In this document: one piece after another, positions 1-64,000 of the stretch
Layout: each line of letters begins with the position of its first letter
Position numbering within the stretch: position 1 is the first letter of the stretch
Source of the DNA: Streptomyces antibioticus
GTDB taxonomy: Bacteria > Actinomycetota > Actinomycetes > Streptomycetales > Streptomycetaceae
DNA length: 64,000 bases
Assembly: GCF_001514065.1 (NCBI RefSeq)
Contig: NZ_KQ948434.1
Location: 124,001-188,000, forward strand
Reading direction: 5' to 3'
Notes under the pieces: generated by a model
What the model saw: only the letters and a program-made list of their open reading frames with translations
Databases searched by the model: none
What the model was told of the DNA's origin: nothing
Position numbers and translations under genes: made by a program

Positions 1-674
1 ATGATCAGGGCGGTGATCGTCCGCAGCGGTCCCGGCGAGGACAGCGCACCGAGCTCCTTGAAGCCGCTCGGCTCCTTCAGCATGCCGTCCATGGGCCAGA
101 CGACGGCGTCGACGCGGGCGGTCACGGCACTCACCGCGACCGTGCCGCTCGCCGCGTCCGTGAGGTGGGCGGAGGAGTCCAGGGAGCCCTGCCGCTCGTC
201 ACCGAGCAGGAACAGCCGGCCCTTGGGGACGGTCACCTCGGGGATGTTCTTCCACTCGGCCAGGCTGTCCTTGGGCAGATACGGTTCGTCGACCTGCTTG
301 CCGTTGACGGTGAGCTTGCCCTTCGTGCAGCAGGAGACGGTGTCCCCGCCGACCGCGACCACGCGCTTGACCACGGGGGCGTTGCTCACCCAGGTCTTGT
401 CGGTGAAGACGACCACGTCACCCCGGCGGATGTCGCCGCCGTCGATGCGCTGCGCCAGCACCCGGTCGCCGGCGTCGATGGTGGGCGCCATCGAGCTGGT
501 GGGCACGGTGTACGGCCGGTAGACCACCGCTCCCCAGGCGAACCCGCCGAGGAACAGCACCAGGCCCAGCGCGACGGCCAGCCCGGACAGTCGCTGTCCG
601 GTCCGGCTGCCCACCGGGCCCGTGTCGGTGCCTCCGCTGCGCGGGGCCGTACGTGTCGTGCTCTCGCCACCCAT
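1..674 (-). CDS. sipZ: Type I signal peptidase SipZ (3' end missing)
   Basis: Serine-lysine signal peptidase that removes signal peptides from exported proteins on the outer face of the membrane. About 224 codons are visible from the ATG at 672-674 and the frame is still open at the left edge. One membrane anchor lies near residues 29-51. Box B has Ser61-Met62 in PTSSMAPT, so Ser61 is the likely nucleophile. The general-base Lys is near 103 in VVKRVVAVGGD, and LLGDERQGSLDS is box E. The last visible residues become hydrophobic, so a C-terminal anchor may follow outside the window. It is the fourth of four consecutive signal peptidase genes and starts 112 nt after sipY ends. The symbol rests on the sipW-X-Y-Z order known in S. 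lividans. Confidence 0.9.
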   Translation of the reverse strand, partial: MGGESTTRTAPRSGGTDTGPVGSRTGQRLSGLAVALGLVLFLGGFAWGAVVYRPYTVPTSSMAPTIDAGDRVLAQRIDGGDIRRGDVVVFTDKTWVSNAPVVKRVVAVGGDTVSCCTKGKLTVNGKQVDEPYLPKDSLAEWKNIPEVTVPKGRLFLLGDERQGSLDSSAHLTDAASGTVAVSAVTARVDAVVWPMDGMLKEPSGFKELGALSSPGPLRTITALI

Positions 675-786
675 GGGTCCGCACCCTACCCGGCGGTACC
701 GGAACCGGTCAGCCCCCTTCGGGGACCAAGGTCACCGGCTCCGTAAAGGTTTGCCCAGGCCAACCCGGCAGCCTCTGCGAACAGGT

Positions 787-1749
787 TCAGCGCGTCTCCG
801 CCGGCGCGACCTTGCGCCGCCGCCACAGCACCACCGGCACCGCGCCCGCGAGTGCCAGCCCCTGCGGGGCCACCGTCAGCGCGGTGGACGCCGAGGACTG
901 GGTGTTCAGGCCGTCCTGGTCGAAGGTGTCCGGGACCGGCAGGGTGCCCCAGCGGTTGATCGGCCAGGCCTTCACGACGGCCCGTCCGACGACCTCGTCG
1001 ACCGGGACCATGCCGTGGTACTTGTCGTCCTGGTTGTAGCGCGAGTCGCGCGAGTTCTGGCGGTGGTCGCCCATGACCCAGATGAAGCCCTTGGGCACCT
1101 TCACCTTGAACTGGCCGCCGCTGTCGTCGACCGTGCAGGGGGTGTTGCCGGCGTAGACGTAGTCGCTCTCGTTCAGCGCCTTGCCGTTGACCTTCACCGG
1201 GCCGGTGCCCTTGCACTCGACGGTGTCGCCGCCGACGCCGATGACCCGCTTGATGAGGTCCTTCTCCTCGGAGGACGGCATCAGGCCGATCCAGCTGAGG
1301 AACGTCTGGACGGCGTTCGGCTCAGCGGTCGGCTCGCCCGCCAGCCACTGGGTCGGGTCGTGGAAGACGACGACCTCACCGCGCTCGGGCTCGGAGCCGA
1401 ACCACGGCGTCAGCTTGTCGACGAGGACCCGGTCACCCTGCTGGAGGGTGTTCTGCATCGAGTCGGACGGGATCGAGAACGCCTGCACCAGGAACGTCTT
1501 GATCAGCAGCGCCAGAACCAGCGCGATACCGATCAGGATCGGCAGTTCCTTCCAGAAGGAACGCGGCTTCTTCGGCGCGGGTTTCGACTCTTCCTGGCCC
1601 TGGTCGGTCCTGGTCCCGTCCTCGTCTCCACCGGAGCCGTCGCTCGAGGTCACGACGCTGTCCGCGGCCGGGTCGGCCGCGTCCACGGGGCGTCCGCGGT
1701 GCTCCTCGCCGTCGTGTCCGGACCGTGCGCCAACCGCCACATCCCCCAC
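787..1749 (-). CDS. sipY: Type I signal peptidase SipY
   Basis: Signal peptidase I of 320 aa. The GTG at 1749 is chosen because an AAGGAG Shine-Dalgarno sequence lies 5-7 nt upstream. An acidic, disordered cytoplasmic head (residues 1-62) precedes the N-terminal membrane segment (about 66-90). Ser97 in IPSDSMQNT is the nucleophile and Lys167 in DLIKRVIGVGGD the general base. MGDHRQNSRDSR is the conserved box E. A second hydrophobic stretch near 293-307, followed by an RRRK cluster, suggests the C-terminal anchor described for some Streptomyces signal peptidases. Its 5' end overlaps the 3' part of the sipX reading frame by 317 nt in another frame. Confidence 0.93.
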   Translation of the reverse strand: MGDVAVGARSGHDGEEHRGRPVDAADPAADSVVTSSDGSGGDEDGTRTDQGQEESKPAPKKPRSFWKELPILIGIALVLALLIKTFLVQAFSIPSDSMQNTLQQGDRVLVDKLTPWFGSEPERGEVVVFHDPTQWLAGEPTAEPNAVQTFLSWIGLMPSSEEKDLIKRVIGVGGDTVECKGTGPVKVNGKALNESDYVYAGNTPCTVDDSGGQFKVKVPKGFIWVMGDHRQNSRDSRYNQDDKYHGMVPVDEVVGRAVVKAWPINRWGTLPVPDTFDQDGLNTQSSASTALTVAPQGLALAGAVPVVLWRRRKVAPAETR

Positions 1750-2731
1750 GCCAACTCCTTACTCTGTGCCGCCGCCTGCCCATGACACGGTGCAGGCCCA
1801 CCACTCCCATAACGAGCGGGAGTTCCGCAGGGGTCGGGAGTTGGACAGGTCCATTCGGATCGTCGGAGGCAACCCTATGCGACAGCGGGGGAGCTGCGGT
1901 CGACCCGGTCACCGAGTCGGACACGGAAGCGTAGGTTTTCGGCTCCTTCAACGTGTTCCAGTGACCCAGCGGCCAGGCGATGACCATCGCCCGCCCCACC
2001 ACCGAGTCCTCCGAGACCGTACCGCCGTAGTCGGTGTCCTGGTGCACGCGGGAGTCCGCGGAGTTGGCCCGGTGGTCGCCCATCACCCACAACCGCCCCT
2101 GGGGGACAGTGATGTCGAACTGCTGGGTGGAGGGAGCGTTGCCGGGATAGAGGTAGTCGCCCTCGGTGAGCGGCACGCCGTTGACGGTGACCCGCCCTTG
2201 TGCGTCACAGCACTTGACGCGGTCGCCGCCGACGCCGACAACGCGCTTGATCAGGTCCTTCTCGTTGTCGGAGGGCAGCAGACCGATGAAGGTGAGCCCT
2301 TCCTTGATCTGCTTGACGACGACGGGGTCCTGCTTCTTCACCGTCGTCTGCTCGTCCTTGAGCCAGCCGCCGGGGTCCTTGAACACGACGACGTCCCCGC
2401 GCTGCGGCTTGGAGCCGAACCACGGGGTGAACTTGTCGACCAGGACGCGGTCGCCGATCCGGATCGTCTGCTCCATGGAGCCCGACGGGATCACGAAGGC
2501 CTGCACCAGGAAGGTCTTGAGCACCAGGGCTATGAGGACGGCGACACCGACGAGGAGCGGTATCTCCTTGACGGCGGAGCGCCTGCGGCGCCGCTTGACC
2601 TTGCGCTGGAGCTTGCGGCGCTCCGCGCGCGAACGGCCGCCCGCGGGGCTGGCGGCGCGCCGGACGCCGGTGGGCAGCAGGTTGTCGGCGGCGCCGCCGG
2701 ACACCCCGCGCGGTTTGCCGCGGTTACCCAT
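1433..2731 (-). CDS. sipX: Type I signal peptidase SipX, with unusually long 3' overlap into sipY
   Basis: Signal peptidase I. The start is taken as the ATG at 2729-2731, inside the sipW stop (ATGGGTAA overlap). An in-frame GTG at 2737 is an alternative. A basic N-terminal region rich in KRRRRR precedes the membrane segment (about 57-79). Ser85 in IPSGSMEQT and Lys162 in DLIKRVVGVGGD are the catalytic pair, and VMGDHRANSADSR is box E. A short hydrophobic C-terminal patch (LPLVMGVVGL, near residue 305) is where comparable proteins would be expected to end. Here the frame stays open for about 110 more Arg/Gly-rich codons, to 1433, over the start of sipY. That tail may be real, the result of a lost stop, or a frame error. 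Confidence 0.8.
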   Translation of the reverse strand: MGNRGKPRGVSGGAADNLLPTGVRRAASPAGGRSRAERRKLQRKVKRRRRRSAVKEIPLLVGVAVLIALVLKTFLVQAFVIPSGSMEQTIRIGDRVLVDKFTPWFGSKPQRGDVVVFKDPGGWLKDEQTTVKKQDPVVVKQIKEGLTFIGLLPSDNEKDLIKRVVGVGGDRVKCCDAQGRVTVNGVPLTEGDYLYPGNAPSTQQFDITVPQGRLWVMGDHRANSADSRVHQDTDYGGTVSEDSVVGRAMVIAWPLGHWNTLKEPKTYASVSDSVTGSTAAPPLSHRVASDDPNGPVQLPTPAELPLVMGVVGLHRVMGRRRHRVRSWRGGCGGWRTVRTRRRGAPRTPRGRGRPGRGQRRDLERRLRWRRGRDQDRPGPGRVETRAEEAAFLLEGTADPDRYRAGSGAADQDVPGAGVLDPVRLDAEHPPAG

Positions 2732-3440
2732 GCGCACCGTCCGCGGCGGGCACGCGCGCGTAGGCGTCGGAGGGCTTGAGCCGGGTCCAGTGCGCGGTCG
2801 GCCATACGATCCAGTCGGCGCGGCCGATGACGTCGTCGACCGGGATCATGCCGCCGCCGGGTGAGCCCAGGTGGTCGCGGGAGTCGCTGGAGCGGCTGCG
2901 GTGGTCGCCGAGGACGAAGAGGGTGCCGTCGGGCACGACGACGTCGAAGGGAACCGTCGACGAGCTGTCACCGGGGTACAGGAACGTCGACTCGTCGACC
3001 GACCGGCCGTTCACCTCGATCCTCCCCTGCTTGTCGCAGCAGACCACGTGGTCTCCCCCCACACCCACGACGCGCTTGATGTAGTCCGCATCCCCGAAAT
3101 ACCCGGATCCGTCGAACACGACCACATCCCCGCGCCGCGGCTCGGCACCGAAACGGTACGCCAACTTATTTACGAGAACCCGGTCCCCGATCCTCAATCC
3201 GTTTTCCATGGATCCGCTGGGAATCTGGAAGGGTTGGACCACGAAAGCGTTGAGGAGCAGCAAAAACAGCAGGCAGAGCAGTGCGGTCAGAGTGATCCGC
3301 CCGCCGGGGAGCCACTCGGTGATCCGGGACGGCAACGCGAAACGCGACCGTTCCTCCTGACCCTCTGTGTCCGAGATCTCCTCGGAGTCGGAAGGGCGGG
3401 AGGAGCGGTCGCGCTCCGTCTGCTGTGCTTCGGTGTCCAT
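2724..3440 (-). CDS. sipW: Type I signal peptidase SipW
   Basis: 238-aa signal peptidase I, first of the four sip genes downstream of rplS. A polar N-terminal region of about 45 residues is followed by a single strong membrane segment (about 48-68). Ser77 (IPSGSMEN) and Lys122 (DYIKRVVGVGGD) form the catalytic dyad, and VLGDHRSRSSDSR is box E. There is no hydrophobic C-terminal anchor, unlike SipY. Its stop codon overlaps the sipX start, which suggests translational coupling. The rplS gene ends 48 nt upstream of the start, so read-through from the ribosomal operon is likely. Confidence 0.93.
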   Translation of the reverse strand: MDTEAQQTERDRSSRPSDSEEISDTEGQEERSRFALPSRITEWLPGGRITLTALLCLLFLLLLNAFVVQPFQIPSGSMENGLRIGDRVLVNKLAYRFGAEPRRGDVVVFDGSGYFGDADYIKRVVGVGGDHVVCCDKQGRIEVNGRSVDESTFLYPGDSSSTVPFDVVVPDGTLFVLGDHRSRSSDSRDHLGSPGGGMIPVDDVIGRADWIVWPTAHWTRLKPSDAYARVPAADGAHG

Positions 3441-3487
3441 CGGGGCCAGATGTTATCCGGCCCCCGTGTGGAGCCCCGAACGCGAGA

Positions 3488-3838
3488 TCAGCTGTCGCGC
3501 TTCTCCTTGATCTTCGCGGCCTTGCCGCGCAGCTCACGCAGGTAGTACAGCTTCGCGCGACGGACGTCACCGCGGGTGACGAGCTCGATCTTCTCGACGA
3601 TCGGGGTGTGCACCGGGAAGGTGCGCTCGACGCCGACGGAGAACGAGACCTTGCGGACCGTGAAGGTCTCGCGGACACCGGCGCCCTGGCGACGGATGAC
3701 TACGCCCTTGAACTGCTGCACACGAGAGCGGTTGCCCTCGATGACGCGGACGTGGACGTTGACGGTGTCACCCGGGCGGAAGGCCGGGATGTCGCTGCGC
3801 AGCGACGCGCTGTCGACGGAGTCGAGCAGGTGAGACAT
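3488..3838 (-). CDS. rplS: 50S ribosomal protein L19
   Basis: Structural protein of the large subunit near the 30S-50S interface, 116 aa. The ATG at 3838 ([10 protein letters not shown]) is chosen over an in-frame upstream ATG at 3865 because it gives the normal L19 length and has a GAAGAAAG-type ribosome site before it. The typical [20 protein letters not shown] and [12 protein letters not shown] segments are intact. It is the last gene of the rpsP-khpA-rimM-trmD-rplS operon and is followed by sipW. Confidence 0.97.
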
Positions 3839-3972
3839 TTCGTCTGCTTTCTTCGCCCATGCCACAGGTCATAAGCGGGAGATAGGTGTTTCCTGAGGAT
3901 GCTGTCCGTGTCGGGGCGGGCGTCGTGTCCCCCTGTGGCAGGGGCGCACGCCGGACGACGCACAACAGCGCC

Positions 3973-4806
3973 CTATTCTTCCACGTCGTCGACCCGACGC
4001 CAAAATCGGCCGTACGGCTCCCCCGCCGGGTCCGGCGCCCAGCCCAGGATGGAGAGCATCTCGCGGTCCTTCTTGTCGAAGGCCTTGGGGTCGCAGCGCT
4101 CGATGAGGTCGGGCCGGTTGGCGGTGGTGCGCTTGAGCGCCTCGTCGCGCCGCCAGCGGGCGATCTTGCCGTGGTGGCCGCTGAGCAGCGTCTCCGGGAT
4201 CTCCCGGCCGCGCCAGGCGGGCGGCTTGGTGTAGACGGGGCCCTCCAGGAGGTTCGCCATCGCGCCGGGCGCGAAGGAGTCGTCCCGGTGCGACTCGGCG
4301 TTGCCCAGGACGCCGGGCAGCAGCCGCGCCACGGCCTCGGTGATCACCAGGACGGCCGCCTCACCGCCGGCGAGGACGTAGTCGCCGATGGACACCTCGT
4401 AGACCGGCATCCGGGTCGCGTACTCGTCGATGACCCGGCGGTCGATCCCCTCGTAGCGGGCCGGCGTGAAGACCAGCCAGGGCCGCTCGGAGAGCTCGAC
4501 GGCGAGTTCCTGGGTGAAGGGGCGTCCGCTGGGCGTCGGGACGATGAGGGCGGGCGCGTGCGAGCCGGTCTCGTAGCCGTCGGCCAGCACGGAGTCCAGC
4601 GCGTCCCCCCAGGGCTCGGTCTTCATGACCATGCCGGGGCCGCCGCCGTACGGGGTGTCGTCGACGGTGTTGTGACGGTCGTAGGTCCACTCGCGCAGCT
4701 CGTGCACCTGGACATTGAGCTGTCCACGCGCGCGTGCCTTGCCCACGAGGGAGACGTTCAGGGGTTCGAGGTACTCCGGGAAGATCGTGACGACGTCGAG
4801 CCTCAT
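3973..4806 (-). CDS. trmD: tRNA (guanine-37-N1)-methyltransferase
   Basis: SPOUT-family enzyme that uses SAM to methylate G37 of tRNAs with G36, which prevents +1 frameshifting. 277 aa, beginning [15 protein letters not shown]. The trefoil-knot SAM pocket is recognisable in [13 protein letters not shown], and [12 protein letters not shown] is also diagnostic. The start overlaps the rimM stop by 4 nt (ATGA), indicating coupling. One codon tract (Ala-Arg-Ala-Arg at residues 24-27) contains the recurrent CACGCGCGCGTG palindrome at 4725-4736. Confidence 0.97.
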
Positions 4807-5348
4807 GCGCTGTCGTCCCTCGACGAGACGGTCTCGGCCTGGTCGTCGATCAGCCCGGGCGGCGGGGTGATGACCGCCTTCTGCTCCTCCAGGTCGATCT
4901 CCGCGACGATCTCCGCGACGAACGGGATCATCACCTCGCTGCCGTCGGGACGCTCCACGATGAAGAGGTCCTGCGAGGGCAGGTGCGAGATCTCGGTGAT
5001 CCGGCCGACCTCCACGCCGTCGGCGGTGACCACGTCCAGGTCCATCAGCTGGTGGTCGTAGTACTCGTCCTCGTCCTCCGGCAGTTCCTCCGGATCGACC
5101 TCGGCGATCAGGAGGGTGTTGCGGAGGGCCTCGGCGCCGGTGCGGTCCTTGACGCCCTCGAAGCGCAGGAGGAGGCGGCCACTGTGCACCCGGCCGGTCT
5201 CGATGGTGAGGGGGCCGGTGGCGGCGGGGTCCGTGAGAAGGACGGCACCGGGGGCGAGCCGGAGCTCCGGCTCGTCGGTACGGACCTCCACGGTGACCTC
5301 GCCCTTGATGCCGTGAGCACGGCCGATGCGAGCAACTACGAGCTGCAC
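4803..5348 (-). CDS. rimM: Ribosome maturation factor RimM
   Basis: 16S rRNA processing and 30S assembly factor that binds ribosomal protein S19. 181 aa with the N-terminal beta-barrel ([15 protein letters not shown]) and a C-terminal PRC-barrel (HQLMDLDVV...GRITEIS...MIPFV). It sits between khpA and trmD in the canonical actinobacterial order and overlaps trmD by 4 nt. The last 25 residues are a variable tail. Nothing is unusual. Confidence 0.96.
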
Positions 5349-5436
5349 TTTTCGAAGATCTCCTGATCGTACGTACGACTACGGGCCGGGGACGGCCCAG
5401 TGGCCCTCCCCGGCCCGAGCCGGTGCTGCAATTGCG

Positions 5437-5676
5437 TCAGCGGACGTGGTCCACGTCGACGAGGTCGACACGGACGCCGCGACCGCCGATGGCGCCCACG
5501 ACGGTGCGCAGAGCGCGTGCGGTGCGGCCGTTGCGACCGATCACCTTGCCGAGGTCGTCGGGGTGCACCCGGACCTCGAGCACACGCCCGCGGCGCAGGT
5601 TGCGGGATGCGACCTGCACATCGTCAGGGTTGTCGACGATGCCCTTCACGAGGTGCTCGAGAGCCTCCTCGAGCAT
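5437..5676 (-). CDS. khpA: KH-domain RNA-binding protein KhpA
   Basis: 79-aa single KH-domain protein. The RNA-binding GxxG loop is visible as GKVIGRNGRTA (about residues 43-53). KhpA proteins bind RNA in the cytoplasm, often with KhpB/EloR in Gram-positives; that partner is not in this window. The start lies 2 nt after the rpsP stop, so the two are probably translated together. Confidence 0.94.
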   Translation of the reverse strand: MLEEALEHLVKGIVDNPDDVQVASRNLRRGRVLEVRVHPDDLGKVIGRNGRTARALRTVVGAIGGRGVRVDLVDVDHVR

Positions 5677-5678
5677 GC

Positions 5679-6098
5679 TCAGGCCTCGGTCGACTCGGAC
5701 TCGGCCGCGGCCTCGTCCTTCTTCTCAGCCTTCTTCTTCTGGGTGATGGCCTCACCCTTGCCCTCGTCGTCGCCGCCCAGGGCCTCGAACGAGGGGCGCG
5801 CCTTCTTGGGCTCGGCGACGAGCAGCGGAGCCGGGGCGGGCTCGCCCTTGAACTTCTGCCAGTCGCCGGTCTTCTTCAGGATGGCGAGCACGGGCTCGGT
5901 CGGCTGCGCGCCGACACCCAGCCAGTAGGCGACGCGCTCGGCGTCGACCTCGATGCGCGACGGGTTCTGCACCGGGTGGTACAGACCGATCTCCTCGATC
6001 GCACGGCCGTCACGACGGGTACGGGAGTCGGCGACGACGATGCGGTAGTGAGGCGAACGGATCTTGCCCAGACGCTTCAGCTTGATCTTGACTGCCAC
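5679..6098 (-). CDS. rpsP: 30S ribosomal protein S16
   Basis: Small-subunit assembly protein. The first 80 or so residues are the conserved S16 fold ([19 protein letters not shown]). The remaining 55-60 residues are a charged, Lys/Glu/Ala-rich tail usual in actinobacteria, giving 139 aa against about 80-90 in other bacteria. It is the first gene of the rpsP-khpA-rimM-trmD-rplS operon. The ATG at 6098 has an AGGAGA ribosome site a few nt upstream. Confidence 0.97.
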
Positions 6099-6287
6099 GG
6101 GAGTGGATTCTCCTGGTTTTGACGTGATTGGGCACGGCGAGTCTGCCGCGTGGGGTTGCGGTACCCGAGTGCCCGATGGACGCGTCAGCCGGAGGAGAGA
6201 GGGGTCCTGTGCGACTGTCGAGTACAGCTAGCCATTGTGCCACACCCCTCGGCTCGCGTCGGACCGAGGTCACCGCAGGGCATGCCT

Positions 6288-6317
6288 GACGGGCACCCGG
6301 CGGTCCGGGTGCCCGTC
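6288..6317 (-). terminator. Hairpin downstream of the SprT-like gene
   Basis: A perfect 13-bp inverted repeat (GACGGGCACCCGG and its complement) around a 4-nt loop. It lies between the SprT-like gene and rpsP, both on the minus strand, so it probably ends the former. There is no T-run, as is common for Streptomyces terminators. Confidence 0.7.
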
Positions 6318-6375
6318 ACAGACGCGCCCACGACATCGATTCCGGCACCCACGAGACGCCGGACACCGCGCGTGG

Positions 6376-6972
6376 CTAGGCCGCCCCGACGACCTCCGGG
6401 ATGCGGAACGGCTTGCCGCAGCCGCCGCACACGATCGGTGCCTGCGCCAGCACCGACGGAACGACCCGTACGTTGCGCCCGCAGTCGCAGACCGCCTTCA
6501 CGCGCACGCCGCCCCCGGAGGAGCCGTGCCGGGCGGCCGGGCCGCGGAAGGTGCGGGAGGTGTCGGCGGAGGTGGCTGCCGTGTGCGCCTTCAGGGCGCG
6601 CTGGAGGCGGTCGATCGTCGGCCGGTAGCGGCGCTTCGCCTCGGGGTTGAGGGTGACCAGCGAGAAACCGCTGCTCGGGTGCGGTTCCTCGGGGTGGTCC
6701 AGGCCCAGTTCCTCGGCGATCGCGAGGAATCTGCGGTTGTGGTAGCGGCCGGCGCGGGAGGTGTCACGGACGCCGCGGGCGGCGGCGATCCCATGGACTG
6801 CCTCATGGAGCAGTCGCTCGAAGGAGAGTTCGTGTCCGCACGCGGACGACGACTCTCCGATCAGGGACTCTGGCGCGGCGAGGTCCGGCAGCTCGGGGTG
6901 GTACCGCTGAATATCGGCCCACGCCTGTGCCAGCTCGGCGGCGAGAACAGGTGGTGTCTGTGTCGTGCTCAC
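6376..6972 (-). CDS. SprT-like zinc metallopeptidase-fold protein
   Basis: SprT-family protein, probably a zinc-dependent peptidase or Spartan-like DNA-protein crosslink factor; the exact role is not known. The zinc motif HEAVHG is present with a downstream conserved RYHNRRF. The C-terminal part carries CDCG and CGGCG pairs typical of the SprT zinc ribbon. The GTG at 6972 (VSTTQTPPV, about 198 aa) is preferred. The frame continues to a GTG at 7035, but that extra stretch is AT-richer and looks like promoter. No clear Shine-Dalgarno sequence precedes 6972, so leaderless translation is possible. Confidence 0.8.
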   Translation of the reverse strand: MSTTQTPPVLAAELAQAWADIQRYHPELPDLAAPESLIGESSSACGHELSFERLLHEAVHGIAAARGVRDTSRAGRYHNRRFLAIAEELGLDHPEEPHPSSGFSLVTLNPEAKRRYRPTIDRLQRALKAHTAATSADTSRTFRGPAARHGSSGGGVRVKAVCDCGRNVRVVPSVLAQAPIVCGGCGKPFRIPEVVGAA

Positions 6973-7531
6973 GTAATGACAACGAGCCGGAGTGCCCCAG
7001 TGTTCCGATTCCGGGCCATCCCAAATAATTTGCACGTACCCGTCAGTTGCCGCTGATGCGTCCTGACGAGGGCGGGTGCGCTGATCTGCGGAGAAGCCTC
7101 ACAGCTCGTATCAAGGCGGTACGTAGTCCGATATACGCACCGCCGCGTAGACGATGTCCGCGCGTCGCGACGAGTGGGGTCCTCGGATGCGCAAGAGGCG
7201 TTTCGGTCGCTCTCCCGCCGGAGGGCGCTACCTCAGTAAGCGCATACGACGACCGCGACGTTACCCGGCGCGTGATCGGCGTCCGGCACCGCCCCGCCCT
7301 CGGCCCGGGCGTGAGCGCGGGTGCCTCCGCCATGACGGGATCGTACGGGCCCAAGTTGCCGGGATGTGAAATCTCGCCGCTGGCACGTTCCACCCACAAG
7401 CCGGGCCCTACGACCCCTGGACTCCGGGACGGACGCGGAGTTTGCTGGCATTGCGGGGGAAGAGCGAGCGCACGTCACGGGGGCTACGGAAACGGGCACC
7501 AGGGCAACTCTCGGCGGATTGGGGCGCTTTG
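6973..7531. other. 559-nt divergent intergenic region
   Basis: This lies between the minus-strand SprT-like gene and the plus-strand methyltransferase and must hold both promoters. I see no convincing small gene, RNA or strong hairpin. Overlapping open frames on both strands have no family resemblance. Confidence 0.6.
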
Positions 7532-8389
7532 ATGACACCTACGCTCGTGCGGCAGCACCTGGCTCACGCGGGGGAGACGCCCCGCGCGGAAGCGGGGGCA
7601 CGCGCGCGTGACTGGTCCGAGATCCAGGAGCGGATGCTGGTCCCGCTCTACGAGGCCGTCTACGAGCGACTCGATGTGGGACACGGCACCCGGCTGCTCG
7701 GCCTCGGCTGCGGCAGCGGGCTCGCCCTTCTGATGGCCGCCTCCAGAGGGGCCGCGGTCACCGGCGTCGACGCCGGCCGCCCCGAACGGCTGGCCCTGGC
7801 CCGGGAACGGCTGCTTCCCGAGGCGTGGGGCACGCGCGCGCGGGGGGACACCCGGCTGGTCGACGGCACACCACAGGACGCGGCCGACGCGGAGACGCCC
7901 GCGTACACCCTGGTGACCGCTTTCGAGCCCATCGGATGTCTCGCGGGCGACTCGGAGGGGCTCGGCGAGCTGTTGCAGGCAGCGACCCCGCTCGCCGAGC
8001 GCGGGGCGCCCGTGGTGCTGGCCGGCTGGGGTCCGCCGGAACGCTGCACCACGTCGTCCGTGCTGCGGGTGGCCACGAAGCTGGCGGATCCGCTGCGCAG
8101 CACGGGCAGTTGGCGCCCCGCCCTCCGCGACGACCTGGAGGAGGTCGCCCAGCGGGCGGGACTGAAGCCGGACGGTTCCGGGCGGGTGGCCTGCCCGTTC
8201 GGGTACGCCGACCTGGACAGCGCGGTGAAGGGCCTGCTGTCGACCGGTCTCTTCGACGCGGCGATCTCCGCGACGGACCAGGCGCAGGTCGACAAGGAGG
8301 TGGCCGAGGCGCTCCATCCGTACCAGCGGCGGGACCGGACGGTGTGGATGCCGAACGTGTTCCGGTACCTCATCGCGCGCGTGCCGTGA
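7532..8389 (+). CDS. Class I SAM-dependent methyltransferase
   Basis: 285 aa with a Rossmann-type methyltransferase fold. Motif I is RLLGLGCGSGLALL followed by VTGVDAG, where the Asp should bind the ribose of SAM. The substrate cannot be inferred. The ATG at 7532 is chosen because a GGGGCG ribosome site sits just upstream; an in-frame upstream start at 7442 would add 30 residues unlike the family. The gene is monocistronic and convergent with ftsH. It carries one CACGCGCGCGTG palindrome (7599-7610) encoding Ala-Arg-Ala-Arg. Confidence 0.85.
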   Translation: MTPTLVRQHLAHAGETPRAEAGARARDWSEIQERMLVPLYEAVYERLDVGHGTRLLGLGCGSGLALLMAASRGAAVTGVDAGRPERLALARERLLPEAWGTRARGDTRLVDGTPQDAADAETPAYTLVTAFEPIGCLAGDSEGLGELLQAATPLAERGAPVVLAGWGPPERCTTSSVLRVATKLADPLRSTGSWRPALRDDLEEVAQRAGLKPDGSGRVACPFGYADLDSAVKGLLSTGLFDAAISATDQAQVDKEVAEALHPYQRRDRTVWMPNVFRYLIARVP

Positions 8390-8454
8390 CCGACATGGCC
8401 TGAACCGAGCGCTGCGACCGGGCGGAAGCCGCGCAGCCGGACCTGCGTGGACGC

Positions 8455-10392
8455 CTAGCCCTCGTCCTTGGTCAGCCGGGCGATCCCCGCGATGCGGTAC
8501 GCGTCCGCCTCCTCCAGCGTCTCGTTCTCCAGCAGCGCCTCGGCGAGGGCGTCCAACTGGCCGCGGTGGTCGCGGAGCTTGCGGCAGGCCTCCTCGTAGC
8601 ACTCGTCGACGATCCGGTGCATCTCGCCGTCGATGACGTCGAGGGTCTGCGGGGCGGCGGCCAGCCCGTAGGCCTGCTGGGCGTCGTTGGGGAGCGCGGA
8701 CAGCCGGCCCACCCGTTCGCTCATGCCCCACCGGGCGACCATGCCGCGCGCGATGCTGGTGACCTGTTCGAGGTCGTTCTCGGCGCCGGTCGTGATCACG
8801 CCGTAGACGACCTGTTCCGCGGCCATGCCGCCGAGCGCGCCGATGATCCGGCCACGCAAGTACTCCTCGGTGTACGCGTACTTGTCGGCGTCCGGCGTCG
8901 ACAGGGTCACGCCCAGAGCCCTGCCGCGCGGCACGATGGTGATCTTGCGGACGGGGTCGGCGCCCGGCTGGAGCATGCCGAGGAGGGCGTGTCCGCTCTC
9001 GTGGTACGCCGTGCGGCGGCGTTCCTCCTCGGGCATCACCAGCGGGCGTTCGGCGCCCAGCTGGACCTTCTCCAGCGCCTCCGAGAGGTCGGTCTGGGTC
9101 ACCTGCTCCTGCTTGCGCTTGACCGCGAGGAGGGCCGCCTCGTTGGCCAGGTTGGCCAGTTCGGCGCCGGTCATGCCCGGGGTCGTGCGGGCGACCTGGG
9201 CGAGGTCGACGGTGTCGGCCATCGGGATGTCACGGGTGTGGATCTCCAGGATCGCCTCACGGCCGCCGCGGTCCGGGGGCGAGACCATGACGACCCGGTC
9301 GAAGCGGCCGGGGCGGGTCAGGGCCGGGTCCAGGACGTCGGCGCGGTTGGTCGCCGCGATGACGATGACACCCTCCGAGCCGGAGAAGCCGTCCATCTCG
9401 GTGAGGATCTGGTTGAGGGTCTGCTCGCGCTCGTCGTGGCCGCCCATGCCGGAGCCGCCGCCGCGGGCCCGGCCGATGGTGTCGATCTCGTCGATGAAGA
9501 TGATCGACGGGGCCACCTTGCGGGCCTCCGCGAACAGCTCCCGCACGCGTGAGGCGCCGACGCCGACGATCATCTCGATGAACTCGGAGGCGGACGCCGA
9601 GAAGAACGGCACCCCCGCCTCGCCCGCGACCGCCCGCGCGAGCAGCGTCTTGCCGGTGCCGGGCGGGCCCGCGAGCAGCACACCGCGGGGCATCTTGGCA
9701 CCCATGCGCCGATAGGCCTCGGGGTTCTTCAGGAAGTCGACGACGTCGTTGAGCTCACCCTCGACCTCGTCGATGCCGGCCACGTCCGCGAAGGTCGTGC
9801 GTTTCTCCCCCGACTCCAGCTCGACGGGCTTCGGCGGCGCCTTGCGGCCGAGCATGCCGCCCGCGCCGCCCATGCCCGCGCTCATCCGCCGCGCGATGAA
9901 GATCCACAGCACGATCAGCAGCAGCATCGGGGCCAGCGAGATCAGCAGGTTGGCCAGAAAACTGCGGTGCTGGACGACCGGCTCGGCGGTGACCGTGACG
10001 TTGTGCTTGGTCAGGTCCTCCCAGAGCTGGTCGTCCGCGAAGGTCGGCCGCTCGGTGTTGAACTTGGTGTACTTGCCGTCGCCCTCCGGGTTGTCCTGCT
10101 CCTTCTTGAGCTGGCCCTGGATCGCGTCGCCCTTGGCGTAGATCTTGCTGACGTTGCCGGCGTCGACCTGCTTGCTGAACTCGGTGTACGAGATCGTCGG
10201 CTCGTCGCCCTCGTTGAAGAAGGACAGCACGAGGTTGGCGATCAGGAACACGACCAGCGCGGTGACGACGAGACTCCACCAGCCGCCACGCGGCCTGCGT
10301 CCACCGGGGGACGGCTTCTGCGGCTCCTCCGGGGTGCCCTCGGTGCGCCAGGGCTGGTCCGGCGACTTGCGGGGCGGCGCAGGGTTGGTCAT
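8455..10392 (-). CDS. ftsH: ATP-dependent zinc metalloprotease FtsH
   Basis: Membrane AAA+ protease that unfolds and degrades membrane and regulatory proteins. 645 aa. Membrane segments lie near 40-58 and 147-168 and flank the periplasmic-side FtsH_ext domain. Walker A GPPGTGKT is at 242-249 and Walker B IIFIDEID at 297-304, with the second region of homology after that. The zinc site HESGH is at 464-468. A Pro-rich N-terminal extension precedes the first helix. It is followed at a distance by ffh on the same strand. Streptomyces usually have a second FtsH, so this may not be the only copy. Confidence 0.95.
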
Positions 10393-10443
10393 ATCCGGAC
10401 GTTACGACAGGAAAGCCGCGCCAGCATGTGCGCTTACGACGCC

Positions 10444-10473
10444 GGGGGCACCCCTCCGAAGAGGAGCGCCCCC
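10444..10473 (-). terminator. Hairpin between ffh and ftsH
   Basis: GGGGGC and GCCCCC arms enclose an inner CCTC-cgaa-GAGG stem. It lies just downstream of the ffh stop and is a probable factor-independent terminator without a T-run. The stem has small bulges. Confidence 0.5.
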
Positions 10474-10528
10474 AGGGACGTACAAGGGAAAAGGGGCGGA
10501 CGAGAGAGAACCGTCAGCCCATGAACCG

Positions 10529-12082
10529 TCAGCCCATGAACTTCTTGAACTCGTCCGGCAGCTCGAAGTCCTGCGGGGCCTGCTGGCCCGGGACGCCGAA
10601 GGCGTTGCCGCCCTGAGCGGCGGCGGCGCGACGCGCGGCCTCCTCCTGCTCCTGCTGCTTGCGCTTCATCGGGTTGCCGGAGCGCTGCTTGCCCTTGGCC
10701 TTCTTGGGCTGCTTCTTGGCGCGGCCGGGGCCGCCGCCCATGCCCGGCATCCCCGGCATGCCCGGCATGCCGCCGCCCTGAGCCATGCGGGACATCATCT
10801 TGCGGGCCTCGAAGAACCGCTCGACCAGGCCCTTGACCGCGCTGACCTCGACGCCGGAACCCTTGGCGATACGGGCACGGCGGGAGCCGTTGATGATCGT
10901 CGGGTCCTGGCGCTCGCCCGGCGTCATCGACTTGATGATCGCGGCGGTGCGGTCGACGTCCCGCTCGTCGAGGTTGTTGATCTGGTCCTTGATCTGCCCC
11001 ATGCCGGGCAGCATGCCGAGCAGCTTGCTGATGCTGCCCATCTTCCTGACCTGCTCCATCTGGGCCAGGAAGTCGTCCAGGGTGAAGTCCTGGCCCTTCT
11101 TGGACGCCAGCTTGGAGGCCATCTTCTCGGCCTCTTCCTGGCTGAACGTCTTCTCCGCCTGCTCGATCAGGGTGAGCAGGTCACCCATGTCGAGGATGCG
11201 GGAGGCCATCCGGTCAGGGTGGAAGGCGTCGAAGTCGTCGAGCTTCTCGCCGTTGGAGGCGAACATGATCGGCTTGCCGGTGATCTGCCGGATCGACAGG
11301 GCGGCACCACCGCGGGCGTCACCGTCGAGCTTGGAAAGCACCACGCCGTCGAAGCCGACGCCGTCACGGAAGGCCTCGGCGGTGTTGACCGCGTCCTGAC
11401 CGATCATCGCGTCGACGACGAAGAGGATCTCGTCGGGAGAGACCGCGTCCCGGATGTCCGCGGCCTGCTGCATCATCTCCTGGTCGATACCGAGGCGGCC
11501 CGCGGTGTCGACGATGACGATGTCGTGGACTTTGGACTTCGCGAAGTCGATGGAGTCCTTGGCGACCTTGACCGGGTCACCGACGCCGTTGCCCGGCTCC
11601 GGCGCGTAGACGGCGACGCCCGCGCGGTCGGCGACGACGCTCAGCTGGTTCACGGCGTTGGGGCGCTGGAGGTCGGCGGCGACCAGCAGCGGCGAGTGGC
11701 CCTGCTCCTTCAGCCAGTGGCCCAGCTTGCCCGCGAGAGTGGTCTTACCGGCACCCTGGAGACCGGCCAGCATGATCACGGTCGGCGGCTGCTTGGCGAA
11801 GCGCAGGCGGCGGGTCTCGCCACCGAGGATCGTGACGAGCTCGTCGTTGACGATCTTCAGGACCTGCTGGGCCGGGTTCAGCGCCCGGGAGACCTCGGCG
11901 CCGAGCGCACGCTCCTTGACGTTCTTGATGAACGTCCGGACGACCGGGAGGGCCACGTCCGCTTCGAGCAGCGCGATACGGATCTCGCGCGCGGTGGCGT
12001 CGATGTCCGCCTCGCTCAGACGCCCCTTGCCGCGCAGATTCTTGAAGGTCGCTGAGAGGCGGTCGGAGAGAGTATCGAACAC
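10529..12082 (-). CDS. ffh: Signal recognition particle protein Ffh
   Basis: SRP54 GTPase that binds signal sequences and the SRP RNA and delivers ribosomes to FtsY. 517 aa. The N domain begins MFDTLSDRL, G1 is GLQGAGKTT (about 107-115), and DTAGRL and TKxD-type motifs follow. The M domain contains IKSMTPGERQDP and SRRARIAKGSG. A Met/Gly/Pro-rich stretch (GMPGMPGMPGMGGG) and a Lys-rich tail extend it beyond the E. coli length. Its receptor gene ftsY is at 19.4 kb in the same window. Confidence 0.97.
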   Translation of the reverse strand: MFDTLSDRLSATFKNLRGKGRLSEADIDATAREIRIALLEADVALPVVRTFIKNVKERALGAEVSRALNPAQQVLKIVNDELVTILGGETRRLRFAKQPPTVIMLAGLQGAGKTTLAGKLGHWLKEQGHSPLLVAADLQRPNAVNQLSVVADRAGVAVYAPEPGNGVGDPVKVAKDSIDFAKSKVHDIVIVDTAGRLGIDQEMMQQAADIRDAVSPDEILFVVDAMIGQDAVNTAEAFRDGVGFDGVVLSKLDGDARGGAALSIRQITGKPIMFASNGEKLDDFDAFHPDRMASRILDMGDLLTLIEQAEKTFSQEEAEKMASKLASKKGQDFTLDDFLAQMEQVRKMGSISKLLGMLPGMGQIKDQINNLDERDVDRTAAIIKSMTPGERQDPTIINGSRRARIAKGSGVEVSAVKGLVERFFEARKMMSRMAQGGGMPGMPGMPGMGGGPGRAKKQPKKAKGKQRSGNPMKRKQQEQEEAARRAAAAQGGNAFGVPGQQAPQDFELPDEFKKFMG

Positions 12083-12130
12083 GGCGGCGTCGGTCCTCGG
12101 AGTCGGGGGCAGTATGAGCGTCTTCCAGGG

Positions 12131-12158
12131 TATCCCGGCGCGGCAGGTCGCCGGGATC
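12131..12158 (-). terminator. Hairpin after glnD
   Basis: A perfect 9-bp inverted repeat (ATCCCGGCG/CGCCGGGAT) with an 8-nt loop lies immediately 3' of the glnD stop. It should separate the amtB-glnK-glnD operon from ffh. Confidence 0.6.
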
Positions 12159-12163
12159 CCCCG

Positions 12164-14611
12164 TCAGCCCCGCAACGTCTCCTCCAGTTTCCGCGTCACC
12201 GAGGCCACCTCGTCGCCCGGCAGCGGGGCGCCCTCGGGGCCGGTGACGTAGAAGGCGTCGACCGCGTTGGCGCCCAGCGTGGACACATGCGCGCTGCGCA
12301 CCCGCACGCTCGCGTCCTCCAGCGCCTGCCCGATCCGGAACAGCAGCCCAGGGGCGTCCTGGGCGCGTACCTCGATGACCGTGGCCAGCCGGGACGCGGC
12401 CGGGGCGACCGTCACCCGGGGCGGCGGCGCGATGACGCCCCGGCGGCGCGGGTAGGCCGCCTCCCGCTCGGCGAGGCGGCCCGCGATGTCCAGCGACCCG
12501 TCCAGCGCCCGCACCAGATCCGCCCGCAGCCGCGCGGCCTGCGGCAGCGAGCCGTACTCCGCCGCCACCCGCCAGTTCAGCAGCAGCACCGAGCCCTCGA
12601 CCCCGTCCGGCAGGTCCAGCGCCGTGAGTTCCGCGGTCCGGACGGTCAGCCGGTGCATGGCCAGGACACCGGCCACCGCCGGGAGGACACCCGGCTGGTC
12701 GGGCACCGCGATCAGCAGCTCCACGCCCAGCGGCTCGGGATCGCCGGAGGGCTCCTCCCCCGTCGGCGGTTCCGTCTGCGCCCGCAGCGACAGCACCGGG
12801 CTGCCGGTCGCGACCGCCTCGATCGCCAGCCGCTCCTGCTCCGCGGTGGGTGCGGCGGCCTCGGGCTCGGCCAGGCCGTCCCCGGCGAGCACGGCCGCGA
12901 CCCGCTTCACCAGGTCGGCGACGAGGGAACCCCGCCAGGACGACCAGGCCGCCGGGCCGGTGGCCAGCGCGTCTGCCTCCGTCAGGGCGTGCAGCAGCTC
13001 CAGCGTCGACTGCGTGCCGACCGCCTCCGCGACCGACCGGACCGTCTCGGGGTCCTCCAGGTCACGCCGGGTGGCGGTGTCGACGAGCAGGAGGTGATGC
13101 CGTACGAGAGTGGCGAGTACGGCGACGTCCTCACGGTCGAAGCCGATGCGCGCGGCGACGTCCTTCGCGATGATCTCGCCGGCCACCGAGTGGTCGCCGG
13201 GCCAGCCCTTGCCGATGTCGTGCAGCAGCGCGGCGACCAGCAGCAGGTCGGGGCGGTGGACGCGGCGGGTGAACTCCGAGGCCCGCACGGCCGTCTCGAT
13301 CAGGTGCCGGTCGACGGTCCAGATGTGCACGGCGTTGCGCTGCGGCCGGCAGCGCACCCGCTCCCAGTCGGGCAGCAGCCGCGTGATCAGACCCTCCGCC
13401 TCCAGCGCCTCCCAGACGTCGATGGTCGGGGCGCCGGAACCGAGCAGGGTCACCAGCTGTTCCCGGGCCTCGGCGGGCCAAGGCGCGGGCAGGGGGCGCG
13501 CATGGGCGGCCATGCGCCGTACGGCGTGCAGCGAGAGCGGCAGTCCGGCCTGCGCGGCGGCCGCGGCGGCGCGCAGCGGCAGGACGGGGTCGCGCTCGGG
13601 GCGCGCGGCGCGGGCGAGCACCACCTCGCCGTCCATCTCGACCACGCCCTCGGCCAGCGGCGACCGCTCCGCGACGGGCTTGCCGCCGCCGAGCATGGCG
13701 CGCAGCCGCGGCCGCACGGCGCGCGACCGCAGCACGCGCCCCACCTCGCGCCAGGTGACGTCACTGGCGTACGACACGACCCGCGCCGCCTCGTACACCT
13801 GCCGCAGCAGCGTGTCCGCGTCGAGCAGACCGAGTTCGGCGGCGACCTGGTCCTGCTCCTGGAGCGCGAGCCGGTCGGTGGCGCGCCCGGTGGCGAGGTG
13901 CAGGGCGTCGCGGACGTCGAGGAGCCGGCGCCGGGCGTCGTCGAGGCCCTCGCGCGGGGCGTCGGCCAGCCAGGAGGCGGCGACGGCGCGCAGCGCGGTG
14001 GCGTCGCGGAGGCCGCCGCGGGCCTCCTTGAGGTCGGGTTCGAGCAGGTACTGCAACTCACCCTGGCGTTCCGCGCGTTCGGCGCAGAGTTCCTGGAGTT
14101 CGGGGAGGCGCTTGGGGGCCTGGTTGCGCCAGTCGGCGAGGACCGCGGTGCGCAGTCCGGCGGTCAGGCCCAGGTCGCCGGCGAGGTGCCGGGCGTCGAG
14201 GAGGCCGAGCTGGACCTTCAGGTCCTCGCCGGCGGTCTTGCGGGCCTCGGCCGGGGTCCGTACGGAGTGGTCGAGGGCCAGGCCCAGGTCCCAGACGGGG
14301 TACCAGATGCGGTCGGCCAGGGCGGCGACCGCGCCGGAGTCGCTGCCGTCGTGCAGCAGGAGCAGGTCCAGGTCGCTGCGGGGGGAGAGCTCGCCGCGGC
14401 CGTAGCCGCCGACGGCGACGAGGGAGACTCCGCGCATCCCCTCGGCGCCCGCCGTGAAGAGTCCGCTCAGCCAGTCATCCGTCAGTTCGGAGAGGGCCGA
14501 ACGGCGCGGCGGCCCGGACTGCGCCCCCTCACTGAGGAGACGCAGCCGGGCCGCCGCGTAGCCGCTGGGTCCGGAGTCCTCTGTTTCCTTGCGCACGTCC
14601 GTACTCGACAC
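12164..14611 (-). CDS. glnD: PII nucleotidyltransferase GlnD
   Basis: Bifunctional enzyme that modifies and demodifies the PII protein in response to nitrogen status. In actinobacteria the transferred group is AMP rather than UMP. 815 aa. The nucleotidyltransferase motif is GGYGRGELSPRSDLD (about 68-82), and the HD domain is visible as VAALLHDIGKGWPGDHS (about 455-472). Two C-terminal ACT domains start near LLIAVPDQPGVL and ATVIEVRAQDAPGLL. It is the third gene of amtB-glnK-glnD, 24 nt after glnK. Confidence 0.95.
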   Translation of the reverse strand: MSSTDVRKETEDSGPSGYAAARLRLLSEGAQSGPPRRSALSELTDDWLSGLFTAGAEGMRGVSLVAVGGYGRGELSPRSDLDLLLLHDGSDSGAVAALADRIWYPVWDLGLALDHSVRTPAEARKTAGEDLKVQLGLLDARHLAGDLGLTAGLRTAVLADWRNQAPKRLPELQELCAERAERQGELQYLLEPDLKEARGGLRDATALRAVAASWLADAPREGLDDARRRLLDVRDALHLATGRATDRLALQEQDQVAAELGLLDADTLLRQVYEAARVVSYASDVTWREVGRVLRSRAVRPRLRAMLGGGKPVAERSPLAEGVVEMDGEVVLARAARPERDPVLPLRAAAAAAQAGLPLSLHAVRRMAAHARPLPAPWPAEAREQLVTLLGSGAPTIDVWEALEAEGLITRLLPDWERVRCRPQRNAVHIWTVDRHLIETAVRASEFTRRVHRPDLLLVAALLHDIGKGWPGDHSVAGEIIAKDVAARIGFDREDVAVLATLVRHHLLLVDTATRRDLEDPETVRSVAEAVGTQSTLELLHALTEADALATGPAAWSSWRGSLVADLVKRVAAVLAGDGLAEPEAAAPTAEQERLAIEAVATGSPVLSLRAQTEPPTGEEPSGDPEPLGVELLIAVPDQPGVLPAVAGVLAMHRLTVRTAELTALDLPDGVEGSVLLLNWRVAAEYGSLPQAARLRADLVRALDGSLDIAGRLAEREAAYPRRRGVIAPPPRVTVAPAASRLATVIEVRAQDAPGLLFRIGQALEDASVRVRSAHVSTLGANAVDAFYVTGPEGAPLPGDEVASVTRKLEETLRG

Positions 14612-14635
14612 CCAGCAGCTCCTGTTCTTTTTCCG

Positions 14636-16369
<1,734 letters not shown>

Positions 16370-16397
16370 TTATGCGCCATGAGATTGGCGCAGCGCG

Positions 16398-16435
16398 GTT
16401 TCGGTGGAAGCCCCTCGTTGTTTCGCCGCCGTGAC
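16398..16435 (-). promoter_or_regulatory. GlnR box upstream of amtB
   Basis: On the minus strand it reads GTCAC-6nt-GAAAC-6nt-GGGCT-6nt-GAAAC. This is the four-half-site, 11-bp period layout of Streptomyces GlnR targets (GTnAC/GAAAC), with three good half-sites and one degenerate. A -10-like CATAAC lies about 24 nt closer to amtB (16369-16374), which fits activation by GlnR. The match was made by eye. Confidence 0.8.
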
Positions 16436-16626
16436 GAAGGCGCATTGCGTGTTACGCGTCGATGAACTGCCGGATGTTCGCCGAGTGGATCGTTATCGTG
16501 GCGCAACCTTCACCGAAGGAAAGAAACCGGCCGCGGACGGCCTTCCGATGACCTGGCATGGGGGAGCCGAGTCGGGCAGTTCGGGAGGGCCGGCCGCGGC
16601 CGGAGTGCATGGGTTTCCTGCGGATG

Positions 16627-18117
16627 TCAGACAGCCTCGGCCGTCTCGGGGAGCTCGATGGCGAGCTTGTCGGTGAGATCCACGACCTCGGCGAGATCAC
16701 CGAAATCGCGTACGGCCGTGTCGACCGTCTTTCGGATACGAGTGTTCACACGCTCGGAGCGGACCTTCTTCGCGATGGCCATGGCCTCCTCGGCCAGGAC
16801 GGTGCTCCGCTCGGGCTCGCGCTGGAGCAGGTGCACGGTGGCCATGCCGATCAGGTTCAGTGCGTACGACCGCTGGTGCTCCTGATCCTTGGCGAAAAGC
16901 TCCACCGCCCGCTGCATGAGCGGCTCGGCCAGGGAGGCGTACGTCGGGCTGCGGCCGGCGACGTAGGCGAGGTCACGGTAGGAGTGGGAGTTCTCGCCGT
17001 ACAGCTCGGCCTCGGAGAAGAAGCGGATCCAGTCGGGGTCCGGCTCGTCCCAGTCGTCGGCGTCGGCGAAGGTGTCCTCGGCCATCCGGACGGCCCGCTT
17101 GCACTTGCCGGGCTGCCCCATGTTGGCGTAGGCGCGGGCCTCCATCGCATACAGCATCGACTGGGTCCGCGGGCTCGCGCAGTCCCGGCTGCCGTACTGC
17201 GCGAGATGGACCAGCTCCAGGGCGTCGTCGGGCCGGCCGAGATGGATCATCTGCCGGCTCATGCTGGACAGGACGTACGAGCCCAGCGGCTTGTCGCCCG
17301 CCTCCTTGGCGGCGTGCAGCGCGAGCACGAAGTACTTCTGCGCGGTGGGCTGGAGTCCCACGTCGTACGACATCCAGCCCGCGAGCTCGGCCAGCTCGGC
17401 GGCGACCTTGAACAGCTTGCGGGTGGTGGCCTCGGGCTGGGGTTCCTGGAGGAGGTCGGTCACCTCGTGCAGCTGGCCGACGACGGCCTTGCGGCGCAGG
17501 CCGCCGCCGCACTGGGCGTCCCACTGCCGGAACATCACGGTGGTGGACTCCAGCAGGTCCAGCTCGGGCTTGGAGAGACGGCCACCGCGGCGGGCGGCGG
17601 ACGCGTCGGGCTCGTGGTGGGCGGTGGACGGGGCGGGGACGAGCCAGCGCTGCATGGGCTCGATGAGGGACGGGCCCGCGGAGAGGGCCAGCGAGGTCCC
17701 GAGGAAGCCGCGCCGCGCCAGCATGAGGTCGCTGCGCGAGAACTCGCTGAGCAGGGCCACGGTCTGCGGGCCCGTCCAGGGCAGGTCGACCCCGGTCGCG
17801 GAGGGTGACTGACGGGCGGCGCGCAGGCCCAGGTCCTCGACCGAGACGACGCAGCCGAACCGCTCGGAGAACAGCTCCGACAGGATCCGCGGGATCGGTT
17901 CACGGGGGTTCTCGCCGTCCAGCCAGCGGCGGACGCGCGAGGTGTCGGTGGAGATGTGGTTGGCGCCCAACTGGCGGGCGCGGCGGTTGACTTGGCGGGC
18001 GAGTTCGCCCTTCGACCAGCCGCTGCGCACGAACCACGAGGTGAGCAGCTCATTGGGACGCTTGTCGCCGTTCGCCGCGCTGCCGGCGCCCGTTCCGCTT
18101 CCGCCGTTGCCGCTCAC
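16627..18117 (-). CDS. nsdA: NsdA, negative regulator of sporulation and antibiotic production
   Basis: TPR-type regulator known in S. coelicolor to repress morphological differentiation and actinorhodin production; the mechanism is unclear. About 496 aa from the GTG at 18117 (VSGNGGSG), preferred for its GGGGGC ribosome site; a further in-frame start exists at 18162. Residues near 15-80 (GWSKGELARQVNRRA, then SRVRRWLDGENP) look like a helix-turn-helix of the XRE kind. The remainder is alpha-helical with TPR-like repeats. It is divergent from the prim-pol gene. Confidence 0.9.
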   Translation of the reverse strand: MSGNGGSGTGAGSAANGDKRPNELLTSWFVRSGWSKGELARQVNRRARQLGANHISTDTSRVRRWLDGENPREPIPRILSELFSERFGCVVSVEDLGLRAARQSPSATGVDLPWTGPQTVALLSEFSRSDLMLARRGFLGTSLALSAGPSLIEPMQRWLVPAPSTAHHEPDASAARRGGRLSKPELDLLESTTVMFRQWDAQCGGGLRRKAVVGQLHEVTDLLQEPQPEATTRKLFKVAAELAELAGWMSYDVGLQPTAQKYFVLALHAAKEAGDKPLGSYVLSSMSRQMIHLGRPDDALELVHLAQYGSRDCASPRTQSMLYAMEARAYANMGQPGKCKRAVRMAEDTFADADDWDEPDPDWIRFFSEAELYGENSHSYRDLAYVAGRSPTYASLAEPLMQRAVELFAKDQEHQRSYALNLIGMATVHLLQREPERSTVLAEEAMAIAKKVRSERVNTRIRKTVDTAVRDFGDLAEVVDLTDKLAIELPETAEAV

Positions 18118-18550
18118 TGGAACGCCCCCATCCCTGAGACCACTTGTCGCTGAGTGCGCCAAGCCCTATCAGAATGCCGGTAAATACGGCTTCCTGTCCG
18201 ACGGTTGTCACCCTTCGAACGGGATACCGAGTTGCCTCCGGCATACCCACAAGTGCATGTGCCCCCAGGACTCGTGCACTCAAAGTAATCCTACGATCAC
18301 CCGTCCAGCCATGGCGATCCCGGAAACGCCACCATTCGCCACCCCTTCGAATGAACTCACCGTCGCTGACACGCGATTCACTTGACATAGGACAGCCGGG
18401 AGTAGGCGGAGCGGTGCATTAGGGGGCGCGCATCACCGGGCGCACCACCCGGGGCACAACCGGGCGCCGAGTGGACGGGCGCGACGCCGCTCAGGTCACT
18501 TTCCGTGCGCGTCTCGTAACCACCGGTGCGCCGGACCCGTTGGAGGGGGC
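18118..18550. other. 433-nt divergent intergenic region between nsdA and the prim-pol gene
   Basis: AT-richer than its surroundings, mainly at 18160-18400, as expected for two divergent promoters. I see half-matching AGTGCA/TGCACT arms around 18250-18279. There is no convincing gene or strong hairpin. Confidence 0.5.
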
Positions 18551-19216
18551 ATGGGCTTCACGATCGGCAGCAGTCGGGGGATCCGCGACATCCGGTCCTC
18601 CTCGCGTCGCCGCGGCCGCTCGTCGGAGTGCACCGCCGTGGCCGAGTTCACCGGCCTGTGGGGCTGGGCCGTGGTCCCCGGCGCCCGGGCCGCCGCGGGC
18701 GCGTGTTCCTGCGGTCACTCCGACTGCCGGGCACCGGGCGCGCATCCACTCGACTTCGCGCCGGAGGTGCCGGCGGGCGCGACGCTGGACGAGGTGACCA
18801 GCGCCTGGGCCGAGTTCCCGGGCGCCTCGGTGATGCTGCCGGTCGGCAGGGCCTTCGACGTGATCGAGGTGGCCGAGCCGGCCGGGCGCCGCGCCCTGGT
18901 CCGCCTGGAGCGCATGGGCCTCCCCCTCGGCCCCGTGACCGCCACCCCCGACGGCCGCGCCCACTTCTTCGTCGCCCCCGGCGCCGCCGCCGAACTCCCG
19001 GAACTCCTCTACCGCATGGGCTGGGACGACCCCACCTCCCTGGACCTGCGCGGCCTGGGCCCGGGCACCCACATCACGGCTCCCCCGTCCGACCGGGGCG
19101 GCCTGGGCCCGGTGCACTGGCTGCGCCCCCCGGCCCTGGACTCGGCGACGAAGCCACCGGCGGCAAGGCTGCTGCTGGGGACGCTGGCGTACGTGGCGCA
19201 CCGTTCACGAGCCTAG
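18551..19216 (+). CDS. Bifunctional primase/polymerase-domain protein (orphan prim-pol)
   Basis: 221 aa, beginning MGFTIGSSRGIRDI, with a strong GGAGGGGG ribosome site. GWAVVPGARAA plus the cysteine motif CSCGHSDCRAPGAHPL is typical of the N-terminal Prim-Pol domain (PF09250) found in plasmid and phage primases. No helicase domain or replication genes are adjacent. It is a standalone chromosomal copy, so its role in DNA synthesis is inference only. Catalytic acidic residues cannot be assigned with confidence by eye. Confidence 0.75.
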   Translation: MGFTIGSSRGIRDIRSSSRRRGRSSECTAVAEFTGLWGWAVVPGARAAAGACSCGHSDCRAPGAHPLDFAPEVPAGATLDEVTSAWAEFPGASVMLPVGRAFDVIEVAEPAGRRALVRLERMGLPLGPVTATPDGRAHFFVAPGAAAELPELLYRMGWDDPTSLDLRGLGPGTHITAPPSDRGGLGPVHWLRPPALDSATKPPAARLLLGTLAYVAHRSRA

Positions 19217-19227
19217 GCCGACACAGC

Positions 19228-19268
19228 GAAGTGCCCGCTCCCAACTGCACCTTGGGGGCGGGCACTTC
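19228..19268 (+). terminator. Bidirectional terminator between the prim-pol gene and ftsY
   Basis: A 17-bp inverted repeat (GAAGTGCCCGCTCCCAA and its complement, one G-U pair) with a 7-nt loop. It lies between two convergent genes and probably serves both. Confidence 0.85.
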
Positions 19269-19293
19269 TTGGTATGCGGTTCGACAACGCACC

Positions 19294-19360
19294 TAAGGGG
19301 CGCGGGGAACTGCGCGACCAGCCACGACGGCGCCGCAGACGCTCAACAACCCATCGCGGC
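19294..19360 (+). repeat. Dispersed repeat, copy A
   Basis: Begins TAAGGGGCGCGGGGAAC, then TGCGCGACCAGCCACGAC, then CGCAGACGC and CAACAACC. The same order of blocks recurs inside smc (25163-25222), and truncated versions occur at 35562-35604 and 51507-51582. It is a short GC-rich intergenic element of the kind common in Streptomyces. There is no coding potential. Confidence 0.75.
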
Positions 19361-19375
19361 AACCTCAGTAGGCGC

Positions 19376-20587
19376 TCAGTCCCCGATCAACGCATCCACG
19401 AACGCCTCCGGCTCGAACGGCGCCAAATCATCGGCACCCTCACCCAGACCCACGAGCTTCACCGGCACCCCCAGCTCCCGCTGGACCGCGACGACGATGC
19501 CGCCCTTGGCCGTGCCGTCGAGCTTGGTCAGCACGATGCCCGTGATGTCGACGACCTCGGCGAAGACGCGGGCCTGCACCAGGCCGTTCTGCCCGGTCGT
19601 CGCGTCCAGCACCAGCAGCACCTCGTCCAGCGGCGCCTGCTTCTCCACGACCCGCTTGACCTTGCCGAGCTCGTCCATGAGCCCGGTCTTGGTGTGGAGG
19701 CGGCCGGCGGTGTCGATCAGCACGACATCCGCGCCGATCTCCTTACCCTCCTTCACCGCGTCGAACGCGATGGAGGCGGGGTCGCCGCCCTCGGGACCGC
19801 GCACGGTGTGCGCGCCGACCCGATCGCCCCAGGTCTGGAGCTGATCGGCGGCGGCGGCACGGAAGGTGTCGGCGGCACCGAGGACGACCGAACGGCCGTC
19901 GGCCACGAGCACCCGGGCCAGCTTGCCGGTGGTCGTGGTCTTGCCGGTGCCGTTGACGCCGACGACCATCACGATGCCGGGCTTGCTGGTCTCGGGCTCG
20001 GTCTTCACCGTGCGGTCGAAGTCGGTGCCGACCAGCTTCAGGAGCTCCTCGCGCAGTAGCCCGCGCAGCTCCTCCGGGGTCCGGGTGCCGAGCACCTTCA
20101 CGCGCTCGCGCAGACCCTCGACCAGCTCCTGGGTGGGGGCGACGCCGACGTCGGCGGTGAGGAGGGTGTCCTCGATCTCCTCCCAGGTGTCGTCGTCGAG
20201 GTGCTCGCGGGACAGCAGGGTCAGCAGACCCTGGCCGAGCGCGTTCTGCGAGCGGGAGAGACGGGCGCGCAGCCGCACCAGGCGGCCGGCGGTGGGCTCC
20301 GGGACCTCGATCTGGGTCGGCGGGAGCTCTTCGACGACGGGCGGTTCCCCGACGGCGACACCGGTCGAGCCGTCGGGCAGGTCCACCTCCTCTATCGTCC
20401 GGCGCGGTTCGTCGCGGGGCGTCTCGGCCTCGTCGCCGACGTGCGGCTCGGCCGGAGGGGCGGTGATGTCGGGCGCTGCGGGAGGCGGCGGGGGCAGCGG
20501 CTTCTTGCGTCGGCTGCCGACGACGAGCCCGCCGAGCACACCGAGCACGACCACGGCGATGACTACAGCAAGGATGACGGTTTCCAT
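19376..20587 (-). CDS. ftsY: Signal recognition particle receptor FtsY
   Basis: SRP receptor GTPase that docks ribosome-SRP complexes at the membrane. 403 aa from the ATG at 20587 (METVILAVVIAVVV). It begins with a genuine N-terminal membrane helix followed by a basic SRRKK cluster, as in actinobacteria. An acidic Pro/Glu-rich linker leads to the N domain and G1 GVNGTGKTTTTGKLA. DTAGRLHTK and TKLDGTAKGG complete the GTPase. The partner Ffh is at 10.5-12.1 kb. Confidence 0.96.
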   Translation of the reverse strand: METVILAVVIAVVVLGVLGGLVVGSRRKKPLPPPPPAAPDITAPPAEPHVGDEAETPRDEPRRTIEEVDLPDGSTGVAVGEPPVVEELPPTQIEVPEPTAGRLVRLRARLSRSQNALGQGLLTLLSREHLDDDTWEEIEDTLLTADVGVAPTQELVEGLRERVKVLGTRTPEELRGLLREELLKLVGTDFDRTVKTEPETSKPGIVMVVGVNGTGKTTTTGKLARVLVADGRSVVLGAADTFRAAAADQLQTWGDRVGAHTVRGPEGGDPASIAFDAVKEGKEIGADVVLIDTAGRLHTKTGLMDELGKVKRVVEKQAPLDEVLLVLDATTGQNGLVQARVFAEVVDITGIVLTKLDGTAKGGIVVAVQRELGVPVKLVGLGEGADDLAPFEPEAFVDALIGD

Positions 20588-20692
20588 AACCCGACCAGTA
20601 TCAGTCATGGAGTCCTGCGACACCGCTCTGGATGTCTGACACACCGTCAGCTAACGTCCCCCTCCACACCCGCCCGGTGAAGGGAGACCCCC

Positions 20693-21664
20693 ATGCCCGT
20701 CTCCGTCGTCCGCTTCAACCTCGTCGAGCCCGGCGCCACCCCCGCCTCCCTGCGCGCCCGCTACCAGGCCGCCCTGGAGATGGCCGCGTACGCCGACGAC
20801 CACGGCATCACCACCGTGCAGACGGAGGAGCACCACGGCGTCGCGAACAACTGGCTCCCCTCCCCCTTCGCCTTCGCGGCAGCCGTCTTCGGCGCCACCC
20901 GCCGCATCGCGGTCACCGTCTCGGCGATCATCGGCCCGCTCCACGACCCCCTGCGGCTGGCCGAGGAGATCGCGGTGCTGGACCTGCTGAGCGGTGGCCG
21001 CCTGGTGACGGTCGCCGGGATCGGCTACCGGCCCGAGGAGTACGCCCTGTTCGACGTGGAGTGGAAGCGGCGCGGCAAGCTCCAGGACGAACTGCTGGAG
21101 ACGCTGCTCAAGGCCTGGACCGGCGAGGAGTTCACCTACCGGGGCCGTACCGTACGGGTCACCCCGCGCCCGTACACCGACCCGCACCCGCTCCTCCTCG
21201 TCGGCGGCTCCTCACGGGCCGCCGCCCGCCGGGCCGCCCGGCTCGGCCTGCCCTTCTTCCCCAGCGCGCACCTGCCGGAGCTGGAGGCGTACTACAAGGA
21301 GCGGCTCGTCGAGTACCGCACGGAGGGCTGGACGATGATGCCGGGCGCCGAGACCCCGCTGCTGCACATCGCGGAGGACCCGGACGAGGTGTGGGCCACA
21401 CACGGGGAGCACTTCCTGCACGAGGCCCGGACGTACGCCTCCTGGCAGTCCGGGGACATCCGCTCGGCGGTGAAGTCGGCGGCGACGGACGTGGCCGGGC
21501 TGCGCGCCGAGGGCGTGTACCGGGTGCTGACGCCGGACGAGTGCGTGGCACAGGGCCTCGACAACCTCGTACTGCATCCGCTGTCCGGTGGGATGCCGGT
21601 CGCCGAGGGGTGGCGGAGTCTGCGGCTGTTCTGCGAGGACGTGCTGCCGCGGCTCGGCGGCTGA
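20693..21664 (+). CDS. Luciferase-like flavin-dependent oxidoreductase
   Basis: 323 aa, LLM class (bacterial luciferase-like TIM barrel). Evidence: the N-terminal FNLVEPGATP, TVQTEEHHGV, then DLLSGGRLVTVAGIGYRPEEY, a family hallmark, and LLLVGGSSRAAARRAARLG. The start has a GAAGGGAGA ribosome site. Family members use FMN or F420; the cofactor cannot be decided from sequence alone. The F420 biosynthesis gene cofC is in the same window, but far away. Confidence 0.85.
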   Translation: MPVSVVRFNLVEPGATPASLRARYQAALEMAAYADDHGITTVQTEEHHGVANNWLPSPFAFAAAVFGATRRIAVTVSAIIGPLHDPLRLAEEIAVLDLLSGGRLVTVAGIGYRPEEYALFDVEWKRRGKLQDELLETLLKAWTGEEFTYRGRTVRVTPRPYTDPHPLLLVGGSSRAAARRAARLGLPFFPSAHLPELEAYYKERLVEYRTEGWTMMPGAETPLLHIAEDPDEVWATHGEHFLHEARTYASWQSGDIRSAVKSAATDVAGLRAEGVYRVLTPDECVAQGLDNLVLHPLSGGMPVAEGWRSLRLFCEDVLPRLGG

Positions 21665-21678
21665 TCGCCCGGACGTGA

Positions 21679-21723
21679 CACCGCCGTCCCGGCTCGGGCA
21701 GTGGCCGAGCCGGGACGGCGGTG
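21679..21723 (+). terminator. Terminator after the luciferase-like gene
   Basis: A perfect 19-bp inverted repeat (CACCGCCGTCCCGGCTCGG) with a 7-nt loop, 15 nt after the stop codon. It lies between convergent genes, so it can act in both directions. Confidence 0.88.
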
Positions 21724-21730
21724 CGGGTTA

Positions 21731-21768
21731 CGGGGAGAGGGGCAGCGGGGTTTGAGCCCTTCTCCCCG
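21731..21768 (-). terminator. Second hairpin, downstream of glcP
   Basis: A 12-bp imperfect inverted repeat (CGGGGAGAGGGG/CCCTTCTCCCCG), 16 nt from the glcP stop. It is a likely glcP terminator next to the larger hairpin. Confidence 0.6.
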
Positions 21769-21784
21769 AGTTCTTACGGGCTGC

Positions 21785-23209
21785 TCAGCCCATCTCCTCC
21801 AGCGCCTTGCCCTTCGTCTCCTTGACGTACTTGAGGACGAACGGGATGGAGAGCGCGGCGAAGACCGTGTAGATCACGTAGGTCGCGGACAGGTTCCAGT
21901 CGGCCAGCGACGGGAAGCTCGCGGTGATGGCCCAGTTGGCGATCCACTGCGCGGAGGCGGCGACGCCGAGGGCGGCGGCGCGGATCCGGTTCGGGAACAT
22001 CTCGCCGAGGAAGACCCAGACGACCACGCCCCAGGACAGGGCGAAGAAGAGGACGAAGACGTGGGCCGCGATCAGGGCGGTCCAGCCCTGGGCGGCGGGC
22101 AGCTTGCCGTCGACCAGGTCGAAGCTGAACGCCCAGGCCTCCAGGCCGAGGCCGATGACCATGCCGACCGAGCCGATGAGGGCCAGCGGCTTACGGCCGA
22201 CGCGGTCGACGAAGATCATGGCGATCACGGTGCCGACGATGTTGATGATCGACGTCGTGAAGGAGTAGAAGAACGAGTCCGTCGGGTCGACGCCGACCGA
22301 CTGCCACAGCGTCGAGGAGTAGTAGAACGCGACGTTGATGCCGACGAACTGCTGGAAGACCGACAGACCGATGCCGACCCAGACGATCGGCTTGAAGAAG
22401 AAGCTCCCGCCGAGCAGGTCCTTGAAGGTCGACTTGTGCTCGCTCTTCATCGCGTGCTCGATCTCCGACACGCGCGCGTCGAGGTCGATCTTGTCGCCCT
22501 CGACCTCCGCGAGGATCTCCCGGGCCCGCTCGTGCTTGCCGACGGAGATCAGGAACCGCGGGGACTCGGGGATGGCGAAGGAGAGCAGGCCGTAGAGGAC
22601 GGCCGGGACCACCATGACGCCGAGCATGACCTGCCAGGCCTCCAGGCCCATCAGCTTGCCGCGCTGGTCGCCGCCTGCCGCGTTGAGCAGACCCCAGTTG
22701 ACCAGCTGCGAGATGGCGATGCCGATGACGATCGCGGCCTGCTGGAAGGAGCCGAGACGGCCGCGGTAGGCCGGCGGGGCGACCTCGGCGATGTAGGCGG
22801 GGCCGATCACGGAGGCCATGCCGATGGCGAAACCGCCCACGATGCGCCAGAAGGCGAGGTCCCACAGCGCGAAGGGCAGCGCCGAACCGACGGCGCTCAC
22901 CGTGAACAGCACGGCGGAGATCTGCATACAGCGGATACGGCCGATGCGGTCGGCGATCCGGCCCGCGGTGGCGGCGCCGATGGCACAGCCGATCAGGGCG
23001 ATGGCGATGACCTGCGCCAGCGCCGCCGAACCGATGTCGTACCGGTCCCGGATGGCCTCGACGGCGCCGTTGATCACGGAGCTGTCGTACCCGAAGAGGA
23101 ACCCTCCCATCGCGGCGGCTGCCGCGATGAAGATGACGTGCCCGAGATGATCGGGATGAGCCGTCCTGGCTCCTGACTTGGGTGGCTGCGCAGTGCTGGT
23201 CACGTTCAA
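21785..23209 (-). CDS. glcP: Glucose permease GlcP (MFS sugar transporter)
   Basis: 474-aa major facilitator of the sugar porter family with 12 predicted membrane helices. Sugar porter signatures are GGFLFGYDSSVINGA, RIADRIGR, IPESPRF, QQFVGIN and VDRVGRKPLA. It corresponds to GlcP, the main glucose uptake system of S. coelicolor, which works without a PTS and feeds glucokinase. The symbol rests on similarity and synteny recalled from memory. Upstream (23210-23368) are small palindromes that may be operators. Confidence 0.88.
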   Translation of the reverse strand: MNVTSTAQPPKSGARTAHPDHLGHVIFIAAAAAMGGFLFGYDSSVINGAVEAIRDRYDIGSAALAQVIAIALIGCAIGAATAGRIADRIGRIRCMQISAVLFTVSAVGSALPFALWDLAFWRIVGGFAIGMASVIGPAYIAEVAPPAYRGRLGSFQQAAIVIGIAISQLVNWGLLNAAGGDQRGKLMGLEAWQVMLGVMVVPAVLYGLLSFAIPESPRFLISVGKHERAREILAEVEGDKIDLDARVSEIEHAMKSEHKSTFKDLLGGSFFFKPIVWVGIGLSVFQQFVGINVAFYYSSTLWQSVGVDPTDSFFYSFTTSIINIVGTVIAMIFVDRVGRKPLALIGSVGMVIGLGLEAWAFSFDLVDGKLPAAQGWTALIAAHVFVLFFALSWGVVVWVFLGEMFPNRIRAAALGVAASAQWIANWAITASFPSLADWNLSATYVIYTVFAALSIPFVLKYVKETKGKALEEMG

Positions 23210-23267
23210 CTCCTAAGGCCATCGGCAACGCTGCCTGAAGGCAAGAACAACGATGCAGACCTTATGC

Positions 23268-23282
23268 CTTCAAGTTGTGAAG
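23268..23282. promoter_or_regulatory. Dyad upstream of glcP
   Basis: CTTCA-AGTTG-TGAAG, a 15-nt inverted repeat in the 159-nt gap between smc and glcP. A second one, TTCAAggaTTGAA, is at 23332-23344. The region is AT-rich. Possible repressor sites for glcP; no protein can be named. Confidence 0.35.
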
Positions 23283-23368
23283 TCAACAGAGAAAGCGATG
23301 TGAGAAAACAGGCACCAGTGAGGAGAGTGAGTTCAAGGATTGAACAAGTGAAGAGTGGGTAGACGGGA

Positions 23369-26300
23369 TCAGCGCAGCCGCTGGCTGATGACCTTCGAGA
23401 CACCGTCGCCCTGCATGGAGACGCCGTACAGCGCGTCGGCGACCTCCATCGTCCGCTTCTGGTGCGTGATCACGATGAGCTGCGAGGCCTCTTGCAGCTC
23501 CTGCATGATCCGGATCAGCCGCTGAAGATTGGTGTCGTCCAGGGCGGCCTCGACCTCGTCCATGACATAGAACGGACTGGGCCGGGCCTTGAAGATCGAC
23601 ACCAGCAACGCTACGGCCGTGAGAGACCGCTCGCCACCGGACAGCAGGCTGAGCCGCTTGACCTTCTTGCCCGGCGGACGCGCCTCGACGTCCACGCCCG
23701 TGGTGAGCATGTTGTCGGGATCGGTGAGGATCAGCCGTCCCTCACCGCCCGGGAAGAGCCGGCTGAAGACGCCCTCGAACTCCCGGGCCGTGTCCCGGTA
23801 CGCCTCGGTGAAGACCTGCTCGACGCGCTCGTCGACCTCCTTCACCACCTGAAGCAGGTCGGCTCGGGTCTTCTTCAGGTCCTCCAGCTGCTCGCTGAGG
23901 AACTTGTGCCGCTCCTCCAGCGCCGCGAACTCCTCCAGCGCCAGCGGATTGACCTTGCCGAGCTGCTGGTACGCCCGTTCGGCCGCCTTGAGCCGCCGCT
24001 CCTGCTCCGCCCGGTGGAACTGCCTGGGCTGGTTGCGCGGATGCTCGGGGTCCTCCGGCAGCTCCTCGCCCTCGGCGGGCGGAGAAGGCGGTACGAGCTG
24101 ATGCGGGCCGTACTCGGAGACCAGCCCGGCGGGCTCGACGCCCAGCTCCTCCAGCGCCTTGGTCTCCAGCTGCTCGATCCGCATCCGCTTCTCGGCGCCG
24201 AGCACCTCACCGCGGTGGACGGAGTCGGTCAGTTTGTCCAGCTCGGCCTTGAGGTCGCGGCCGGTGGCGCGGGCGGCGGTCAGCTCCTGCTCGCGCAGCG
24301 CCTTGGCGGCGTCGGCGGCGGTCCGCTCGGCGTCCGCGCGGGCGAGCGACACCTCGACGTGCGTCAGCAACTGCCGGGCACCGGAGGCCACGGCCTCGGC
24401 GACGGCCGCCTCATGGCGCAGCCGCGCCCGCCGCTGCTCGGCACGCGCGCGTGCGTCGCGCTCCGCGCGGGCGGCACGGTCGAGGGAGTCGGCCCGGCCG
24501 GCGAGGCCCTTGACCCGCTCCTCGTGGGTACGGACCTGGAGCCGGGCCTCCATCTCGGTCTGCCGGGCATTGGCCCCGTCGGCGGCGAGCCGGTCCCGCA
24601 CAGCGGTGTCCGGCTCCTCCTCGACGGGCATCTCCTCGGCGACGGCGAGCCGTTCGGCGAGTTCCTCGACGTCCTGGAGGGCCTTGTCGAGGGCGTCCTG
24701 CGCCCTTGCGGCGGCGGCGGTCGACCGCTCGGCCTCCCCCGCGGCGCCCTTCGCCTGCCCGGCGAGCCGGCCGAGCTGCTGGGCGACGGCCGACTTCTCC
24801 CGGTCGGCGGCGCGGCGACGCTCCGCGACTTCCTCGACGAGGGCGGCGCTTTCCTTGCGCCGTTCCGCCGCGGCGTGCTGTGCCTCGGCGAGGGCCTCGC
24901 ACTGGACGGCCAGTTCCTCCAGCTCCGCGGCCGCCTCGTCGACGGACGCCTGTACTTCGAGGAGGCTCGGCGCGCCTGCGGAGCCGCCGTGGGCGAAGTG
25001 GGCGCCCAGGAGGTCGCCTTCGGCGGTGACCGCGGTGAGGTGGGGGTTGGCGTAGACGAGGTCTTCCGCGTCTTCGAGGGTGCTGACGACGACGATGCCG
25101 TGGAGCAGGCGTCGTACCGCCGGCATGAGGTCCGAAGGGCCGCGGACGAATGCAGCCGCATGAGGTTGCTGGGCGTCTGCGGGCTCGTGGGGGCTGGTCG
25201 CGCCGTTCCCCGCACCCCTCAGGGGCGTTTCCGGGGACCCTGCCAAGAGGAGAGACGCCCGTCCGCCGTCCTGCTTGCGCAGCAGTCGGATGGCGTCCGC
25301 CGCCGCTGACGGGGACGTGACCGCCAGTGCGTCCGCCGCCGCGCCGAACGCCGCCGCCAGTGCGACCTCGTAGCCCGGGGTCACACTCAGCAGCTCCGCC
25401 GCCGGGCCCAGCAGGCCACTGAGGCGGTCCTTCGCGCCCAGCAGTATTCCGGTGCCGTCCTTTCGGCGCAGCCCCAGCGCCAGCGCCTCATGCCTCGCCT
25501 GCGTCGCCGCGCGCTTGCGCTCCGCCGCCGTCGCCGCCTCGCGCGCGGCCGTCAGCGCGGCCTCCGACTCGGCCAGCGCGGCCTTCGCGGCGTCATGCCG
25601 CTCGGCGAGTTCCGCGTCGCCCGCGTCGAGGCCGTCCACCTCGGCCTTGAGCGTCTCGTACTCCTCCTGCGCGGCGACCGCCCGCTCCTGGGCCTCGTCC
25701 CGCGCGGCGGCCAGGCGGTCGATCTCGGCCTGGGCCGAGGCGGCGCGTGAACGGGCCGCGTTGACCTGACCGTTGAGGCGGGCCAGGCCCTCGCGGCGGT
25801 CGGCGATGGCGCGGGCCACGTCCTTCAGGCGCCGTTCCTCGTCGGTCAACGCGCGTTCCAGCTCGGCCCGGTGGGCGACCGTGTCCTCCAGGGCTCGCTC
25901 GGCCGCCTCCAGGGCAGCCTCCAGCTCGGCCTCCTGCTCCCGGATGCGGGCGGCCTCGCGCTCCATGTCCTCGGGGTCGCGGCCACGCCGTTCCTCGGGC
26001 GGGGCGGAGGTCGCGCTCTTCACGCGGGCGTCGGCGAGCGAGATCGTGCCGCGCACCCGTTCGGCGAGCTGGGAGAGTTCGTACCAGGTCTGCTGGGCGC
26101 GCTGGAGGCGTGGGGTGAGCTGCCGTACCTCGTCCTCCAGGAGGGCCTCGCGCTGGAGCGCCTTCTTCAGCTCCTGCTCGGCGGTCTCCTTGCGCTCCTT
26201 GAGCGCCGCCTCGTCCGCGACCTCGGCCTTCAGCGCCTCCCGCAGACGTACGAGATCGTCGGCCAGCAACCGCAGCCGCGCGTCCCGGAGATCCGCCTGG

Positions 26301-26953
26301 ATCACAGCGGCCCTGCGCGCGACCGCGGCCTGGCGGCCGAGGGGCTTGAGCTGCCTGCGGAGTTCGTCCGTGAGGTCCTGCACGCGCGCGAGGTTGGCCT
26401 GCATCGCGTCCAGCTTGCGCAGCGCCTTCTCCTTGCGCTTGCGGTGCTTGAGGACGCCCGCGGCCTCTTCGATGAAGGCGCGGCGGCCCATCGGGTCCGC
26501 GTGCAGGACGGAGTCGAGCTGGCCCTGGCCGACGATGACGTGCATCTCGCGGCCGATGCCGGAGTCGGAGAGGAGGTCCTGGATGTCGAGGAGGCGGCAG
26601 GTGTCGCCGTTGATCTGGTACTCGCTGCCGCCGTTGCGGAACATGATCCGCGTGATGGTGACCTCGGCGTACTCGATGGGCAGCGCCCCGTCGGAGTTGT
26701 CGATGGTCAGGGACACCTCGGCGCGGCCGAGCGGCGGACGCCCGGTGGTGCCGGCGAAGATGACGTCCTCCATCTTGCCGCCGCGCAGCGACTTGGCGCC
26801 CTGCTCGCCCATGACCCAGCTGAGGGCGTCGACGACATTGGACTTGCCCGAGCCGTTCGGTCCCACGACGCACGTGATGCCCGGCTCGAACCGGAGCGTG
26901 GTCGCCGAGGCGAACGACTTGAACCCGCGGAGGGTCAGGGCCTTGAGGTGCAC
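23369..26953 (-). CDS. smc: Chromosome segregation protein SMC
   Basis: ATP-dependent chromosome organiser; dimers join at a hinge and with ScpA/ScpB kleisin partners. About 1194 aa from the GTG at 26953 (VHLKALTLRGFKSF), which matches the SMC N terminus; the frame extends 11 codons further upstream. Walker A GPNGSGKS is at 31-38. Coiled coil runs at about 170-500 and 670-1030, with the hinge between. The ABC signature LSGGERSLTA and Walker B YVMDEVEAALDD are near 1085-1115. Residues of about 577-596 in the hinge are encoded by a copy of the dispersed repeat seen elsewhere in intergenic DNA. A small coiled-coil gene lies upstream. Confidence 0.96.
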   Translation of the reverse strand: MHLKALTLRGFKSFASATTLRFEPGITCVVGPNGSGKSNVVDALSWVMGEQGAKSLRGGKMEDVIFAGTTGRPPLGRAEVSLTIDNSDGALPIEYAEVTITRIMFRNGGSEYQINGDTCRLLDIQDLLSDSGIGREMHVIVGQGQLDSVLHADPMGRRAFIEEAAGVLKHRKRKEKALRKLDAMQANLARVQDLTDELRRQLKPLGRQAAVARRAAVIQADLRDARLRLLADDLVRLREALKAEVADEAALKERKETAEQELKKALQREALLEDEVRQLTPRLQRAQQTWYELSQLAERVRGTISLADARVKSATSAPPEERRGRDPEDMEREAARIREQEAELEAALEAAERALEDTVAHRAELERALTDEERRLKDVARAIADRREGLARLNGQVNAARSRAASAQAEIDRLAAARDEAQERAVAAQEEYETLKAEVDGLDAGDAELAERHDAAKAALAESEAALTAAREAATAAERKRAATQARHEALALGLRRKDGTGILLGAKDRLSGLLGPAAELLSVTPGYEVALAAAFGAAADALAVTSPSAAADAIRLLRKQDGGRASLLLAGSPETPLRGAGNGATSPHEPADAQQPHAAAFVRGPSDLMPAVRRLLHGIVVVSTLEDAEDLVYANPHLTAVTAEGDLLGAHFAHGGSAGAPSLLEVQASVDEAAAELEELAVQCEALAEAQHAAAERRKESAALVEEVAERRRAADREKSAVAQQLGRLAGQAKGAAGEAERSTAAAARAQDALDKALQDVEELAERLAVAEEMPVEEEPDTAVRDRLAADGANARQTEMEARLQVRTHEERVKGLAGRADSLDRAARAERDARARAEQRRARLRHEAAVAEAVASGARQLLTHVEVSLARADAERTAADAAKALREQELTAARATGRDLKAELDKLTDSVHRGEVLGAEKRMRIEQLETKALEELGVEPAGLVSEYGPHQLVPPSPPAEGEELPEDPEHPRNQPRQFHRAEQERRLKAAERAYQQLGKVNPLALEEFAALEERHKFLSEQLEDLKKTRADLLQVVKEVDERVEQVFTEAYRDTAREFEGVFSRLFPGGEGRLILTDPDNMLTTGVDVEARPPGKKVKRLSLLSGGERSLTAVALLVSIFKARPSPFYVMDEVEAALDDTNLQRLIRIMQELQEASQLIVITHQKRTMEVADALYGVSMQGDGVSKVISQRLR
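25163..25222 (-). repeat. Dispersed repeat, copy B, in frame inside smc
   Basis: On the minus strand it reads TGAGGGGTGCGGGGAAC, then GGCGCGACCAGCC, then CGCAGACGCCCAGCAACC. These are the same blocks in the same order as copy A. It is 60 nt, so exactly 20 codons, and it keeps the smc frame open. It encodes a polar, Pro/Gly/Ala-rich loop. Confidence 0.75.
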
Positions 26954-27170
26954 GCCGCTGGACTCTACCTTCCGGGGTTGTCTCACTCCATGAACGCGCG
27001 GTTGCCCGCGGTTTCACCCATGAACGTGCAGGGCACATCAGACGTTAAAGAAGGTGAGGGGAGTGCGGGGGAAAGAAAGAAGGGACGCCGAAGCGTCCCT
27101 TGCAAACTCTGACAACTTAGCGGTTGACACGGACAGCCCAACCACTGCTTGTCGTGGTGCGATGCAGTGA

Positions 27171-27374
27171 TCAGGTGAGCGCAGGCTCCGCCTGGTGTGC
27201 GTCGATGCTCTCCAGAAGCGAGTCCTGAGAAGCGGCAGCCGCGAGCGCGTCGTTCTCGGCCTGAATCCGTACGAGCTCGGATTCGAGGTCCTGTACGCGC
27301 TGCTGGAGCCGTCGCATCTCGGCAATGAGTCGCGGGTCGGAGCCGCCGACGTAACCGAGAAGCGCCTTTGCCAT
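27171..27374 (-). CDS. Small coiled-coil protein upstream of smc
   Basis: 67 aa, starting MAKALLGYVGGSDPRLIAE, with a clear GGAGGA ribosome site 9 nt upstream. Residues of about 20-45 (MRRLQQRVQDLESELVRIQ) form a heptad-type coiled coil. The tail is acidic. I recognise it as a type of conserved hypothetical protein in Streptomyces, but I cannot assign a function. It is on the same strand as smc, 217 nt upstream. The coiled coil suggests a dimer or a partner protein. Confidence 0.8.
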   Translation of the reverse strand: MAKALLGYVGGSDPRLIAEMRRLQQRVQDLESELVRIQAENDALAAAASQDSLLESIDAHQAEPALT

Positions 27375-27757
27375 GATGGATGGTCCTCCACACTGAGTGA
27401 CCGACCGAAGCGGTGTGGGTCGTGAGGGATTCGCACCCGCGATGCTTGACACTGTTGAGTTGCTGCTGCCGTTCAACCATGCCAAACAGCTAAGGTGCGC
27501 GGGGTGCATTCAGCGTCTCACCAAAAAGTTTGACGGTCAACACGATCACGCCCCGTATTGGCGGGCAACCCGGTGGCGCGCGGCCGGGAAACGGCGGCGC
27601 AGCGACTCCTGCGGGGCCCTCGGGGCGTAGCGATCATCCTTAAAGGCGGAGCCTCCCACGAGAACCCCTTCTTGGCAACCACCAGCGTCTTTCCGCTTCG
27701 GGCAGCTGCCGCTGGCATGTCCCTCCGCTTCCACCAGGCGTGGTTTACAGAACCGGT
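27375..27757. other. 383-nt gap between the coiled-coil gene and acyP
   Basis: A minus-strand promoter for the small gene must be here; TTGACC at 27534-27539 (minus strand) is a possible -35 element. The remainder (27540-27757) is mixed GC with GC-rich arms such as GGCGGAGCCTCC near 27647-27658. Short open frames contain codons uncommon in Streptomyces, including TTA, and match nothing I know. A small RNA or long leader is possible, but unproven. Confidence 0.4.
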
Positions 27758-28039
27758 TCAACGGATGGCGAAGCCGTCGTAACCCCCACGGGGTGTGTCC
27801 CAGATCTCGGTGACACCGTCCACGCGTCCGGGCGTGTCGTCACCCAGAAGCCATGCGAGGAGCCCTTCGCATCGCTCACGCGGGCCCTCGGCGACCACCT
27901 GGACCCGTCCGTCCCCCAAATTGAGAGCAAAACCACTCAGCCCGCCCAGCTCCAGGGCCTTGGCCCGCGTGAACCAGCGGAAACCCACACCTTGGACGCG
28001 TCCCCGCACCCAGGCGACCAGTCGCACATCCTCGCTCAT
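27758..28039 (-). CDS. acyP: Acylphosphatase
   Basis: 93-aa enzyme that hydrolyses acyl phosphates. The signature [20 protein letters not shown] gives the catalytic Arg (in GVGFR) and the nearby phosphate-binding loop. The catalytic Asn is in [11 protein letters not shown]. The length is normal. It is monocistronic and divergent from the CAP-domain gene. Confidence 0.95.
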
Positions 28040-28212
28040 GGATGCAACCTAACCAACCAATGTCTCTCTGGGCGCTCCCTCCCCTGGCGCCATGCGGTAC
28101 CGTCCCCTGCCAATGAATCTCATACGAAACTCACTCGATCGTGTGGGTTTTGTGAGTTCGGTCCGACCGCCGGGGACGAGTCGGCCGCAAAGGACGAGGA
28201 AGGCCAGGACAC

Positions 28213-29412
28213 ATGGGACGCCACCGACGCTCCGCCGCCGGCCGCGCCGCCACGGGCCGCGCCACGGGGGTCACACAGACAGACGGCTCGCACACGAGCG
28301 GCTACGACCCGCAGCACTCGTACAGCTTCGATCAGCAGGACTCGTACGACTTCGACCAGCACGCGTACGGCATCGACCGGCAGTTCTCCTACGACTTCGA
28401 GGCCGACGCCCGGGGCCCGCACAGCGGCGAGTACCCCACGGTCGGCATCGCGCCCTATCTGAACCCCGAGGCGCACAACCGCAGCGAGAGCTACCTCTAC
28501 GCGACCGACGACGAGTACGCCCAGGCCACGGGGACCATGAGCACCGTCATGCTCCCGAGCGAGGGTTTCTCGCCGGCCGACGGGCCGCGGCGCGGGGGCT
28601 CGCGCCGGCGTCGTAAGAAGCGGGTCGTCACACCGGTCAAGACCGGTCTGCTCGGGGTCTCCGCGGCGGTCGCCATCGGCACCGTCGCCGTCGCCACCGG
28701 TGTGGTGCCGGGCCTCGACAACTACAAGATCGGCGGCGGCAGCGGCGGCGACAAGGTGCAGGCCGCGGACACCCCGACCAACTCCGCGACCGAGCAGGGC
28801 GGCACCTCCGGCAGCGCCGACGACAACCGGGACGACGAGGCGGCCAGCCGCGGCGGCGACCGTGCGGCCTCGCCGGCGCCGTCCGTCTCCGCCTCGCCCT
28901 CGACGACGGCACCCACCGAGGAACCGACCGAGAAGCCGACCAAGGAGCCCACCAAGGCACCGGAGGCCAAGCCCTCGAAGACGGCCACCAAGGCACCGCA
29001 GAGCAGCACGGCGCCGGGCATCACCATCTCCGCGGAGGCGCAGGCCGAGGCCGAGGTGCTGAAGCTGGTCAACGAGGAGCGGGCGAAGGTGGGCTGCAGC
29101 GCGGTCTCCGCGAACAGCGCGCTGGGCAAGCTCGCCGAGGACTTCAGCGACGCCATGGCCGCGCAGGGCTTCTTCGACCACACCGACCCCAGCGGCAACA
29201 CCCCCTGGGACCGGGCCGAGGCGGTCGGCATCAGCAACCTGGGCGGCGAGAACATAGCCCGGGGCCAGGCCGACGCCGCGGCGGTGATGGAGGCCTGGAT
29301 GAACAGCGAGGGTCACAGGGCGAACATCCTGAACTGCGACTTCAAGACGCTGGGCGTCGGCGTCCACTTCGGGGCCGGCGGTCCCTGGTGGACCCAGGAC
29401 TTCGGCTACTGA
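28213..29412 (+). CDS. Membrane-anchored CAP (SCP/PR1) domain protein
   Basis: 399 aa. Residues 31-62 are a Tyr/Asp/Gln-rich segment with repeated Y-x-F-D units, and residues 136-147 are a strong Arg/Lys block (SRRRRKKRV). A membrane helix lies at about 153-174. A long Pro/Thr/Lys linker (PTEEPTEKPTKEPTK) follows. The C-terminal CAP domain (about 278-399) includes LVNEERAKVGC, FFDHTDPSGNTPWDRAE, GENIARGQ and WMNSEGHRANIL. The basic block implies that the N-terminal 150 residues are cytoplasmic and the CAP domain is outside. Bacterial CAP proteins have poorly known roles. Confidence 0.85.
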   Translation: MGRHRRSAAGRAATGRATGVTQTDGSHTSGYDPQHSYSFDQQDSYDFDQHAYGIDRQFSYDFEADARGPHSGEYPTVGIAPYLNPEAHNRSESYLYATDDEYAQATGTMSTVMLPSEGFSPADGPRRGGSRRRRKKRVVTPVKTGLLGVSAAVAIGTVAVATGVVPGLDNYKIGGGSGGDKVQAADTPTNSATEQGGTSGSADDNRDDEAASRGGDRAASPAPSVSASPSTTAPTEEPTEKPTKEPTKAPEAKPSKTATKAPQSSTAPGITISAEAQAEAEVLKLVNEERAKVGCSAVSANSALGKLAEDFSDAMAAQGFFDHTDPSGNTPWDRAEAVGISNLGGENIARGQADAAAVMEAWMNSEGHRANILNCDFKTLGVGVHFGAGGPWWTQDFGY

Positions 29413-29424
29413 CAGCAGGCGCGA

Positions 29425-29467
29425 CGAAGGGGGCTCCCGTCCGGTGACCGGACGGGAGCCCCCTTCG
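29425..29467 (+). terminator. Bidirectional terminator, CAP gene/wrbA-like gene
   Basis: A perfect 20-bp inverted repeat (CGAAGGGGGCTCCCGTCCGG) with a 3-nt loop, 13 nt after the CAP stop and 15 nt from the stop of the convergent flavoprotein gene. Confidence 0.92.
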
Positions 29468-29481
29468 CGTGGTGTCGGCGC

Positions 29482-30072
29482 TCAGGCCGCGAGGGCCGCG
29501 CGCCCGTGTGCGAACACCTTCGCCGTCTCGGCCAGCCGGCGCCCGAGGTGCTCGGCGGTCGCCACGTCCGCCTTGTGGACGGCGTCCGGGCCCTCGTCGA
29601 CGTTGGTCTGCGCGGCGGCACCCGCGAAGACGCCGAGGCGGTTGAGGTCGTGCTCGGAGCCCTCGCTGTTGTTCCAGCCCGGGTGCAGACCGAGGTTGAT
29701 CCAGTGCATGCCGTGCTGCGCGGCGAGGATCTGGAAGAACTGCAGGGTGTGCAGCTTGTCGCCGCTCTTGGATCCGGAGTTGGTGAAGCCGGCGGCCAGC
29801 TTGTCCTTCCAGTCCTGCCCGAACCAGCGCTTCGAGGTGGCCTCGGCGAAGACGTGGAAGGGGCCGGAGGCGGTGCCCATGTAGGTCGGGGAGCCGAAGA
29901 CGATCGCGTCTGAGCGGTCGAGGACGGCCCACTCCTCGTCGGTGATCTCGGCGACGTTGATCAGATGCACCTCGGCCCCGGCCTCCTGCGCACCGGCGCG
30001 GACGGCCTCGGCGAGGACGGCGGTGTGGCCGAAGCCGGAGTGGTAGGCGATGGAAACGACGGGACTGGTCAC
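29482..30072 (-). CDS. Flavodoxin-like NAD(P)H:quinone oxidoreductase (WrbA family)
   Basis: 196 aa. The flavodoxin FMN site is visible as SIAYHSGFGHTAVLAEAV and FGSPTYMGTASGPF. WrbA-type enzymes reduce quinones by two electrons and protect against redox stress. The GTG start at 30072 has an AGGAGAA ribosome site. It is divergent from an HxlR-family regulator with a strong palindrome between them, so it is probably controlled by that regulator. Confidence 0.87.
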   Translation of the reverse strand: MTSPVVSIAYHSGFGHTAVLAEAVRAGAQEAGAEVHLINVAEITDEEWAVLDRSDAIVFGSPTYMGTASGPFHVFAEATSKRWFGQDWKDKLAAGFTNSGSKSGDKLHTLQFFQILAAQHGMHWINLGLHPGWNNSEGSEHDLNRLGVFAGAAAQTNVDEGPDAVHKADVATAEHLGRRLAETAKVFAHGRAALAA

Positions 30073-30120
30073 GATGCGTTCTCCTGGGATGCGCAGGTCA
30101 CTGACGATGAGGAAAGGAAA

Positions 30121-30158
30121 GCACTAACTTCTAGTTAGTGCAACCTACCGGTTAGCGC
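30121..30158. promoter_or_regulatory. HxlR operator candidate
   Basis: A perfect dyad GCACTAACT-TCT-AGTTAGTGC at 30121-30141 is followed by a degenerate copy GCAACCTACCGGTTAGCGC at 30140-30158. The centres are about 18 bp apart. It lies in the 108-nt divergent region between the WrbA-like gene and hxlR. The palindrome is typical for a winged-helix dimer. Confidence 0.75.
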
Positions 30159-30180
30159 TGCGTTCGAGTACGCTTGAATC

Positions 30181-30588
30181 ATGGACATCACGCAGGAGCG
30201 CACGCCGGAGCGGGACCGGGACCTGGCTTTCGACGTGTTCGCCAAGGCCTGCCCGTCGCGGGGCACGCTGGAGCACATCACCGGCCGCTGGGGCGCACTC
30301 ACGCTCGGCGCCCTGCACGAGGGCTCGCTGCGCTTCAACGAACTGCGCCGTCGCGTCGACGGCGTGAGCGAGAAGATGCTGTCCCAGACCCTGCACGCGC
30401 TGGAGCGCGACGGCCTGGTGCACCGCGAGGCCCAGCCGACCAACCCGCCCCGCGTGGACTACGAACTGACGCCGCTCGGCCGGGAGCTGGCCACGCGACT
30501 GCTCGGCCTCATCCGTTTCCTGGAGGGCCGGATGGACGACGTGCTCGACGCACGCCGGAGCTACGACGAGACGCGCGGCGCCCTCTGA
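30181..30588 (+). CDS. HxlR-family winged-helix transcriptional regulator
   Basis: 135 aa. HxlR hallmarks: [43 protein letters not shown] and a wing region [10 protein letters not shown]. One conserved Cys (Cys24) precedes the DNA-binding domain, the position used for redox or aldehyde sensing in relatives. No clear Shine-Dalgarno sequence is visible before the ATG. It probably regulates itself and the divergent WrbA-like gene. Its last 28 nt overlap the mutM 3' end on the other strand. Confidence 0.88.
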
Positions 30589-31421
30589 CACTTCGGGCAG
30601 AAGTAGCTCGACCGGTTCATCCACGGCCGCCGGCGCATCGGCGTGCCGCACCGCTTGCAGGGCAGACCCTCACGGCCGTACGCGTCGAGCGAGCGGTCGA
30701 AGTATCCGGACTCCCCGTTGACGTTGACGTACAGGCTGTCGAAGCTGGTGCCGCCGACCGCGAGGGCCGCGTTCATCACATCCCTTACGTGGCCCAGGAG
30801 TTCGGCCGTGCGCGGACGCGTGAACCCGGCGGTCGGGCGCTCGTAGTGGATGCGGGCGCGCCAAAGCGCCTCGTCCGCATAGATGTTGCCGACGCCGCTG
30901 ATCAACGACTGGTCCAGCAGGGCCCGTTTGATGGTGCTGCGCTTGCGGCGGAGGTTCTGGTGGAAGGCCTCGTCGTCGAAGAGCGGGTCCAGCGGATCGC
31001 GGGCGATGTGCGCGATGACGTCGGGCAGACCGTCCTCGGTGTTGTCGTGCAACGACAGTCCGCCGAAGGTGCGTTGGTCGACGAAGCGCAGCTCGGTACC
31101 GAGGCCGTCCGCGAACCTCACCCGGATCCTGAGGTGCTTCTCGTCGGGTGACTCGTGCGGCTGGACCAGGAGTTGGCCGCTCATGCCGAGGTGGGCAAGG
31201 ACCGACTGGTTGGTGTCCTCCAGGGGCAGCCACAGATACTTGCCGCGCCTGCTGGGCACACCGATGCGATGGCCCTTGAGGCGGTGCGTGAAGTCGTCGG
31301 CACCGGCGATGTGCCGGCGTACGGCACGCGGGTGCAGCACCTCGGCCTCGGCGACGGCGCGGTGGGCGACCCATCGCTCCAGACCTCGGCGTACGACCTC
31401 TACCTCGGGCAACTCGGGCAT
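30561..31421 (-). CDS. mutM: Formamidopyrimidine-DNA glycosylase
   Basis: Base-excision repair enzyme that removes 8-oxoguanine and FaPy lesions and nicks the AP site. 286 aa from the ATG at 31421. After Met removal, Pro1 is the nucleophile and Glu2 assists ([15 protein letters not shown]). The zinc finger CKRCG...CPKC is at the C terminus. The preceding frame is open, but it is not mutM. The 3' end overlaps the convergent hxlR gene by 28 nt. It sits 82 nt after rnc, with a hairpin between. Confidence 0.95.
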
Positions 31422-31451
31422 CGCATCCCCCGTGACAAGCCGGTGTATGAG

Positions 31452-31486
31452 CCGAGCGCCCGCCCCGGGGCGGGACGGGCGCTCGG
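31452..31486 (-). terminator. Hairpin between rnc and mutM
   Basis: An 11-bp inverted repeat (CCGAGCGCCCG/CGGGCGCTCGG) with a GC-rich loop. It may end the rpmF-rnc transcript or reduce mutM read-through. Confidence 0.6.
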
Positions 31487-31503
31487 TGTACTGCTCTGTT
31501 CGG

Positions 31504-32307
31504 TCAGGCGGAGGCGGATGCCTCGTCGGCGTCCGCGTCGGCCTCGACGGCCTTCGCGGCGGCCTCGGCGGCAGCCTTGACGCGCTCGTCCGCCGCGGCC
31601 CGGATGGACCGCCAGGCGGACTCGGCGGCCTGCTGCTCCGCCTCCTTCTTGCTGCGGCCGGTGCCGGTGCCGTACGAGACGCCTCCGACGCGGGCGGCAG
31701 CAGTGAAGGTCTTCTCGTGGTCGGGGCCGGTCTCCGAGACCTGGTACTCGGGCACGCCGAGTCCTTCGGTCGCGGTGAGCTCCTGGAGACTGGTCTTCCA
31801 GTCCAGGCCGGCACCGAGGTTGGAGGACTTCTCGATCAGCGGGTCGAAGAGCCGGTGGACGAGTTCGCCCGCCGCGTCCAGACCCTGGTCGAGATAGACC
31901 GCGCCGATCACCGCTTCGAGGGTGTCGGCGAGGATGGACGCCTTGTCCCGGCCGCCCGTGCCCTCTTCACCGCGGCCGAGCCGGATGAAGGAGCCCAGGT
32001 CGAGCCCACGGCCGACCTCCGCCAGCGCACGAGAATTGACCACCGCGGCCCGCAACTTGGCCAGCTGGCCTTCGGGCAGGTCGGGGTGGGTGCGGTACAG
32101 CGTGTCCGTGACCACGAGGCCGAGGACGGAGTCCCCGAGGAACTCCAGGCGCTCGTTGGTCGGCAGACCGCCGTTCTCGTACGCGTAGGACCGGTGGGTC
32201 AGCGCACGCACCAGAAGGGCGGACTCGAGCTTGTACCCGAGCCGCCCTTCCAACAGCGTGTGGGACGAGGCCGTGTTCTCCGCAGAGTTCTTCTTCGGCG
32301 TGGACAC
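31504..32307 (-). CDS. rnc: Ribonuclease III (AbsB)
   Basis: Double-strand-specific endoribonuclease for rRNA and mRNA processing. In S. coelicolor it is absB, whose loss blocks antibiotic production. 267 aa from the GTG at 32307, chosen for a GAGAGG ribosome site. The catalytic signature [15 protein letters not shown] and the second acidic site near [15 protein letters not shown] are intact. The dsRBD follows ([11 protein letters not shown] ... [18 protein letters not shown]). It is followed by an Ala/Asp/Glu-rich tail of about 25 residues. Confidence 0.95.
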
Positions 32308-32326
32308 AGTGCCTCTCACCAGCCGC

Positions 32327-32500
32327 TCAGACCTCGAGGACCTGGCGCTTGTTGTAAGTGCCGCAAGACGGGCACGCAATGTGCTGCAGCTTGGGCTCGT
32401 GGCAGCGCTCGCACGCAACCAGGGTGGGGACCGCAGCCTTCCACTGCGACCGGCGGTGGCGCGTGTTGCTGCGCGACATCTTCCGCTTCGGAACAGCCAC
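32327..32500 (-). CDS. rpmF: 50S ribosomal protein L32, zinc-binding form
   Basis: 57 aa, GTG start at 32500 with a GAGAAG ribosome site. It begins [20 protein letters not shown]. The zinc ribbon CERC...CPSC is complete, so this is the C+ form. It lies in DUF177-rpmF-rnc order, 2 nt after the DUF177 gene. Confidence 0.96.
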
Positions 32501-32502
32501 GG

Positions 32503-33153
32503 CTACTTCTCCTGCTTCTCGTCGACGCCCGCTTCCGCTTCGGCGCCGCTCATCTCGTCCTTCTCGCCATCTTCGAGTGAACCGGCGAGTCCCTGCAGTG
32601 CCGCCCAACGGATGTCGACGGCGTCGTGGTGGTGGTCCGGGTCGTCCGCCAGCCGGGCTCCGCACTCGGAGCACAGGCCGGGGCAGTCGTCCTGGCACAC
32701 CGGCTGCATCGGCAGGGCAAGCACCACCGCGTCACGCAGCACTGGTTCGAGGTCGAACAGGCCGTCCTCGATGAAGAGCCTGTCCTCGTCTTCCTCGGCG
32801 TCGTCGGTCGGCTCCGCCTTGGGGCGGCCCCGATCGTCGGCGTCAGGGTACGAGAACATCTCCTGGAAGTCCGCTTCGAGCTCCAGCTCAAGCGGCTCCA
32901 GACACCTTACGCACTCCCCCTCGGCCTGTGCACGGGCGGTGCCTGTGACAAGCACCCCTTCCATGACCGACTCGAGCCGGAGTTCGAGTTCCACCGGGGC
33001 GCCTTCCGGCACTCCGACGACTCCCGCGATCCCCAGATCCTTGGGAGCGTCGATCTCACGGGTCAGGCGCTGCAGCGCACCGGGCCGCCGCCCCAGCTCG
33101 TGCGTGTCGAACACGAGAGGCTTGCGGTGGTCGAGGTGAGCGTTGGGAGCCAT
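32503..33153 (-). CDS. YceD/DUF177 family protein
   Basis: 216 aa. The conserved DUF177 pattern is seen in [18 protein letters not shown] and the [13 protein letters not shown] motif ([17 protein letters not shown]). YceD proteins are linked genetically to 23S rRNA maturation, and the gene commonly precedes rpmF, as here. The tail is acidic, with four possible metal-binding Cys residues. Confidence 0.88.
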
Positions 33154-33296
33154 TCCTGCTTTCGATCTTCGAACTCAGAGGGACGCCGCCCTTCGGTGTT
33201 CCCGGGCAGCGTTGATCGCGGACGTACGCGCGACCGAAGAGCCAGGATACTGGACCTTTCGCTCACGGCCCAATCCGGTGGTCCCGCACTGGTTTC

Positions 33297-34379
33297 TTAC
33301 TGGCCGCGGCCCTGCTCGTAGGCCCTCAGCTGCTCCGGCGTGATCATGCCGGTGTCGAAGAGGCTGGTCTCGTCGAGGGCGTACGACTGCTGGGCGTGCT
33401 GCGCCTGCTGGGCCTGTCCGGCGTCGTAGGCGGCCTGCTGGGCGTCGTAGCCCTGGAAGGGGGCACCTCCCGCCGGAGCGTAGCCGGAGGTGGGGGAGTA
33501 CGGGTCGGCCTGCTGGTAGCCGTAGGGGTCCTGCTGCTGGGCATAGGCCGGCTGCTGCGGGTAGCCGCCGCCGTAGGTGTCCTGCTGCTGGTAGCCGTAG
33601 GCGGGCTGCGGGTCGTACTGCTGCTGTTGCGGTACGGCCGCTGCGGCCGGGGTGTCCCGTTCGGCCAGGGCCGCGAGGTCGGCGAGGTAGTCGGCGTCGC
33701 TGGAGTGCTGGACGGTGCTGTCGTCGTCGGCGAGGGCGCCGAGGTCGTCGGTGGCGATCCGGCCGTGCAGCTTGGCGCGGCCCTTGCCGACTGCCTCCAG
33801 GGTCTTGGCGAGGACCGCCTCGAAGGCGCCGAGTTTGGTGTCGACGTAGGCGTCGGCGTCGCGGCGCAGGGTCTCGGGGTCGTGGCTGCGCTCGGGGGCG
33901 TCCTCGTCCTCGTAGCCCTGCTCGTCCAGGCCCGGGCCGGTGCCGAGGAGCTTCTCGCGGCCGCGGCCGACCGAGCCGAGGGTCTTGGTGAGGACGACCT
34001 CGAAGTTGGCGAGCTTGGAGTCGACGTAGTCGTCGGCCTCGGCGCGGACCTCCTCGGCCTCCCTGCGGGCCTCGTTCAGGATGCGGTCGGCCTCGGCCTG
34101 GGAGCGGCGGGCGACCTCGGTGTCGGAGATCAGGGAGCCACGCTCGGCGTGCGCGCCGGAGATGATCCGCTCGGCCTCCTGGCGGGCCTGCTCGACCATC
34201 GACTCGCGGTCGCCGATCAGCTCCTGGGCCTGGGCGAGGGAGTCGGGCAGCGCGGCCCGGACCTCCTCCAGCATCGCGAGCAGTTCGGCGCGGTTGACCA
34301 CGCACGAGGCCGACATGGGCATCGACCGGGCGCCGGAGACCGCGGCGACGATCTCGTCGAGCTTCTTCTGCACGTCCAC
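33297..34379 (-). CDS. DivIVA-like coiled-coil protein with Gln/Tyr-rich tail
   Basis: 360 aa. Residues 1-165 and part of 170-205 are a long coiled coil (EEVRAALPDSLAQAQEL, EQARQEAERIISGAHAE) resembling ATP synthase b-subunit and DivIVA-like proteins. Two related segments, YVDSKLANFEVVLTKTLGSVG and the similar YVDTKLGAFEAVLAKTLEAVG, are an internal duplication. The C-terminal 120 residues are low complexity, rich in Gln, Tyr, Pro and Gly. The proximity to coaD is conserved in Streptomyces. The function is not known; a structural role at the pole or membrane is only inferred. Confidence 0.7.
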   Translation of the reverse strand: MDVQKKLDEIVAAVSGARSMPMSASCVVNRAELLAMLEEVRAALPDSLAQAQELIGDRESMVEQARQEAERIISGAHAERGSLISDTEVARRSQAEADRILNEARREAEEVRAEADDYVDSKLANFEVVLTKTLGSVGRGREKLLGTGPGLDEQGYEDEDAPERSHDPETLRRDADAYVDTKLGAFEAVLAKTLEAVGKGRAKLHGRIATDDLGALADDDSTVQHSSDADYLADLAALAERDTPAAAAVPQQQQYDPQPAYGYQQQDTYGGGYPQQPAYAQQQDPYGYQQADPYSPTSGYAPAGGAPFQGYDAQQAAYDAGQAQQAQHAQQSYALDETSLFDTGMITPEQLRAYEQGRGQ

Positions 34380-34436
34380 CTGTGCTCGCCACTCTCTACA
34401 GCTGTGTTGGAGACGGACGGGACGACTGTAGCCCCA

Positions 34437-34916
34437 TCAGTCCTTGCGCAGGCGCTCGTTGAGGGCCTCCAGGACGACCGGCGGCACCAGGTGGGCGATG
34501 TCGCCGCCCCAGGCGGCGACCTCCTTGACGAGCGAGGAGGACAGGAAGCTGTAGGTGGGGTTGGTGGGGACGAACAGCGTCTCCACACCGGACAGCCCGT
34601 TGTTCATCTGGGCCATCTGGAGTTCGTAGTCGAAGTCGCTGACCGCGCGCAGGCCCTTGACGATCGCGGGGATGTCGCGCTGCTTGCAGTAGTCGACGAG
34701 GAGGCCGTGGAAGGACTCGACCTTCACGTTCCCGTATTCGGCGGTGACCTCGCGGATCAGCTCGATCCGCTCGTCGACCTCGAACAGGCCCTTCTTGGAC
34801 TTGTTGATCATGACCGCGACGTAGACCTCGTCGTACAGACGAGAGGCGCGGGAAATGATGTCGAGATGTCCGTTGGTGATCGGGTCGAACGACCCGGGAC
34901 AGACGGCGCGGCGCAC
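34437..34916 (-). CDS. coaD: Phosphopantetheine adenylyltransferase
   Basis: Adds AMP to 4'-phosphopantetheine, the penultimate step of coenzyme A synthesis. 159 aa from the GTG at 34916, chosen for a GAGGGA ribosome site and correct length. The HxGH-type motif is in [16 protein letters not shown] and SSSLVKEVA is the second nucleotidyltransferase motif. It starts 26 nt inside rsmD's coordinates if an upstream ATG (34946) is used; the shorter start avoids this. Confidence 0.95.
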
Positions 34917-34942
34917 TTGAGATCCCTCGCTCTCCGGTCCGG

Positions 34943-35530
34943 TCATCGTGCGTCTTCGCACGTAGAGGCGGCGCGACCGTACCAAAACGTTCCCTCGCCG
35001 TAACGACGGGACCGGAGTGCTTCAAAACCCTCCGGCCACCCGAATTCGCCGCCTCTGGTGCTGCGCTCCACGGTGACGAGCGCCTCCGCCGCGAGCCAGC
35101 CCCCCGAACGGAGTGTGAGGAGAATCTCCCGAAGATCGTGATCCGTGACTCGGTACGGCGGGTCAAGGAAGACGATGTCGTACGGCTCCGGCGGCGCCGG
35201 CTGCTGGATGATCTGCTCCGCTTTGCCCGACCGGACCTCGGCGCCGGGGAGACCGAGGCTCTTGACGTTCTCGCGGATGGTGCGGGCGGCGCGGGCGTCG
35301 GCCTCGACGAGGAGGGTGTGGCTCGCGCCGCGGGAGAGGGCTTCGAGGCCGACGGCGCCCGATCCTGCGTAGAGGTCGAGGACACGCTCGCCGTCCAGGG
35401 GGCCGCCCAGGAGGGACTGCCAGGTGGAGAGGAGACCTTCGCGTGCGCGGTCGGAGGTGGGGCGGGTGCCGTTGCCTGGCGGCACGGCTAGTCGACGTCC
35501 GCCGGCTGCGCCGGCGATCACGCGGGTCAT
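34943..35530 (-). CDS. rsmD: 16S rRNA (guanine-966-N2)-methyltransferase
   Basis: 195 aa SAM methyltransferase. Motif I is [20 protein letters not shown] and the catalytic DPPY is in [11 protein letters not shown]. The N-terminal [12 protein letters not shown] is typical. It lies between recG and coaD, as in many actinobacteria. Confidence 0.94.
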
Positions 35531-35561
35531 CTTCGGTCCTTGTTCGTGGGCGGCTTCAGGT

Positions 35562-35604
35562 TTCAGTGTGGCTGGTCGCGCAGTTCCTCGCGCCCCTAGG
35601 GGGG
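35562..35604 (-). repeat. Dispersed repeat, copy C (truncated)
   Basis: On the minus strand it reads CTAGGGGCGCGAGGAAC then TGCGCGACCAGCCACAC, matching the first half of copies A and B. It lies in the 80-nt gap between recG and rsmD. The second half of the element is missing. Confidence 0.7.
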
Positions 35605-35610
35605 TCTCAC

Positions 35611-37830
35611 TCAGCCCTTTTCCAGGTACTGCTCCCTCTCCTCGTCCAAGAGAGCATCGAGCGCTGTGCGCAGAGCCGGAAGGTTCTTCAGCTCCGGATC
35701 CGCCTCCACCACCGCCACCGCCTCCTCCCGCGCCTCCGCGATGACCTCCTCGTCCTCGATGACGGCGAGGACCTTCAGGGAGGTGCGGGCGCCCGACTGG
35801 GCCTGGCCCAGGACGTCGCCCTCGCGGCGCTGCTCCAGGTCGATGCGGGAGAGCTCGAAGCCGTCCAGCGTCGACGCCACCGCGTTCAGGCGCTGGCGGG
35901 CGGCGCTGGCCTCCGGCATCTCCGTGACCAGGAGGCAGAGGCCCGCCGCGGAGCCTCGGCCCACCCGGCCGCGGAGCTGGTGGAGCTGGGAGACGCCGAA
36001 GCGGTCGGCGTCCATGATCACCATGGCGGTGGCGTTGGGGACGTTGACGCCGACCTCGATGACCGTGGTGGCGACCAGGACATGGGTCTCGCCGGCGGCG
36101 AAGCGGCGCATGACCGCGTCCTTGTCGTCGGGGTGCATACGGCCGTGCAGCACCTCGACCTTGAGGCCGTTCAGCGGGCCCTTGGCGAGCTGGTCGGCGA
36201 CCTCCAGGACGGCCAGCGGCGGGCGCTTCTCGGCCTCGTCCTCGGCGGACTTGCGGGCCTTCTTGGGGTCGGCGGGTTCGTCGATGGCGTCACCGATGCG
36301 AGGGCAGACGACGTACCCCTGATGGCCGTTCTCCACCTCCTCGCGCACCCGCTCCCAGGCGCGGGCCAGGAAGTGGGGCTTGTCGGCGGCCGGGACGACA
36401 TGGCTGGCGATCGGGGAGCGGCCGGCCGGGAGCTGGTCGAGGACCGAGGTCTCCAGGTCGCCGAAGACCGTCATCGCGACCGTGCGCGGGATGGGCGTGG
36501 CCGTCATCACGAGGAGGTGCGGGGGCTGTTTGCCCTTGCCGCGCAGGGCGTCGCGCTGCTCCACGCCGAAGCGGTGCTGTTCGTCGACGACGACCAGACC
36601 GAGGTCGTGGAACTGGACCTTGTCCTCGATCAGCGCGTGCGTGCCGATGACGATGCCGGCCTCGCCGGTGATCAGGTCGAGCAGTGCCTGTTTCCGCGCG
36701 GCCGCTCCCATGGAGCCGGTGAGCAGCACCACCTTGGTGGCGTGCTCGGCCCCGCCCAGCATCCCGCCCTCGGCCAGCTCGCCCATCATCTCGACGACGG
36801 AGCGGTGGTGCTGCTGGGCGAGGACCTCGGTGGGCGCGAGCATGGCGGCCTGCCCGCCGGCGTCGACGGTGGCGAGCATGGCGCGCAGGGCCACCATTGT
36901 CTTGCCCGATCCGACCTCTCCTTGCAGCAGCCGGTGCATCGGATGCTCCGTCGCCAGGTCGTCGAAGATCTCCTTGGAGACCTTCTGCTGGCCCTCCGTG
37001 AGGGTGAAGGGGAGGCGGTCGTCGAAGGCGGACAGGAGGCCGTCCGGCTTGGGGCGGCGGGCCACCGCCGGGAGCTGGGCGTCGGCGTGCCGGCGGCGGG
37101 CGAGGGCGACCTGGAGGACGAAGGCCTCGTCCCACTTGAGGCGGTCGCGGGCCTGGAGATAGTCGGCCTTGGTCCGCGGCTGGTGCATCTTGATGAGCGC
37201 TTCCGGCAAGGGCAGGAGCCCTCGACCTTCCCGGAGGGAGTCCGGGAGCGGATCGACCGCCTCCTGGGCGCTCGGCAGGACCGTCTGGATGGCCTTGCCG
37301 ATCTTCCAGGACTCCAGCTTGGCCGTGGCGGGGTAGATCGGGATGAGGGCGCCGGCCCAGGTCTCGACCGTCTCGTCGGCTTCTTCCGAGTCTCCGCGCA
37401 GCAACTCGTACGCCGGATGTGCCAGTTGGAGCCGGCGGTTGAAGACGGAGACCTTGCCCGCGAACATCGCGCGTGTGCCCGGCAGGAGCTCCTTGTGGGG
37501 CTTGTGGACGCCGTTGCCGAAGAAGACCAGTTGGAGGCGGCCGTTGCCGTCCGTGATGGTCACTTCGAGGCGCTGGCCCTTGCCTCGCGGGGCCTTGGCG
37601 GAGGCGAAGGTGTGCAGACGGGCGTCGGCGACCATGGCCACCACGGTGACGTGCTCGTCCATGGGGAGGTCGGCGAGGTGGGTGAGCTGGCCCCGCTCCT
37701 CGTATCTGCGCGGGTAGTGGTGCAGGAGGTCGCCGACGGTGTGCAGGCCGAGGTGCTCGGCCATCACCTTCGCGGTGGGTGGGCCGAGCACCTTTTTCAG
37801 TGGTTCTTCGAGTGCGGGCACGAGATCCAT
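35611..37830 (-). CDS. recG: ATP-dependent DNA helicase RecG
   Basis: Fork-reversal helicase. 739 aa from the ATG at 37830 (MDLVPALEEPLKKVLG). The N-terminal wedge (OB) domain is followed by helicase motifs: I GEVGSGKTMVALRAM, II DEQHRFG (DEQH box), III TATPIPRT, and V/VI in TTVIEVGVNVPNAT and QLRGRVGRG. The C terminus carries the RecG tail. Divergent from the Hsp90-like gene; the gap is 169 nt. Confidence 0.96.
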   Translation of the reverse strand: MDLVPALEEPLKKVLGPPTAKVMAEHLGLHTVGDLLHHYPRRYEERGQLTHLADLPMDEHVTVVAMVADARLHTFASAKAPRGKGQRLEVTITDGNGRLQLVFFGNGVHKPHKELLPGTRAMFAGKVSVFNRRLQLAHPAYELLRGDSEEADETVETWAGALIPIYPATAKLESWKIGKAIQTVLPSAQEAVDPLPDSLREGRGLLPLPEALIKMHQPRTKADYLQARDRLKWDEAFVLQVALARRRHADAQLPAVARRPKPDGLLSAFDDRLPFTLTEGQQKVSKEIFDDLATEHPMHRLLQGEVGSGKTMVALRAMLATVDAGGQAAMLAPTEVLAQQHHRSVVEMMGELAEGGMLGGAEHATKVVLLTGSMGAAARKQALLDLITGEAGIVIGTHALIEDKVQFHDLGLVVVDEQHRFGVEQRDALRGKGKQPPHLLVMTATPIPRTVAMTVFGDLETSVLDQLPAGRSPIASHVVPAADKPHFLARAWERVREEVENGHQGYVVCPRIGDAIDEPADPKKARKSAEDEAEKRPPLAVLEVADQLAKGPLNGLKVEVLHGRMHPDDKDAVMRRFAAGETHVLVATTVIEVGVNVPNATAMVIMDADRFGVSQLHQLRGRVGRGSAAGLCLLVTEMPEASAARQRLNAVASTLDGFELSRIDLEQRREGDVLGQAQSGARTSLKVLAVIEDEEVIAEAREEAVAVVEADPELKNLPALRTALDALLDEEREQYLEKG

Positions 37831-37876
37831 TGCACACCACGTCACTGACAATGCCGTATACGTCTCGCGAAACACC

Positions 37877-37906
37877 TGGTCAGGCGGGCTGTTCCGGCTT
37901 TAGGAT
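37877..37906 (+). promoter_or_regulatory. Candidate promoter of the Hsp90-like operon
   Basis: TGGTCA, an 18-nt spacer, then TAGGAT, resembling a Streptomyces vegetative promoter. It lies 94 nt upstream of the ATG in the 169-nt divergent gap with recG. No heat-shock element was identified. Confidence 0.45.
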
Positions 37907-37999
37907 GGCGCGCCTCCGGCCATCCCCTCCGCGGTCACCGCCCCACCGGGACCGCCCGACCCCGCGCCGTAGACCGTCCCCGCCCACGGCGCCGTTGCG

Positions 38000-39823
38000 A
38001 TGGACTCCCAGACCTCACAGGCATCCCAGGCTTCTCCGTCCCACACCTTCCAGGTCGACCTGCGTGGTCTGGTGGACCTGCTCTCCCATCACCTCTACTC
38101 CAGTCCGAGGGTCTATCTGCGCGAGCTGCTGCAGAACGCCGTGGACGCCATCACCGCGCGCCGGGCCGAACAGCCGGGCGCCCCGGCGGAAGTGCGGCTT
38201 TACGCGGCGGACGGCACCCTGCGGGTCGAGGACTCCGGCGTAGGGCTCACCGAGACGGACGTGCACGACCTGTTGGCGACCATCGGCCGCAGTTCGAAGC
38301 GGGCCGACGGGATCCAGGAGGCGCGGTCCGAGTTCCTGGGGCAGTTCGGCATCGGGCTGCTCGCCTGTTTCGTGGTGGCCGAGCGGATCCGGGTGGTCAG
38401 CCGCAGCGCCCGCACTCCGGACGCGGCGCCGGTGGAGTGGACGGCGAGCGACGACGGTTCGTACACCGTGCGGACGCTGGCGCCCGAGGCCCGGCCCGAG
38501 CCCGGCACCACCGTGCACCTGACGGCCCGGGCGGGGGCCGGGGAGTGGCTGGCGCCGGATCGGGTCCTGGAGCTGGCGCGGGACTTCGGCGCGCTGCTGC
38601 CGTACGACGTGCGGGTGGACGGCGAGGCGGTCACCGATCTGCCGGCGCCCTGGGACCGGTCCTACCCCTCCCCCGCGGGCCGAAGGGTGGCCCTGGCGCG
38701 GCACTGCCATGACCTGTTCGGGTTCACGCCGCTGGACGCGATCGAGCTGAACGTGCCGCTCGCGGGTGTCCGCGGGATGGCGTACGTCCTGCCGTCGGCG
38801 GTCAGTCCGGCGCAGCGGGCGACGCATCGCGTCCACCTCAAGGGGATGCTGCTGACCGAGCGGGCCGAACAGCTGCTTCCGGACTGGGCGTTCTTCGTGC
38901 GGTGCGTGCTCGACACGGACAGTCTGCGGCCCACCGCGTCGCGGGAGGCGCTGTACGAGGACGAGACGCTGGCCGCCGTACGGGAGGCGCTCGGGGAAAG
39001 GATTCGGTCCTGGCTGACGGGGCTCGCCGCGGGCGATCCGGAACGGCTGGCGGCGTTCTTGTCGGTGCACCACCTGGGCGTGAAATCGCTGGCGCGGCAC
39101 GACCCGGAGATGCTGCGCACGATGCTGCCGTGGCTGCCCTTCGAGACGACCGACGGGCCGCTGTCCCTGGAGGAGTTCGCGCGGCGGCACCCGGTCGTGC
39201 ACTTCACGCGGACCGTCGAGGAGTTCCGGCAGGTCGCGCCGATCGCGTCCGCGCAGGGCATCGGGGTGGTCAACGGCGGTTACACGTACGACAGCGACCT
39301 GGTCCAGGCGCTGCCGTCGGTGCGGCCGGGGACGGTGGTGGCGGAGCTGGACGCGGACACCGTGACCGCGCATCTGGACGCCGTCGACCCGGCGGAGGAG
39401 CTGGCGCTGGCCGGCTTCCTGGCCGCCGCGCGGGCCACGCTCGACCCGCTGGGCTGTGATGTCGTGCTGCGCGCCTTCCACCCGCTCACCGTGCCCGCCC
39501 TGCACCTGGACGACCGGGCCGCCCGCCACGAGCAGGCCCGCGCCGACGCCGAGGCGCAGGCGGACGACCTGTGGGCGGGCATCCTCGGCTCGCTGCGCGG
39601 GACCGCCCCGCGCGCGCGTCTGGTGCTCAACCACCTCAACCCGCTGATCCGGCGGATCAGTTCGCTGCACGGGCCGGAACTGATCGGCACCGCCACGGAG
39701 TCCCTGTACGGGCAGGCACTGCTGATGGCGCAGCGGCCGCTCAGGCCCGCGGACTCGGCGCTGCTGAACCGGGCCTTCATCGGACTGCTGGAGTGGGCGA
39801 CGAACGGCGAGGAGGGGCACTGA
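38000..39823 (+). CDS. Divergent Hsp90-family (HtpG-like) ATPase
   Basis: 607 aa, slightly shorter than HtpG. The GHKL ATPase core is intact: YLRELLQNAVDA (catalytic Glu42, Mg-binding Asn46), RVEDSGVGLTETDV (Asp78, Gly80/82), TIGRSSKR lid region, GQFGIGLLACFVVAERI (113-129) and GTTVHLTA. The middle domain has the conserved Arg315 in PTASREALYEDETL. The C-terminal third is highly divergent from HtpG and lacks a recognisable canonical dimer tail. It ends 1 nt into the next gene, so the two are translationally coupled. HSP90 family is certain; specific function is not. It is likely an accessory paralogue. Confidence 0.88.
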   Translation: MDSQTSQASQASPSHTFQVDLRGLVDLLSHHLYSSPRVYLRELLQNAVDAITARRAEQPGAPAEVRLYAADGTLRVEDSGVGLTETDVHDLLATIGRSSKRADGIQEARSEFLGQFGIGLLACFVVAERIRVVSRSARTPDAAPVEWTASDDGSYTVRTLAPEARPEPGTTVHLTARAGAGEWLAPDRVLELARDFGALLPYDVRVDGEAVTDLPAPWDRSYPSPAGRRVALARHCHDLFGFTPLDAIELNVPLAGVRGMAYVLPSAVSPAQRATHRVHLKGMLLTERAEQLLPDWAFFVRCVLDTDSLRPTASREALYEDETLAAVREALGERIRSWLTGLAAGDPERLAAFLSVHHLGVKSLARHDPEMLRTMLPWLPFETTDGPLSLEEFARRHPVVHFTRTVEEFRQVAPIASAQGIGVVNGGYTYDSDLVQALPSVRPGTVVAELDADTVTAHLDAVDPAEELALAGFLAAARATLDPLGCDVVLRAFHPLTVPALHLDDRAARHEQARADAEAQADDLWAGILGSLRGTAPRARLVLNHLNPLIRRISSLHGPELIGTATESLYGQALLMAQRPLRPADSALLNRAFIGLLEWATNGEEGH

Positions 39824-42771
39824 TGGGGGAGATCGCGGACTTCGACGCACTGCGCCGGGCGATGGCGGAGAACGGCGAGCAGCCGGAGGGCCCGGCCCGC
39901 AACGCGCGCGCGGAGCAGCTGCTGGCCGAGGCGGAGAAGCTGAACATCCCGCTCGCCGTGATCGAGGCGCTCGGACACCAGCTGAAGGTCTACAACTACA
40001 GCTCCGAGAAGGACAAGATGTTCGTCCCCTTCGCGCGTCTGCTGCGCATGTGGGACGAGCGGCCGGAGGACTTCGACGAGTACGAGACCCATTCGCTGCA
40101 CTGGGTCTTCAAGTGGATGTCGTCCGGGATGCTCGACCAGCCGCACATCCCGCTCGCCTCCATAGAGAAGTGGCTCGGCGAGATGGAGCACCGCTACCGG
40201 CTCGCCGGGCACTCCGAACGGGCGGTGCGCAGCGTCGAGTTCACCGTCGCCGCGCATGTCGGGGACACCGCGCGCGCGGAGCGGGCGTTCACCGCGTGGC
40301 TGGCCGCCGACCGGGACGCCATGGCCGACTGCCACGCGTGCGAGCTGAACGGGCAGGGCTGGTGGCGGGCGGAGCAGGGCCGGGACGCGGAGGCGCTGCG
40401 GCTGTGGGCGCCGGTCCTGGAGGGCGAGTTCACCTGCGCGCACGAGCCGCACACGGTCCTCGCCTCCTCCCTGGTCCCGCTGCTGCGGCTGGGCCGCCTG
40501 GACGAGGCGCGGGCCAACCATCTGCGGGGCTTCCGGCTGGTGCGGGCCATGGAGAGCATGCGCACCGCGTACGCCGACCATGTGGAGTTCTGCGCGCTGA
40601 CCGGCAACGAGGCCCGCGGTCTGGAGCTGCTCGCGGAGCGCCCGGCGTACTTCACGGACAGCGGGCATCCGCGCGGCAAGCTGGAGTTTCTGAGCGCGGT
40701 CACGCTGCTCATGGACCGGCTGACCGGCCTCGGCCTGGGCGACCGCCAGGTGCCGGGACCGGCAGGGCGGACGTGGACGGCCCGCGAACTCGCGGCACAC
40801 GCGCGCGCGGAGGCCCTTGACCTGGCCGGCCAGTTCGACCGGCGCAACGGCACGACGTACGTCAGCGACCGGGCACGGGCGCGTATGGCGCAGGAACCGC
40901 TGGTCGAGCGGCTGCCGTTGGGCGTGCGCGCCGCCCGCCAGGCCACCGCCCCGGTCGCGCCGCCCCCGCCCGCCGCACCGGAGACCGCCCTCACCGCCCT
41001 GATCTCCGAGGCCCGCCGCCTCTCCGACGGCCTCCAGCCGAACGCCGTGGAGGCGTGGGCGGCGGTCGCGCGGGCCGCGGAGGGCGTCGAGCTCGACCCG
41101 CGCGACCAGGCGGAGATCGTCGACCACCGGGCGATGGACCTGGGCCCCGCGGGCCTCGACCTGTTCGAGCACGCCGCCGAGCTCTACTCGGCGGCGGGTG
41201 ATCCGGGGGAGGCGCTCGCGGCACGCACGCGTGGGGCGTTCATGCGGGCCCTCGCCGGTGACGTGGAGGGCGCGCTGGCCGCGGTCGCGGGGCCCTACGA
41301 CGAGGCCCTCGCCCTGTACGCCGAGGACGGCACCGGCGTACGGCAGACGGCGTCGGTGCTGATGGGGCGGGCACGGATCCTGCTGCGGCGGGTGCAGGCG
41401 GCCGAGGAGGAGGGCGCCGTGCCGGCGTCGGTCCTGGCCGAGGCCGAGGCCGCCGTCCGGGAGGTGCTCGCCCTCGTCGACGGGCGGACCGGCGAGGACG
41501 TGCGGCTCGGCTCGCGGGACGCCGAGGCGCGGGCCATGCTCGCGGAGCTGGCGGCGTACGCCGGGGACCTGCCGAGGGCCGCCGGGCTGTTCGCGCGCGC
41601 CGCGGAGGGGTTCGTGTCGGCGGGGCTGCCGTGGTTCGCGGTGGAGTACCAGGCCAGGCTGGCCGGGCTCGCCCACCATCTCGGCGACGTCGGGCAGGCC
41701 GAGTGGGCGCTGCGGGCGGCCCTGACACACGGCGAGCCGTATCTGGAGGCCACCGGACGGGCCCAGCTGCACCTCCAGCTCGCCGAGGTGCTCGGCGGCA
41801 CGGGACAGCCGGAGGAGGCCGCCGAACAGGCCCTGGAGGCGGCGCACTGGGCCGACGAGGCCGGTGCCGGACCCACGCTCGGCGCCTGGGCGCGGCATCT
41901 GCTCGGCGGGTTCCTGCTGCGGCAGGGCCGGTGGGCCGAGGCGGCGGCGGTGCTGGAGTCGGCGCTGCCCGACCTGAGCGTCGACACGCACGGCGACGCC
42001 GCGGTCGTCCAGGCGCAGTGGTGGCTCGGCGACTGTCTGAGCGAGCTCGGTGAGCACCGCGAGGCCGCCGAGCACCGCCTGCGGGCCGCCGAGCTCGCCC
42101 GGGAGTGGCCGGAGCAGCAGGACCACGCGACGCTGGCCCACCTCGCCGGGGAGTCCCTCGGCGAGGCGGGACTGCCCGACGAGGCCGCCCGGGCGTACAC
42201 GCGCGCGGGCGAGCTGTGGCGCGAGGTCGGTGACGTGCACGGGCTGGTCCGCTCGCTGCGCGCCCGCGCGTGGCTGGCGCTGCGCGCGGAGGGCGGGCAG
42301 GACGAGGCCCGGGAGCTGATGGCGGAGGCGGTACGGGAGTGCGGGGAGGCGCTGGGCGCGGACTCCGTGGCCGACGAGGCCCGGCAGCGGCTCGTCGCCG
42401 AACTCGGGCACACCCATCGGCAGTACGGCGACCTGCTCGCCCGTTCGGCCGCCGAGGACGCCGAGGACGAGACGATCCAGGCCGCCCTGGAGGACGCCCT
42501 CGCCCAGATGACCGAGGCCATCGTGGTGTTCGCGTCCCTCGGCGACGACGCCCTGCACAGCCGCACCGGCGCCGAGCTCGCCGCGGGCTGGCTGGAGGCC
42601 GACCTCAGCCGCCCCGACCGCGCGGCGGCACGCGCGCGTGCGGTGCTGGCGGCGTACGAGGACTACGAGCCGTACGAGGCCCGTGGGGCGTACGACGAGG
42701 GCGAGGACGACGAGACGGCACAGGCGCGCTGCGCGGAGGCCCAGCAGATGCTCCAGGTCCTGGACGACTAG
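39823..42771 (+). CDS. Large TPR-repeat protein coupled to the Hsp90-like gene
   Basis: 982 aa. The ATG at 39823 overlaps the Hsp90-like stop (TGATG) with a GGAGGGG ribosome site just before. The N-terminal 130 residues have no family I know (YNYSSEKDKMFVPFARLLRMW). From about 140 to 960 the protein is alpha-helical with TPR-like repeats (LGRLDEARANHLRGF, AGDPGEALAARTRGA, LGEHREAAEHRLRAAELA). The middle (near 370-390) is a Pro/Ala linker. The C terminus is acidic. No enzymatic motif is seen. Palindrome CACGCGCGCGTG occurs at 42629-42640. By context it is the partner or co-chaperone of the Hsp90-like protein. Confidence 0.85.
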   Translation: MGEIADFDALRRAMAENGEQPEGPARNARAEQLLAEAEKLNIPLAVIEALGHQLKVYNYSSEKDKMFVPFARLLRMWDERPEDFDEYETHSLHWVFKWMSSGMLDQPHIPLASIEKWLGEMEHRYRLAGHSERAVRSVEFTVAAHVGDTARAERAFTAWLAADRDAMADCHACELNGQGWWRAEQGRDAEALRLWAPVLEGEFTCAHEPHTVLASSLVPLLRLGRLDEARANHLRGFRLVRAMESMRTAYADHVEFCALTGNEARGLELLAERPAYFTDSGHPRGKLEFLSAVTLLMDRLTGLGLGDRQVPGPAGRTWTARELAAHARAEALDLAGQFDRRNGTTYVSDRARARMAQEPLVERLPLGVRAARQATAPVAPPPPAAPETALTALISEARRLSDGLQPNAVEAWAAVARAAEGVELDPRDQAEIVDHRAMDLGPAGLDLFEHAAELYSAAGDPGEALAARTRGAFMRALAGDVEGALAAVAGPYDEALALYAEDGTGVRQTASVLMGRARILLRRVQAAEEEGAVPASVLAEAEAAVREVLALVDGRTGEDVRLGSRDAEARAMLAELAAYAGDLPRAAGLFARAAEGFVSAGLPWFAVEYQARLAGLAHHLGDVGQAEWALRAALTHGEPYLEATGRAQLHLQLAEVLGGTGQPEEAAEQALEAAHWADEAGAGPTLGAWARHLLGGFLLRQGRWAEAAAVLESALPDLSVDTHGDAAVVQAQWWLGDCLSELGEHREAAEHRLRAAELAREWPEQQDHATLAHLAGESLGEAGLPDEAARAYTRAGELWREVGDVHGLVRSLRARAWLALRAEGGQDEARELMAEAVRECGEALGADSVADEARQRLVAELGHTHRQYGDLLARSAAEDAEDETIQAALEDALAQMTEAIVVFASLGDDALHSRTGAELAAGWLEADLSRPDRAAARARAVLAAYEDYEPYEARGAYDEGEDDETAQARCAEAQQMLQVLDD

Positions 42772-42777
42772 CGGCGA

Positions 42778-42793
42778 GCCCCGTCGGCGGGGC
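42778..42793. terminator. Short hairpin between the TPR and DhaL genes
   Basis: GCCCCG-tcgg-CGGGGC, in the 24-nt gap between two convergent genes. A short but perfect stem. Confidence 0.5.
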
Positions 42794-42795
42794 GG

Positions 42796-44481
42796 CTACT
42801 CGACCCCGATGAGGAGCAGCGCCCCCTGCCGTCCGCCCCGGTACACCACCGTGTCGACGGCGAGGTACGCCTCACGCACGCGTGCTTCGAGGTGGTCGGC
42901 GATGGAGTCGGGGGCCTCGTCGCCGAGGACGAGGGTCACGAGCTCGCCGCCCGCCGACAGCATGCGGTCCAGGACGGTCTCGGCCGCGGAGGTGACGTCA
43001 GAGCCGATCACGGCCACGTCGCCGTCGATGAGGCCGAGGACGTCGCCCGCTTCACAGATGCCGGCCAGGGTCCAGGACTGGCGTTCGGCGACGGCGACCT
43101 CGGCGTAGCGGGTGGCGCCGGCGGCCGAGGTCATCGAGACGACGTCCTCGTCGAAGCGGCGTCCGGGTTCGTGCACGGCGAGCGCGGCGATGCCCTGGAC
43201 CGCGGAACGGGTCGGGATCAGGGCGACCCGGATGCCCTCGGTGCGGGCCTGCTCGGCCGCGGCGGCCGCGGTGTGGCGCAGGTCGGCGTCGTTGGGCAGC
43301 AGCACGACCTCGCGCGCGTGGGCCCGTCGTACGGCCTCGACGATCTCTCCGCTCGCGGGCGGCTCCCCGGGGCGCGCGAGCACGGTGGTGGCGCCCGCCT
43401 CCGTGTAGAGCCCGGCCAGCCCCTCGCCGGGCACGACGGCGACGACGGCCCGCTGCACCCGCTCCCGGGGCGGCCGCTCGCCCCCGCGCGTGTGGACGTC
43501 ACCGAGCGCGAAGTGCGTGATCCGGATGCGGTACGGCCGCCCCGCCTCGACGCCCGCCTCCACGGCCGCGCCCGCGTCGTCGACATGCACATGGACGTTC
43601 CACAGCCCGTCGCCCCCGACGACGACGAGCGAGTCCCCCAGGGCGTCGAGGCGGGTCCTCAGCCGGGCCACGGCCGCGTCCTCGGCCTCCAGGAGGTAGA
43701 TCACCTCGAAGGCGGGCCCATCGGCTTCCGCGGGCGCGTCCGCGCACTCGTCCACGGCGACCATGGCCGCCGTGTCGGAAACGGCGTCCATGCGCGCGTG
43801 CCCGGCGGGAGCAGCCGCCACCGCCCTCGGCGCCTCCCCGGTGAACGTCTCCACCAGCGCCCCGAGCACCGCCACCAGCCCCCGGCCGCCCGCGTCGACC
43901 ACCCCGGCCCGCTCCAGGACCGCCAGCTGCCCCGGGGTCGCCACGAGCGCCGCCCGGGCCCCTTCGTAGGCGGCCCGCGCGACCGCCCCGCAGTCACCCT
44001 CGCTCCCCTCGGCGGCGTCGGCCGCGGCCGAGGCGACGGACAGGACCGTGCCCTCCACCGGGTGGGCGACGGCCTCGCGCGCGGAGTCGGCCGCGCGGCG
44101 CAGCGCGAGACGGAGACCGGTCCCGTCTGTGTGAGACGCCTCACGGTCGTCGGCGAGGACCTGGGCCATACCGCGCAGCAGCTGGGCGAGGATCGTCCCG
44201 GAGTTCCCGCGGGCGCCTATGAGGGCGCCGTGCGCCATCGCGCGGGCCGCGTCGGCCAGCGAGGGCCGGCCGCTCTCGTCGTAGGCGGTGAAGACGGCCT
44301 CGACGGCCGCCGCCGCGGACTCCGCGGTCAGGTACAGGTTGGTGCCGGTGTCGCCGTCGGCCACCGGATAGACATTGATCGCGTCGATCTCCTCGCGCGC
44401 CCGCCCGAGCGCCTCCAGCGCGAGACCGCACCAGGTGCGCACCGCGAGAGCATCGAAGAATGTCTGCGGCACCTGCGCCAC
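42796..44481 (-). CDS. DhaL-domain (DAK2/FakA-like) kinase
   Basis: 561 aa. The start is the GTG at 44481 with AAGGAGG 5 nt upstream; the open frame extends 155 codons further without support. The N-terminal DhaL nucleotide domain has INVYPVADGDTGTNLYLT (metal-binding Asp residues) and GALIGARGNSGTILAQLLRG. The middle and C-terminal domains (from about residue 240) match fatty acid kinase FakA and DegV-like architecture. FakA phosphorylates FakB-bound fatty acids; no FakB gene is nearby. Divergent from rpmB. Confidence 0.85.
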   Translation of the reverse strand: MAQVPQTFFDALAVRTWCGLALEALGRAREEIDAINVYPVADGDTGTNLYLTAESAAAAVEAVFTAYDESGRPSLADAARAMAHGALIGARGNSGTILAQLLRGMAQVLADDREASHTDGTGLRLALRRAADSAREAVAHPVEGTVLSVASAAADAAEGSEGDCGAVARAAYEGARAALVATPGQLAVLERAGVVDAGGRGLVAVLGALVETFTGEAPRAVAAAPAGHARMDAVSDTAAMVAVDECADAPAEADGPAFEVIYLLEAEDAAVARLRTRLDALGDSLVVVGGDGLWNVHVHVDDAGAAVEAGVEAGRPYRIRITHFALGDVHTRGGERPPRERVQRAVVAVVPGEGLAGLYTEAGATTVLARPGEPPASGEIVEAVRRAHAREVVLLPNDADLRHTAAAAAEQARTEGIRVALIPTRSAVQGIAALAVHEPGRRFDEDVVSMTSAAGATRYAEVAVAERQSWTLAGICEAGDVLGLIDGDVAVIGSDVTSAAETVLDRMLSAGGELVTLVLGDEAPDSIADHLEARVREAYLAVDTVVYRGGRQGALLLIGVE

Positions 44482-44737
44482 CTGCGCCTCCTTGGACTGC
44501 TGGACGTGGACGCAGCGTAGACCCCGGGGAGGTGTCCACCGGAAGAGGGCCGGGAGCAGGGCCCTGAGCAGCCATGGTAGTTTCGTTCTACTGGCGCAGT
44601 CGTTGTATGCTGCTCCGGTTGCCCGATCCGATCGGGCCATTCCCCTGGCAGCGCCACTCAGATCTCTGATCCTACGATCTCGATCCCGGCTTGCCGGGAT
44701 CCAACCGTAAGTGCATCTGAAGTCTTTGGAGTGACCC

Positions 44738-44923
44738 GTGGCTGCCAACTGCGACGTCTGCGGCAAGGGGCCGGGCTTCGGCAACAACATCTCGCACTCG
44801 CACCGCCGTACGTCCCGTCGCTGGAACCCCAACATCCAGCGCGTGCGTACCGTGGTCGGCGGGACGCCGAAGCGCGTGAACGCTTGCACCTCGTGCATCA
44901 AGGCCGGCAAGGTCTCGCGCTGA
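44738..44923 (+). CDS. rpmB: 50S ribosomal protein L28, zinc-binding form
   Basis: 61 aa. The GTG start follows TTGGAGTG. CDVC and CTSC form the zinc site, so this is the C+ paralogue. [19 protein letters not shown] is the standard L28 core. It is monocistronic, followed by a terminator. A cysteine-free paralogue probably exists elsewhere in the genome, but that cannot be seen here. Confidence 0.96.
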
Positions 44924-44964
44924 CGCACAGCTAAGCGCGCGGCCACTGCTGGTTCGCTGCACTG

Positions 44965-44997
44965 AGCCGGTCCACCGAGAGGTGGGCCGGCTTTTTG
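44965..44997 (+). terminator. Terminator of rpmB
   Basis: A 12-bp stem (AGCCGGTCCACC/GGTGGGCCGGCT, one G-U pair) with loop GAGA and a downstream T-run. A classical intrinsic terminator. Confidence 0.9.
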
Positions 44998-45003
44998 CCG
45001 TAC

Positions 45004-45792
45004 CTAAGCCCTGAACCGCCATCCATGATCGACGGGGCCGATGCCGCCGCCCAGCGCGAACCCGCCCTTGATCGCCCCGGTGACGTACTCCTTGGCCGCC
45101 GCCACCGCCTCCGGCACGGCCCGCCCCCTCGCCAGCTCCGACGCGATCGCCGAAGCGAGCGTGCAGCCCGTGCCGTGCGTGTGCCGGTTGTCGTGGCGCG
45201 GTGCGCGCAGCCAGTGCTCCTCGGACCCGTCGGTCAGCAGATCGACGGCGTCCCCGGTCAGGTGACCGCCCTTGATGAGCACCCACTTCGGGCCGTACGA
45301 GAGCACGGCCGCGGCGGCCCGCCGCAGGTCCCCCTCGGACTCGACGCGCACCCCGGTCAGCTGGGCCACCTCGTCGAGGTTCGGGGTCGCCACGGTCGCC
45401 GCCGGGAGCAGTCGTGTGCGCACCGACTCCAGCGCGGAGGCGGCCAGCAGCGAGTCGCCGTGCTTCGACACCCCGACCGGGTCGACGACCGCCGGGGCGT
45501 CGGTCCCGGCGAGCAACTCGGCCACCGCCTCGACGAGTTCGGCCGAGGCCAGCATGCCGGTCTTCACTGCCTGTACGCCGATGTCGTCGACGACGCTGCG
45601 GTACTGGGCCCGCACGACCTCCACGGGCAGCGGCCAAGCCCCTTGCACACCCAGGGAGTTCTGCGCGGTGACGGCGGTGACGACGCTCATGCCGTGCACG
45701 CCGAGCGCGAGCATCGTCTTCAAGTCGGCCTGGATTCCGGCCCCTCCACCGGAGTCGGAGCCCGCGACCGTCAGCACGCAGGGGGGCTTCAC
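45004..45792 (-). CDS. thiD: Hydroxymethylpyrimidine (phosphate) kinase
   Basis: Phosphorylates HMP and HMP-P in thiamine synthesis. 262 aa, PfkB/ribokinase-like. Substrate motif [18 protein letters not shown], and the C-terminal catalytic motif [13 protein letters not shown]. The GTG at 45792 overlaps the thiL stop by 4 nt (GTGA). The open frame upstream in the same phase is not part of the gene. Confidence 0.95.
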
Positions 45793-46754
45793 GACTCGAT
45801 GTCCCCGAAGTGGTCCCAGCCGCCCTTGCTCGTCCACGGCGCCCCGTCGACCGTCACCTGGGGCAGCGCCGAGGGGTTGAGGACCTCGCCGATGACCTTC
45901 CAGCGGGCGGGCAGCTTCACGTCCGGCGGGAAGGTGGCCACGATCGCGTGGTCCTCTCCCCCGGTCAGCACCCACTGCATGGGGTCGACGCCGACGGCCT
46001 GCCCGATGTCGTTCATCTGGGACGGGATGTCGATCGCGCCGGAGCGGATGTCGATGCGGACCTTGCTGGCCTCGGCGATGTGCCCGAGGTCGGCGATCAG
46101 CCCGTCGCTCACGTCGCACATGGCGGTCGCGCCGAGGCCCGCCGCCGCAGGTCCCGCGTGATACGGCGGCTCGGGACGCCGGTGCGCCTCCACGAAGGCC
46201 CGCGGCGAGCGGAAACCGCGCGAGAGCACCGCGTACCCGGCCGCGGACCAGCCCAGCCAGCCCGTCACGGCCACGAGGTCGCCGGGCTGCGCGCCGGCCC
46301 GCGTGACCGGCTCCTGGTTGCGCAGATCGCCGAGCGCGGTAATCGACACCATGATCGAGTCGCCCCGTACGACATCTCCGCCGACCACCGAGGCGCCCGC
46401 GACCTGGCACTCGTCGCGCAGGCCGTCCATCAGCTCGGACGGCCAGGTCACCGGGAGCTCGGCCGGGACGACCAGGCCGAGCAGGAGGGCCGTCGGCACG
46501 GCGCCCATGGCGGCGATGTCCGCGAGGTTCTGTGCGGCGGCCTTGCGGCCCACGTCGTAGGCCGTGGACCAGTCCCGGCGGAAGTGCCGCCCCTCCAGGA
46601 GGATGTCGGTGCTGGCCACGACCCGGCGGTCGGGAGCGGCCACCACCGCGGCGTCGTCGCCGGGGCCGACCCGGACCGCCGGGGTGGTGGTGAGACGGGA
46701 GGTGAGCTCCCTGATGAGCCCGAACTCCCCGAGCTCACCAACAGTGCCCTTCAT
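45789..46754 (-). CDS. thiL: Thiamine-monophosphate kinase
   Basis: Converts thiamine monophosphate to the diphosphate, the final step of the pathway. 321 aa from the ATG at 46754 ([12 protein letters not shown]), with a GAAAGGG ribosome site. [10 protein letters not shown] is the ATP/Mg motif and [13 protein letters not shown] the second conserved block. It is coupled to thiD. No thiamine riboswitch was seen upstream within the 206-nt gap. Confidence 0.95.
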
Positions 46755-46960
46755 TGCCCTTTCGCCCCTTCTGTCCCTTGCCGTGCCCGGTCGCGCGTGA
46801 CCAGTGTCCTCGATACGGTCGAAGTGACCGTCAACTTCTGCCATGTCTGCACCCCGGCGCGGGCGTCCGCGCCCCCGCAGGTCTCCCCGCGGCGAGCGGC
46901 GACGCGATACCGTGGCGTTCCTTTTCCCCACATGATCCTCGTGGCCGCCCTGGAGGTTCC

Positions 46961-47194
46961 GTGGTACAGGCGTACATCCTGATCCAGACGGAGGTCGGCA
47001 AAGCGTCGACCGTCGCCGAGACGATCAGCAAGATTCCTGGGGTGATCCAGGCCGAGGACGTGACAGGACCTTATGACGTGATCGTGCGGGCCCAAGCGGA
47101 CACCGTCGACGACCTCGGCCGGATGGTGGTCGCGAAGGTCCAGCAAGTGGACGGCATCACCCGCACACTGACCTGCCCGGTCGTCCATCTGTAG
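46961..47194 (+). CDS. Standalone Lrp/AsnC ligand-binding (RAM) domain protein
   Basis: 77 aa, GTG at 46961 with GGAGG. The whole protein is the RAM domain, VQAYILIQTEVGKASTVAE ... GPYDVIVRAQADTVDDLGR, without an HTH. Such proteins may bind amino acids or modify full-length Lrp regulators. It is divergent from thiL. Confidence 0.9.
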   Translation: MVQAYILIQTEVGKASTVAETISKIPGVIQAEDVTGPYDVIVRAQADTVDDLGRMVVAKVQQVDGITRTLTCPVVHL

Positions 47195-47214
47195 CCCCCG
47201 TCTACCCTTGGCCG

Positions 47215-47709
47215 GTGAACTTCTTCCGTCACCGGCTCATCGGTCTGCCCGCGCTCGCCCTGCTGATCATCACCACAGGTTGCTCCTCAGCAGACGACAG
47301 CGACGCGGTGACGGTTCCCAGACCCACGGCCGAGGTCGCGAAGCTGTGCCGAAACCTGGACAGTGTCCTGCCGGACAAGGTCGACGGTCTCGACCGGCAC
47401 GATCCCGAGCCGACGTCCGCGCTGACCGCGGGCTGGGGAAGCCCGGCGATCATACTGCGCTGCGGTGTCGCCCGGCCGCCCAAGATGATCGACCCCAAGG
47501 TGGCGAACGGCAGCGACCCGGACGCGATCGCCGGTGAGGTGAACGGCGTGGAGTGGCTCATGGAGAAGCAGGACGACGGATCGACCCGCTTCACCACGGC
47601 CAATCGCAAGGCGTACGTCGAGGTGACGGTCCCGAAGGGCCGGGACACCGCGGGGATGCTGACCGACATGGCCTCGTCGATCAAGAAGGCGATCCCCTAC
47701 GGGAAGTGA
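47215..47709 (+). CDS. DUF3515-family lipoprotein
   Basis: 164 aa. A hydrophobic signal with a lipobox (LIITTGC, Cys23) precedes a Ser/Asp linker. The mature part (CRNLDSVLPDKVDGLDR, AGWGSPAIILRCGV) is the DUF3515 pattern. Function unknown; it is exported and lipid-anchored. The gene follows the RAM protein by 20 nt and converges on ddlA with only 3 nt between stops. Confidence 0.88.
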   Translation: MNFFRHRLIGLPALALLIITTGCSSADDSDAVTVPRPTAEVAKLCRNLDSVLPDKVDGLDRHDPEPTSALTAGWGSPAIILRCGVARPPKMIDPKVANGSDPDAIAGEVNGVEWLMEKQDDGSTRFTTANRKAYVEVTVPKGRDTAGMLTDMASSIKKAIPYGK

Positions 47710-47712
47710 CCG

Positions 47713-48870
47713 CTAGCGCAGCCCCGTGGAGCGCCGCAGGGCCGCCTGGATCAGCCGGTCCACCAGCTCCGGGTAGCCGATCCCGGTCGCCTGCCACATC
47801 TGCGGGTACATCGAGATCGGCGTGAAGCCCGGCATCGTGTTGATCTCGTTGATCACGAACTCGCCGTCCTCGGTGAGGAAGAAGTCCGCGCGGACCAGCC
47901 CCTCGCAGGAGGCCGCGTCGAAGGCGTCCACCGCGAGCCGCTGCACCTCGGCGGTCTCCTCCGGCGTCAGCGGCGCCGGCACGAGGCCCGGGGTGGAGTC
48001 GATGTACTTGGCCTCGAAGTCGTAGTACGCGTGCGCGTCCGGCGGCGGGATCTCCGCGGGCACCGAGGCACGCGGGCCGTCCTCGAACTCCAGGACGCCG
48101 CACTCGATCTCACGGCCGCGCAGCGCCGCCTCGACGAGGATCTTCGGGTCGTGCCGCTGGGCCTCGGCGATCGCCTCGTCGAGCCCGGACAGGTCGTCGA
48201 CCTTGGTGATGCCGATCGACGAACCCGCGCGCGCGGGCTTCACGAACAGCGGCCAGCCGTGCTCTCCGGCGAAGTCGACGATCTTCTTGCGGGCGGCGGA
48301 CGTGTCCTGCTCCCACTCGCGCGGCCGAATCACCACGTACGGGCCGACCTTGAGCCCGAAGGAGGTGAACACCCGCTTCATGTACTCCTTGTCCTGGCCG
48401 ACGGCCGAGGCGAGCACGCCCGAGCCGACGTACGGGACACCGGAGAGCTCCAGCAGGCCCTGCAGGGTGCCGTCCTCGCCGTAGGGGCCGTGCAGGACGG
48501 GGAAGACGACGTCGACCTCACCGAGGGCCTTGGGCACCGATCCCGGTTCGCTGTACACGACTTCGCGGTTCGCGGGGTCGACGGGGAGCACCACGCCGCC
48601 CTCGTGCGACTCGGCCAGCTCGTCGACGTTGGGCGTACGGCGCTCGGTGATCGCCATGCGGTCCGGTTCGTCGGCGGTGAGCGCCCAACGGCCGTCCTGG
48701 GTGATGCCGATCGGCAGGACGTCGTACTTGGTCCGGTCGATGGCCTTCAGGACGGCGCCTGCCGTGACCACGGAGATCCCGTGTTCGGAGCTGCGCCCGC
48801 CGAACACGACGGCCACGCGCGGCTTGCGAGACGGCTGCTCAGGGCTCTGGGGGAGGTTCTCGGTGCTCAT
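47713..48870 (-). CDS. ddlA: D-alanine--D-alanine ligase
   Basis: ATP-grasp enzyme making the D-Ala-D-Ala dipeptide for peptidoglycan. 385 aa. VAVVFGGRSSEHGIS is the N-terminal D-Ala site, LFVKPARAGSSIGITKV the ATP-binding loop, and EINTMPGFTPISMYP the metal site. The omega loop reads AYYDFEAKYID. The EHGIS form replaces the EHEVS of E. coli. Three cell-envelope/lipid genes plsC, gpsA and ddlA run together here. Confidence 0.94.
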   Translation of the reverse strand: MSTENLPQSPEQPSRKPRVAVVFGGRSSEHGISVVTAGAVLKAIDRTKYDVLPIGITQDGRWALTADEPDRMAITERRTPNVDELAESHEGGVVLPVDPANREVVYSEPGSVPKALGEVDVVFPVLHGPYGEDGTLQGLLELSGVPYVGSGVLASAVGQDKEYMKRVFTSFGLKVGPYVVIRPREWEQDTSAARKKIVDFAGEHGWPLFVKPARAGSSIGITKVDDLSGLDEAIAEAQRHDPKILVEAALRGREIECGVLEFEDGPRASVPAEIPPPDAHAYYDFEAKYIDSTPGLVPAPLTPEETAEVQRLAVDAFDAASCEGLVRADFFLTEDGEFVINEINTMPGFTPISMYPQMWQATGIGYPELVDRLIQAALRRSTGLR

Positions 48871-48940
48871 ATCGCGTTGAGAGTACCCGTTGGTAGAGCC
48901 CCGATACAGCGTGGCCGGAGTGGCGTCGCCCAGGCGTCGC

Positions 48941-49951
48941 TCAGCGTCGTTCGGGCTTCGCGCTGCGCGACATCAGCTCCTTGACGGCGACCACCGGAGG
49001 CTTGCCCTCGTGCACGATGGCGACGACCGTCTCGGTGATCGGCATGTCGACGCCGTGCCTGCGGGCCAGATCCAGCACGGACTCACAGGACTTGACGCCC
49101 TCGGCGGTCTGCTTGGTGACCGCGATGGTCTCCTGCAGGGTCATGCCCTTGCCGAGGTTGGTGCCGAAGGTGTGGTTGCGCGAGAGCGGCGAGGAGCAGG
49201 TCGCCACCAGGTCGCCGAGACCGGCGAGTCCGGCGAAGGTGAGCGGATCGGCGCCGAGCGCGACACCGAGCCGCGCGGTCTCCGCGAGGCCACGCGTGAT
49301 GAGCGAGCCCTTGGCGTTGTCGCCGAGCCCCATGCCGTCCGCGATGCCGACGGCGAGCCCGATGACGTTCTTCACCGCGCCGCCGAGCTCACAACCGACC
49401 ACGTCCGTCTCGGTGTACGGCCTGAAGTAGGGCGTGTGGCAAGCGGACTGGAGTTTCTGCGCCACCGCCTCGTCGGTGCACGCGACCACCGCGGCGGCCG
49501 GCATCCGGGCGGCGATCTCACGCGCGAGGTTGGGTCCGGTGACCACGGCGACGCGGTCCTGCCCGACCTTGGCGACGTCCTCGATCACCTCGCTCATCCG
49601 CATGGCGGAGCCGAGCTCGACACCCTTCATCAGCGACACGAGCACGGTGTCCGGCGCGAGCACCGGCACCCATTCGGCGAGGTTGCCGCGCAACGTCTGC
49701 GAGGGGACGGCGAGAACGGTGAAGTCGGCGTCGCGCGCCGCCTCGGCCGCGTCCGTCGTCGCCCGCAGGTTCACCGGGAGTTCGACACCGGGAAGGTAGT
49801 CCGGGTTCGTACGCGTGGAGTTGACCGCTTCCGCGAGTTCGGGACGGCGCCCCCACAGGGTGACCTCGCAGCCCGCGTCGGCGAGGACCATGCCGAAGGC
49901 GGTGCCCCATGATCCGGTACCGAAGACAGCCGCCCTGACGGTCGTGCTCAC
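48941..49951 (-). CDS. gpsA: Glycerol-3-phosphate dehydrogenase (NAD(P)+)
   Basis: Supplies sn-glycerol-3-phosphate for phospholipid synthesis. 336 aa from the GTG at 49951, which overlaps the plsC stop (GTGA). Nucleotide fold VFGTGSWGTAFGMVLADAG, catalytic block LGGAVKNVIGLAVGIADG and SRNHTFGTNLGKG are all present. Confidence 0.95.
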   Translation of the reverse strand: MSTTVRAAVFGTGSWGTAFGMVLADAGCEVTLWGRRPELAEAVNSTRTNPDYLPGVELPVNLRATTDAAEAARDADFTVLAVPSQTLRGNLAEWVPVLAPDTVLVSLMKGVELGSAMRMSEVIEDVAKVGQDRVAVVTGPNLAREIAARMPAAAVVACTDEAVAQKLQSACHTPYFRPYTETDVVGCELGGAVKNVIGLAVGIADGMGLGDNAKGSLITRGLAETARLGVALGADPLTFAGLAGLGDLVATCSSPLSRNHTFGTNLGKGMTLQETIAVTKQTAEGVKSCESVLDLARRHGVDMPITETVVAIVHEGKPPVVAVKELMSRSAKPERR

Positions 49952-50712
49952 TTGGCGCTCTCCTCCTCGTGGCCGGCCTCGGCCTGACTCCGCCGGCGCT
50001 GCTCGATCCGCTCCCTGCGCGGGTCGTAGGGGGTGGCGGGCGCCTTCGCGCCGCGGATCTCCTCCAGCTGGCGGGTGACGGCGGCCATGATGACCTCGGT
50101 GGCGTCCTTCAGGAGGTCCGGGGTCATCTCCTTGTCGTAGAACGGCGTCAGGTCCACCGGCGGGCCCGCGAGGACCCGCGAGGTCTTGCGCGGACGGAGG
50201 TTGAGCTTCTTCGCGTACGGCGGCAGCAGCTCGTTGGCGCCCCACTGCGCGACCGGGATCACCGGGCACTTGGTCTGCAGGGCCACCCGCGCGGCGCCGG
50301 TCTTGCCGGTCATCGGCCACTGGTCGGGGTCCCGGGTGATGGTGCCCTCCGGGTAGAACGCGACGCACTCGCCGCGCTCCACGGCCTCGATCGCGGCGCG
50401 GAAGGCGCTCAGCGCGTCCGTGGTCTCGCGGTAGACGGGGATCTGTCCGGTGCCGCGCATGAAGGCACCGACGAATCCCTTCTTGAAAAGTCCGCTCTTC
50501 GCGAGGAATCGCGGAACGCGGCCGGTGTTGTACTGAAAGTGCGCGTACGCGAAGGGATCGATGTGCGAATTGTGGTTCACCGCGGTGATAAATCCGCCAT
50601 CAGTCGGAATGTTCTCCATTCCGCGCCAGTCCCGCTTGATCAGAACCACCAGCGGCGGTTTGGCGATCACCGCTGCCAAGCGGTACCAGAAGCCGATTCT
50701 GCGGCGGGGCAC
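49948..50712 (-). CDS. plsC: 1-acylglycerol-3-phosphate O-acyltransferase
   Basis: 254 aa, GTG start with GAGGAAGG. The HX4D motif is in AVNHNSHIDPFAYAH, and the second acyltransferase block is FYPEGTITRDP. It makes phosphatidic acid from the product of gpsA and another acyltransferase. The C-terminal 25 residues are charged and variable. Upstream of gpsA and divergent from cofC. Confidence 0.93.
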   Translation of the reverse strand: MPRRRIGFWYRLAAVIAKPPLVVLIKRDWRGMENIPTDGGFITAVNHNSHIDPFAYAHFQYNTGRVPRFLAKSGLFKKGFVGAFMRGTGQIPVYRETTDALSAFRAAIEAVERGECVAFYPEGTITRDPDQWPMTGKTGAARVALQTKCPVIPVAQWGANELLPPYAKKLNLRPRKTSRVLAGPPVDLTPFYDKEMTPDLLKDATEVIMAAVTRQLEEIRGAKAPATPYDPRRERIEQRRRSQAEAGHEEESAK

Positions 50713-50868
50713 GCGGACACCTTCCTCTAGGGGCCTTCAGGGCCGCACAAGTGTCGCCCCAGGCCGCCGGTCTGTCGAGAACACCGTACGCCTCGCCGCG
50801 ACGACCGCCAGATGGCCCAGGTGACGGCTGAGTGACAATGGCCGCGACAAGAGAGGGACGGAACGCTC

Positions 50869-51507
50869 GTGCAGTGGACCTTGGTCATACCCCTGAAGCC
50901 CCTGGCGCGGGCCAAGAGCAGGCTCTCGGACACCGCCGGGGACGGGCTGCGCCCGGGCCTCGCCCTCGCCTTCGCCCAGGACACCGTCGCGGCGGCGCTG
51001 GCCTCCCGGGCGGTCGGGGATGTGGCAGTAGTCACGGACGACCCGCTGGCCGGCCGCGAGCTGTCCGCCCTGGGCGCCCGCATCGTCCCCGACAAGCCCC
51101 GGGGCGGCCTGAACGCGGCGCTGGCGTACGGGGCGGAGGCCGTACGGGCCGCACACCCCCGGAGTGCCGTAGCGGCCCTCAACGCCGATCTGCCGGCCCT
51201 GCGCCCCCTGGAATTGGCCCGGGTCCTGGACGCGGCGGCGGAATTCCCGCGCGCATTCCTCCCGGACGCGGCGGCAATAGGCACGACACTCCTCGCGGTC
51301 CGCGAGGGCCAGGAATTGCGCCCGGCTTTCGGAACGGATTCCCGGGCCCGCCATCGGACGTCGGGGGCGGTGGAGCTCGCTCTCCCGGACGTCGACTCGG
51401 TCCGCCAGGACGTGGACACCGGCGAGGACCTGCGGGCGGCACTGGCACTGGGGGTGGGGCCGCGCACGGCGGCCATCTCAGCAGGGCTGCTGATTCGAGG
51501 CTTTTAG
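50869..51507 (+). CDS. cofC: 2-phospho-L-lactate guanylyltransferase (CofC/FbiD)
   Basis: Nucleotidyltransferase for coenzyme F420: activates 2-phospholactate or phosphoenolpyruvate with GTP. 212 aa, beginning VQWTLVIPLKPLARAKSRL, which holds the GTP-binding Lys/Arg. VVTDDPL and AALNADLPALRP are the metal-binding blocks. No other F420 gene is in the window. The start is a GTG at 50869. Confidence 0.88.
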   Translation: MQWTLVIPLKPLARAKSRLSDTAGDGLRPGLALAFAQDTVAAALASRAVGDVAVVTDDPLAGRELSALGARIVPDKPRGGLNAALAYGAEAVRAAHPRSAVAALNADLPALRPLELARVLDAAAEFPRAFLPDAAAIGTTLLAVREGQELRPAFGTDSRARHRTSGAVELALPDVDSVRQDVDTGEDLRAALALGVGPRTAAISAGLLIRGF

Positions 51508-51582
51508 GGGCGCGGGGCTGTATCGATGTGCGGCTCCGCCGCGTGGGCGCGACCAGCCACAACGCACCCGCGGCCGACAACG
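51507..51582 (+). repeat. Dispersed repeat, copy D (variant)
   Basis: AGGGGCGCGGGGCTGTATCG, then a hairpin-forming GCGGCTCCGCCGC, then GGGCGCGACCAGCCACAAC and GCACCCGCGG. It shares the end blocks with copies A-C, but the central part differs. It lies between cofC and the 63-aa gene. Confidence 0.65.
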
Positions 51583-51601
51583 AACCACTACCCTGACCCC
51601 C

Positions 51602-51793
51602 ATGCAGGCCACCGCATACACCTACGACGCCGAGACCCGCACCGGCAGCGTGCTGCTGGACGACGGCACACCCGTTTCCTTCGACGCCCCGGCGTTCGAC
51701 GCGGGCGGCCTGCGGCTGCTCCGCCCCGGCCAGCGGGTCCGCATCGAACTGGACGGCGACAAGGTCACCCTCGTAACCCTCCAGACGTTCTGA
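51602..51793 (+). CDS. 63-aa beta-rich conserved hypothetical
   Basis: MQATAYTYDAETRTGSVLLD, continuing with RVRIELDGDKVTLVTLQTF. The alternating hydrophobic pattern and length suggest a small beta-barrel resembling cold-shock (OB-fold) proteins, but without RNP motifs. No function is assigned. It ends near a terminator and converges on hupS. Confidence 0.7.
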   Translation: MQATAYTYDAETRTGSVLLDDGTPVSFDAPAFDAGGLRLLRPGQRVRIELDGDKVTLVTLQTF

Positions 51794-51795
51794 AC

Positions 51796-51838
51796 GCGCC
51801 GCGGGCCGGACTCCCAGCACGGAGTCCGGCCCGGCGCG
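51796..51838 (+). terminator. Bidirectional terminator, 63-aa gene/hupS
   Basis: A perfect 12-bp core (GGGCCGGACTCC/GGAGTCCGGCCC), loop CAGCAC, extended by CGCGCC/GGCGCG arms with a small bulge. It lies between convergent genes. Confidence 0.85.
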
Positions 51839-51853
51839 TGAGTACCGCTCGCC

Positions 51854-52507
51854 TTACCTCTTGCGGGCGGTGGCCTTCTTGGCGGTGGTCTTGCGGGCCG
51901 TCGACTTCGCGGCCGGGGCCTTCTTGGCGGTCGCCTTCTTCGCCGGGGCCTTCTTGGCCGTCGCCTTCTTGGCGGTGGTCTTCTTCGCGGCGGTGGTCTT
52001 GGCGGCGCCCGTGGTCTTCTTGGCCGTCGTCTTCTTCGCCGTCGTCTTCTTGGCGGCCGCCGTGGTCTTCTTGGCGGTCGTCTTCTTCGCCGTGGTCTTC
52101 TTCGCGGCGGCGGTCGCCTTCTTCGCCGGGGCGGCCTTCTTCGCCGCCGCCTTCTTGACCGTGGCGGAAGCCCCACCGGTCAGGCTGCCCTTGGGGGCCT
52201 TCTTGACCGCGACGTCGTTCTTCGGGAGCTTCTTCGTGCCGCTCACCAGGTCCTTGAAGCCCTGGCCCGCACGGAAGCGCGGAACGGAGGTCTTCTTGAC
52301 CCGAACCCGCTCGCCCGTCTGGGGGTTGCGGGCGTACCGGGCCGGGCGGTCGACCTTCTCGAACGAACCGAAGCCGGTGACCGAGACCCGGTCCCCCGCC
52401 ACGGTCGCGCGGACGATGGCGTCCAGGACCGCGTCGACCGCGTCGGCGGCCTGCTGACGGCCACCGACCTTGTCGGCAATCGCTTCTACGAGCTGCGCCT
52501 TGTTCAC
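51854..52507 (-). CDS. hupS: HU-family nucleoid protein with Lys/Ala-rich tail (HupS)
   Basis: 217 aa. The first 93 residues are a typical HU/DNABII domain ([37 protein letters not shown]). The C-terminal 110 residues are histone H1-like: repeated KKTTAK, KKATAK and APAKK units. In S. coelicolor HupS compacts spore nucleoids. The 3' coding sequence is internally repetitive at DNA level (51855-52160). The upstream region (52508-52600) is AT-rich, including GATATATACC, and probably holds the promoter. Confidence 0.95.
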
Positions 52508-52644
52508 GTCTTCCCCTTCGGAGACATCGCCCGAACGAAACTGTTCAGGCTTTTTCGCACGTTAGGCAGATATATACCGCAAATCAAACACGAAACGGGC
52601 TTATCACCCTTGTGCCGCAACGGGTTCGGCTGTCTCGGACTTGT

Positions 52645-52875
52645 TCAGCGTTCCTCTTCGGGGAATCGACCCGCGTCGAGGTCCGCCGTGAAGGCCTTCA
52701 GACGCCTTGCCGCATCGGCGAGATCGTGCTTGGCCGCGGCCGTAATGACCAGCAGCTTCCGGGTCAGCGCCATCCGTACGCCCTCCGGGACTTGCAGTGC
52801 GCGCACCCTTGTGTGCGCTTCCTTGAGTTGGTCCGCGACCGCCCCATAGAGCTCGAGTTGGCCGTCGTGTTCCAT
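52645..52875 (-). CDS. Small conserved hypothetical between hupS and leuD
   Basis: 76 aa, [20 protein letters not shown], ending EEER. It is alpha-helical and charged, with no recognisable domain. The ATG at 52875 is preferred over upstream starts that would give a longer Arg-rich N terminus. No strong ribosome site. A conserved neighbour of hupS in Streptomyces, from memory. Confidence 0.7.
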
Positions 52876-53062
52876 GCACAGATTGTGCCATCTGGGGCGA
52901 GTTGTCGCCCGCTCAGGGTGCAACTGCCGCCTCAAACGGCCTTCCGGGCGCGTGCCGAAGCCGCGGCCACAACAGTCGCGTACCCCTGCAACACCCCTTC
53001 TAACGGGGGAAGTTGAGAAGCGTTTCGGGCGGGCGCAGGGCCGTTCGGGTGCAGACACGGCT

Positions 53063-53091
53063 GTACCCCCGATCGGGCTGATCGGGGGTAC
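53063..53091 (-). terminator. Terminator of leuCD
   Basis: A perfect 11-bp inverted repeat GTACCCCCGAT/ATCGGGGGTAC with a 7-nt loop, about 85 nt downstream of the leuD stop on the minus strand. Confidence 0.75.
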
Positions 53092-53175
53092 GGCGGGGGG
53101 TGTTCGGTGGCCGAAACTCGACCTGTTCGGTTGTGCCGCGCGAGGGGCGCGATGTGTGCCGTGCGAGGGGCGCGG

Positions 53176-53769
53176 TCAGACCTCGAGCGTCCGCGGCTTG
53201 AACGAGGGCCGCTTGGCCTCGTACGCGGCGATGTCGGCCTCGTTCTGGAGGGTGATGGAGATGTCGTCCAGCCCGTTCAGCAGCCGCCAGCGGGAGTTCT
53301 CGTCCAGCTCGAAGGAGGCCGTGATGCCCTCGGCGCGCACCTCGCGGGCCTCCAGGTCGACGGTGATCTCGGCCTGCGGGTCGTTCTCGCTGAGTTCCTG
53401 GAGCGCTTCCACGATCTTCTGGTCCAGAACGACCGTGAGCAGGCCGTTCTTGAGCGAGTTGCCTCGGAAGATGTCGGCGAAGCGGGAGGAGATCACGGTC
53501 TTGAAGCCGTAGTTCTGCAGGGCCCACACGGCGTGCTCGCGGGAGGAGCCGGTGCCGAAGTCGGGGCCGGCGACCAGGACGGTCGCGCCCTTGCGCTCGG
53601 GCTGGTTGAGGATGAACGTCTCGTCCTTGCGCCAGGCCTCGAACAGCCCGTCCTCGAACCCGTCCCGCGTGACCTTCTTGAGCCAGTGAGCAGGGATGAT
53701 CTGGTCGGTGTCGACGTTGCTGCGGCGCAGCGGGACGGCCCGGCCGGTGTGCTTGGTGAATGCTTCCAT
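53176..53769 (-). CDS. leuD: 3-isopropylmalate dehydratase small subunit
   Basis: 197 aa. Works with LeuC to isomerise isopropylmalate in leucine synthesis. [20 protein letters not shown] and [17 protein letters not shown] are the hallmark active-site segments. It starts 6 nt after leuC ends. The leuCD operon is divergent from ndgR. Confidence 0.96.
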
Positions 53770-53775
53770 GACTGA

Positions 53776-55200
53776 TCAGACTCCAGCGGCGACAGGGGCG
53801 TCGGACAGGTCGGCGGGCGAGGCCAGGTGGCCCAGCACGGCGGTCGCGGCGGCGACCTGCGGCGAGACCAGGTGCGTACGGCCGCCCTTGCCCTGCCGTC
53901 CCTCGAAGTTGCGGTTGGAGGTGGACGCGGAGCGCTCCCCCGGGGCCAGCTGGTCGGGGTTCATGCCCAGACACATCGAGCAGCCCGCGTGCCGCCACTC
54001 GGCGCCGGCGTCCTTGAAGACGACGTCCAGGCCCTCGGAGACGGCCTGCAGACCGACCCGCGCGGAGCCGGGAACGACCAGCATCCGTACGCCGTCGGCG
54101 ACTTTGCGGCCCTTGAGGAGCTCGGCCGCGGCGCGCAGGTCCTCGATACGGCCGTTGGTGCAGGAGCCTACGAAGACGGTGTCCACCTTGATGGAGCGCA
54201 GCGGCTGTCCGGCCTCCAACCCCATGTATTCCAGGGCCTTTTCGGCGGCGAGGCGCTCCGAAGCGTCTTCGTACGAAGCAGGATCGGGGACATGGGCCGA
54301 AAGCGGCGCGCCCTGACCGGGGTTGGTGCCCCAGGTGACGAACGGCGACAGTTCGGCGGCCTCGATGACGACCTCGGCGTCGAACTCGGCGTCCTCGTCC
54401 GTCTTCAGCGTCTTCCAGTACGCGACGGCCGCGTCCCAGTCCTCGCCCTTGGGGGCGTGCACCCGGCCCTCGAGGTAGTCGAAGGTGGTCTGGTCGGGGG
54501 CGATCATGCCCGCGCGGGCACCGGCCTCGATCGACATGTTGCAGATGGTCATGCGGGCCTCCATCGAGAGTTTCTCGATGGCGGAGCCGCGGTACTCCAG
54601 GACGTAGCCCTGGCCGCCGCCGGTGCCGATCCTGGCGATGATCGCCAGGATGAGGTCCTTGGCGGTGACGCCGTCGGGCAGCTCGCCGTTGACCGTGATG
54701 GCCATGGTCTTCGGGCGGACCAGGGGCAGCGTCTGGGTGGCCAGCACATGCTCGACCTGGGAGGTGCCGATGCCGAACGCGAGGCCGCCGAAGGCGCCGT
54801 GCGTGGAGGTGTGGGAGTCGCCGCAGACGACCGTCATGCCGGGCTGGGTCAGGCCCAGCTGCGGGCCGACGACGTGCACGACGCCCTGCTCGACGTCGCC
54901 CAGCGGGTGCAGGCGCACACCGAACTCGGCGGCGTTCTTGCGCAGCGTCTCCAGCTGGACCCGGGAGACCGGGTCGGCGATGGGCTTGTCGATGTCGAGG
55001 GTCGGGGTGTTGTGGTCCTCGGTCGCGATGGTGAGGTCGAGGCGGCGCACCTGGCGACCGCTCTTGCGGAGGCCGTCGAAGGCCTGCGGGCTGGTCACCT
55101 CGTGCAGCAGATGCAGATCGATGAAGAGGAGGTCGGGCTCGCCCTCGGCGCGCCGGACGACGTGGTCGTCCCAGACCTTCTCCGCGAGTGTCCTACCCAT
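53776..55200 (-). CDS. leuC: 3-isopropylmalate dehydratase large subunit
   Basis: 474 aa from the ATG at 55200 ([15 protein letters not shown]), with a GGAGGG ribosome site. The 4Fe-4S cluster ligands are one Cys in [10 protein letters not shown] and two in [24 protein letters not shown] is the substrate loop. Coordinated with leuD and regulated most likely by the divergent NdgR. Inverted repeats lie in the intergenic region. Confidence 0.97.
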
Positions 55201-55337
55201 CGCTTTCCCTCCGGCCGGCAAGAGGTGCGCCGGCCCAACTAGAGATCTTCCGGAAGCGGCGCCCGCACCCCTGGATTCCCGGGCAGCCGCCGCCAGGCCC
55301 GTTTGGTCCGCGGGCCGCTGTGCATCCAAGGGTTGCG

Positions 55338-55379
55338 CGTCTCACGAAAAAAGGAACTTGCGTTTCACAGAGTGAGACG
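55338..55379. promoter_or_regulatory. Candidate NdgR operator region
   Basis: CGTCTCAC (55338-55345) and GTGAGACG (55372-55379) form an 8-bp inverted repeat around 26 nt. Inside it is a tighter dyad TTTCAC-AGA-GTGAGA (55363-55377). It lies in the leuC-ndgR divergent region, where NdgR/AreB proteins are known to bind. Confidence 0.6.
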
Positions 55380-55392
55380 TGAGTATCGTTTC

Positions 55393-56109
55393 ATGGACAA
55401 CAGTAGCGGCGTGGGCGTTCTGGACAAGGCAGCCCTTGTCCTCAGCGCTCTGGAGTCCGGTCCGGCCACCCTCGCAGGGCTTGTGGCGGCCACCGGACTG
55501 GCAAGACCCACGGCCCACCGGCTGGCCGTGGCTTTGGAACACCACCGTATGGTGGCGCGCGACATGCAGGGCCGTTTCATTCTCGGCCCGCGTCTCGCGG
55601 AACTGGCCGCGGCGGCCGGCGAGGACCGTCTCCTCGCGACGGCGGGCCCGGTCCTGACGCATCTCCGTGACGTCACGGGCGAGAGTGCCCAGCTCTATCG
55701 CCGCCAGGGCGACATGCGCATCTGCGTCGCCGCGGCGGAGCGCCTGTCCGGCCTGCGGGACACCGTCCCGGTCGGCTCGACGCTCACGATGAAGGCCGGT
55801 TCCTCGGCCCAGATCCTGATGGCCTGGGAGGAGCCGGAGCGCCTGCACCGCGGCCTCCAGGGCGCCCGCTTCACGGCGACGGCCCTGTCGGGCGTCAGGC
55901 GCCGCGGCTGGGCCCAGTCGATCGGTGAGCGCGAGCCGGGCGTCGCGTCCGTCTCAGCGCCCGTACGCGGGCCCTCCAACCGGGTCGTGGCCGCCGTGTC
56001 CGTCTCCGGCCCCATCGAGCGTCTGACGCGCCACCCGGGCCGTATGCACGCCCAGGCGGTCATCGACGCCGCGGCCCGCCTCTCCGAGGCCCTGCGCCGC
56101 ACGGGCTGA
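55393..56109 (+). CDS. ndgR: IclR-family regulator NdgR
   Basis: 238 aa. The N-terminal winged helix is seen in DKAALVLSALESGPATLAGL and ATGLARPTAHRLAVALE, followed by an IclR effector domain (LYRRQGDMRICVAAAERLSG, TLTMKAGSSAQILMAW). NdgR regulates leucine and other amino-acid genes and antibiotic production in S. coelicolor. The ATG at 55393 is preferred; the frame extends 30 codons further upstream. Divergent from leuC. Confidence 0.93.
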   Translation: MDNSSGVGVLDKAALVLSALESGPATLAGLVAATGLARPTAHRLAVALEHHRMVARDMQGRFILGPRLAELAAAAGEDRLLATAGPVLTHLRDVTGESAQLYRRQGDMRICVAAAERLSGLRDTVPVGSTLTMKAGSSAQILMAWEEPERLHRGLQGARFTATALSGVRRRGWAQSIGEREPGVASVSAPVRGPSNRVVAAVSVSGPIERLTRHPGRMHAQAVIDAAARLSEALRRTG

Positions 56110-56129
56110 CCCCAGGACCGGGACATCGA

Positions 56130-56167
56130 CGAAGGGGCCTGCCCCAACGCCGCGGCAGGCCCCTTCG
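56130..56167 (+). terminator. Bidirectional terminator, ndgR/DUF4188
   Basis: A perfect 14-bp inverted repeat CGAAGGGGCCTGCC/GGCAGGCCCCTTCG with a 10-nt loop, between convergent ndgR and the DUF4188 gene. Confidence 0.88.
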
Positions 56168-56185
56168 TTCCCCCGATCCCCCGTG

Positions 56186-56704
56186 TCAGCCGGTCTTCCC
56201 GGCCGCCTTCGCCGACCGGTGCGCGAACCGGTCCTTGGCGTAGCGCCCCCGCCTCTCCAGCGGCACCTGCCCGTGCGCAGCGGCGAGCCCGAACGCGGGC
56301 ATGTCCGCGTAGATCGCCTCGTACGACCCCTCGGGCACCACATAGGCCTCGTGCCAGATCCCCACATGACCCTTCACCTTGCCCTCGCGCTCCTTGCGGT
56401 TGAGGAGCGCCCAGACCGGGTGGTGGCGCATCTCCGGCGCGTGGGCGTAGGCGTAGAGCTTCTCCTTGGACTCCCAGTACTGGACGACGTAGTACGTCCG
56501 CGGCGACGCCGTCAGCATCACCTTGCCCAGCAGCCCCCGGCCCGGGTCCTTGGCGAGCTCCGCCAGCATGCGGAACATCGAGACCATCACCAGCCCCCAC
56601 TGGTGCACCGCCCAGAAGTGGTTGATGCGCATCCCGATGAGCAGGACCACCACGTCCCCCTCGGCTTCGGCGGTCGTACGGCCCGGCACCGGCTTCGCGA
56701 ACAC
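56186..56704 (-). CDS. DUF4188 family protein (monooxygenase-like)
   Basis: 172 aa. RTTAEAEGDVVVLLIGMRIN and the WAVHQWGLVMVSMFRMLAEL region match DUF4188, a dimeric alpha-beta-barrel family sometimes called monooxygenase-like. YYVVQYWESKEKLYAYAH recalls antibiotic monooxygenase domains. The GTG start follows GGGGGAGCC. Divergent from the MerR gene with shared operator-like repeats. Confidence 0.82.
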   Translation of the reverse strand: MFAKPVPGRTTAEAEGDVVVLLIGMRINHFWAVHQWGLVMVSMFRMLAELAKDPGRGLLGKVMLTASPRTYYVVQYWESKEKLYAYAHAPEMRHHPVWALLNRKEREGKVKGHVGIWHEAYVVPEGSYEAIYADMPAFGLAAAHGQVPLERRGRYAKDRFAHRSAKAAGKTG

Positions 56705-56727
56705 GGCTCCCCCACGGCTCCCTCGTC

Positions 56728-56772
56728 GGATAGCGGCACTATCCTTCTGGACGATGCTTGGATAGTGGCACT
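56728..56772. promoter_or_regulatory. MerR operator candidates
   Basis: A perfect dyad GGATAG-CGGCA-CTATCC at 56728-56744 and a direct copy GGATAGTGGCACT at 56760-56772. CTATCC and the second GGATAG also form a 15-nt-spaced dyad. All lie in the 89-nt divergent region between DUF4188 and merR, just before the MerR start. Confidence 0.7.
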
Positions 56773-56793
56773 CCCCAATGAAGGGCGCAAGAC

Positions 56794-57438
56794 ATGCGGC
56801 TGGCCGAACTGAGCGAGCGCAGTGGGGTGTCCACGGCGACGATCAAGTACTACCTGCGCGAAGGGCTGTTGGCCCCGGGCCACCAGATCAACACGACCAC
56901 CGCCGAGTACGACGAGGAGCACCTGCGCCGGCTGAAGCTGATCCGCGCGATGATCCAGGTCGGCCGGGTGCCGGTGGCGACGGTCAAGGAGGTGCTGGGG
57001 CACGTCGACGACGACTCCCTGCCCCGCGCGATGCGTCTGGGCGCGGCGGTCTGGGCCCTGCCGCAGGTGCCGGAGCCGGACGCGGACGACGAGTTCGTGC
57101 AGGGCGCGCGGATCGCGATGGAAGAGCTGCTGAAGACCCTGGGGTGGTCCAACGCCCAGGCCATGACGGCCGTCTCGCCGTCCTTCCGCTCCCTGGTGGT
57201 GGCGACGGCCGCGCTGCGCCGGCTCGGCTACGACTGGAGTCCTGAGACGCTGGTGCCGTACGCCCGGCTGATGCGCCAAGTCGCCGAACTGGACATGGAG
57301 TTCATGGAGTCGCATGTCTCGGAGGCGGAGAAGGCGGAGGTGGCGGTGCTGGGCGTGGTGCTCGTCGAGCCGATGCTTCAGGCCCTGCACCGGCTCGCGC
57401 AGGAGGAGGAGTCGACGCGGCGGTACGGCTTCGAGTGA
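56794..57438 (+). CDS. MerR-family transcriptional regulator
   Basis: 214 aa. The N-terminal DNA-binding domain is MRLAELSERSGVSTATIKYY with YDEEHLRRLKLIRAM. The C-terminal effector part (about 95-214) is longer than in metal sensors and has no Cys pattern, so an organic ligand is more likely. A GAAGGG ribosome site precedes the ATG. Probably controls the DUF4188 gene and itself. Confidence 0.9.
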   Translation: MRLAELSERSGVSTATIKYYLREGLLAPGHQINTTTAEYDEEHLRRLKLIRAMIQVGRVPVATVKEVLGHVDDDSLPRAMRLGAAVWALPQVPEPDADDEFVQGARIAMEELLKTLGWSNAQAMTAVSPSFRSLVVATAALRRLGYDWSPETLVPYARLMRQVAELDMEFMESHVSEAEKAEVAVLGVVLVEPMLQALHRLAQEEESTRRYGFE

Positions 57439-57453
57439 GAGGGCCGGAACGGC

Positions 57454-57483
57454 GAAAGCCCCCCACCGAAGTGGAGGGCTTTC
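57454..57483 (+). terminator. Terminator after merR
   Basis: A 13-bp stem GAAAGCCCCCCAC/GTGGAGGGCTTTC with one mismatch and loop CGAA, 15 nt after the merR stop. It lies between merR and the minus-strand tRNA cluster and could serve both. Confidence 0.8.
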
Positions 57484-57490
57484 CTCTACG

Positions 57491-57563
57491 TACCCCCGAC
57501 CGGATTCGAACCGGCGCTACCGCCTTGAGAGGGCGGCGTGCTAGGCCGCTACACAACGGGGGC
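57491..57563 (-). tRNA. tRNA-Glu (CTC), copy 1
   Basis: 73 nt, starts GCCCCCG, anticodon loop CTCTCAA between CCGCC and GGCGG arms, so anticodon CUC decodes GAG. The T-arm GGTTCGAATCC is standard. CCA is not encoded. Fifth gene of the cluster in transcription order. Confidence 0.95.
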
Positions 57564-57606
57564 GTGGAGCCTGTCGGCGTCAGTACTGCACCGCCGCAGG
57601 TCCGAG

Positions 57607-57678
57607 CTGGTCTACCTGGACTCGAACCAAGACTAACTGAACCAGAATCAGTCGTGCTGCCAATTACACCATAGACCA
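57607..57678 (-). tRNA. tRNA-Gln (CTG), copy 1
   Basis: 72 nt. Acceptor TGGTCTA/TAGACCA with U1-A72 pairing and discriminator G. The anticodon loop TTCTGGT contains CUG, which decodes CAG. CCA is not encoded. Confidence 0.95.
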
Positions 57679-57698
57679 ATGTGGTTTAGACCAGTCAG

Positions 57699-57771
57699 TA
57701 CCCCCGACCGGATTCGAACCGGCGCTACCGCCTTGAGAGGGCGGCGTGCTAGGCCGCTACACAACGGGGGC
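57699..57771 (-). tRNA. tRNA-Glu (CTC), copy 2
   Basis: 73 nt, identical to copy 1 as far as read. Anticodon CUC, with CCGCC/GGCGG anticodon stem. Confidence 0.95.
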
Positions 57772-57833
57772 CCTAGCGATCCTGCATCGAGGGTGGTGGG
57801 AGCTACCCGAGCCACCTTCGCGGGAAGGATCTG

Positions 57834-57906
57834 TACCCCCGACCGGATTCGAACCGGCGCTACTGCCTTGAGAGGGCAGCGTGCTAGGCCGCTACACAAC
57901 GGGGGC
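57834..57906 (-). tRNA. tRNA-Glu (CTC), copy 3, stem variant
   Basis: 73 nt. Same acceptor and anticodon as the others, but the anticodon stem is CTGCC/GGCAG, a compensatory C-G to U-A change. Confidence 0.95.
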
Positions 57907-57927
57907 TTTGCAGATGAGCTCTGCGAG

Positions 57928-57999
57928 CTGGCCTACCTGGACTCGAACCAAGACTAACTGAACCAGAATCAGTCGTGCTGCCAATTACACCATAGGCCA
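57928..57999 (-). tRNA. tRNA-Gln (CTG), copy 2, stem variant
   Basis: 72 nt. Acceptor TGGCCTA/TAGGCCA differs from copy 1 by a compensatory U-A to C-G change. First tRNA in transcription order. Confidence 0.95.
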
Positions 58000-58007
58000 C
58001 TGGAACG

Positions 58008-58028
58008 CAAGCCCCGAAGGGGATCTTG
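58008..58028 (-). terminator. Small hairpin upstream of the tRNA cluster
   Basis: CAAG-CCCC-gaa-GGGG-AT-CTTG with a 2-nt bulge, between the HAD gene and the tRNA-Gln. It could end the HAD transcript. Confidence 0.35.
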
Positions 58029-58090
58029 TTCTAGTTTCGCGCTGTGGGTTTCCGGCCTTTCGGCCCGCTCCCCTCGGCGCAGGAAGAACA

Positions 58091-58822
58091 TTACCCGAAG
58101 GTGGACGGGGCTCCAAAACGGGTATCCGCGCCGAGGAGCGCGGGGAGTTCGGCGAGGGTGACGATCCGGTGCGGGCCGACGGGTGGGGCGATGTCGGCGT
58201 ACGCACCGTCGCGGTTGATCCACACCGAGAGCAGCCCGGCGTCGGCGGCACCCCGGCCGTCGATCTCCGGATGGTCCCCGACGTACGCCACCTCGTGCGG
58301 GGCGAGGTCCAGGGCGTCGCAGGCGGCGAGGAAGGCGGCGGCCTCCGGCTTGGAGACGCCGAGTTCGGCGGCGCACAGGATCGCCTCGAAGCGGTCGTGG
58401 ACGCCAAGGACGCGCAGCTTGTGGTCCTGGACGTGGATGCTGGAGTTGGAGAGCACGGCGTGCCGGTGGCTGTCGGCGAGGGCGTCCAGGGTCGGCAGGA
58501 CGTCCGGGAACAGGGACCAGACGGTCTCGTAGTGAGCGAGATAACGCCGGAACCAGGCGTCGGCCTCGGCGTCGGTCAGCGGCTCGTCCAGGAACACCCG
58601 TACGCGGTCGCGGCGCTGGCCCTCGAAGGTCACCTCGCCGGCCGAGAAGCGCGCCCACTGGGCGTCGGTGATCGTCCGCCAACGCATGAGGGCCTGCTCC
58701 GGAGTCTCGTCTCCGGTGAGCAGGCCCTCGGCCGTCAGATGCAGGCGCATGCCCTCGCGGTCCGCCGTGGTGTAGTCGAAGAGAGTGTCGTCGACGTCCC
58801 AGATCACGGCGTGAATGCTCAT
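58091..58822 (-). CDS. HAD-family hydrolase
   Basis: 243 aa. Motif I is IWDVDDTLFDY (the DxDxT type with two Asp), motif II in VLSNSS, motif III GVSKPEAAAF with Lys, and motif IV YVGDHPEIDGRGA. Probably a phosphatase of small metabolites; the substrate is unknown. Located between gltX and the tRNA cluster. Confidence 0.9.
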   Translation of the reverse strand: MSIHAVIWDVDDTLFDYTTADREGMRLHLTAEGLLTGDETPEQALMRWRTITDAQWARFSAGEVTFEGQRRDRVRVFLDEPLTDAEADAWFRRYLAHYETVWSLFPDVLPTLDALADSHRHAVLSNSSIHVQDHKLRVLGVHDRFEAILCAAELGVSKPEAAAFLAACDALDLAPHEVAYVGDHPEIDGRGAADAGLLSVWINRDGAYADIAPPVGPHRIVTLAELPALLGADTRFGAPSTFG

Positions 58823-58882
58823 GATCCGACGGTAGCTCGGGCCGCGCGGGCGCGTCCGGCGATTGGGGTCACGCGTTGGAGG

Positions 58883-60358
58883 TCACGCCGCCAGCTTCGC
58901 CAGGGCCGCGTCGATGCGGGCCAGCGTCGTCTCCTTGCCCAGGATCTCCAGGGACTCGAAGAGCGGCAGGCCGACGGTGCGGCCGGTGACGGCGACGCGG
59001 ACCGGGGCCTGGGCCTTGCCGAGCTTGAGGCCGTGGGCCTCGCCGGCGGCCAGGACGGCCTCCTTCAGCGACTCCGCGGAGGTCCAGTCGGCCGCGTCGA
59101 GCTTCTCGCGGGCCGTGGCCAGGAGCGCGTCGCTGCCCTCCTTCATCGCCTTCGTCCAGGACGCCTCGTCGAAGACCGGCTCCGCCAGGAAGAGGAAGTC
59201 GACGTTGTCGGTGATCTCCGACAGGACCTTGAGACGGGTCTGGGCGTGCGGGGCGATCGCCTGCCACTTCGCCTCGTCGAACTGCTCCGGCGACCAGGGC
59301 GCGAAGGGCGCCTGGAGCCAGGGGGCGCAGCGCTCGGTGAAGTCCTTCACGTCCAGCAGGCGGATGTGGTCGGCGTTGATCGCCTCGCACTTCTTCAGGT
59401 CGAAGCGCGCCGGGTTGGGGTTCACGTCCGCGATGTCGAAGGCCGCGATCAGCTCGTCGGTGGTGAAGATGTCCTTGTCCGCGGAGAGCGACCAGCCGAG
59501 GAGGGAGAGGTAGTTGAGCAGGCCCTCCGGGAGGAAGCCGCGCTCGCGGTAGAGGTTGAGGGACGCCTGCGGGTCGCGCTTGGAGAGCTTCTTGTTGCCC
59601 TCGCCCATGACGTACGGCAGGTGGCCGAACTGCGGGGTGCTCTTGGCGACGCCCAGCTCGATCAGCGCCTTGTAGAGGGCGATCTGGCGGGGGGTGGAGG
59701 AGAGCAGGTCCTCGCCGCGCAGGACGTGGGTGATCTCCATCAGGGCGTCGTCGACCGGGTTGACGAGGGTGTAGAGCGGGGCGCCGTTCGCGCGGACGAT
59801 GCCGTAGTCCGGGACGTTCTCCGGAGTGAAGGTCAGCTCGCCGCGGACCAGGTCCGTGAAGGTGATCGTCTCGTCGGGCATGCGGAAGCGGACGATCGGC
59901 TCGCGGCCCTCGGCGCGGTAGGCCTCGACCTGCTCGGCGCTCAGGTCGCGGCAGTGGCCGTCGTAGCCGGAGGGCTTGCCGGCGGCGCGGGCGGCCTCGC
60001 GGCGCTCGTCCAGCTCCGCCTGGGAGCAGTAGCAGTGGTAGGCGTGGCCGGCGTCCAGGAGCTTGGCGGCGACGTCCTTGTAGAGGTCCATGCGCTGCGA
60101 CTGGCGGTAGGGCGCGTGCGGGCCGCCGATCTCGGGGCCCTCGTCCCAGTCGAAGCCCAGCCAGCGCATCGAGTCGAGCAGCTGGTTGTAGGACTCCTCG
60201 GAGTCGCGGGCCGCGTCGGTGTCCTCGATGCGGAAGACCAGGGTGCCCTGGTGGTGCCGGGCGAAGGCCCAGTTGAACAGGGCGGTGCGGACCAGGCCCA
60301 CGTGGGGGTTACCGGTGGGCGAGGGGCAGAAACGTACGCGGACGGGTGCGCTAGCCAC
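58883..60358 (-). CDS. gltX: Glutamyl-tRNA synthetase
   Basis: Charges tRNA-Glu (and in most actinobacteria tRNA-Gln for amidation). 491 aa from the GTG at 60358, which overlaps the FAH stop by 8 nt. The HIGH-type motif is [11 protein letters not shown], and the KMSKS motif is KKLSKRDPQ. The anticodon-binding C terminus is complete. Its substrate tRNAs (Glu and Gln) are encoded less than 1 kb downstream. Confidence 0.97.
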
Positions 60359-61127
60359 GCTTGACAACCTTGTTGGTGAGAGTGCCGATGCCTTCGATGG
60401 TGACGGCGACCTCGTCGCCGACGGTGAGCGGTCCGACGCCTGCCGGGGTGCCCGTGAGGATCACGTCGCCGGGGAGCAGCGTCATGGCCTCGGTGATGTT
60501 GACGATCAGATCCTCGATCGAGTGGATCATCTCGCTGGTGCGGCCGAGCTGGCGCTGCTGGCCGTTGACCGTGAGCTGGATGGTGAGGTCGCTCGGGTCG
60601 AGGTCGGTCTCCACCCAGGGGCCGAGCGGGCAGGAGGTGTCGAAGCCCTTGGCCCTGGCCCACTGCTTCTCGCGCTTCTGCACGTCACGCGCGGTGACGT
60701 CGATGGCGCAGGTGTAGCCGAGGATGACGTCCTTGACGCGCTCGCGCGGGACCTCGCGGCACATGCGGCCGATGACCACGGCCAGCTCGGCCTCGTGGTG
60801 GAGGTCCTCGGAGAAGGACGGGTACTGGATCTCGTCGCCGGGGCCGATCACCGAGGTGGAGGGCTTGAAGAAGGCGAACGGGACGTCCGGGACGTCGTTG
60901 CCGAGTTCGCGCGCGTGCTCCGCGTAGTTGCGGCCGTAGGCGACGAGCTTGTTGGGGAGCACCGGCGGCAGCAGCCGGACCTTGCTCAGCGGGACCTTCG
61001 TGCCGGAGAGCTCGAAGTCGGCGAACGGGATGCCCTTGATGATGTCGAGGACGAGCTCGTCCGGCTTGTCGCCCTCGACCGCGCCGAAGGCGACGTTCCC
61101 GTCGATGGAGAATCTGGCGATGCGCAC
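60351..61127 (-). CDS. Fumarylacetoacetate hydrolase family protein
   Basis: 258 aa from the GTG at 61127, preceded by AAGGATCCC. The FAH fold is seen in [15 protein letters not shown], the metal-binding E-x-E pattern in [11 protein letters not shown], and [12 protein letters not shown]. The family includes oxaloacetate decarboxylases and acylpyruvases; the substrate cannot be decided. Overlaps gltX, so co-transcribed. Confidence 0.92.
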
Positions 61128-61264
61128 GGGATCCTTGCGCCCCTTAACTGAGCTGGCTGGAGTCTGACGCTCCAGGCTAACGCGGGGAGGGGCGGGTGCC
61201 GCGCGCATCACCGAGGGCGCCCCGCGGATCGGCGTGGGCGCCCTGGTGGTCGTACGGCTGTGAT

Positions 61265-61450
61265 CTACTCGGCGGCGGCGGTGACCGGGATCTCCATCAG
61301 GACCGTGCGACGCGGGTTGGCCGTCTGGGCCGGGAGGTCGACGGAGTGCTCCGGGAGCTCCGGGGTCTGCAGATCGTCGGCGTCCGCGAGGTGCGCCAGC
61401 GTCGTGCGCCGCGGGTTGGCTATGTTGCGGAACATCATCGTCGTCTTCAC
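61265..61450 (-). CDS. 61-aa protein with duplicated NPRRT motif
   Basis: GTG at 61450 or an in-frame ATG four codons in. The sequence has two related segments, IANPRRTTLAHL near the start and TANPRRTVLMEI near the end, joined by an acidic, Pro-containing spacer (ADADDLQTPELPEHSVDL). No cysteine, signal peptide or membrane segment. I recognise no family. It lies 137 nt upstream of the FAH gene on the same strand, with an AT-rich upstream region. Confidence 0.6.
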   Translation of the reverse strand: MKTTMMFRNIANPRRTTLAHLADADDLQTPELPEHSVDLPAQTANPRRTVLMEIPVTAAAE

Positions 61451-62051
61451 GGTTGCAGTGGACCTTGTCGTCCTCGGGCGTCGACGGAGTCCTGAAGGAC
61501 CCTCGCGCAGACGCAGGTTGTCAAAGTGTTACGTCATGTAAAGCGTCAGGCTAAACATGCAATTCCCCGCCGAAGAGCGGAAGACCCCATGATCCGCGTG
61601 TGAGTTTGCTCACGAGCCCAGGGTCAAAGCGGACAATTCCGAGCCGCAACCCACCCCTACGAAACGGACATTGACCCCTTGAACCCCTCATTCCGCTCCT
61701 GATCATGGCGACTGGGACACCCCCGCCACGTCAACGATCCGTAGGCATACGTCCGTTATCGTCCGGATCACTTTCTACGACCGGTAATCCAACCCTCACT
61801 TGGTGTCACGTAGGTCACGGCCTGACCCACTGCCCTTGTTGGAGATCCGGCACTGTGCTGGAATCTCACGGACCGCCGCAGGATCGAGCCGGCGCACAGG
61901 GGGCGCATCGAGCGCCGAGTGGCGGCGAGAGGGGGAGCCAGCGCCGGTCACTCACGACCATCGGGGGGCGTAATTCAGGACGCCCCTCAGTACGCCGACA
62001 CCGTGCCGTCCGTTCACGCGGAGGGTGCCTGGTCCAGAGGTTGCGACGCTA
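61451..62051. other. 601-nt divergent intergenic region before cvnA1
   Basis: AT-richer at 61500-61640, where promoters for the 61-aa gene and possibly for the conservon must lie. A near-palindrome TTACGTCATGTAA is at 61529-61541. No gene recognised. Rest is ordinary GC-rich leader. Confidence 0.5.
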
Positions 62052-64000
62052 GTGCAGGGACGTTTCAAGAGGGATGGCAGTGCTTCGGCCAAGCCGGAGC
62101 CGCAGGGCGGGACTGCCCCCAGCAATGGCAGCTCCTCGCCCCAGCACGCCCAGAACCCGGGCCAGGTGGCGTCCGGCGACGGAGGCGCGCGCCCCGGCGC
62201 GGCGCCCTCCGGGGCCCCGAACCCCACCGCCCCGACGGTCAGGCCGCCGAAGGGCCCGAGCGGACCCGGCTCGCGAATAGCGCTGCGCAACTGGCGTATC
62301 TCCACGCGCCTGGTGTCACTGCTCGCGCTGCCCGTCGTCGCGGCCACCTCGCTGGGCGCCCTGCGCATCAGCGACAACGTCAACGACATCCAGCAGCTCG
62401 AGAACATGAAGCTGCTGACGGACATGACCAAGCAGGCCACGGCCCTGGCCGAGGCGCTGCAGAACGAGCGTGACCAGTCGGCCGGCCCGCTGGCGCACGG
62501 CTCCAGCGCGAGCGACCTCACCATCAAGGGTCTGCGGGACAAGACCGACAACGCCATCGACGACTTCGTCGACTCCTCGGAGGAGATCGGCGACCAGGGC
62601 AACGGCCTGCAGGGCATCCGCGACAACGTGGTGCTTCTGGTCGGCAGCCTGCGCTCGATCGAGAAGGTCCGCAACAACGCGTACGAGGCCCGGGACAACT
62701 CCACGCAGACCGTGGAGGCCTACCACCGCCTCATCACGCAGCTGCTGGACCTCTCGCAGGACATGGCGCAGGCCACCAGCAACCCCGACATGATCCAGCG
62801 GACGCGTTCCCTGGCGGCCTTCTCCGCCGCCAAGGAGTACGCCTCCATCCAGCGCGCCGTTCTCGCCGCGGCCCTGCCCGCGAACAAGACATCCTTCGGT
62901 GACCTCTCGGAGAACGACCGGCTGTACGCCCAGTCGGCCCTCACGAGCGAGGAGGCCGAGCTCAAGAGCTTCCAGTCCATCTACGGCAAGACCGGCGCCG
63001 TGGAACTGCTGGAGCCCATCGGCGACAACAACACGACGATCCAGTCCGCCGACACCTACGCCAGCCGCGCCCTGGACTCCACGAACGGTCTGGAGAACCT
63101 GGACAAGCGGTCGTACAGGGACTGGCTGGACGACAGCTCCACCAAGATCGACCAGATGGGCAAGATCGAGAGCACCCTGCTCGAGCAGATGGAGCAGAAG
63201 GCCCGCGAGCTGCGCAACGAGTCGGAGAGCGAAGCGATCGTCTCCGGTGCGCTGATCCTGCTGGTGCTCGGTATCTCGCTCGTCGGCGCCTTCGTGGTGG
63301 CCCGCTCCATGATCCGCTCGCTGCGCCGGCTGGAGGAGACCGCCACCAAGGTCGCCACCGACCGTCTGCCCGAGCTGGTCAAGCAGCTGTCCGAGTCCGA
63401 CCCGCAGGACGTCGACACGTCCGTGGAGTCGGTCGGTGTGCACTCGCGCGACGAGATCGGCAAGGTGGCCGCGGCCTTCGACGACGTGCACCGCGAGGCG
63501 GTCCGCCTCGCCGCCGAGCAGGCCCTTCTCCGGGGCAACGTCAATGCGATGTTCACCAACCTCTCGCGTCGCTCCCAGGGTCTTATCCAGCGTCAGCTCT
63601 CGCTCATCTCCGAGCTGGAGTCGCGTGAGGCCGACCCGGACCAGCTGTCCTCGCTGTTCAAGCTCGACCACCTCGCGACCCGTATGCGCCGGAACGGTGA
63701 GAACCTTCTGGTCCTCGCGGGTGAAGAGCCCGGCCGCCGCTGGACCCGTCCGGTCCCGCTGGTCGACGTGCTCCGTGCCGCCGCCTCCGAGGTGGAGCAG
63801 TACGAGCGCATCGAGCTGGCCGCCGTGCCGACCACCGAAGTGGCCGGCCGGGTCGTCAACGACCTCGTGCACCTCCTCGCCGAGCTGCTCGAGAACGCGA
63901 CCTCGTTCTCCTCGCCGCAGACCAAGGTCAAGGTCACCGGTCACGCGCTGCCCGACGGCCGGGTGCTCATCGAGATCCACGACACCGGCATCGGCCTCTC
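62052..64000 (+). CDS. cvnA1: Conservon sensor kinase CvnA1 (3' end missing)
   Basis: About 649 codons visible, starting GTG at 62052 (VQGRFKRDGSA) with AGAGG upstream; open to the right edge. An 80-residue disordered head rich in Pro, Gly, Ala and Ser is followed by a membrane helix (STRLVSLLALPVVAATSL), then a nitrate/nitrite-sensing (NIT) domain of about 290 residues. A second membrane helix (GALILLVLGISLVGAFVV) and HAMP follow. The kinase domain shows NLSRRSQGLIQRQLSLI in the DHp place, then the ATPase N-box LLAELLENATSFSSP and the start of the G1 box DTGIGL. Conservon kinases signal to Cvn B-C-D proteins, expected just outside the window. Confidence 0.9.
   Translation, partial: MQGRFKRDGSASAKPEPQGGTAPSNGSSSPQHAQNPGQVASGDGGARPGAAPSGAPNPTAPTVRPPKGPSGPGSRIALRNWRISTRLVSLLALPVVAATSLGALRISDNVNDIQQLENMKLLTDMTKQATALAEALQNERDQSAGPLAHGSSASDLTIKGLRDKTDNAIDDFVDSSEEIGDQGNGLQGIRDNVVLLVGSLRSIEKVRNNAYEARDNSTQTVEAYHRLITQLLDLSQDMAQATSNPDMIQRTRSLAAFSAAKEYASIQRAVLAAALPANKTSFGDLSENDRLYAQSALTSEEAELKSFQSIYGKTGAVELLEPIGDNNTTIQSADTYASRALDSTNGLENLDKRSYRDWLDDSSTKIDQMGKIESTLLEQMEQKARELRNESESEAIVSGALILLVLGISLVGAFVVARSMIRSLRRLEETATKVATDRLPELVKQLSESDPQDVDTSVESVGVHSRDEIGKVAAAFDDVHREAVRLAAEQALLRGNVNAMFTNLSRRSQGLIQRQLSLISELESREADPDQLSSLFKLDHLATRMRRNGENLLVLAGEEPGRRWTRPVPLVDVLRAAASEVEQYERIELAAVPTTEVAGRVVNDLVHLLAELLENATSFSSPQTKVKVTGHALPDGRVLIEIHDTGIGL

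Follow-up and report, generated by a model that had tools for sequence, protein, structure and literature searches.

Our analysis has shown that a gene for a divergent bacterial Hsp90-family protein and a gene for a helical-repeat protein form a two-gene cassette beside recG in Streptomyces antibioticus. The window is a stretch of 64,000 nucleotides from this organism, and all positions are counted from its first letter. Pairs of this kind occur in distantly related bacteria as well, and this makes the cassette a good candidate for a bacterial Hsp90 with a dedicated helper. The reading we prefer, with a probability of about one in two, is that the two genes make up a single chaperone machine in which an ATP-driven divergent Hsp90 clamp works with its own adaptor, or co-chaperone.

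Results

The Hsp90-family gene (38000..39823, forward strand, 607 aa) runs into the gene of its partner (39823..42771, forward strand, 982 aa, predicted to be all-alpha), and the junction CACTGATGGGG contains a single base common to both ORFs. This stop/start overlap (TGATG, preceded by a purine-rich GGAGGGG run; 39818..39826, forward strand) had been reported by the first-pass annotation and is confirmed, as are the coordinates of both ORFs. Among 80 Streptomyces relatives the overlap is of the one-base type (TGATG) in 29 and of four bases (ATGA) in 51. The pair had also been placed between recG and a DhaL gene, and profile matches bear out both flanks, which lie outside the module: recG (35611..37875, reverse strand) matches RecG with 1144 bits, and the YloV/DhaL-type gene (42796..44946, reverse strand; true start probably further in) matches TIGR03599, the YloV 'DAK2 domain fusion protein', over residues 170-716. 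The divergent intergenic region between recG and the Hsp90 gene spans 37831..37999 if recG starts at the ATG at 37830. In related Streptomyces the pair recurs at the recG site, and in others the site is empty. The recG-proximal part of the intergenic region is near-identical to the sequence before recG at the empty site in four other Streptomyces. This comparison of the interval supports the earlier view that recG adjoins the DhaL gene in other Streptomyces and that the pair is an insertion. No repeats of at least 12 bases were found inside either border region of the site; the longest stretch common to both borders was 8 bases in direct and 7 in inverted orientation (shuffle mean 7.8).

The Hsp90 half belongs to an already known, curated NCBIfam family (NF010683 / PRK14083, "HSP90 family protein"), whose profile it matches over residues 12-604 with 855.4 bits against a cut-off of 455. 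It is a plain member of that family, the description of which names no function or partner and lacks the two-gene unit. In contrast, it falls below the cut-off for HtpG (NF003555; 172.9 bits against 371), with which it shares the wider family and the ATPase residues. In a tree that left out one Hsp90 row from a phage contig, PRK14083 (support 100/99), HtpG (100/100) and a Pseudomonadota group (100/100) formed separate clades. The N-terminal GHKL ATP-binding domain (38000..38650, forward strand, end approximate; PF13589, PF02518) contains E42, N46, D78, G114, G117 and G119 as well as G169-T170, and alignment places R315, in the motif TASRE, at codon 38942..38944 of the forward strand. The features of a GHKL/Hsp90 ATPase are therefore present, namely the N-box Glu and Asn, the Asp of DxGxG, the glycine lid and the middle-domain Arg; we take the R315 position to be the catalytic arginine of the Hsp90 middle domain. 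R41-E42, N46, D78, G114, G117, G119 and S314-R315-E316 are invariant in 15 aligned Hsp90 proteins, including the organism's own HtpG, which is encoded on another contig (C1). The first-pass annotation had called the ATPase motifs intact, and this holds for E42, N46, D78, R315 and the three lid glycines, but residues 113 and 129, given as the ends of the glycine stretch, are Leu and Arg. Its view that the last third is unlike HtpG is not supported in that form: this part is divergent but alignable, since the HtpG profile covers residues 15-579 as one stretch and the C-terminal part can be aligned, at low identity, with the organism's own HtpG. An AlphaFold2 model of the protein (26 close orthologues) was of low confidence (pLDDT 45.8), and no statement on the C-terminal domain draws on it. 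The C-terminus has no EEVD and ends in ATNGEEGH.

The partner had been described as a TPR protein. This description fits its C-terminal half, where Pfam TPR_12 scores 40.8 bits against a cut-off of 30.1 (best stretch 730-798) and the predicted fold agrees, but not the N-terminal 350 or so residues, which matched no Pfam or NCBIfam family. The structure prediction (pLDDT 86.3) is all-alpha, with a putative TPR superhelix at residues 387-946 (40981..42660, forward strand). In a fold search whose rows cover mainly residues 387-982, this part came closest to LGN, kinesin light chain and OGT, all TPR superhelices that bind cargo or peptide. The partner changes faster than Hsp90, and the superhelix is its fastest-diverging part. 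The conserved element is the N-terminal domain (residues 1-348; 39823..40866, forward strand), which is common to Actinomycetota and Bacillota and carries three invariant cysteines, C170 and C173 (D-C-x-A-C) and C205 (C-x-x-x-P), at 40330..40437 of the forward strand. These cysteines are a candidate metal or redox site. One apparent TPR swap, in S. cellostaticus GX14503, where the N-terminal domain is kept and an unrelated protein stands at the end, was taken for an assembly chimera and no claim is based on it, though it is among the 39 partner rows used for structure prediction, identity means and all-pairs means.

Pairing of the two genes is near-obligate in Actinomycetota. The partner gene lies directly behind the Hsp90 gene in 80 of 80 Streptomyces loci, which are near relatives by construction because they are the best 80 of at least 553 matches. 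Across 396 actinobacterial genomes, 11 had both genes, one Hsp90 only, two the partner only and 382 neither; the corresponding figures for 199 Streptomyces were 124, one, three and 71 (Fisher p of 1e-18 and 4e-49, uncorrected for relatedness). Comparison of coordinates by eye placed the partner behind Hsp90, with at most 70 bp between aligned ends, at 14 of the 15 above-cut-off Hsp90 places in the 396 genomes. A PRK14083 gene adjoined 14 of the 16 strong partner places in these genomes, whereas htpG adjoined none. At 19 htpG loci the gene behind was on the opposite strand in eight and on the same strand in seven, with no ORF called in four; two of the seven same-strand products were scanned and showed no TPR, one being a helicase and the other a luciferase-like enzyme. 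In the genome with Hsp90 and no N-terminal-domain partner (G325), a 328-aa TPR-matching ORF of uncertain start overlaps the end of the Hsp90 gene. A second, paralogous copy of the pair elsewhere in the S. antibioticus genome keeps the gene order. A PRK14083 gene above cut-off is absent from three of the 127 partner-bearing Streptomyces. In genome G204 and in Actinomyces oris the partner's N-terminal domain is fused to or lies beside YbjN-domain proteins (PF10722), with no Hsp90 gene seen at these loci, and therefore the domain is not exclusive to Hsp90. Members of the YbjN family resemble type III secretion chaperones, according to passages of PMC5398634 and PMC3575483.

Conservation of the adjacent pair outside Streptomyces, the check that had been suggested, was found in other Actinomycetota, in Listeria and in Paenibacillus. 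The Listeria partner lies directly behind Hsp90 with 324 aa and is followed by a second gene of 320 aa, while the Paenibacillus partner, also directly behind, has 353 aa. These proteins consist of the N-terminal domain alone, which is thus the whole partner in Bacillota and the minimal form of it.

A similar layout, an 'ATP-binding protein' followed by a TPR or hypothetical protein, occurs with the neighbouring Hsp90 lineage of Pseudomonadota. The gene behind Hsp90 encodes 764-774 aa with sub-cut-off Pfam TPR matches in Salmonella, P. aeruginosa and Xanthomonas, and its product has a CxxC. This pair differs in that its Hsp90 clade is separate and its partner homology weak: hhalign gave a match to the Streptomyces partner over the CxxC region with a probability of 55% (E 1e-4), and hmmsearch with the N-terminal domain found nothing convincing among proteobacterial and cyanobacterial partners (2.9 bits in P. 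aeruginosa and 7.7 bits for the TPR protein from a cyanobacterium). In E. coli each gene is present in 245 of 5426 genomes and the pair is contiguous in 245; in the strains viewed (L173-L176) it occupies the same site, the fdhD-yiiG interval. By gene order, PA1069 of P. aeruginosa may be the partner in this Hsp90 clade. According to PMC4957987, heat shock lowered PA1069 about 4-fold and raised htpG, and if PA1069 is the partner, this speaks against a general heat-shock chaperone. The name 'PA1068' in PMC9995270 proved to be a strain name.

Discussion

In the co-chaperone reading, the helical N-terminal domain of the partner, with its three-cysteine site, would dock on Hsp90, while the TPR superhelix would capture a limited range of clients, either proteins or peptides, for transfer to the clamp. 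Translational coupling would fix the Hsp90:partner stoichiometry, and the cysteines may hold a metal or serve as a redox switch. We infer that the two proteins bind each other, that the clamp dimerises and that clients are selected specifically. Eukaryotic Hsp90 has TPR co-chaperones such as Hop, FKBP, PP5 and CHIP, which bind its C-terminal EEVD. If our reading is right, the likeness lies in an Hsp90 that works with a TPR protein; the eukaryotic system, however, relies on short carboxylate-clamp TPR domains and the EEVD, whereas here there is no EEVD, the superhelix is long and attached to a cysteine-bearing domain, and the genes are coupled one to one. Since this Hsp90 lacks a C-terminal EEVD, docking on its TPR partner would need a different mode. 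If true, Hsp90-TPR partnerships arose outside eukaryotes through another way of docking.

Other readings of the pair must be weighed against this one. Eukaryotic Hsp90 holds NLR immune receptors and, by analogy, the partner could be the sole client, one large solenoid that Hsp90 folds and keeps ready and that is itself the working sensor or scaffold. The order of the genes with their overlap, the one-to-one pairing and the size and fast evolution of the partner would suit this, but Bacillota partners of only 320-353 aa would hardly need a private Hsp90, and three partners without Hsp90 (G171, G204 and A. oris) keep the cysteines and an open frame, which argues that the protein can exist alone; we consider this reading unlikely. 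We judge it quite improbable that the genes are mere neighbours, linked only for joint regulation, one coding for a stress chaperone of general use and the other for a TPR protein that makes no direct contact with it. TPR genes are indeed common, with 101 TPR_12 matches among those listed in the S. antibioticus genome, and linkage alone explains the co-divergence we observed, since the partial correlation between Hsp90 and the partner's N-terminal domain (0.49) was matched by that between the neighbours recG and dhaL (0.50). In this comparison, which kept 30 of 70 rows (39 were short on dhaL coverage and the S. cellostaticus chimera was excluded), there was no signal beyond linkage. Nevertheless, a pairing that persists in Actinomycetota and Bacillota and, with a partner that is either related or analogous, in Pseudomonadota would be difficult to account for if the two proteins had no functional contact, and the same applies to the paralogous copy with its unchanged gene order.

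A defence role of the pair is possible. In its specific form, as a conflict module against phages or other elements in which the Hsp90 clamp is the ATP switch and the TPR partner senses either an invader or a host protein that an invader has modified, we regard it as a doubtful explanation. Presence is patchy (Hsp90 in 125 of 199 Streptomyces, the pair in 245 of 5426 E. coli), the sites lack the pair in Streptomyces relatives or, among the E. coli strains viewed, do not differ, and a cyanobacterial cousin adjoins a TIR protein. In one E. coli strain pair, dS and dN were 0.48 and 0.052 for the partner, with a dS of 0.90 over its first 200 codons, compared with 0.20 and 0.0043 for Hsp90 and 0.22 and 0.0063 for fdhD; this raised divergence suggests import of foreign alleles in that pair. 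By gene order counted from the 'lmo0937 family', lmo0941 appears to be the Listeria partner, and it is flagged as under selection in the part of PMC6901971 consulted. On the other hand, the partner had no match in PADLOC-DB 2023, and the Hsp90 matches there (TmtA, type II restriction enzymes) were weak and confined to the N-terminal ATPase region. No effector domain was recognised when the partner was scanned against Pfam, notable repeats are absent at and between the two borders of the recG site, and the E. coli pair is chromosomal in 245 of 245 genomes.

Returning to the co-chaperone reading, the Hsp90 half probably falls into one of the groups of bacterial Hsp90 paralogues that Chen et al. 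described in 2006 (PMC1525184), which it resembles as a non-HtpG paralogue alongside HtpG in one genome. HTPG Group C is its likely label, as judged from the text of that paper, which assigns the group to gamma-proteobacteria, Firmicutes and Actinobacteria and lists S. coelicolor with Hsp90 copies of 638 and 615 aa. Bacterial Hsp90 is said to have no identified co-chaperones in PMC7926864 and PMC3708813; the second of these papers, which studied co-evolution on a large scale, ignored hsp90B and hsp90C. The first-pass annotation held that the module is not a standard described system, and in agreement with this no description of a bacterial Hsp90-TPR gene pair was found among the matches listed from open-licence PubMed Central literature, which is not proof of absence. 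We raise only tentatively the broader possibility of an unrecognised, phylum-spanning Hsp90-co-chaperone system, in which non-HtpG Hsp90s of this kind would work with a fast-evolving solenoid adaptor. This adaptor would dock by its cysteine-bearing N-terminal domain, possibly a switch that responds to metal or redox state, and its TPR array would be diversified for clients or invaders. With a bacterial Hsp90 genetically tied to a TPR partner, two genes are enough to test whether bacterial Hsp90s have adaptors and what role the divergent paralogues play.

The Hsp90 terms looked for did not occur in PMC7159879, and in the text seen of PMC3710099 Hsp90 is mentioned only with sacsin. A figure legend in PMC13092281, from the part available, gives 'TPR' and 'HATPase' among the domains of predicted defence systems, as domain names only. 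Four Hsp90 relatives were found on viral contigs, each matched over only about the N-terminal 115-125 residues. PHROGs holds families of unknown function for both Hsp90 and the partner; these perhaps derive from bacterial DNA in phage-labelled records, as the Listeria 'phage' matches appear to do.

Features and pairing of the two genes

Our analysis showed that the Hsp90-family gene (38000-39823, + strand, 607 aa) and its partner (39823-42771, + strand, 982 aa) overlap at TGATG, one base being common to the Hsp90 stop and the partner start, as the first-pass annotation had stated. A purine-rich run just before this junction could be a ribosome-binding site. The Hsp90 is a full-length member of the NF010683/PRK14083 'HSP90 family protein' (855 bits, cut-off 455) and falls below the HtpG cut-off (173 vs 371 bits). 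Its ATPase residues are indeed intact, and they are invariant in 15 aligned Hsp90s of different lineages, including the strain's own HtpG. The earlier view that its last third is not HtpG-like was half right: this part is divergent, but the HtpG profile alignment continues to residue 579. The description of the partner as a TPR protein holds for its C-terminal half, where the Pfam cut-off is exceeded; elsewhere no TPR match is over cut-off.

In the 80 best Streptomyces loci, which are near relatives of the window pair, the partner lies directly behind the Hsp90 gene in every case, with an overlap of one base in 29 and four bases in 51. A fairer test was performed on 396 actinobacterial genomes, the identical set being searched with each protein. 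PRK14083 was over cut-off in 12 genomes and the partner's N-terminal domain (residues 1-348) gave a strong match in 13, leaving out four further genomes with partner matches at E 2e-5 to 1e-4; both were present in 11. When coordinates were compared by eye, the partner was ≤70 bp from the aligned ends at 14 of 15 Hsp90 places over cut-off, and 14 of 16 strong partner places adjoined an Hsp90 gene. Among 199 Streptomyces, both genes were present in 124 and neither in 71, with Hsp90 only in one (G545, a partial match) and partner only in three (G171, G525 and G567); in genome G405 the Hsp90 gene is split by a stop. Fisher values for these co-occurrences (1e-18 and 4e-49, respectively) ignore kinship.

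The htpG gene served as a control. No strong partner match lay beside htpG in the 396 genomes. At 19 htpG loci, with mostly 0.7-0.9 kb visible behind htpG, the first ORF was on the opposite strand in eight and on the same strand in seven, and none was called in four. Scans of two of the seven same-strand products identified a helicase and a luciferase-like enzyme. As the S. antibioticus genome is rich in TPR stretches (at least 101 TPR_12 matches), the case for pairing is based on this particular domain and its recurrence rather than on the mere presence of a TPR gene close by.

The recG site

As noted previously, the pair is located between recG on the left and a YloV/DhaL-type gene on the right (42799-44946, - strand, DAK2 fusion TIGR03599), with both flanks on the - strand. 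The given ORF start of the latter is probably too early, since the TIGR03599 match begins at residue 170. This gene additionally matches the profile of the fatty-acid kinase FakA, with a score below the cut-off. The recG-DhaL interval was checked in six Streptomyces genomes without a recG-site copy. In five of them (G107, G171, G246, G334 and G369), YloV stops a short distance before recG; in the sixth, G352, the stretch ended at recG. The sequence before recG is nearly that of the window in G107, G246, G334 and G369, G171 being the exception. recG also adjoins YloV in G204, G050 and G235, which belong to other genera; the recG neighbourhood of G257 gave no YloV match. Because relatives carry such empty recG-YloV sites, the simplest reading is that a cassette was inserted on the opposite strand between the two genes. 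Alternatively, the Streptomyces with an empty site may have lost it. The recG-site borders were searched for repeats, within each and between the two, and none exceeded chance. In genome G023, the partner of the recG-site copy (locus L127) is matched as two disjoint pieces, and its frame from the start runs for only 565 codons, which makes this a probable broken copy; the genome also holds the second-copy pair described below.

Distribution outside Actinomycetota

The pair also occurs outside Streptomyces. Searches with tblastn against plasmid and phage collections, in which some large records look like chromosomes, found it in two Listeria records, in Paenibacillus and in one phage-labelled, unverified faecal contig. 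The Bacillota partner has 320-353 aa, i.e. the N-terminal domain without a TPR array. A single Hsp90 gene in the annotated Listeria record (L129:9803-11771) is followed by two short partner genes in tandem, of 324 and 320 aa; an SMI1/KNR4 family gene comes next.

The Hsp90 lineage of Salmonella, P. aeruginosa and Xanthomonas scores 277-293 bits with PRK14083 (under cut-off) vs 185-195 bits with HtpG. An unrooted tree, in which long branches meet, shows it as a clade of its own (100/100) adjacent to PRK14083 (92/82). Behind the Hsp90 gene of this lineage lies one of 764-774 aa whose TPR matches stay below the Pfam cut-offs. E. coli has this Pseudomonadota version, located between fdhD and yiiG in strain 2013C-4282; in 5426 complete E. 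coli genomes, the Hsp90 gene, the partner gene and the contiguous pair (at ≥80% of pair length) were each counted in 245. On a Pseudanabaena plasmid (L135:5749-15076), a cyanobacterial Hsp90-like gene has a TPR gene second behind it and TIR, VWA and AAA genes near. The C-terminal extension of this Hsp90-like protein has a weak CAP12/Pycsar TIR match and shares ~31% identity with the product of the following gene. An arrangement in which a helical-repeat protein gene follows a divergent Hsp90 thus recurs across lineages; the partners of the different lineages may be homologous, profile-profile comparison giving hhalign probabilities of 42-55%.

Rates of change and proposed mechanism

Mean partner identity to the window in 38 Streptomyces orthologues is 85% over residues 1-348 and 60-75% in the segments behind; for Hsp90 (25 orthologues) it is 87-93% by domain. 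Mean pairwise distances across 30 loci were 0.078 for recG, 0.081 for Hsp90, 0.138 for the N-terminal domain, 0.151 for dhaL and 0.271 for the TPR part. Measured against a single E. coli query strain, 244 of 245 genomes have an Hsp90 gene with 95-99% identity, while in 147 the partner reaches only 80-90%. In one E. coli strain pair (L173-L174), the partner has a dN/dS of 0.11 and the Hsp90 one of 0.02. The partner's dS is 0.48, with 0.90 in its first 200 codons (~4 times the synonymous divergence of the Hsp90 gene, 0.20, and fdhD, 0.22). This rise in dS is confined to the partner, as though divergent partner alleles had been imported in this strain pair. Client or target recognition would fit such a combination of a conserved engine and a variable partner.

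We propose an ATP-driven Hsp90 clamp with the partner as its private adaptor. The N-terminal domain, given this role because it is common to Actinomycetota and Bacillota partners, would dock on the clamp, and the TPR superhelix would select clients. Eukaryotic Hsp90-TPR docking uses EEVD, whereas the C-terminus of the window Hsp90 lacks it, so docking could not be of that type. Where Hsp90 is missing, the N-terminal domain either forms a fusion protein with a YbjN domain, whose gene is overlapped upstream by another YbjN gene (genome G204, L168:8532-10609), or has YbjN-type genes upstream (Actinomyces oris, L132:4160-8877). This suggests an adaptor able to serve other chaperone-like partners; YbjN proteins are reported to resemble secretion chaperones.

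Published data

The P. aeruginosa partner may be PA1069, going by the neighbouring branched-chain amino-acid transport genes. If so, its level is reported to drop ~4-fold in the heat, opposite to the rise of htpG (PMC4957987), and it was among several matches in a BatR pull-down (PMC13411936). The Listeria partner is lmo0941 by gene order, flagged for selection and termed of unknown function (PMC6901971). A 2006 study described paralogue groups A, B and C of bacterial Hsp90, S. coelicolor having two copies of different groups (PMC1525184). Other sources state that bacterial Hsp90 has no identified cochaperones (PMC7926864), that the geldanamycin producer has a single Hsp90 family protein, and that nothing was found to indicate a specific HtpG function in a streptomycete (both PMC3603443). 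The Hsp90 is already known by family; the two-gene module is not described in the literature searched, where no paper among those listed deals with the gene pair.

The second copy

S. antibioticus carries a second Hsp90-partner pair on another contig and the true htpG on a third. Identity to the pair in the window is 61% for its Hsp90; for its partner it is 36% over the whole length and 44% in the N-terminal third. At four second-copy loci (L087, L123, L124 and L126), a 329-357-aa gene lies upstream on the same strand, the likeness of these genes being judged from their first residues only; at L131 a 325-aa gene is at the corresponding position. The gene directly upstream in L087 (8801-9871, same strand as the pair) has no Pfam or NCBIfam match, and the L131 product no Pfam match. 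This 325-357-aa gene is perhaps a third member of the second-copy version.
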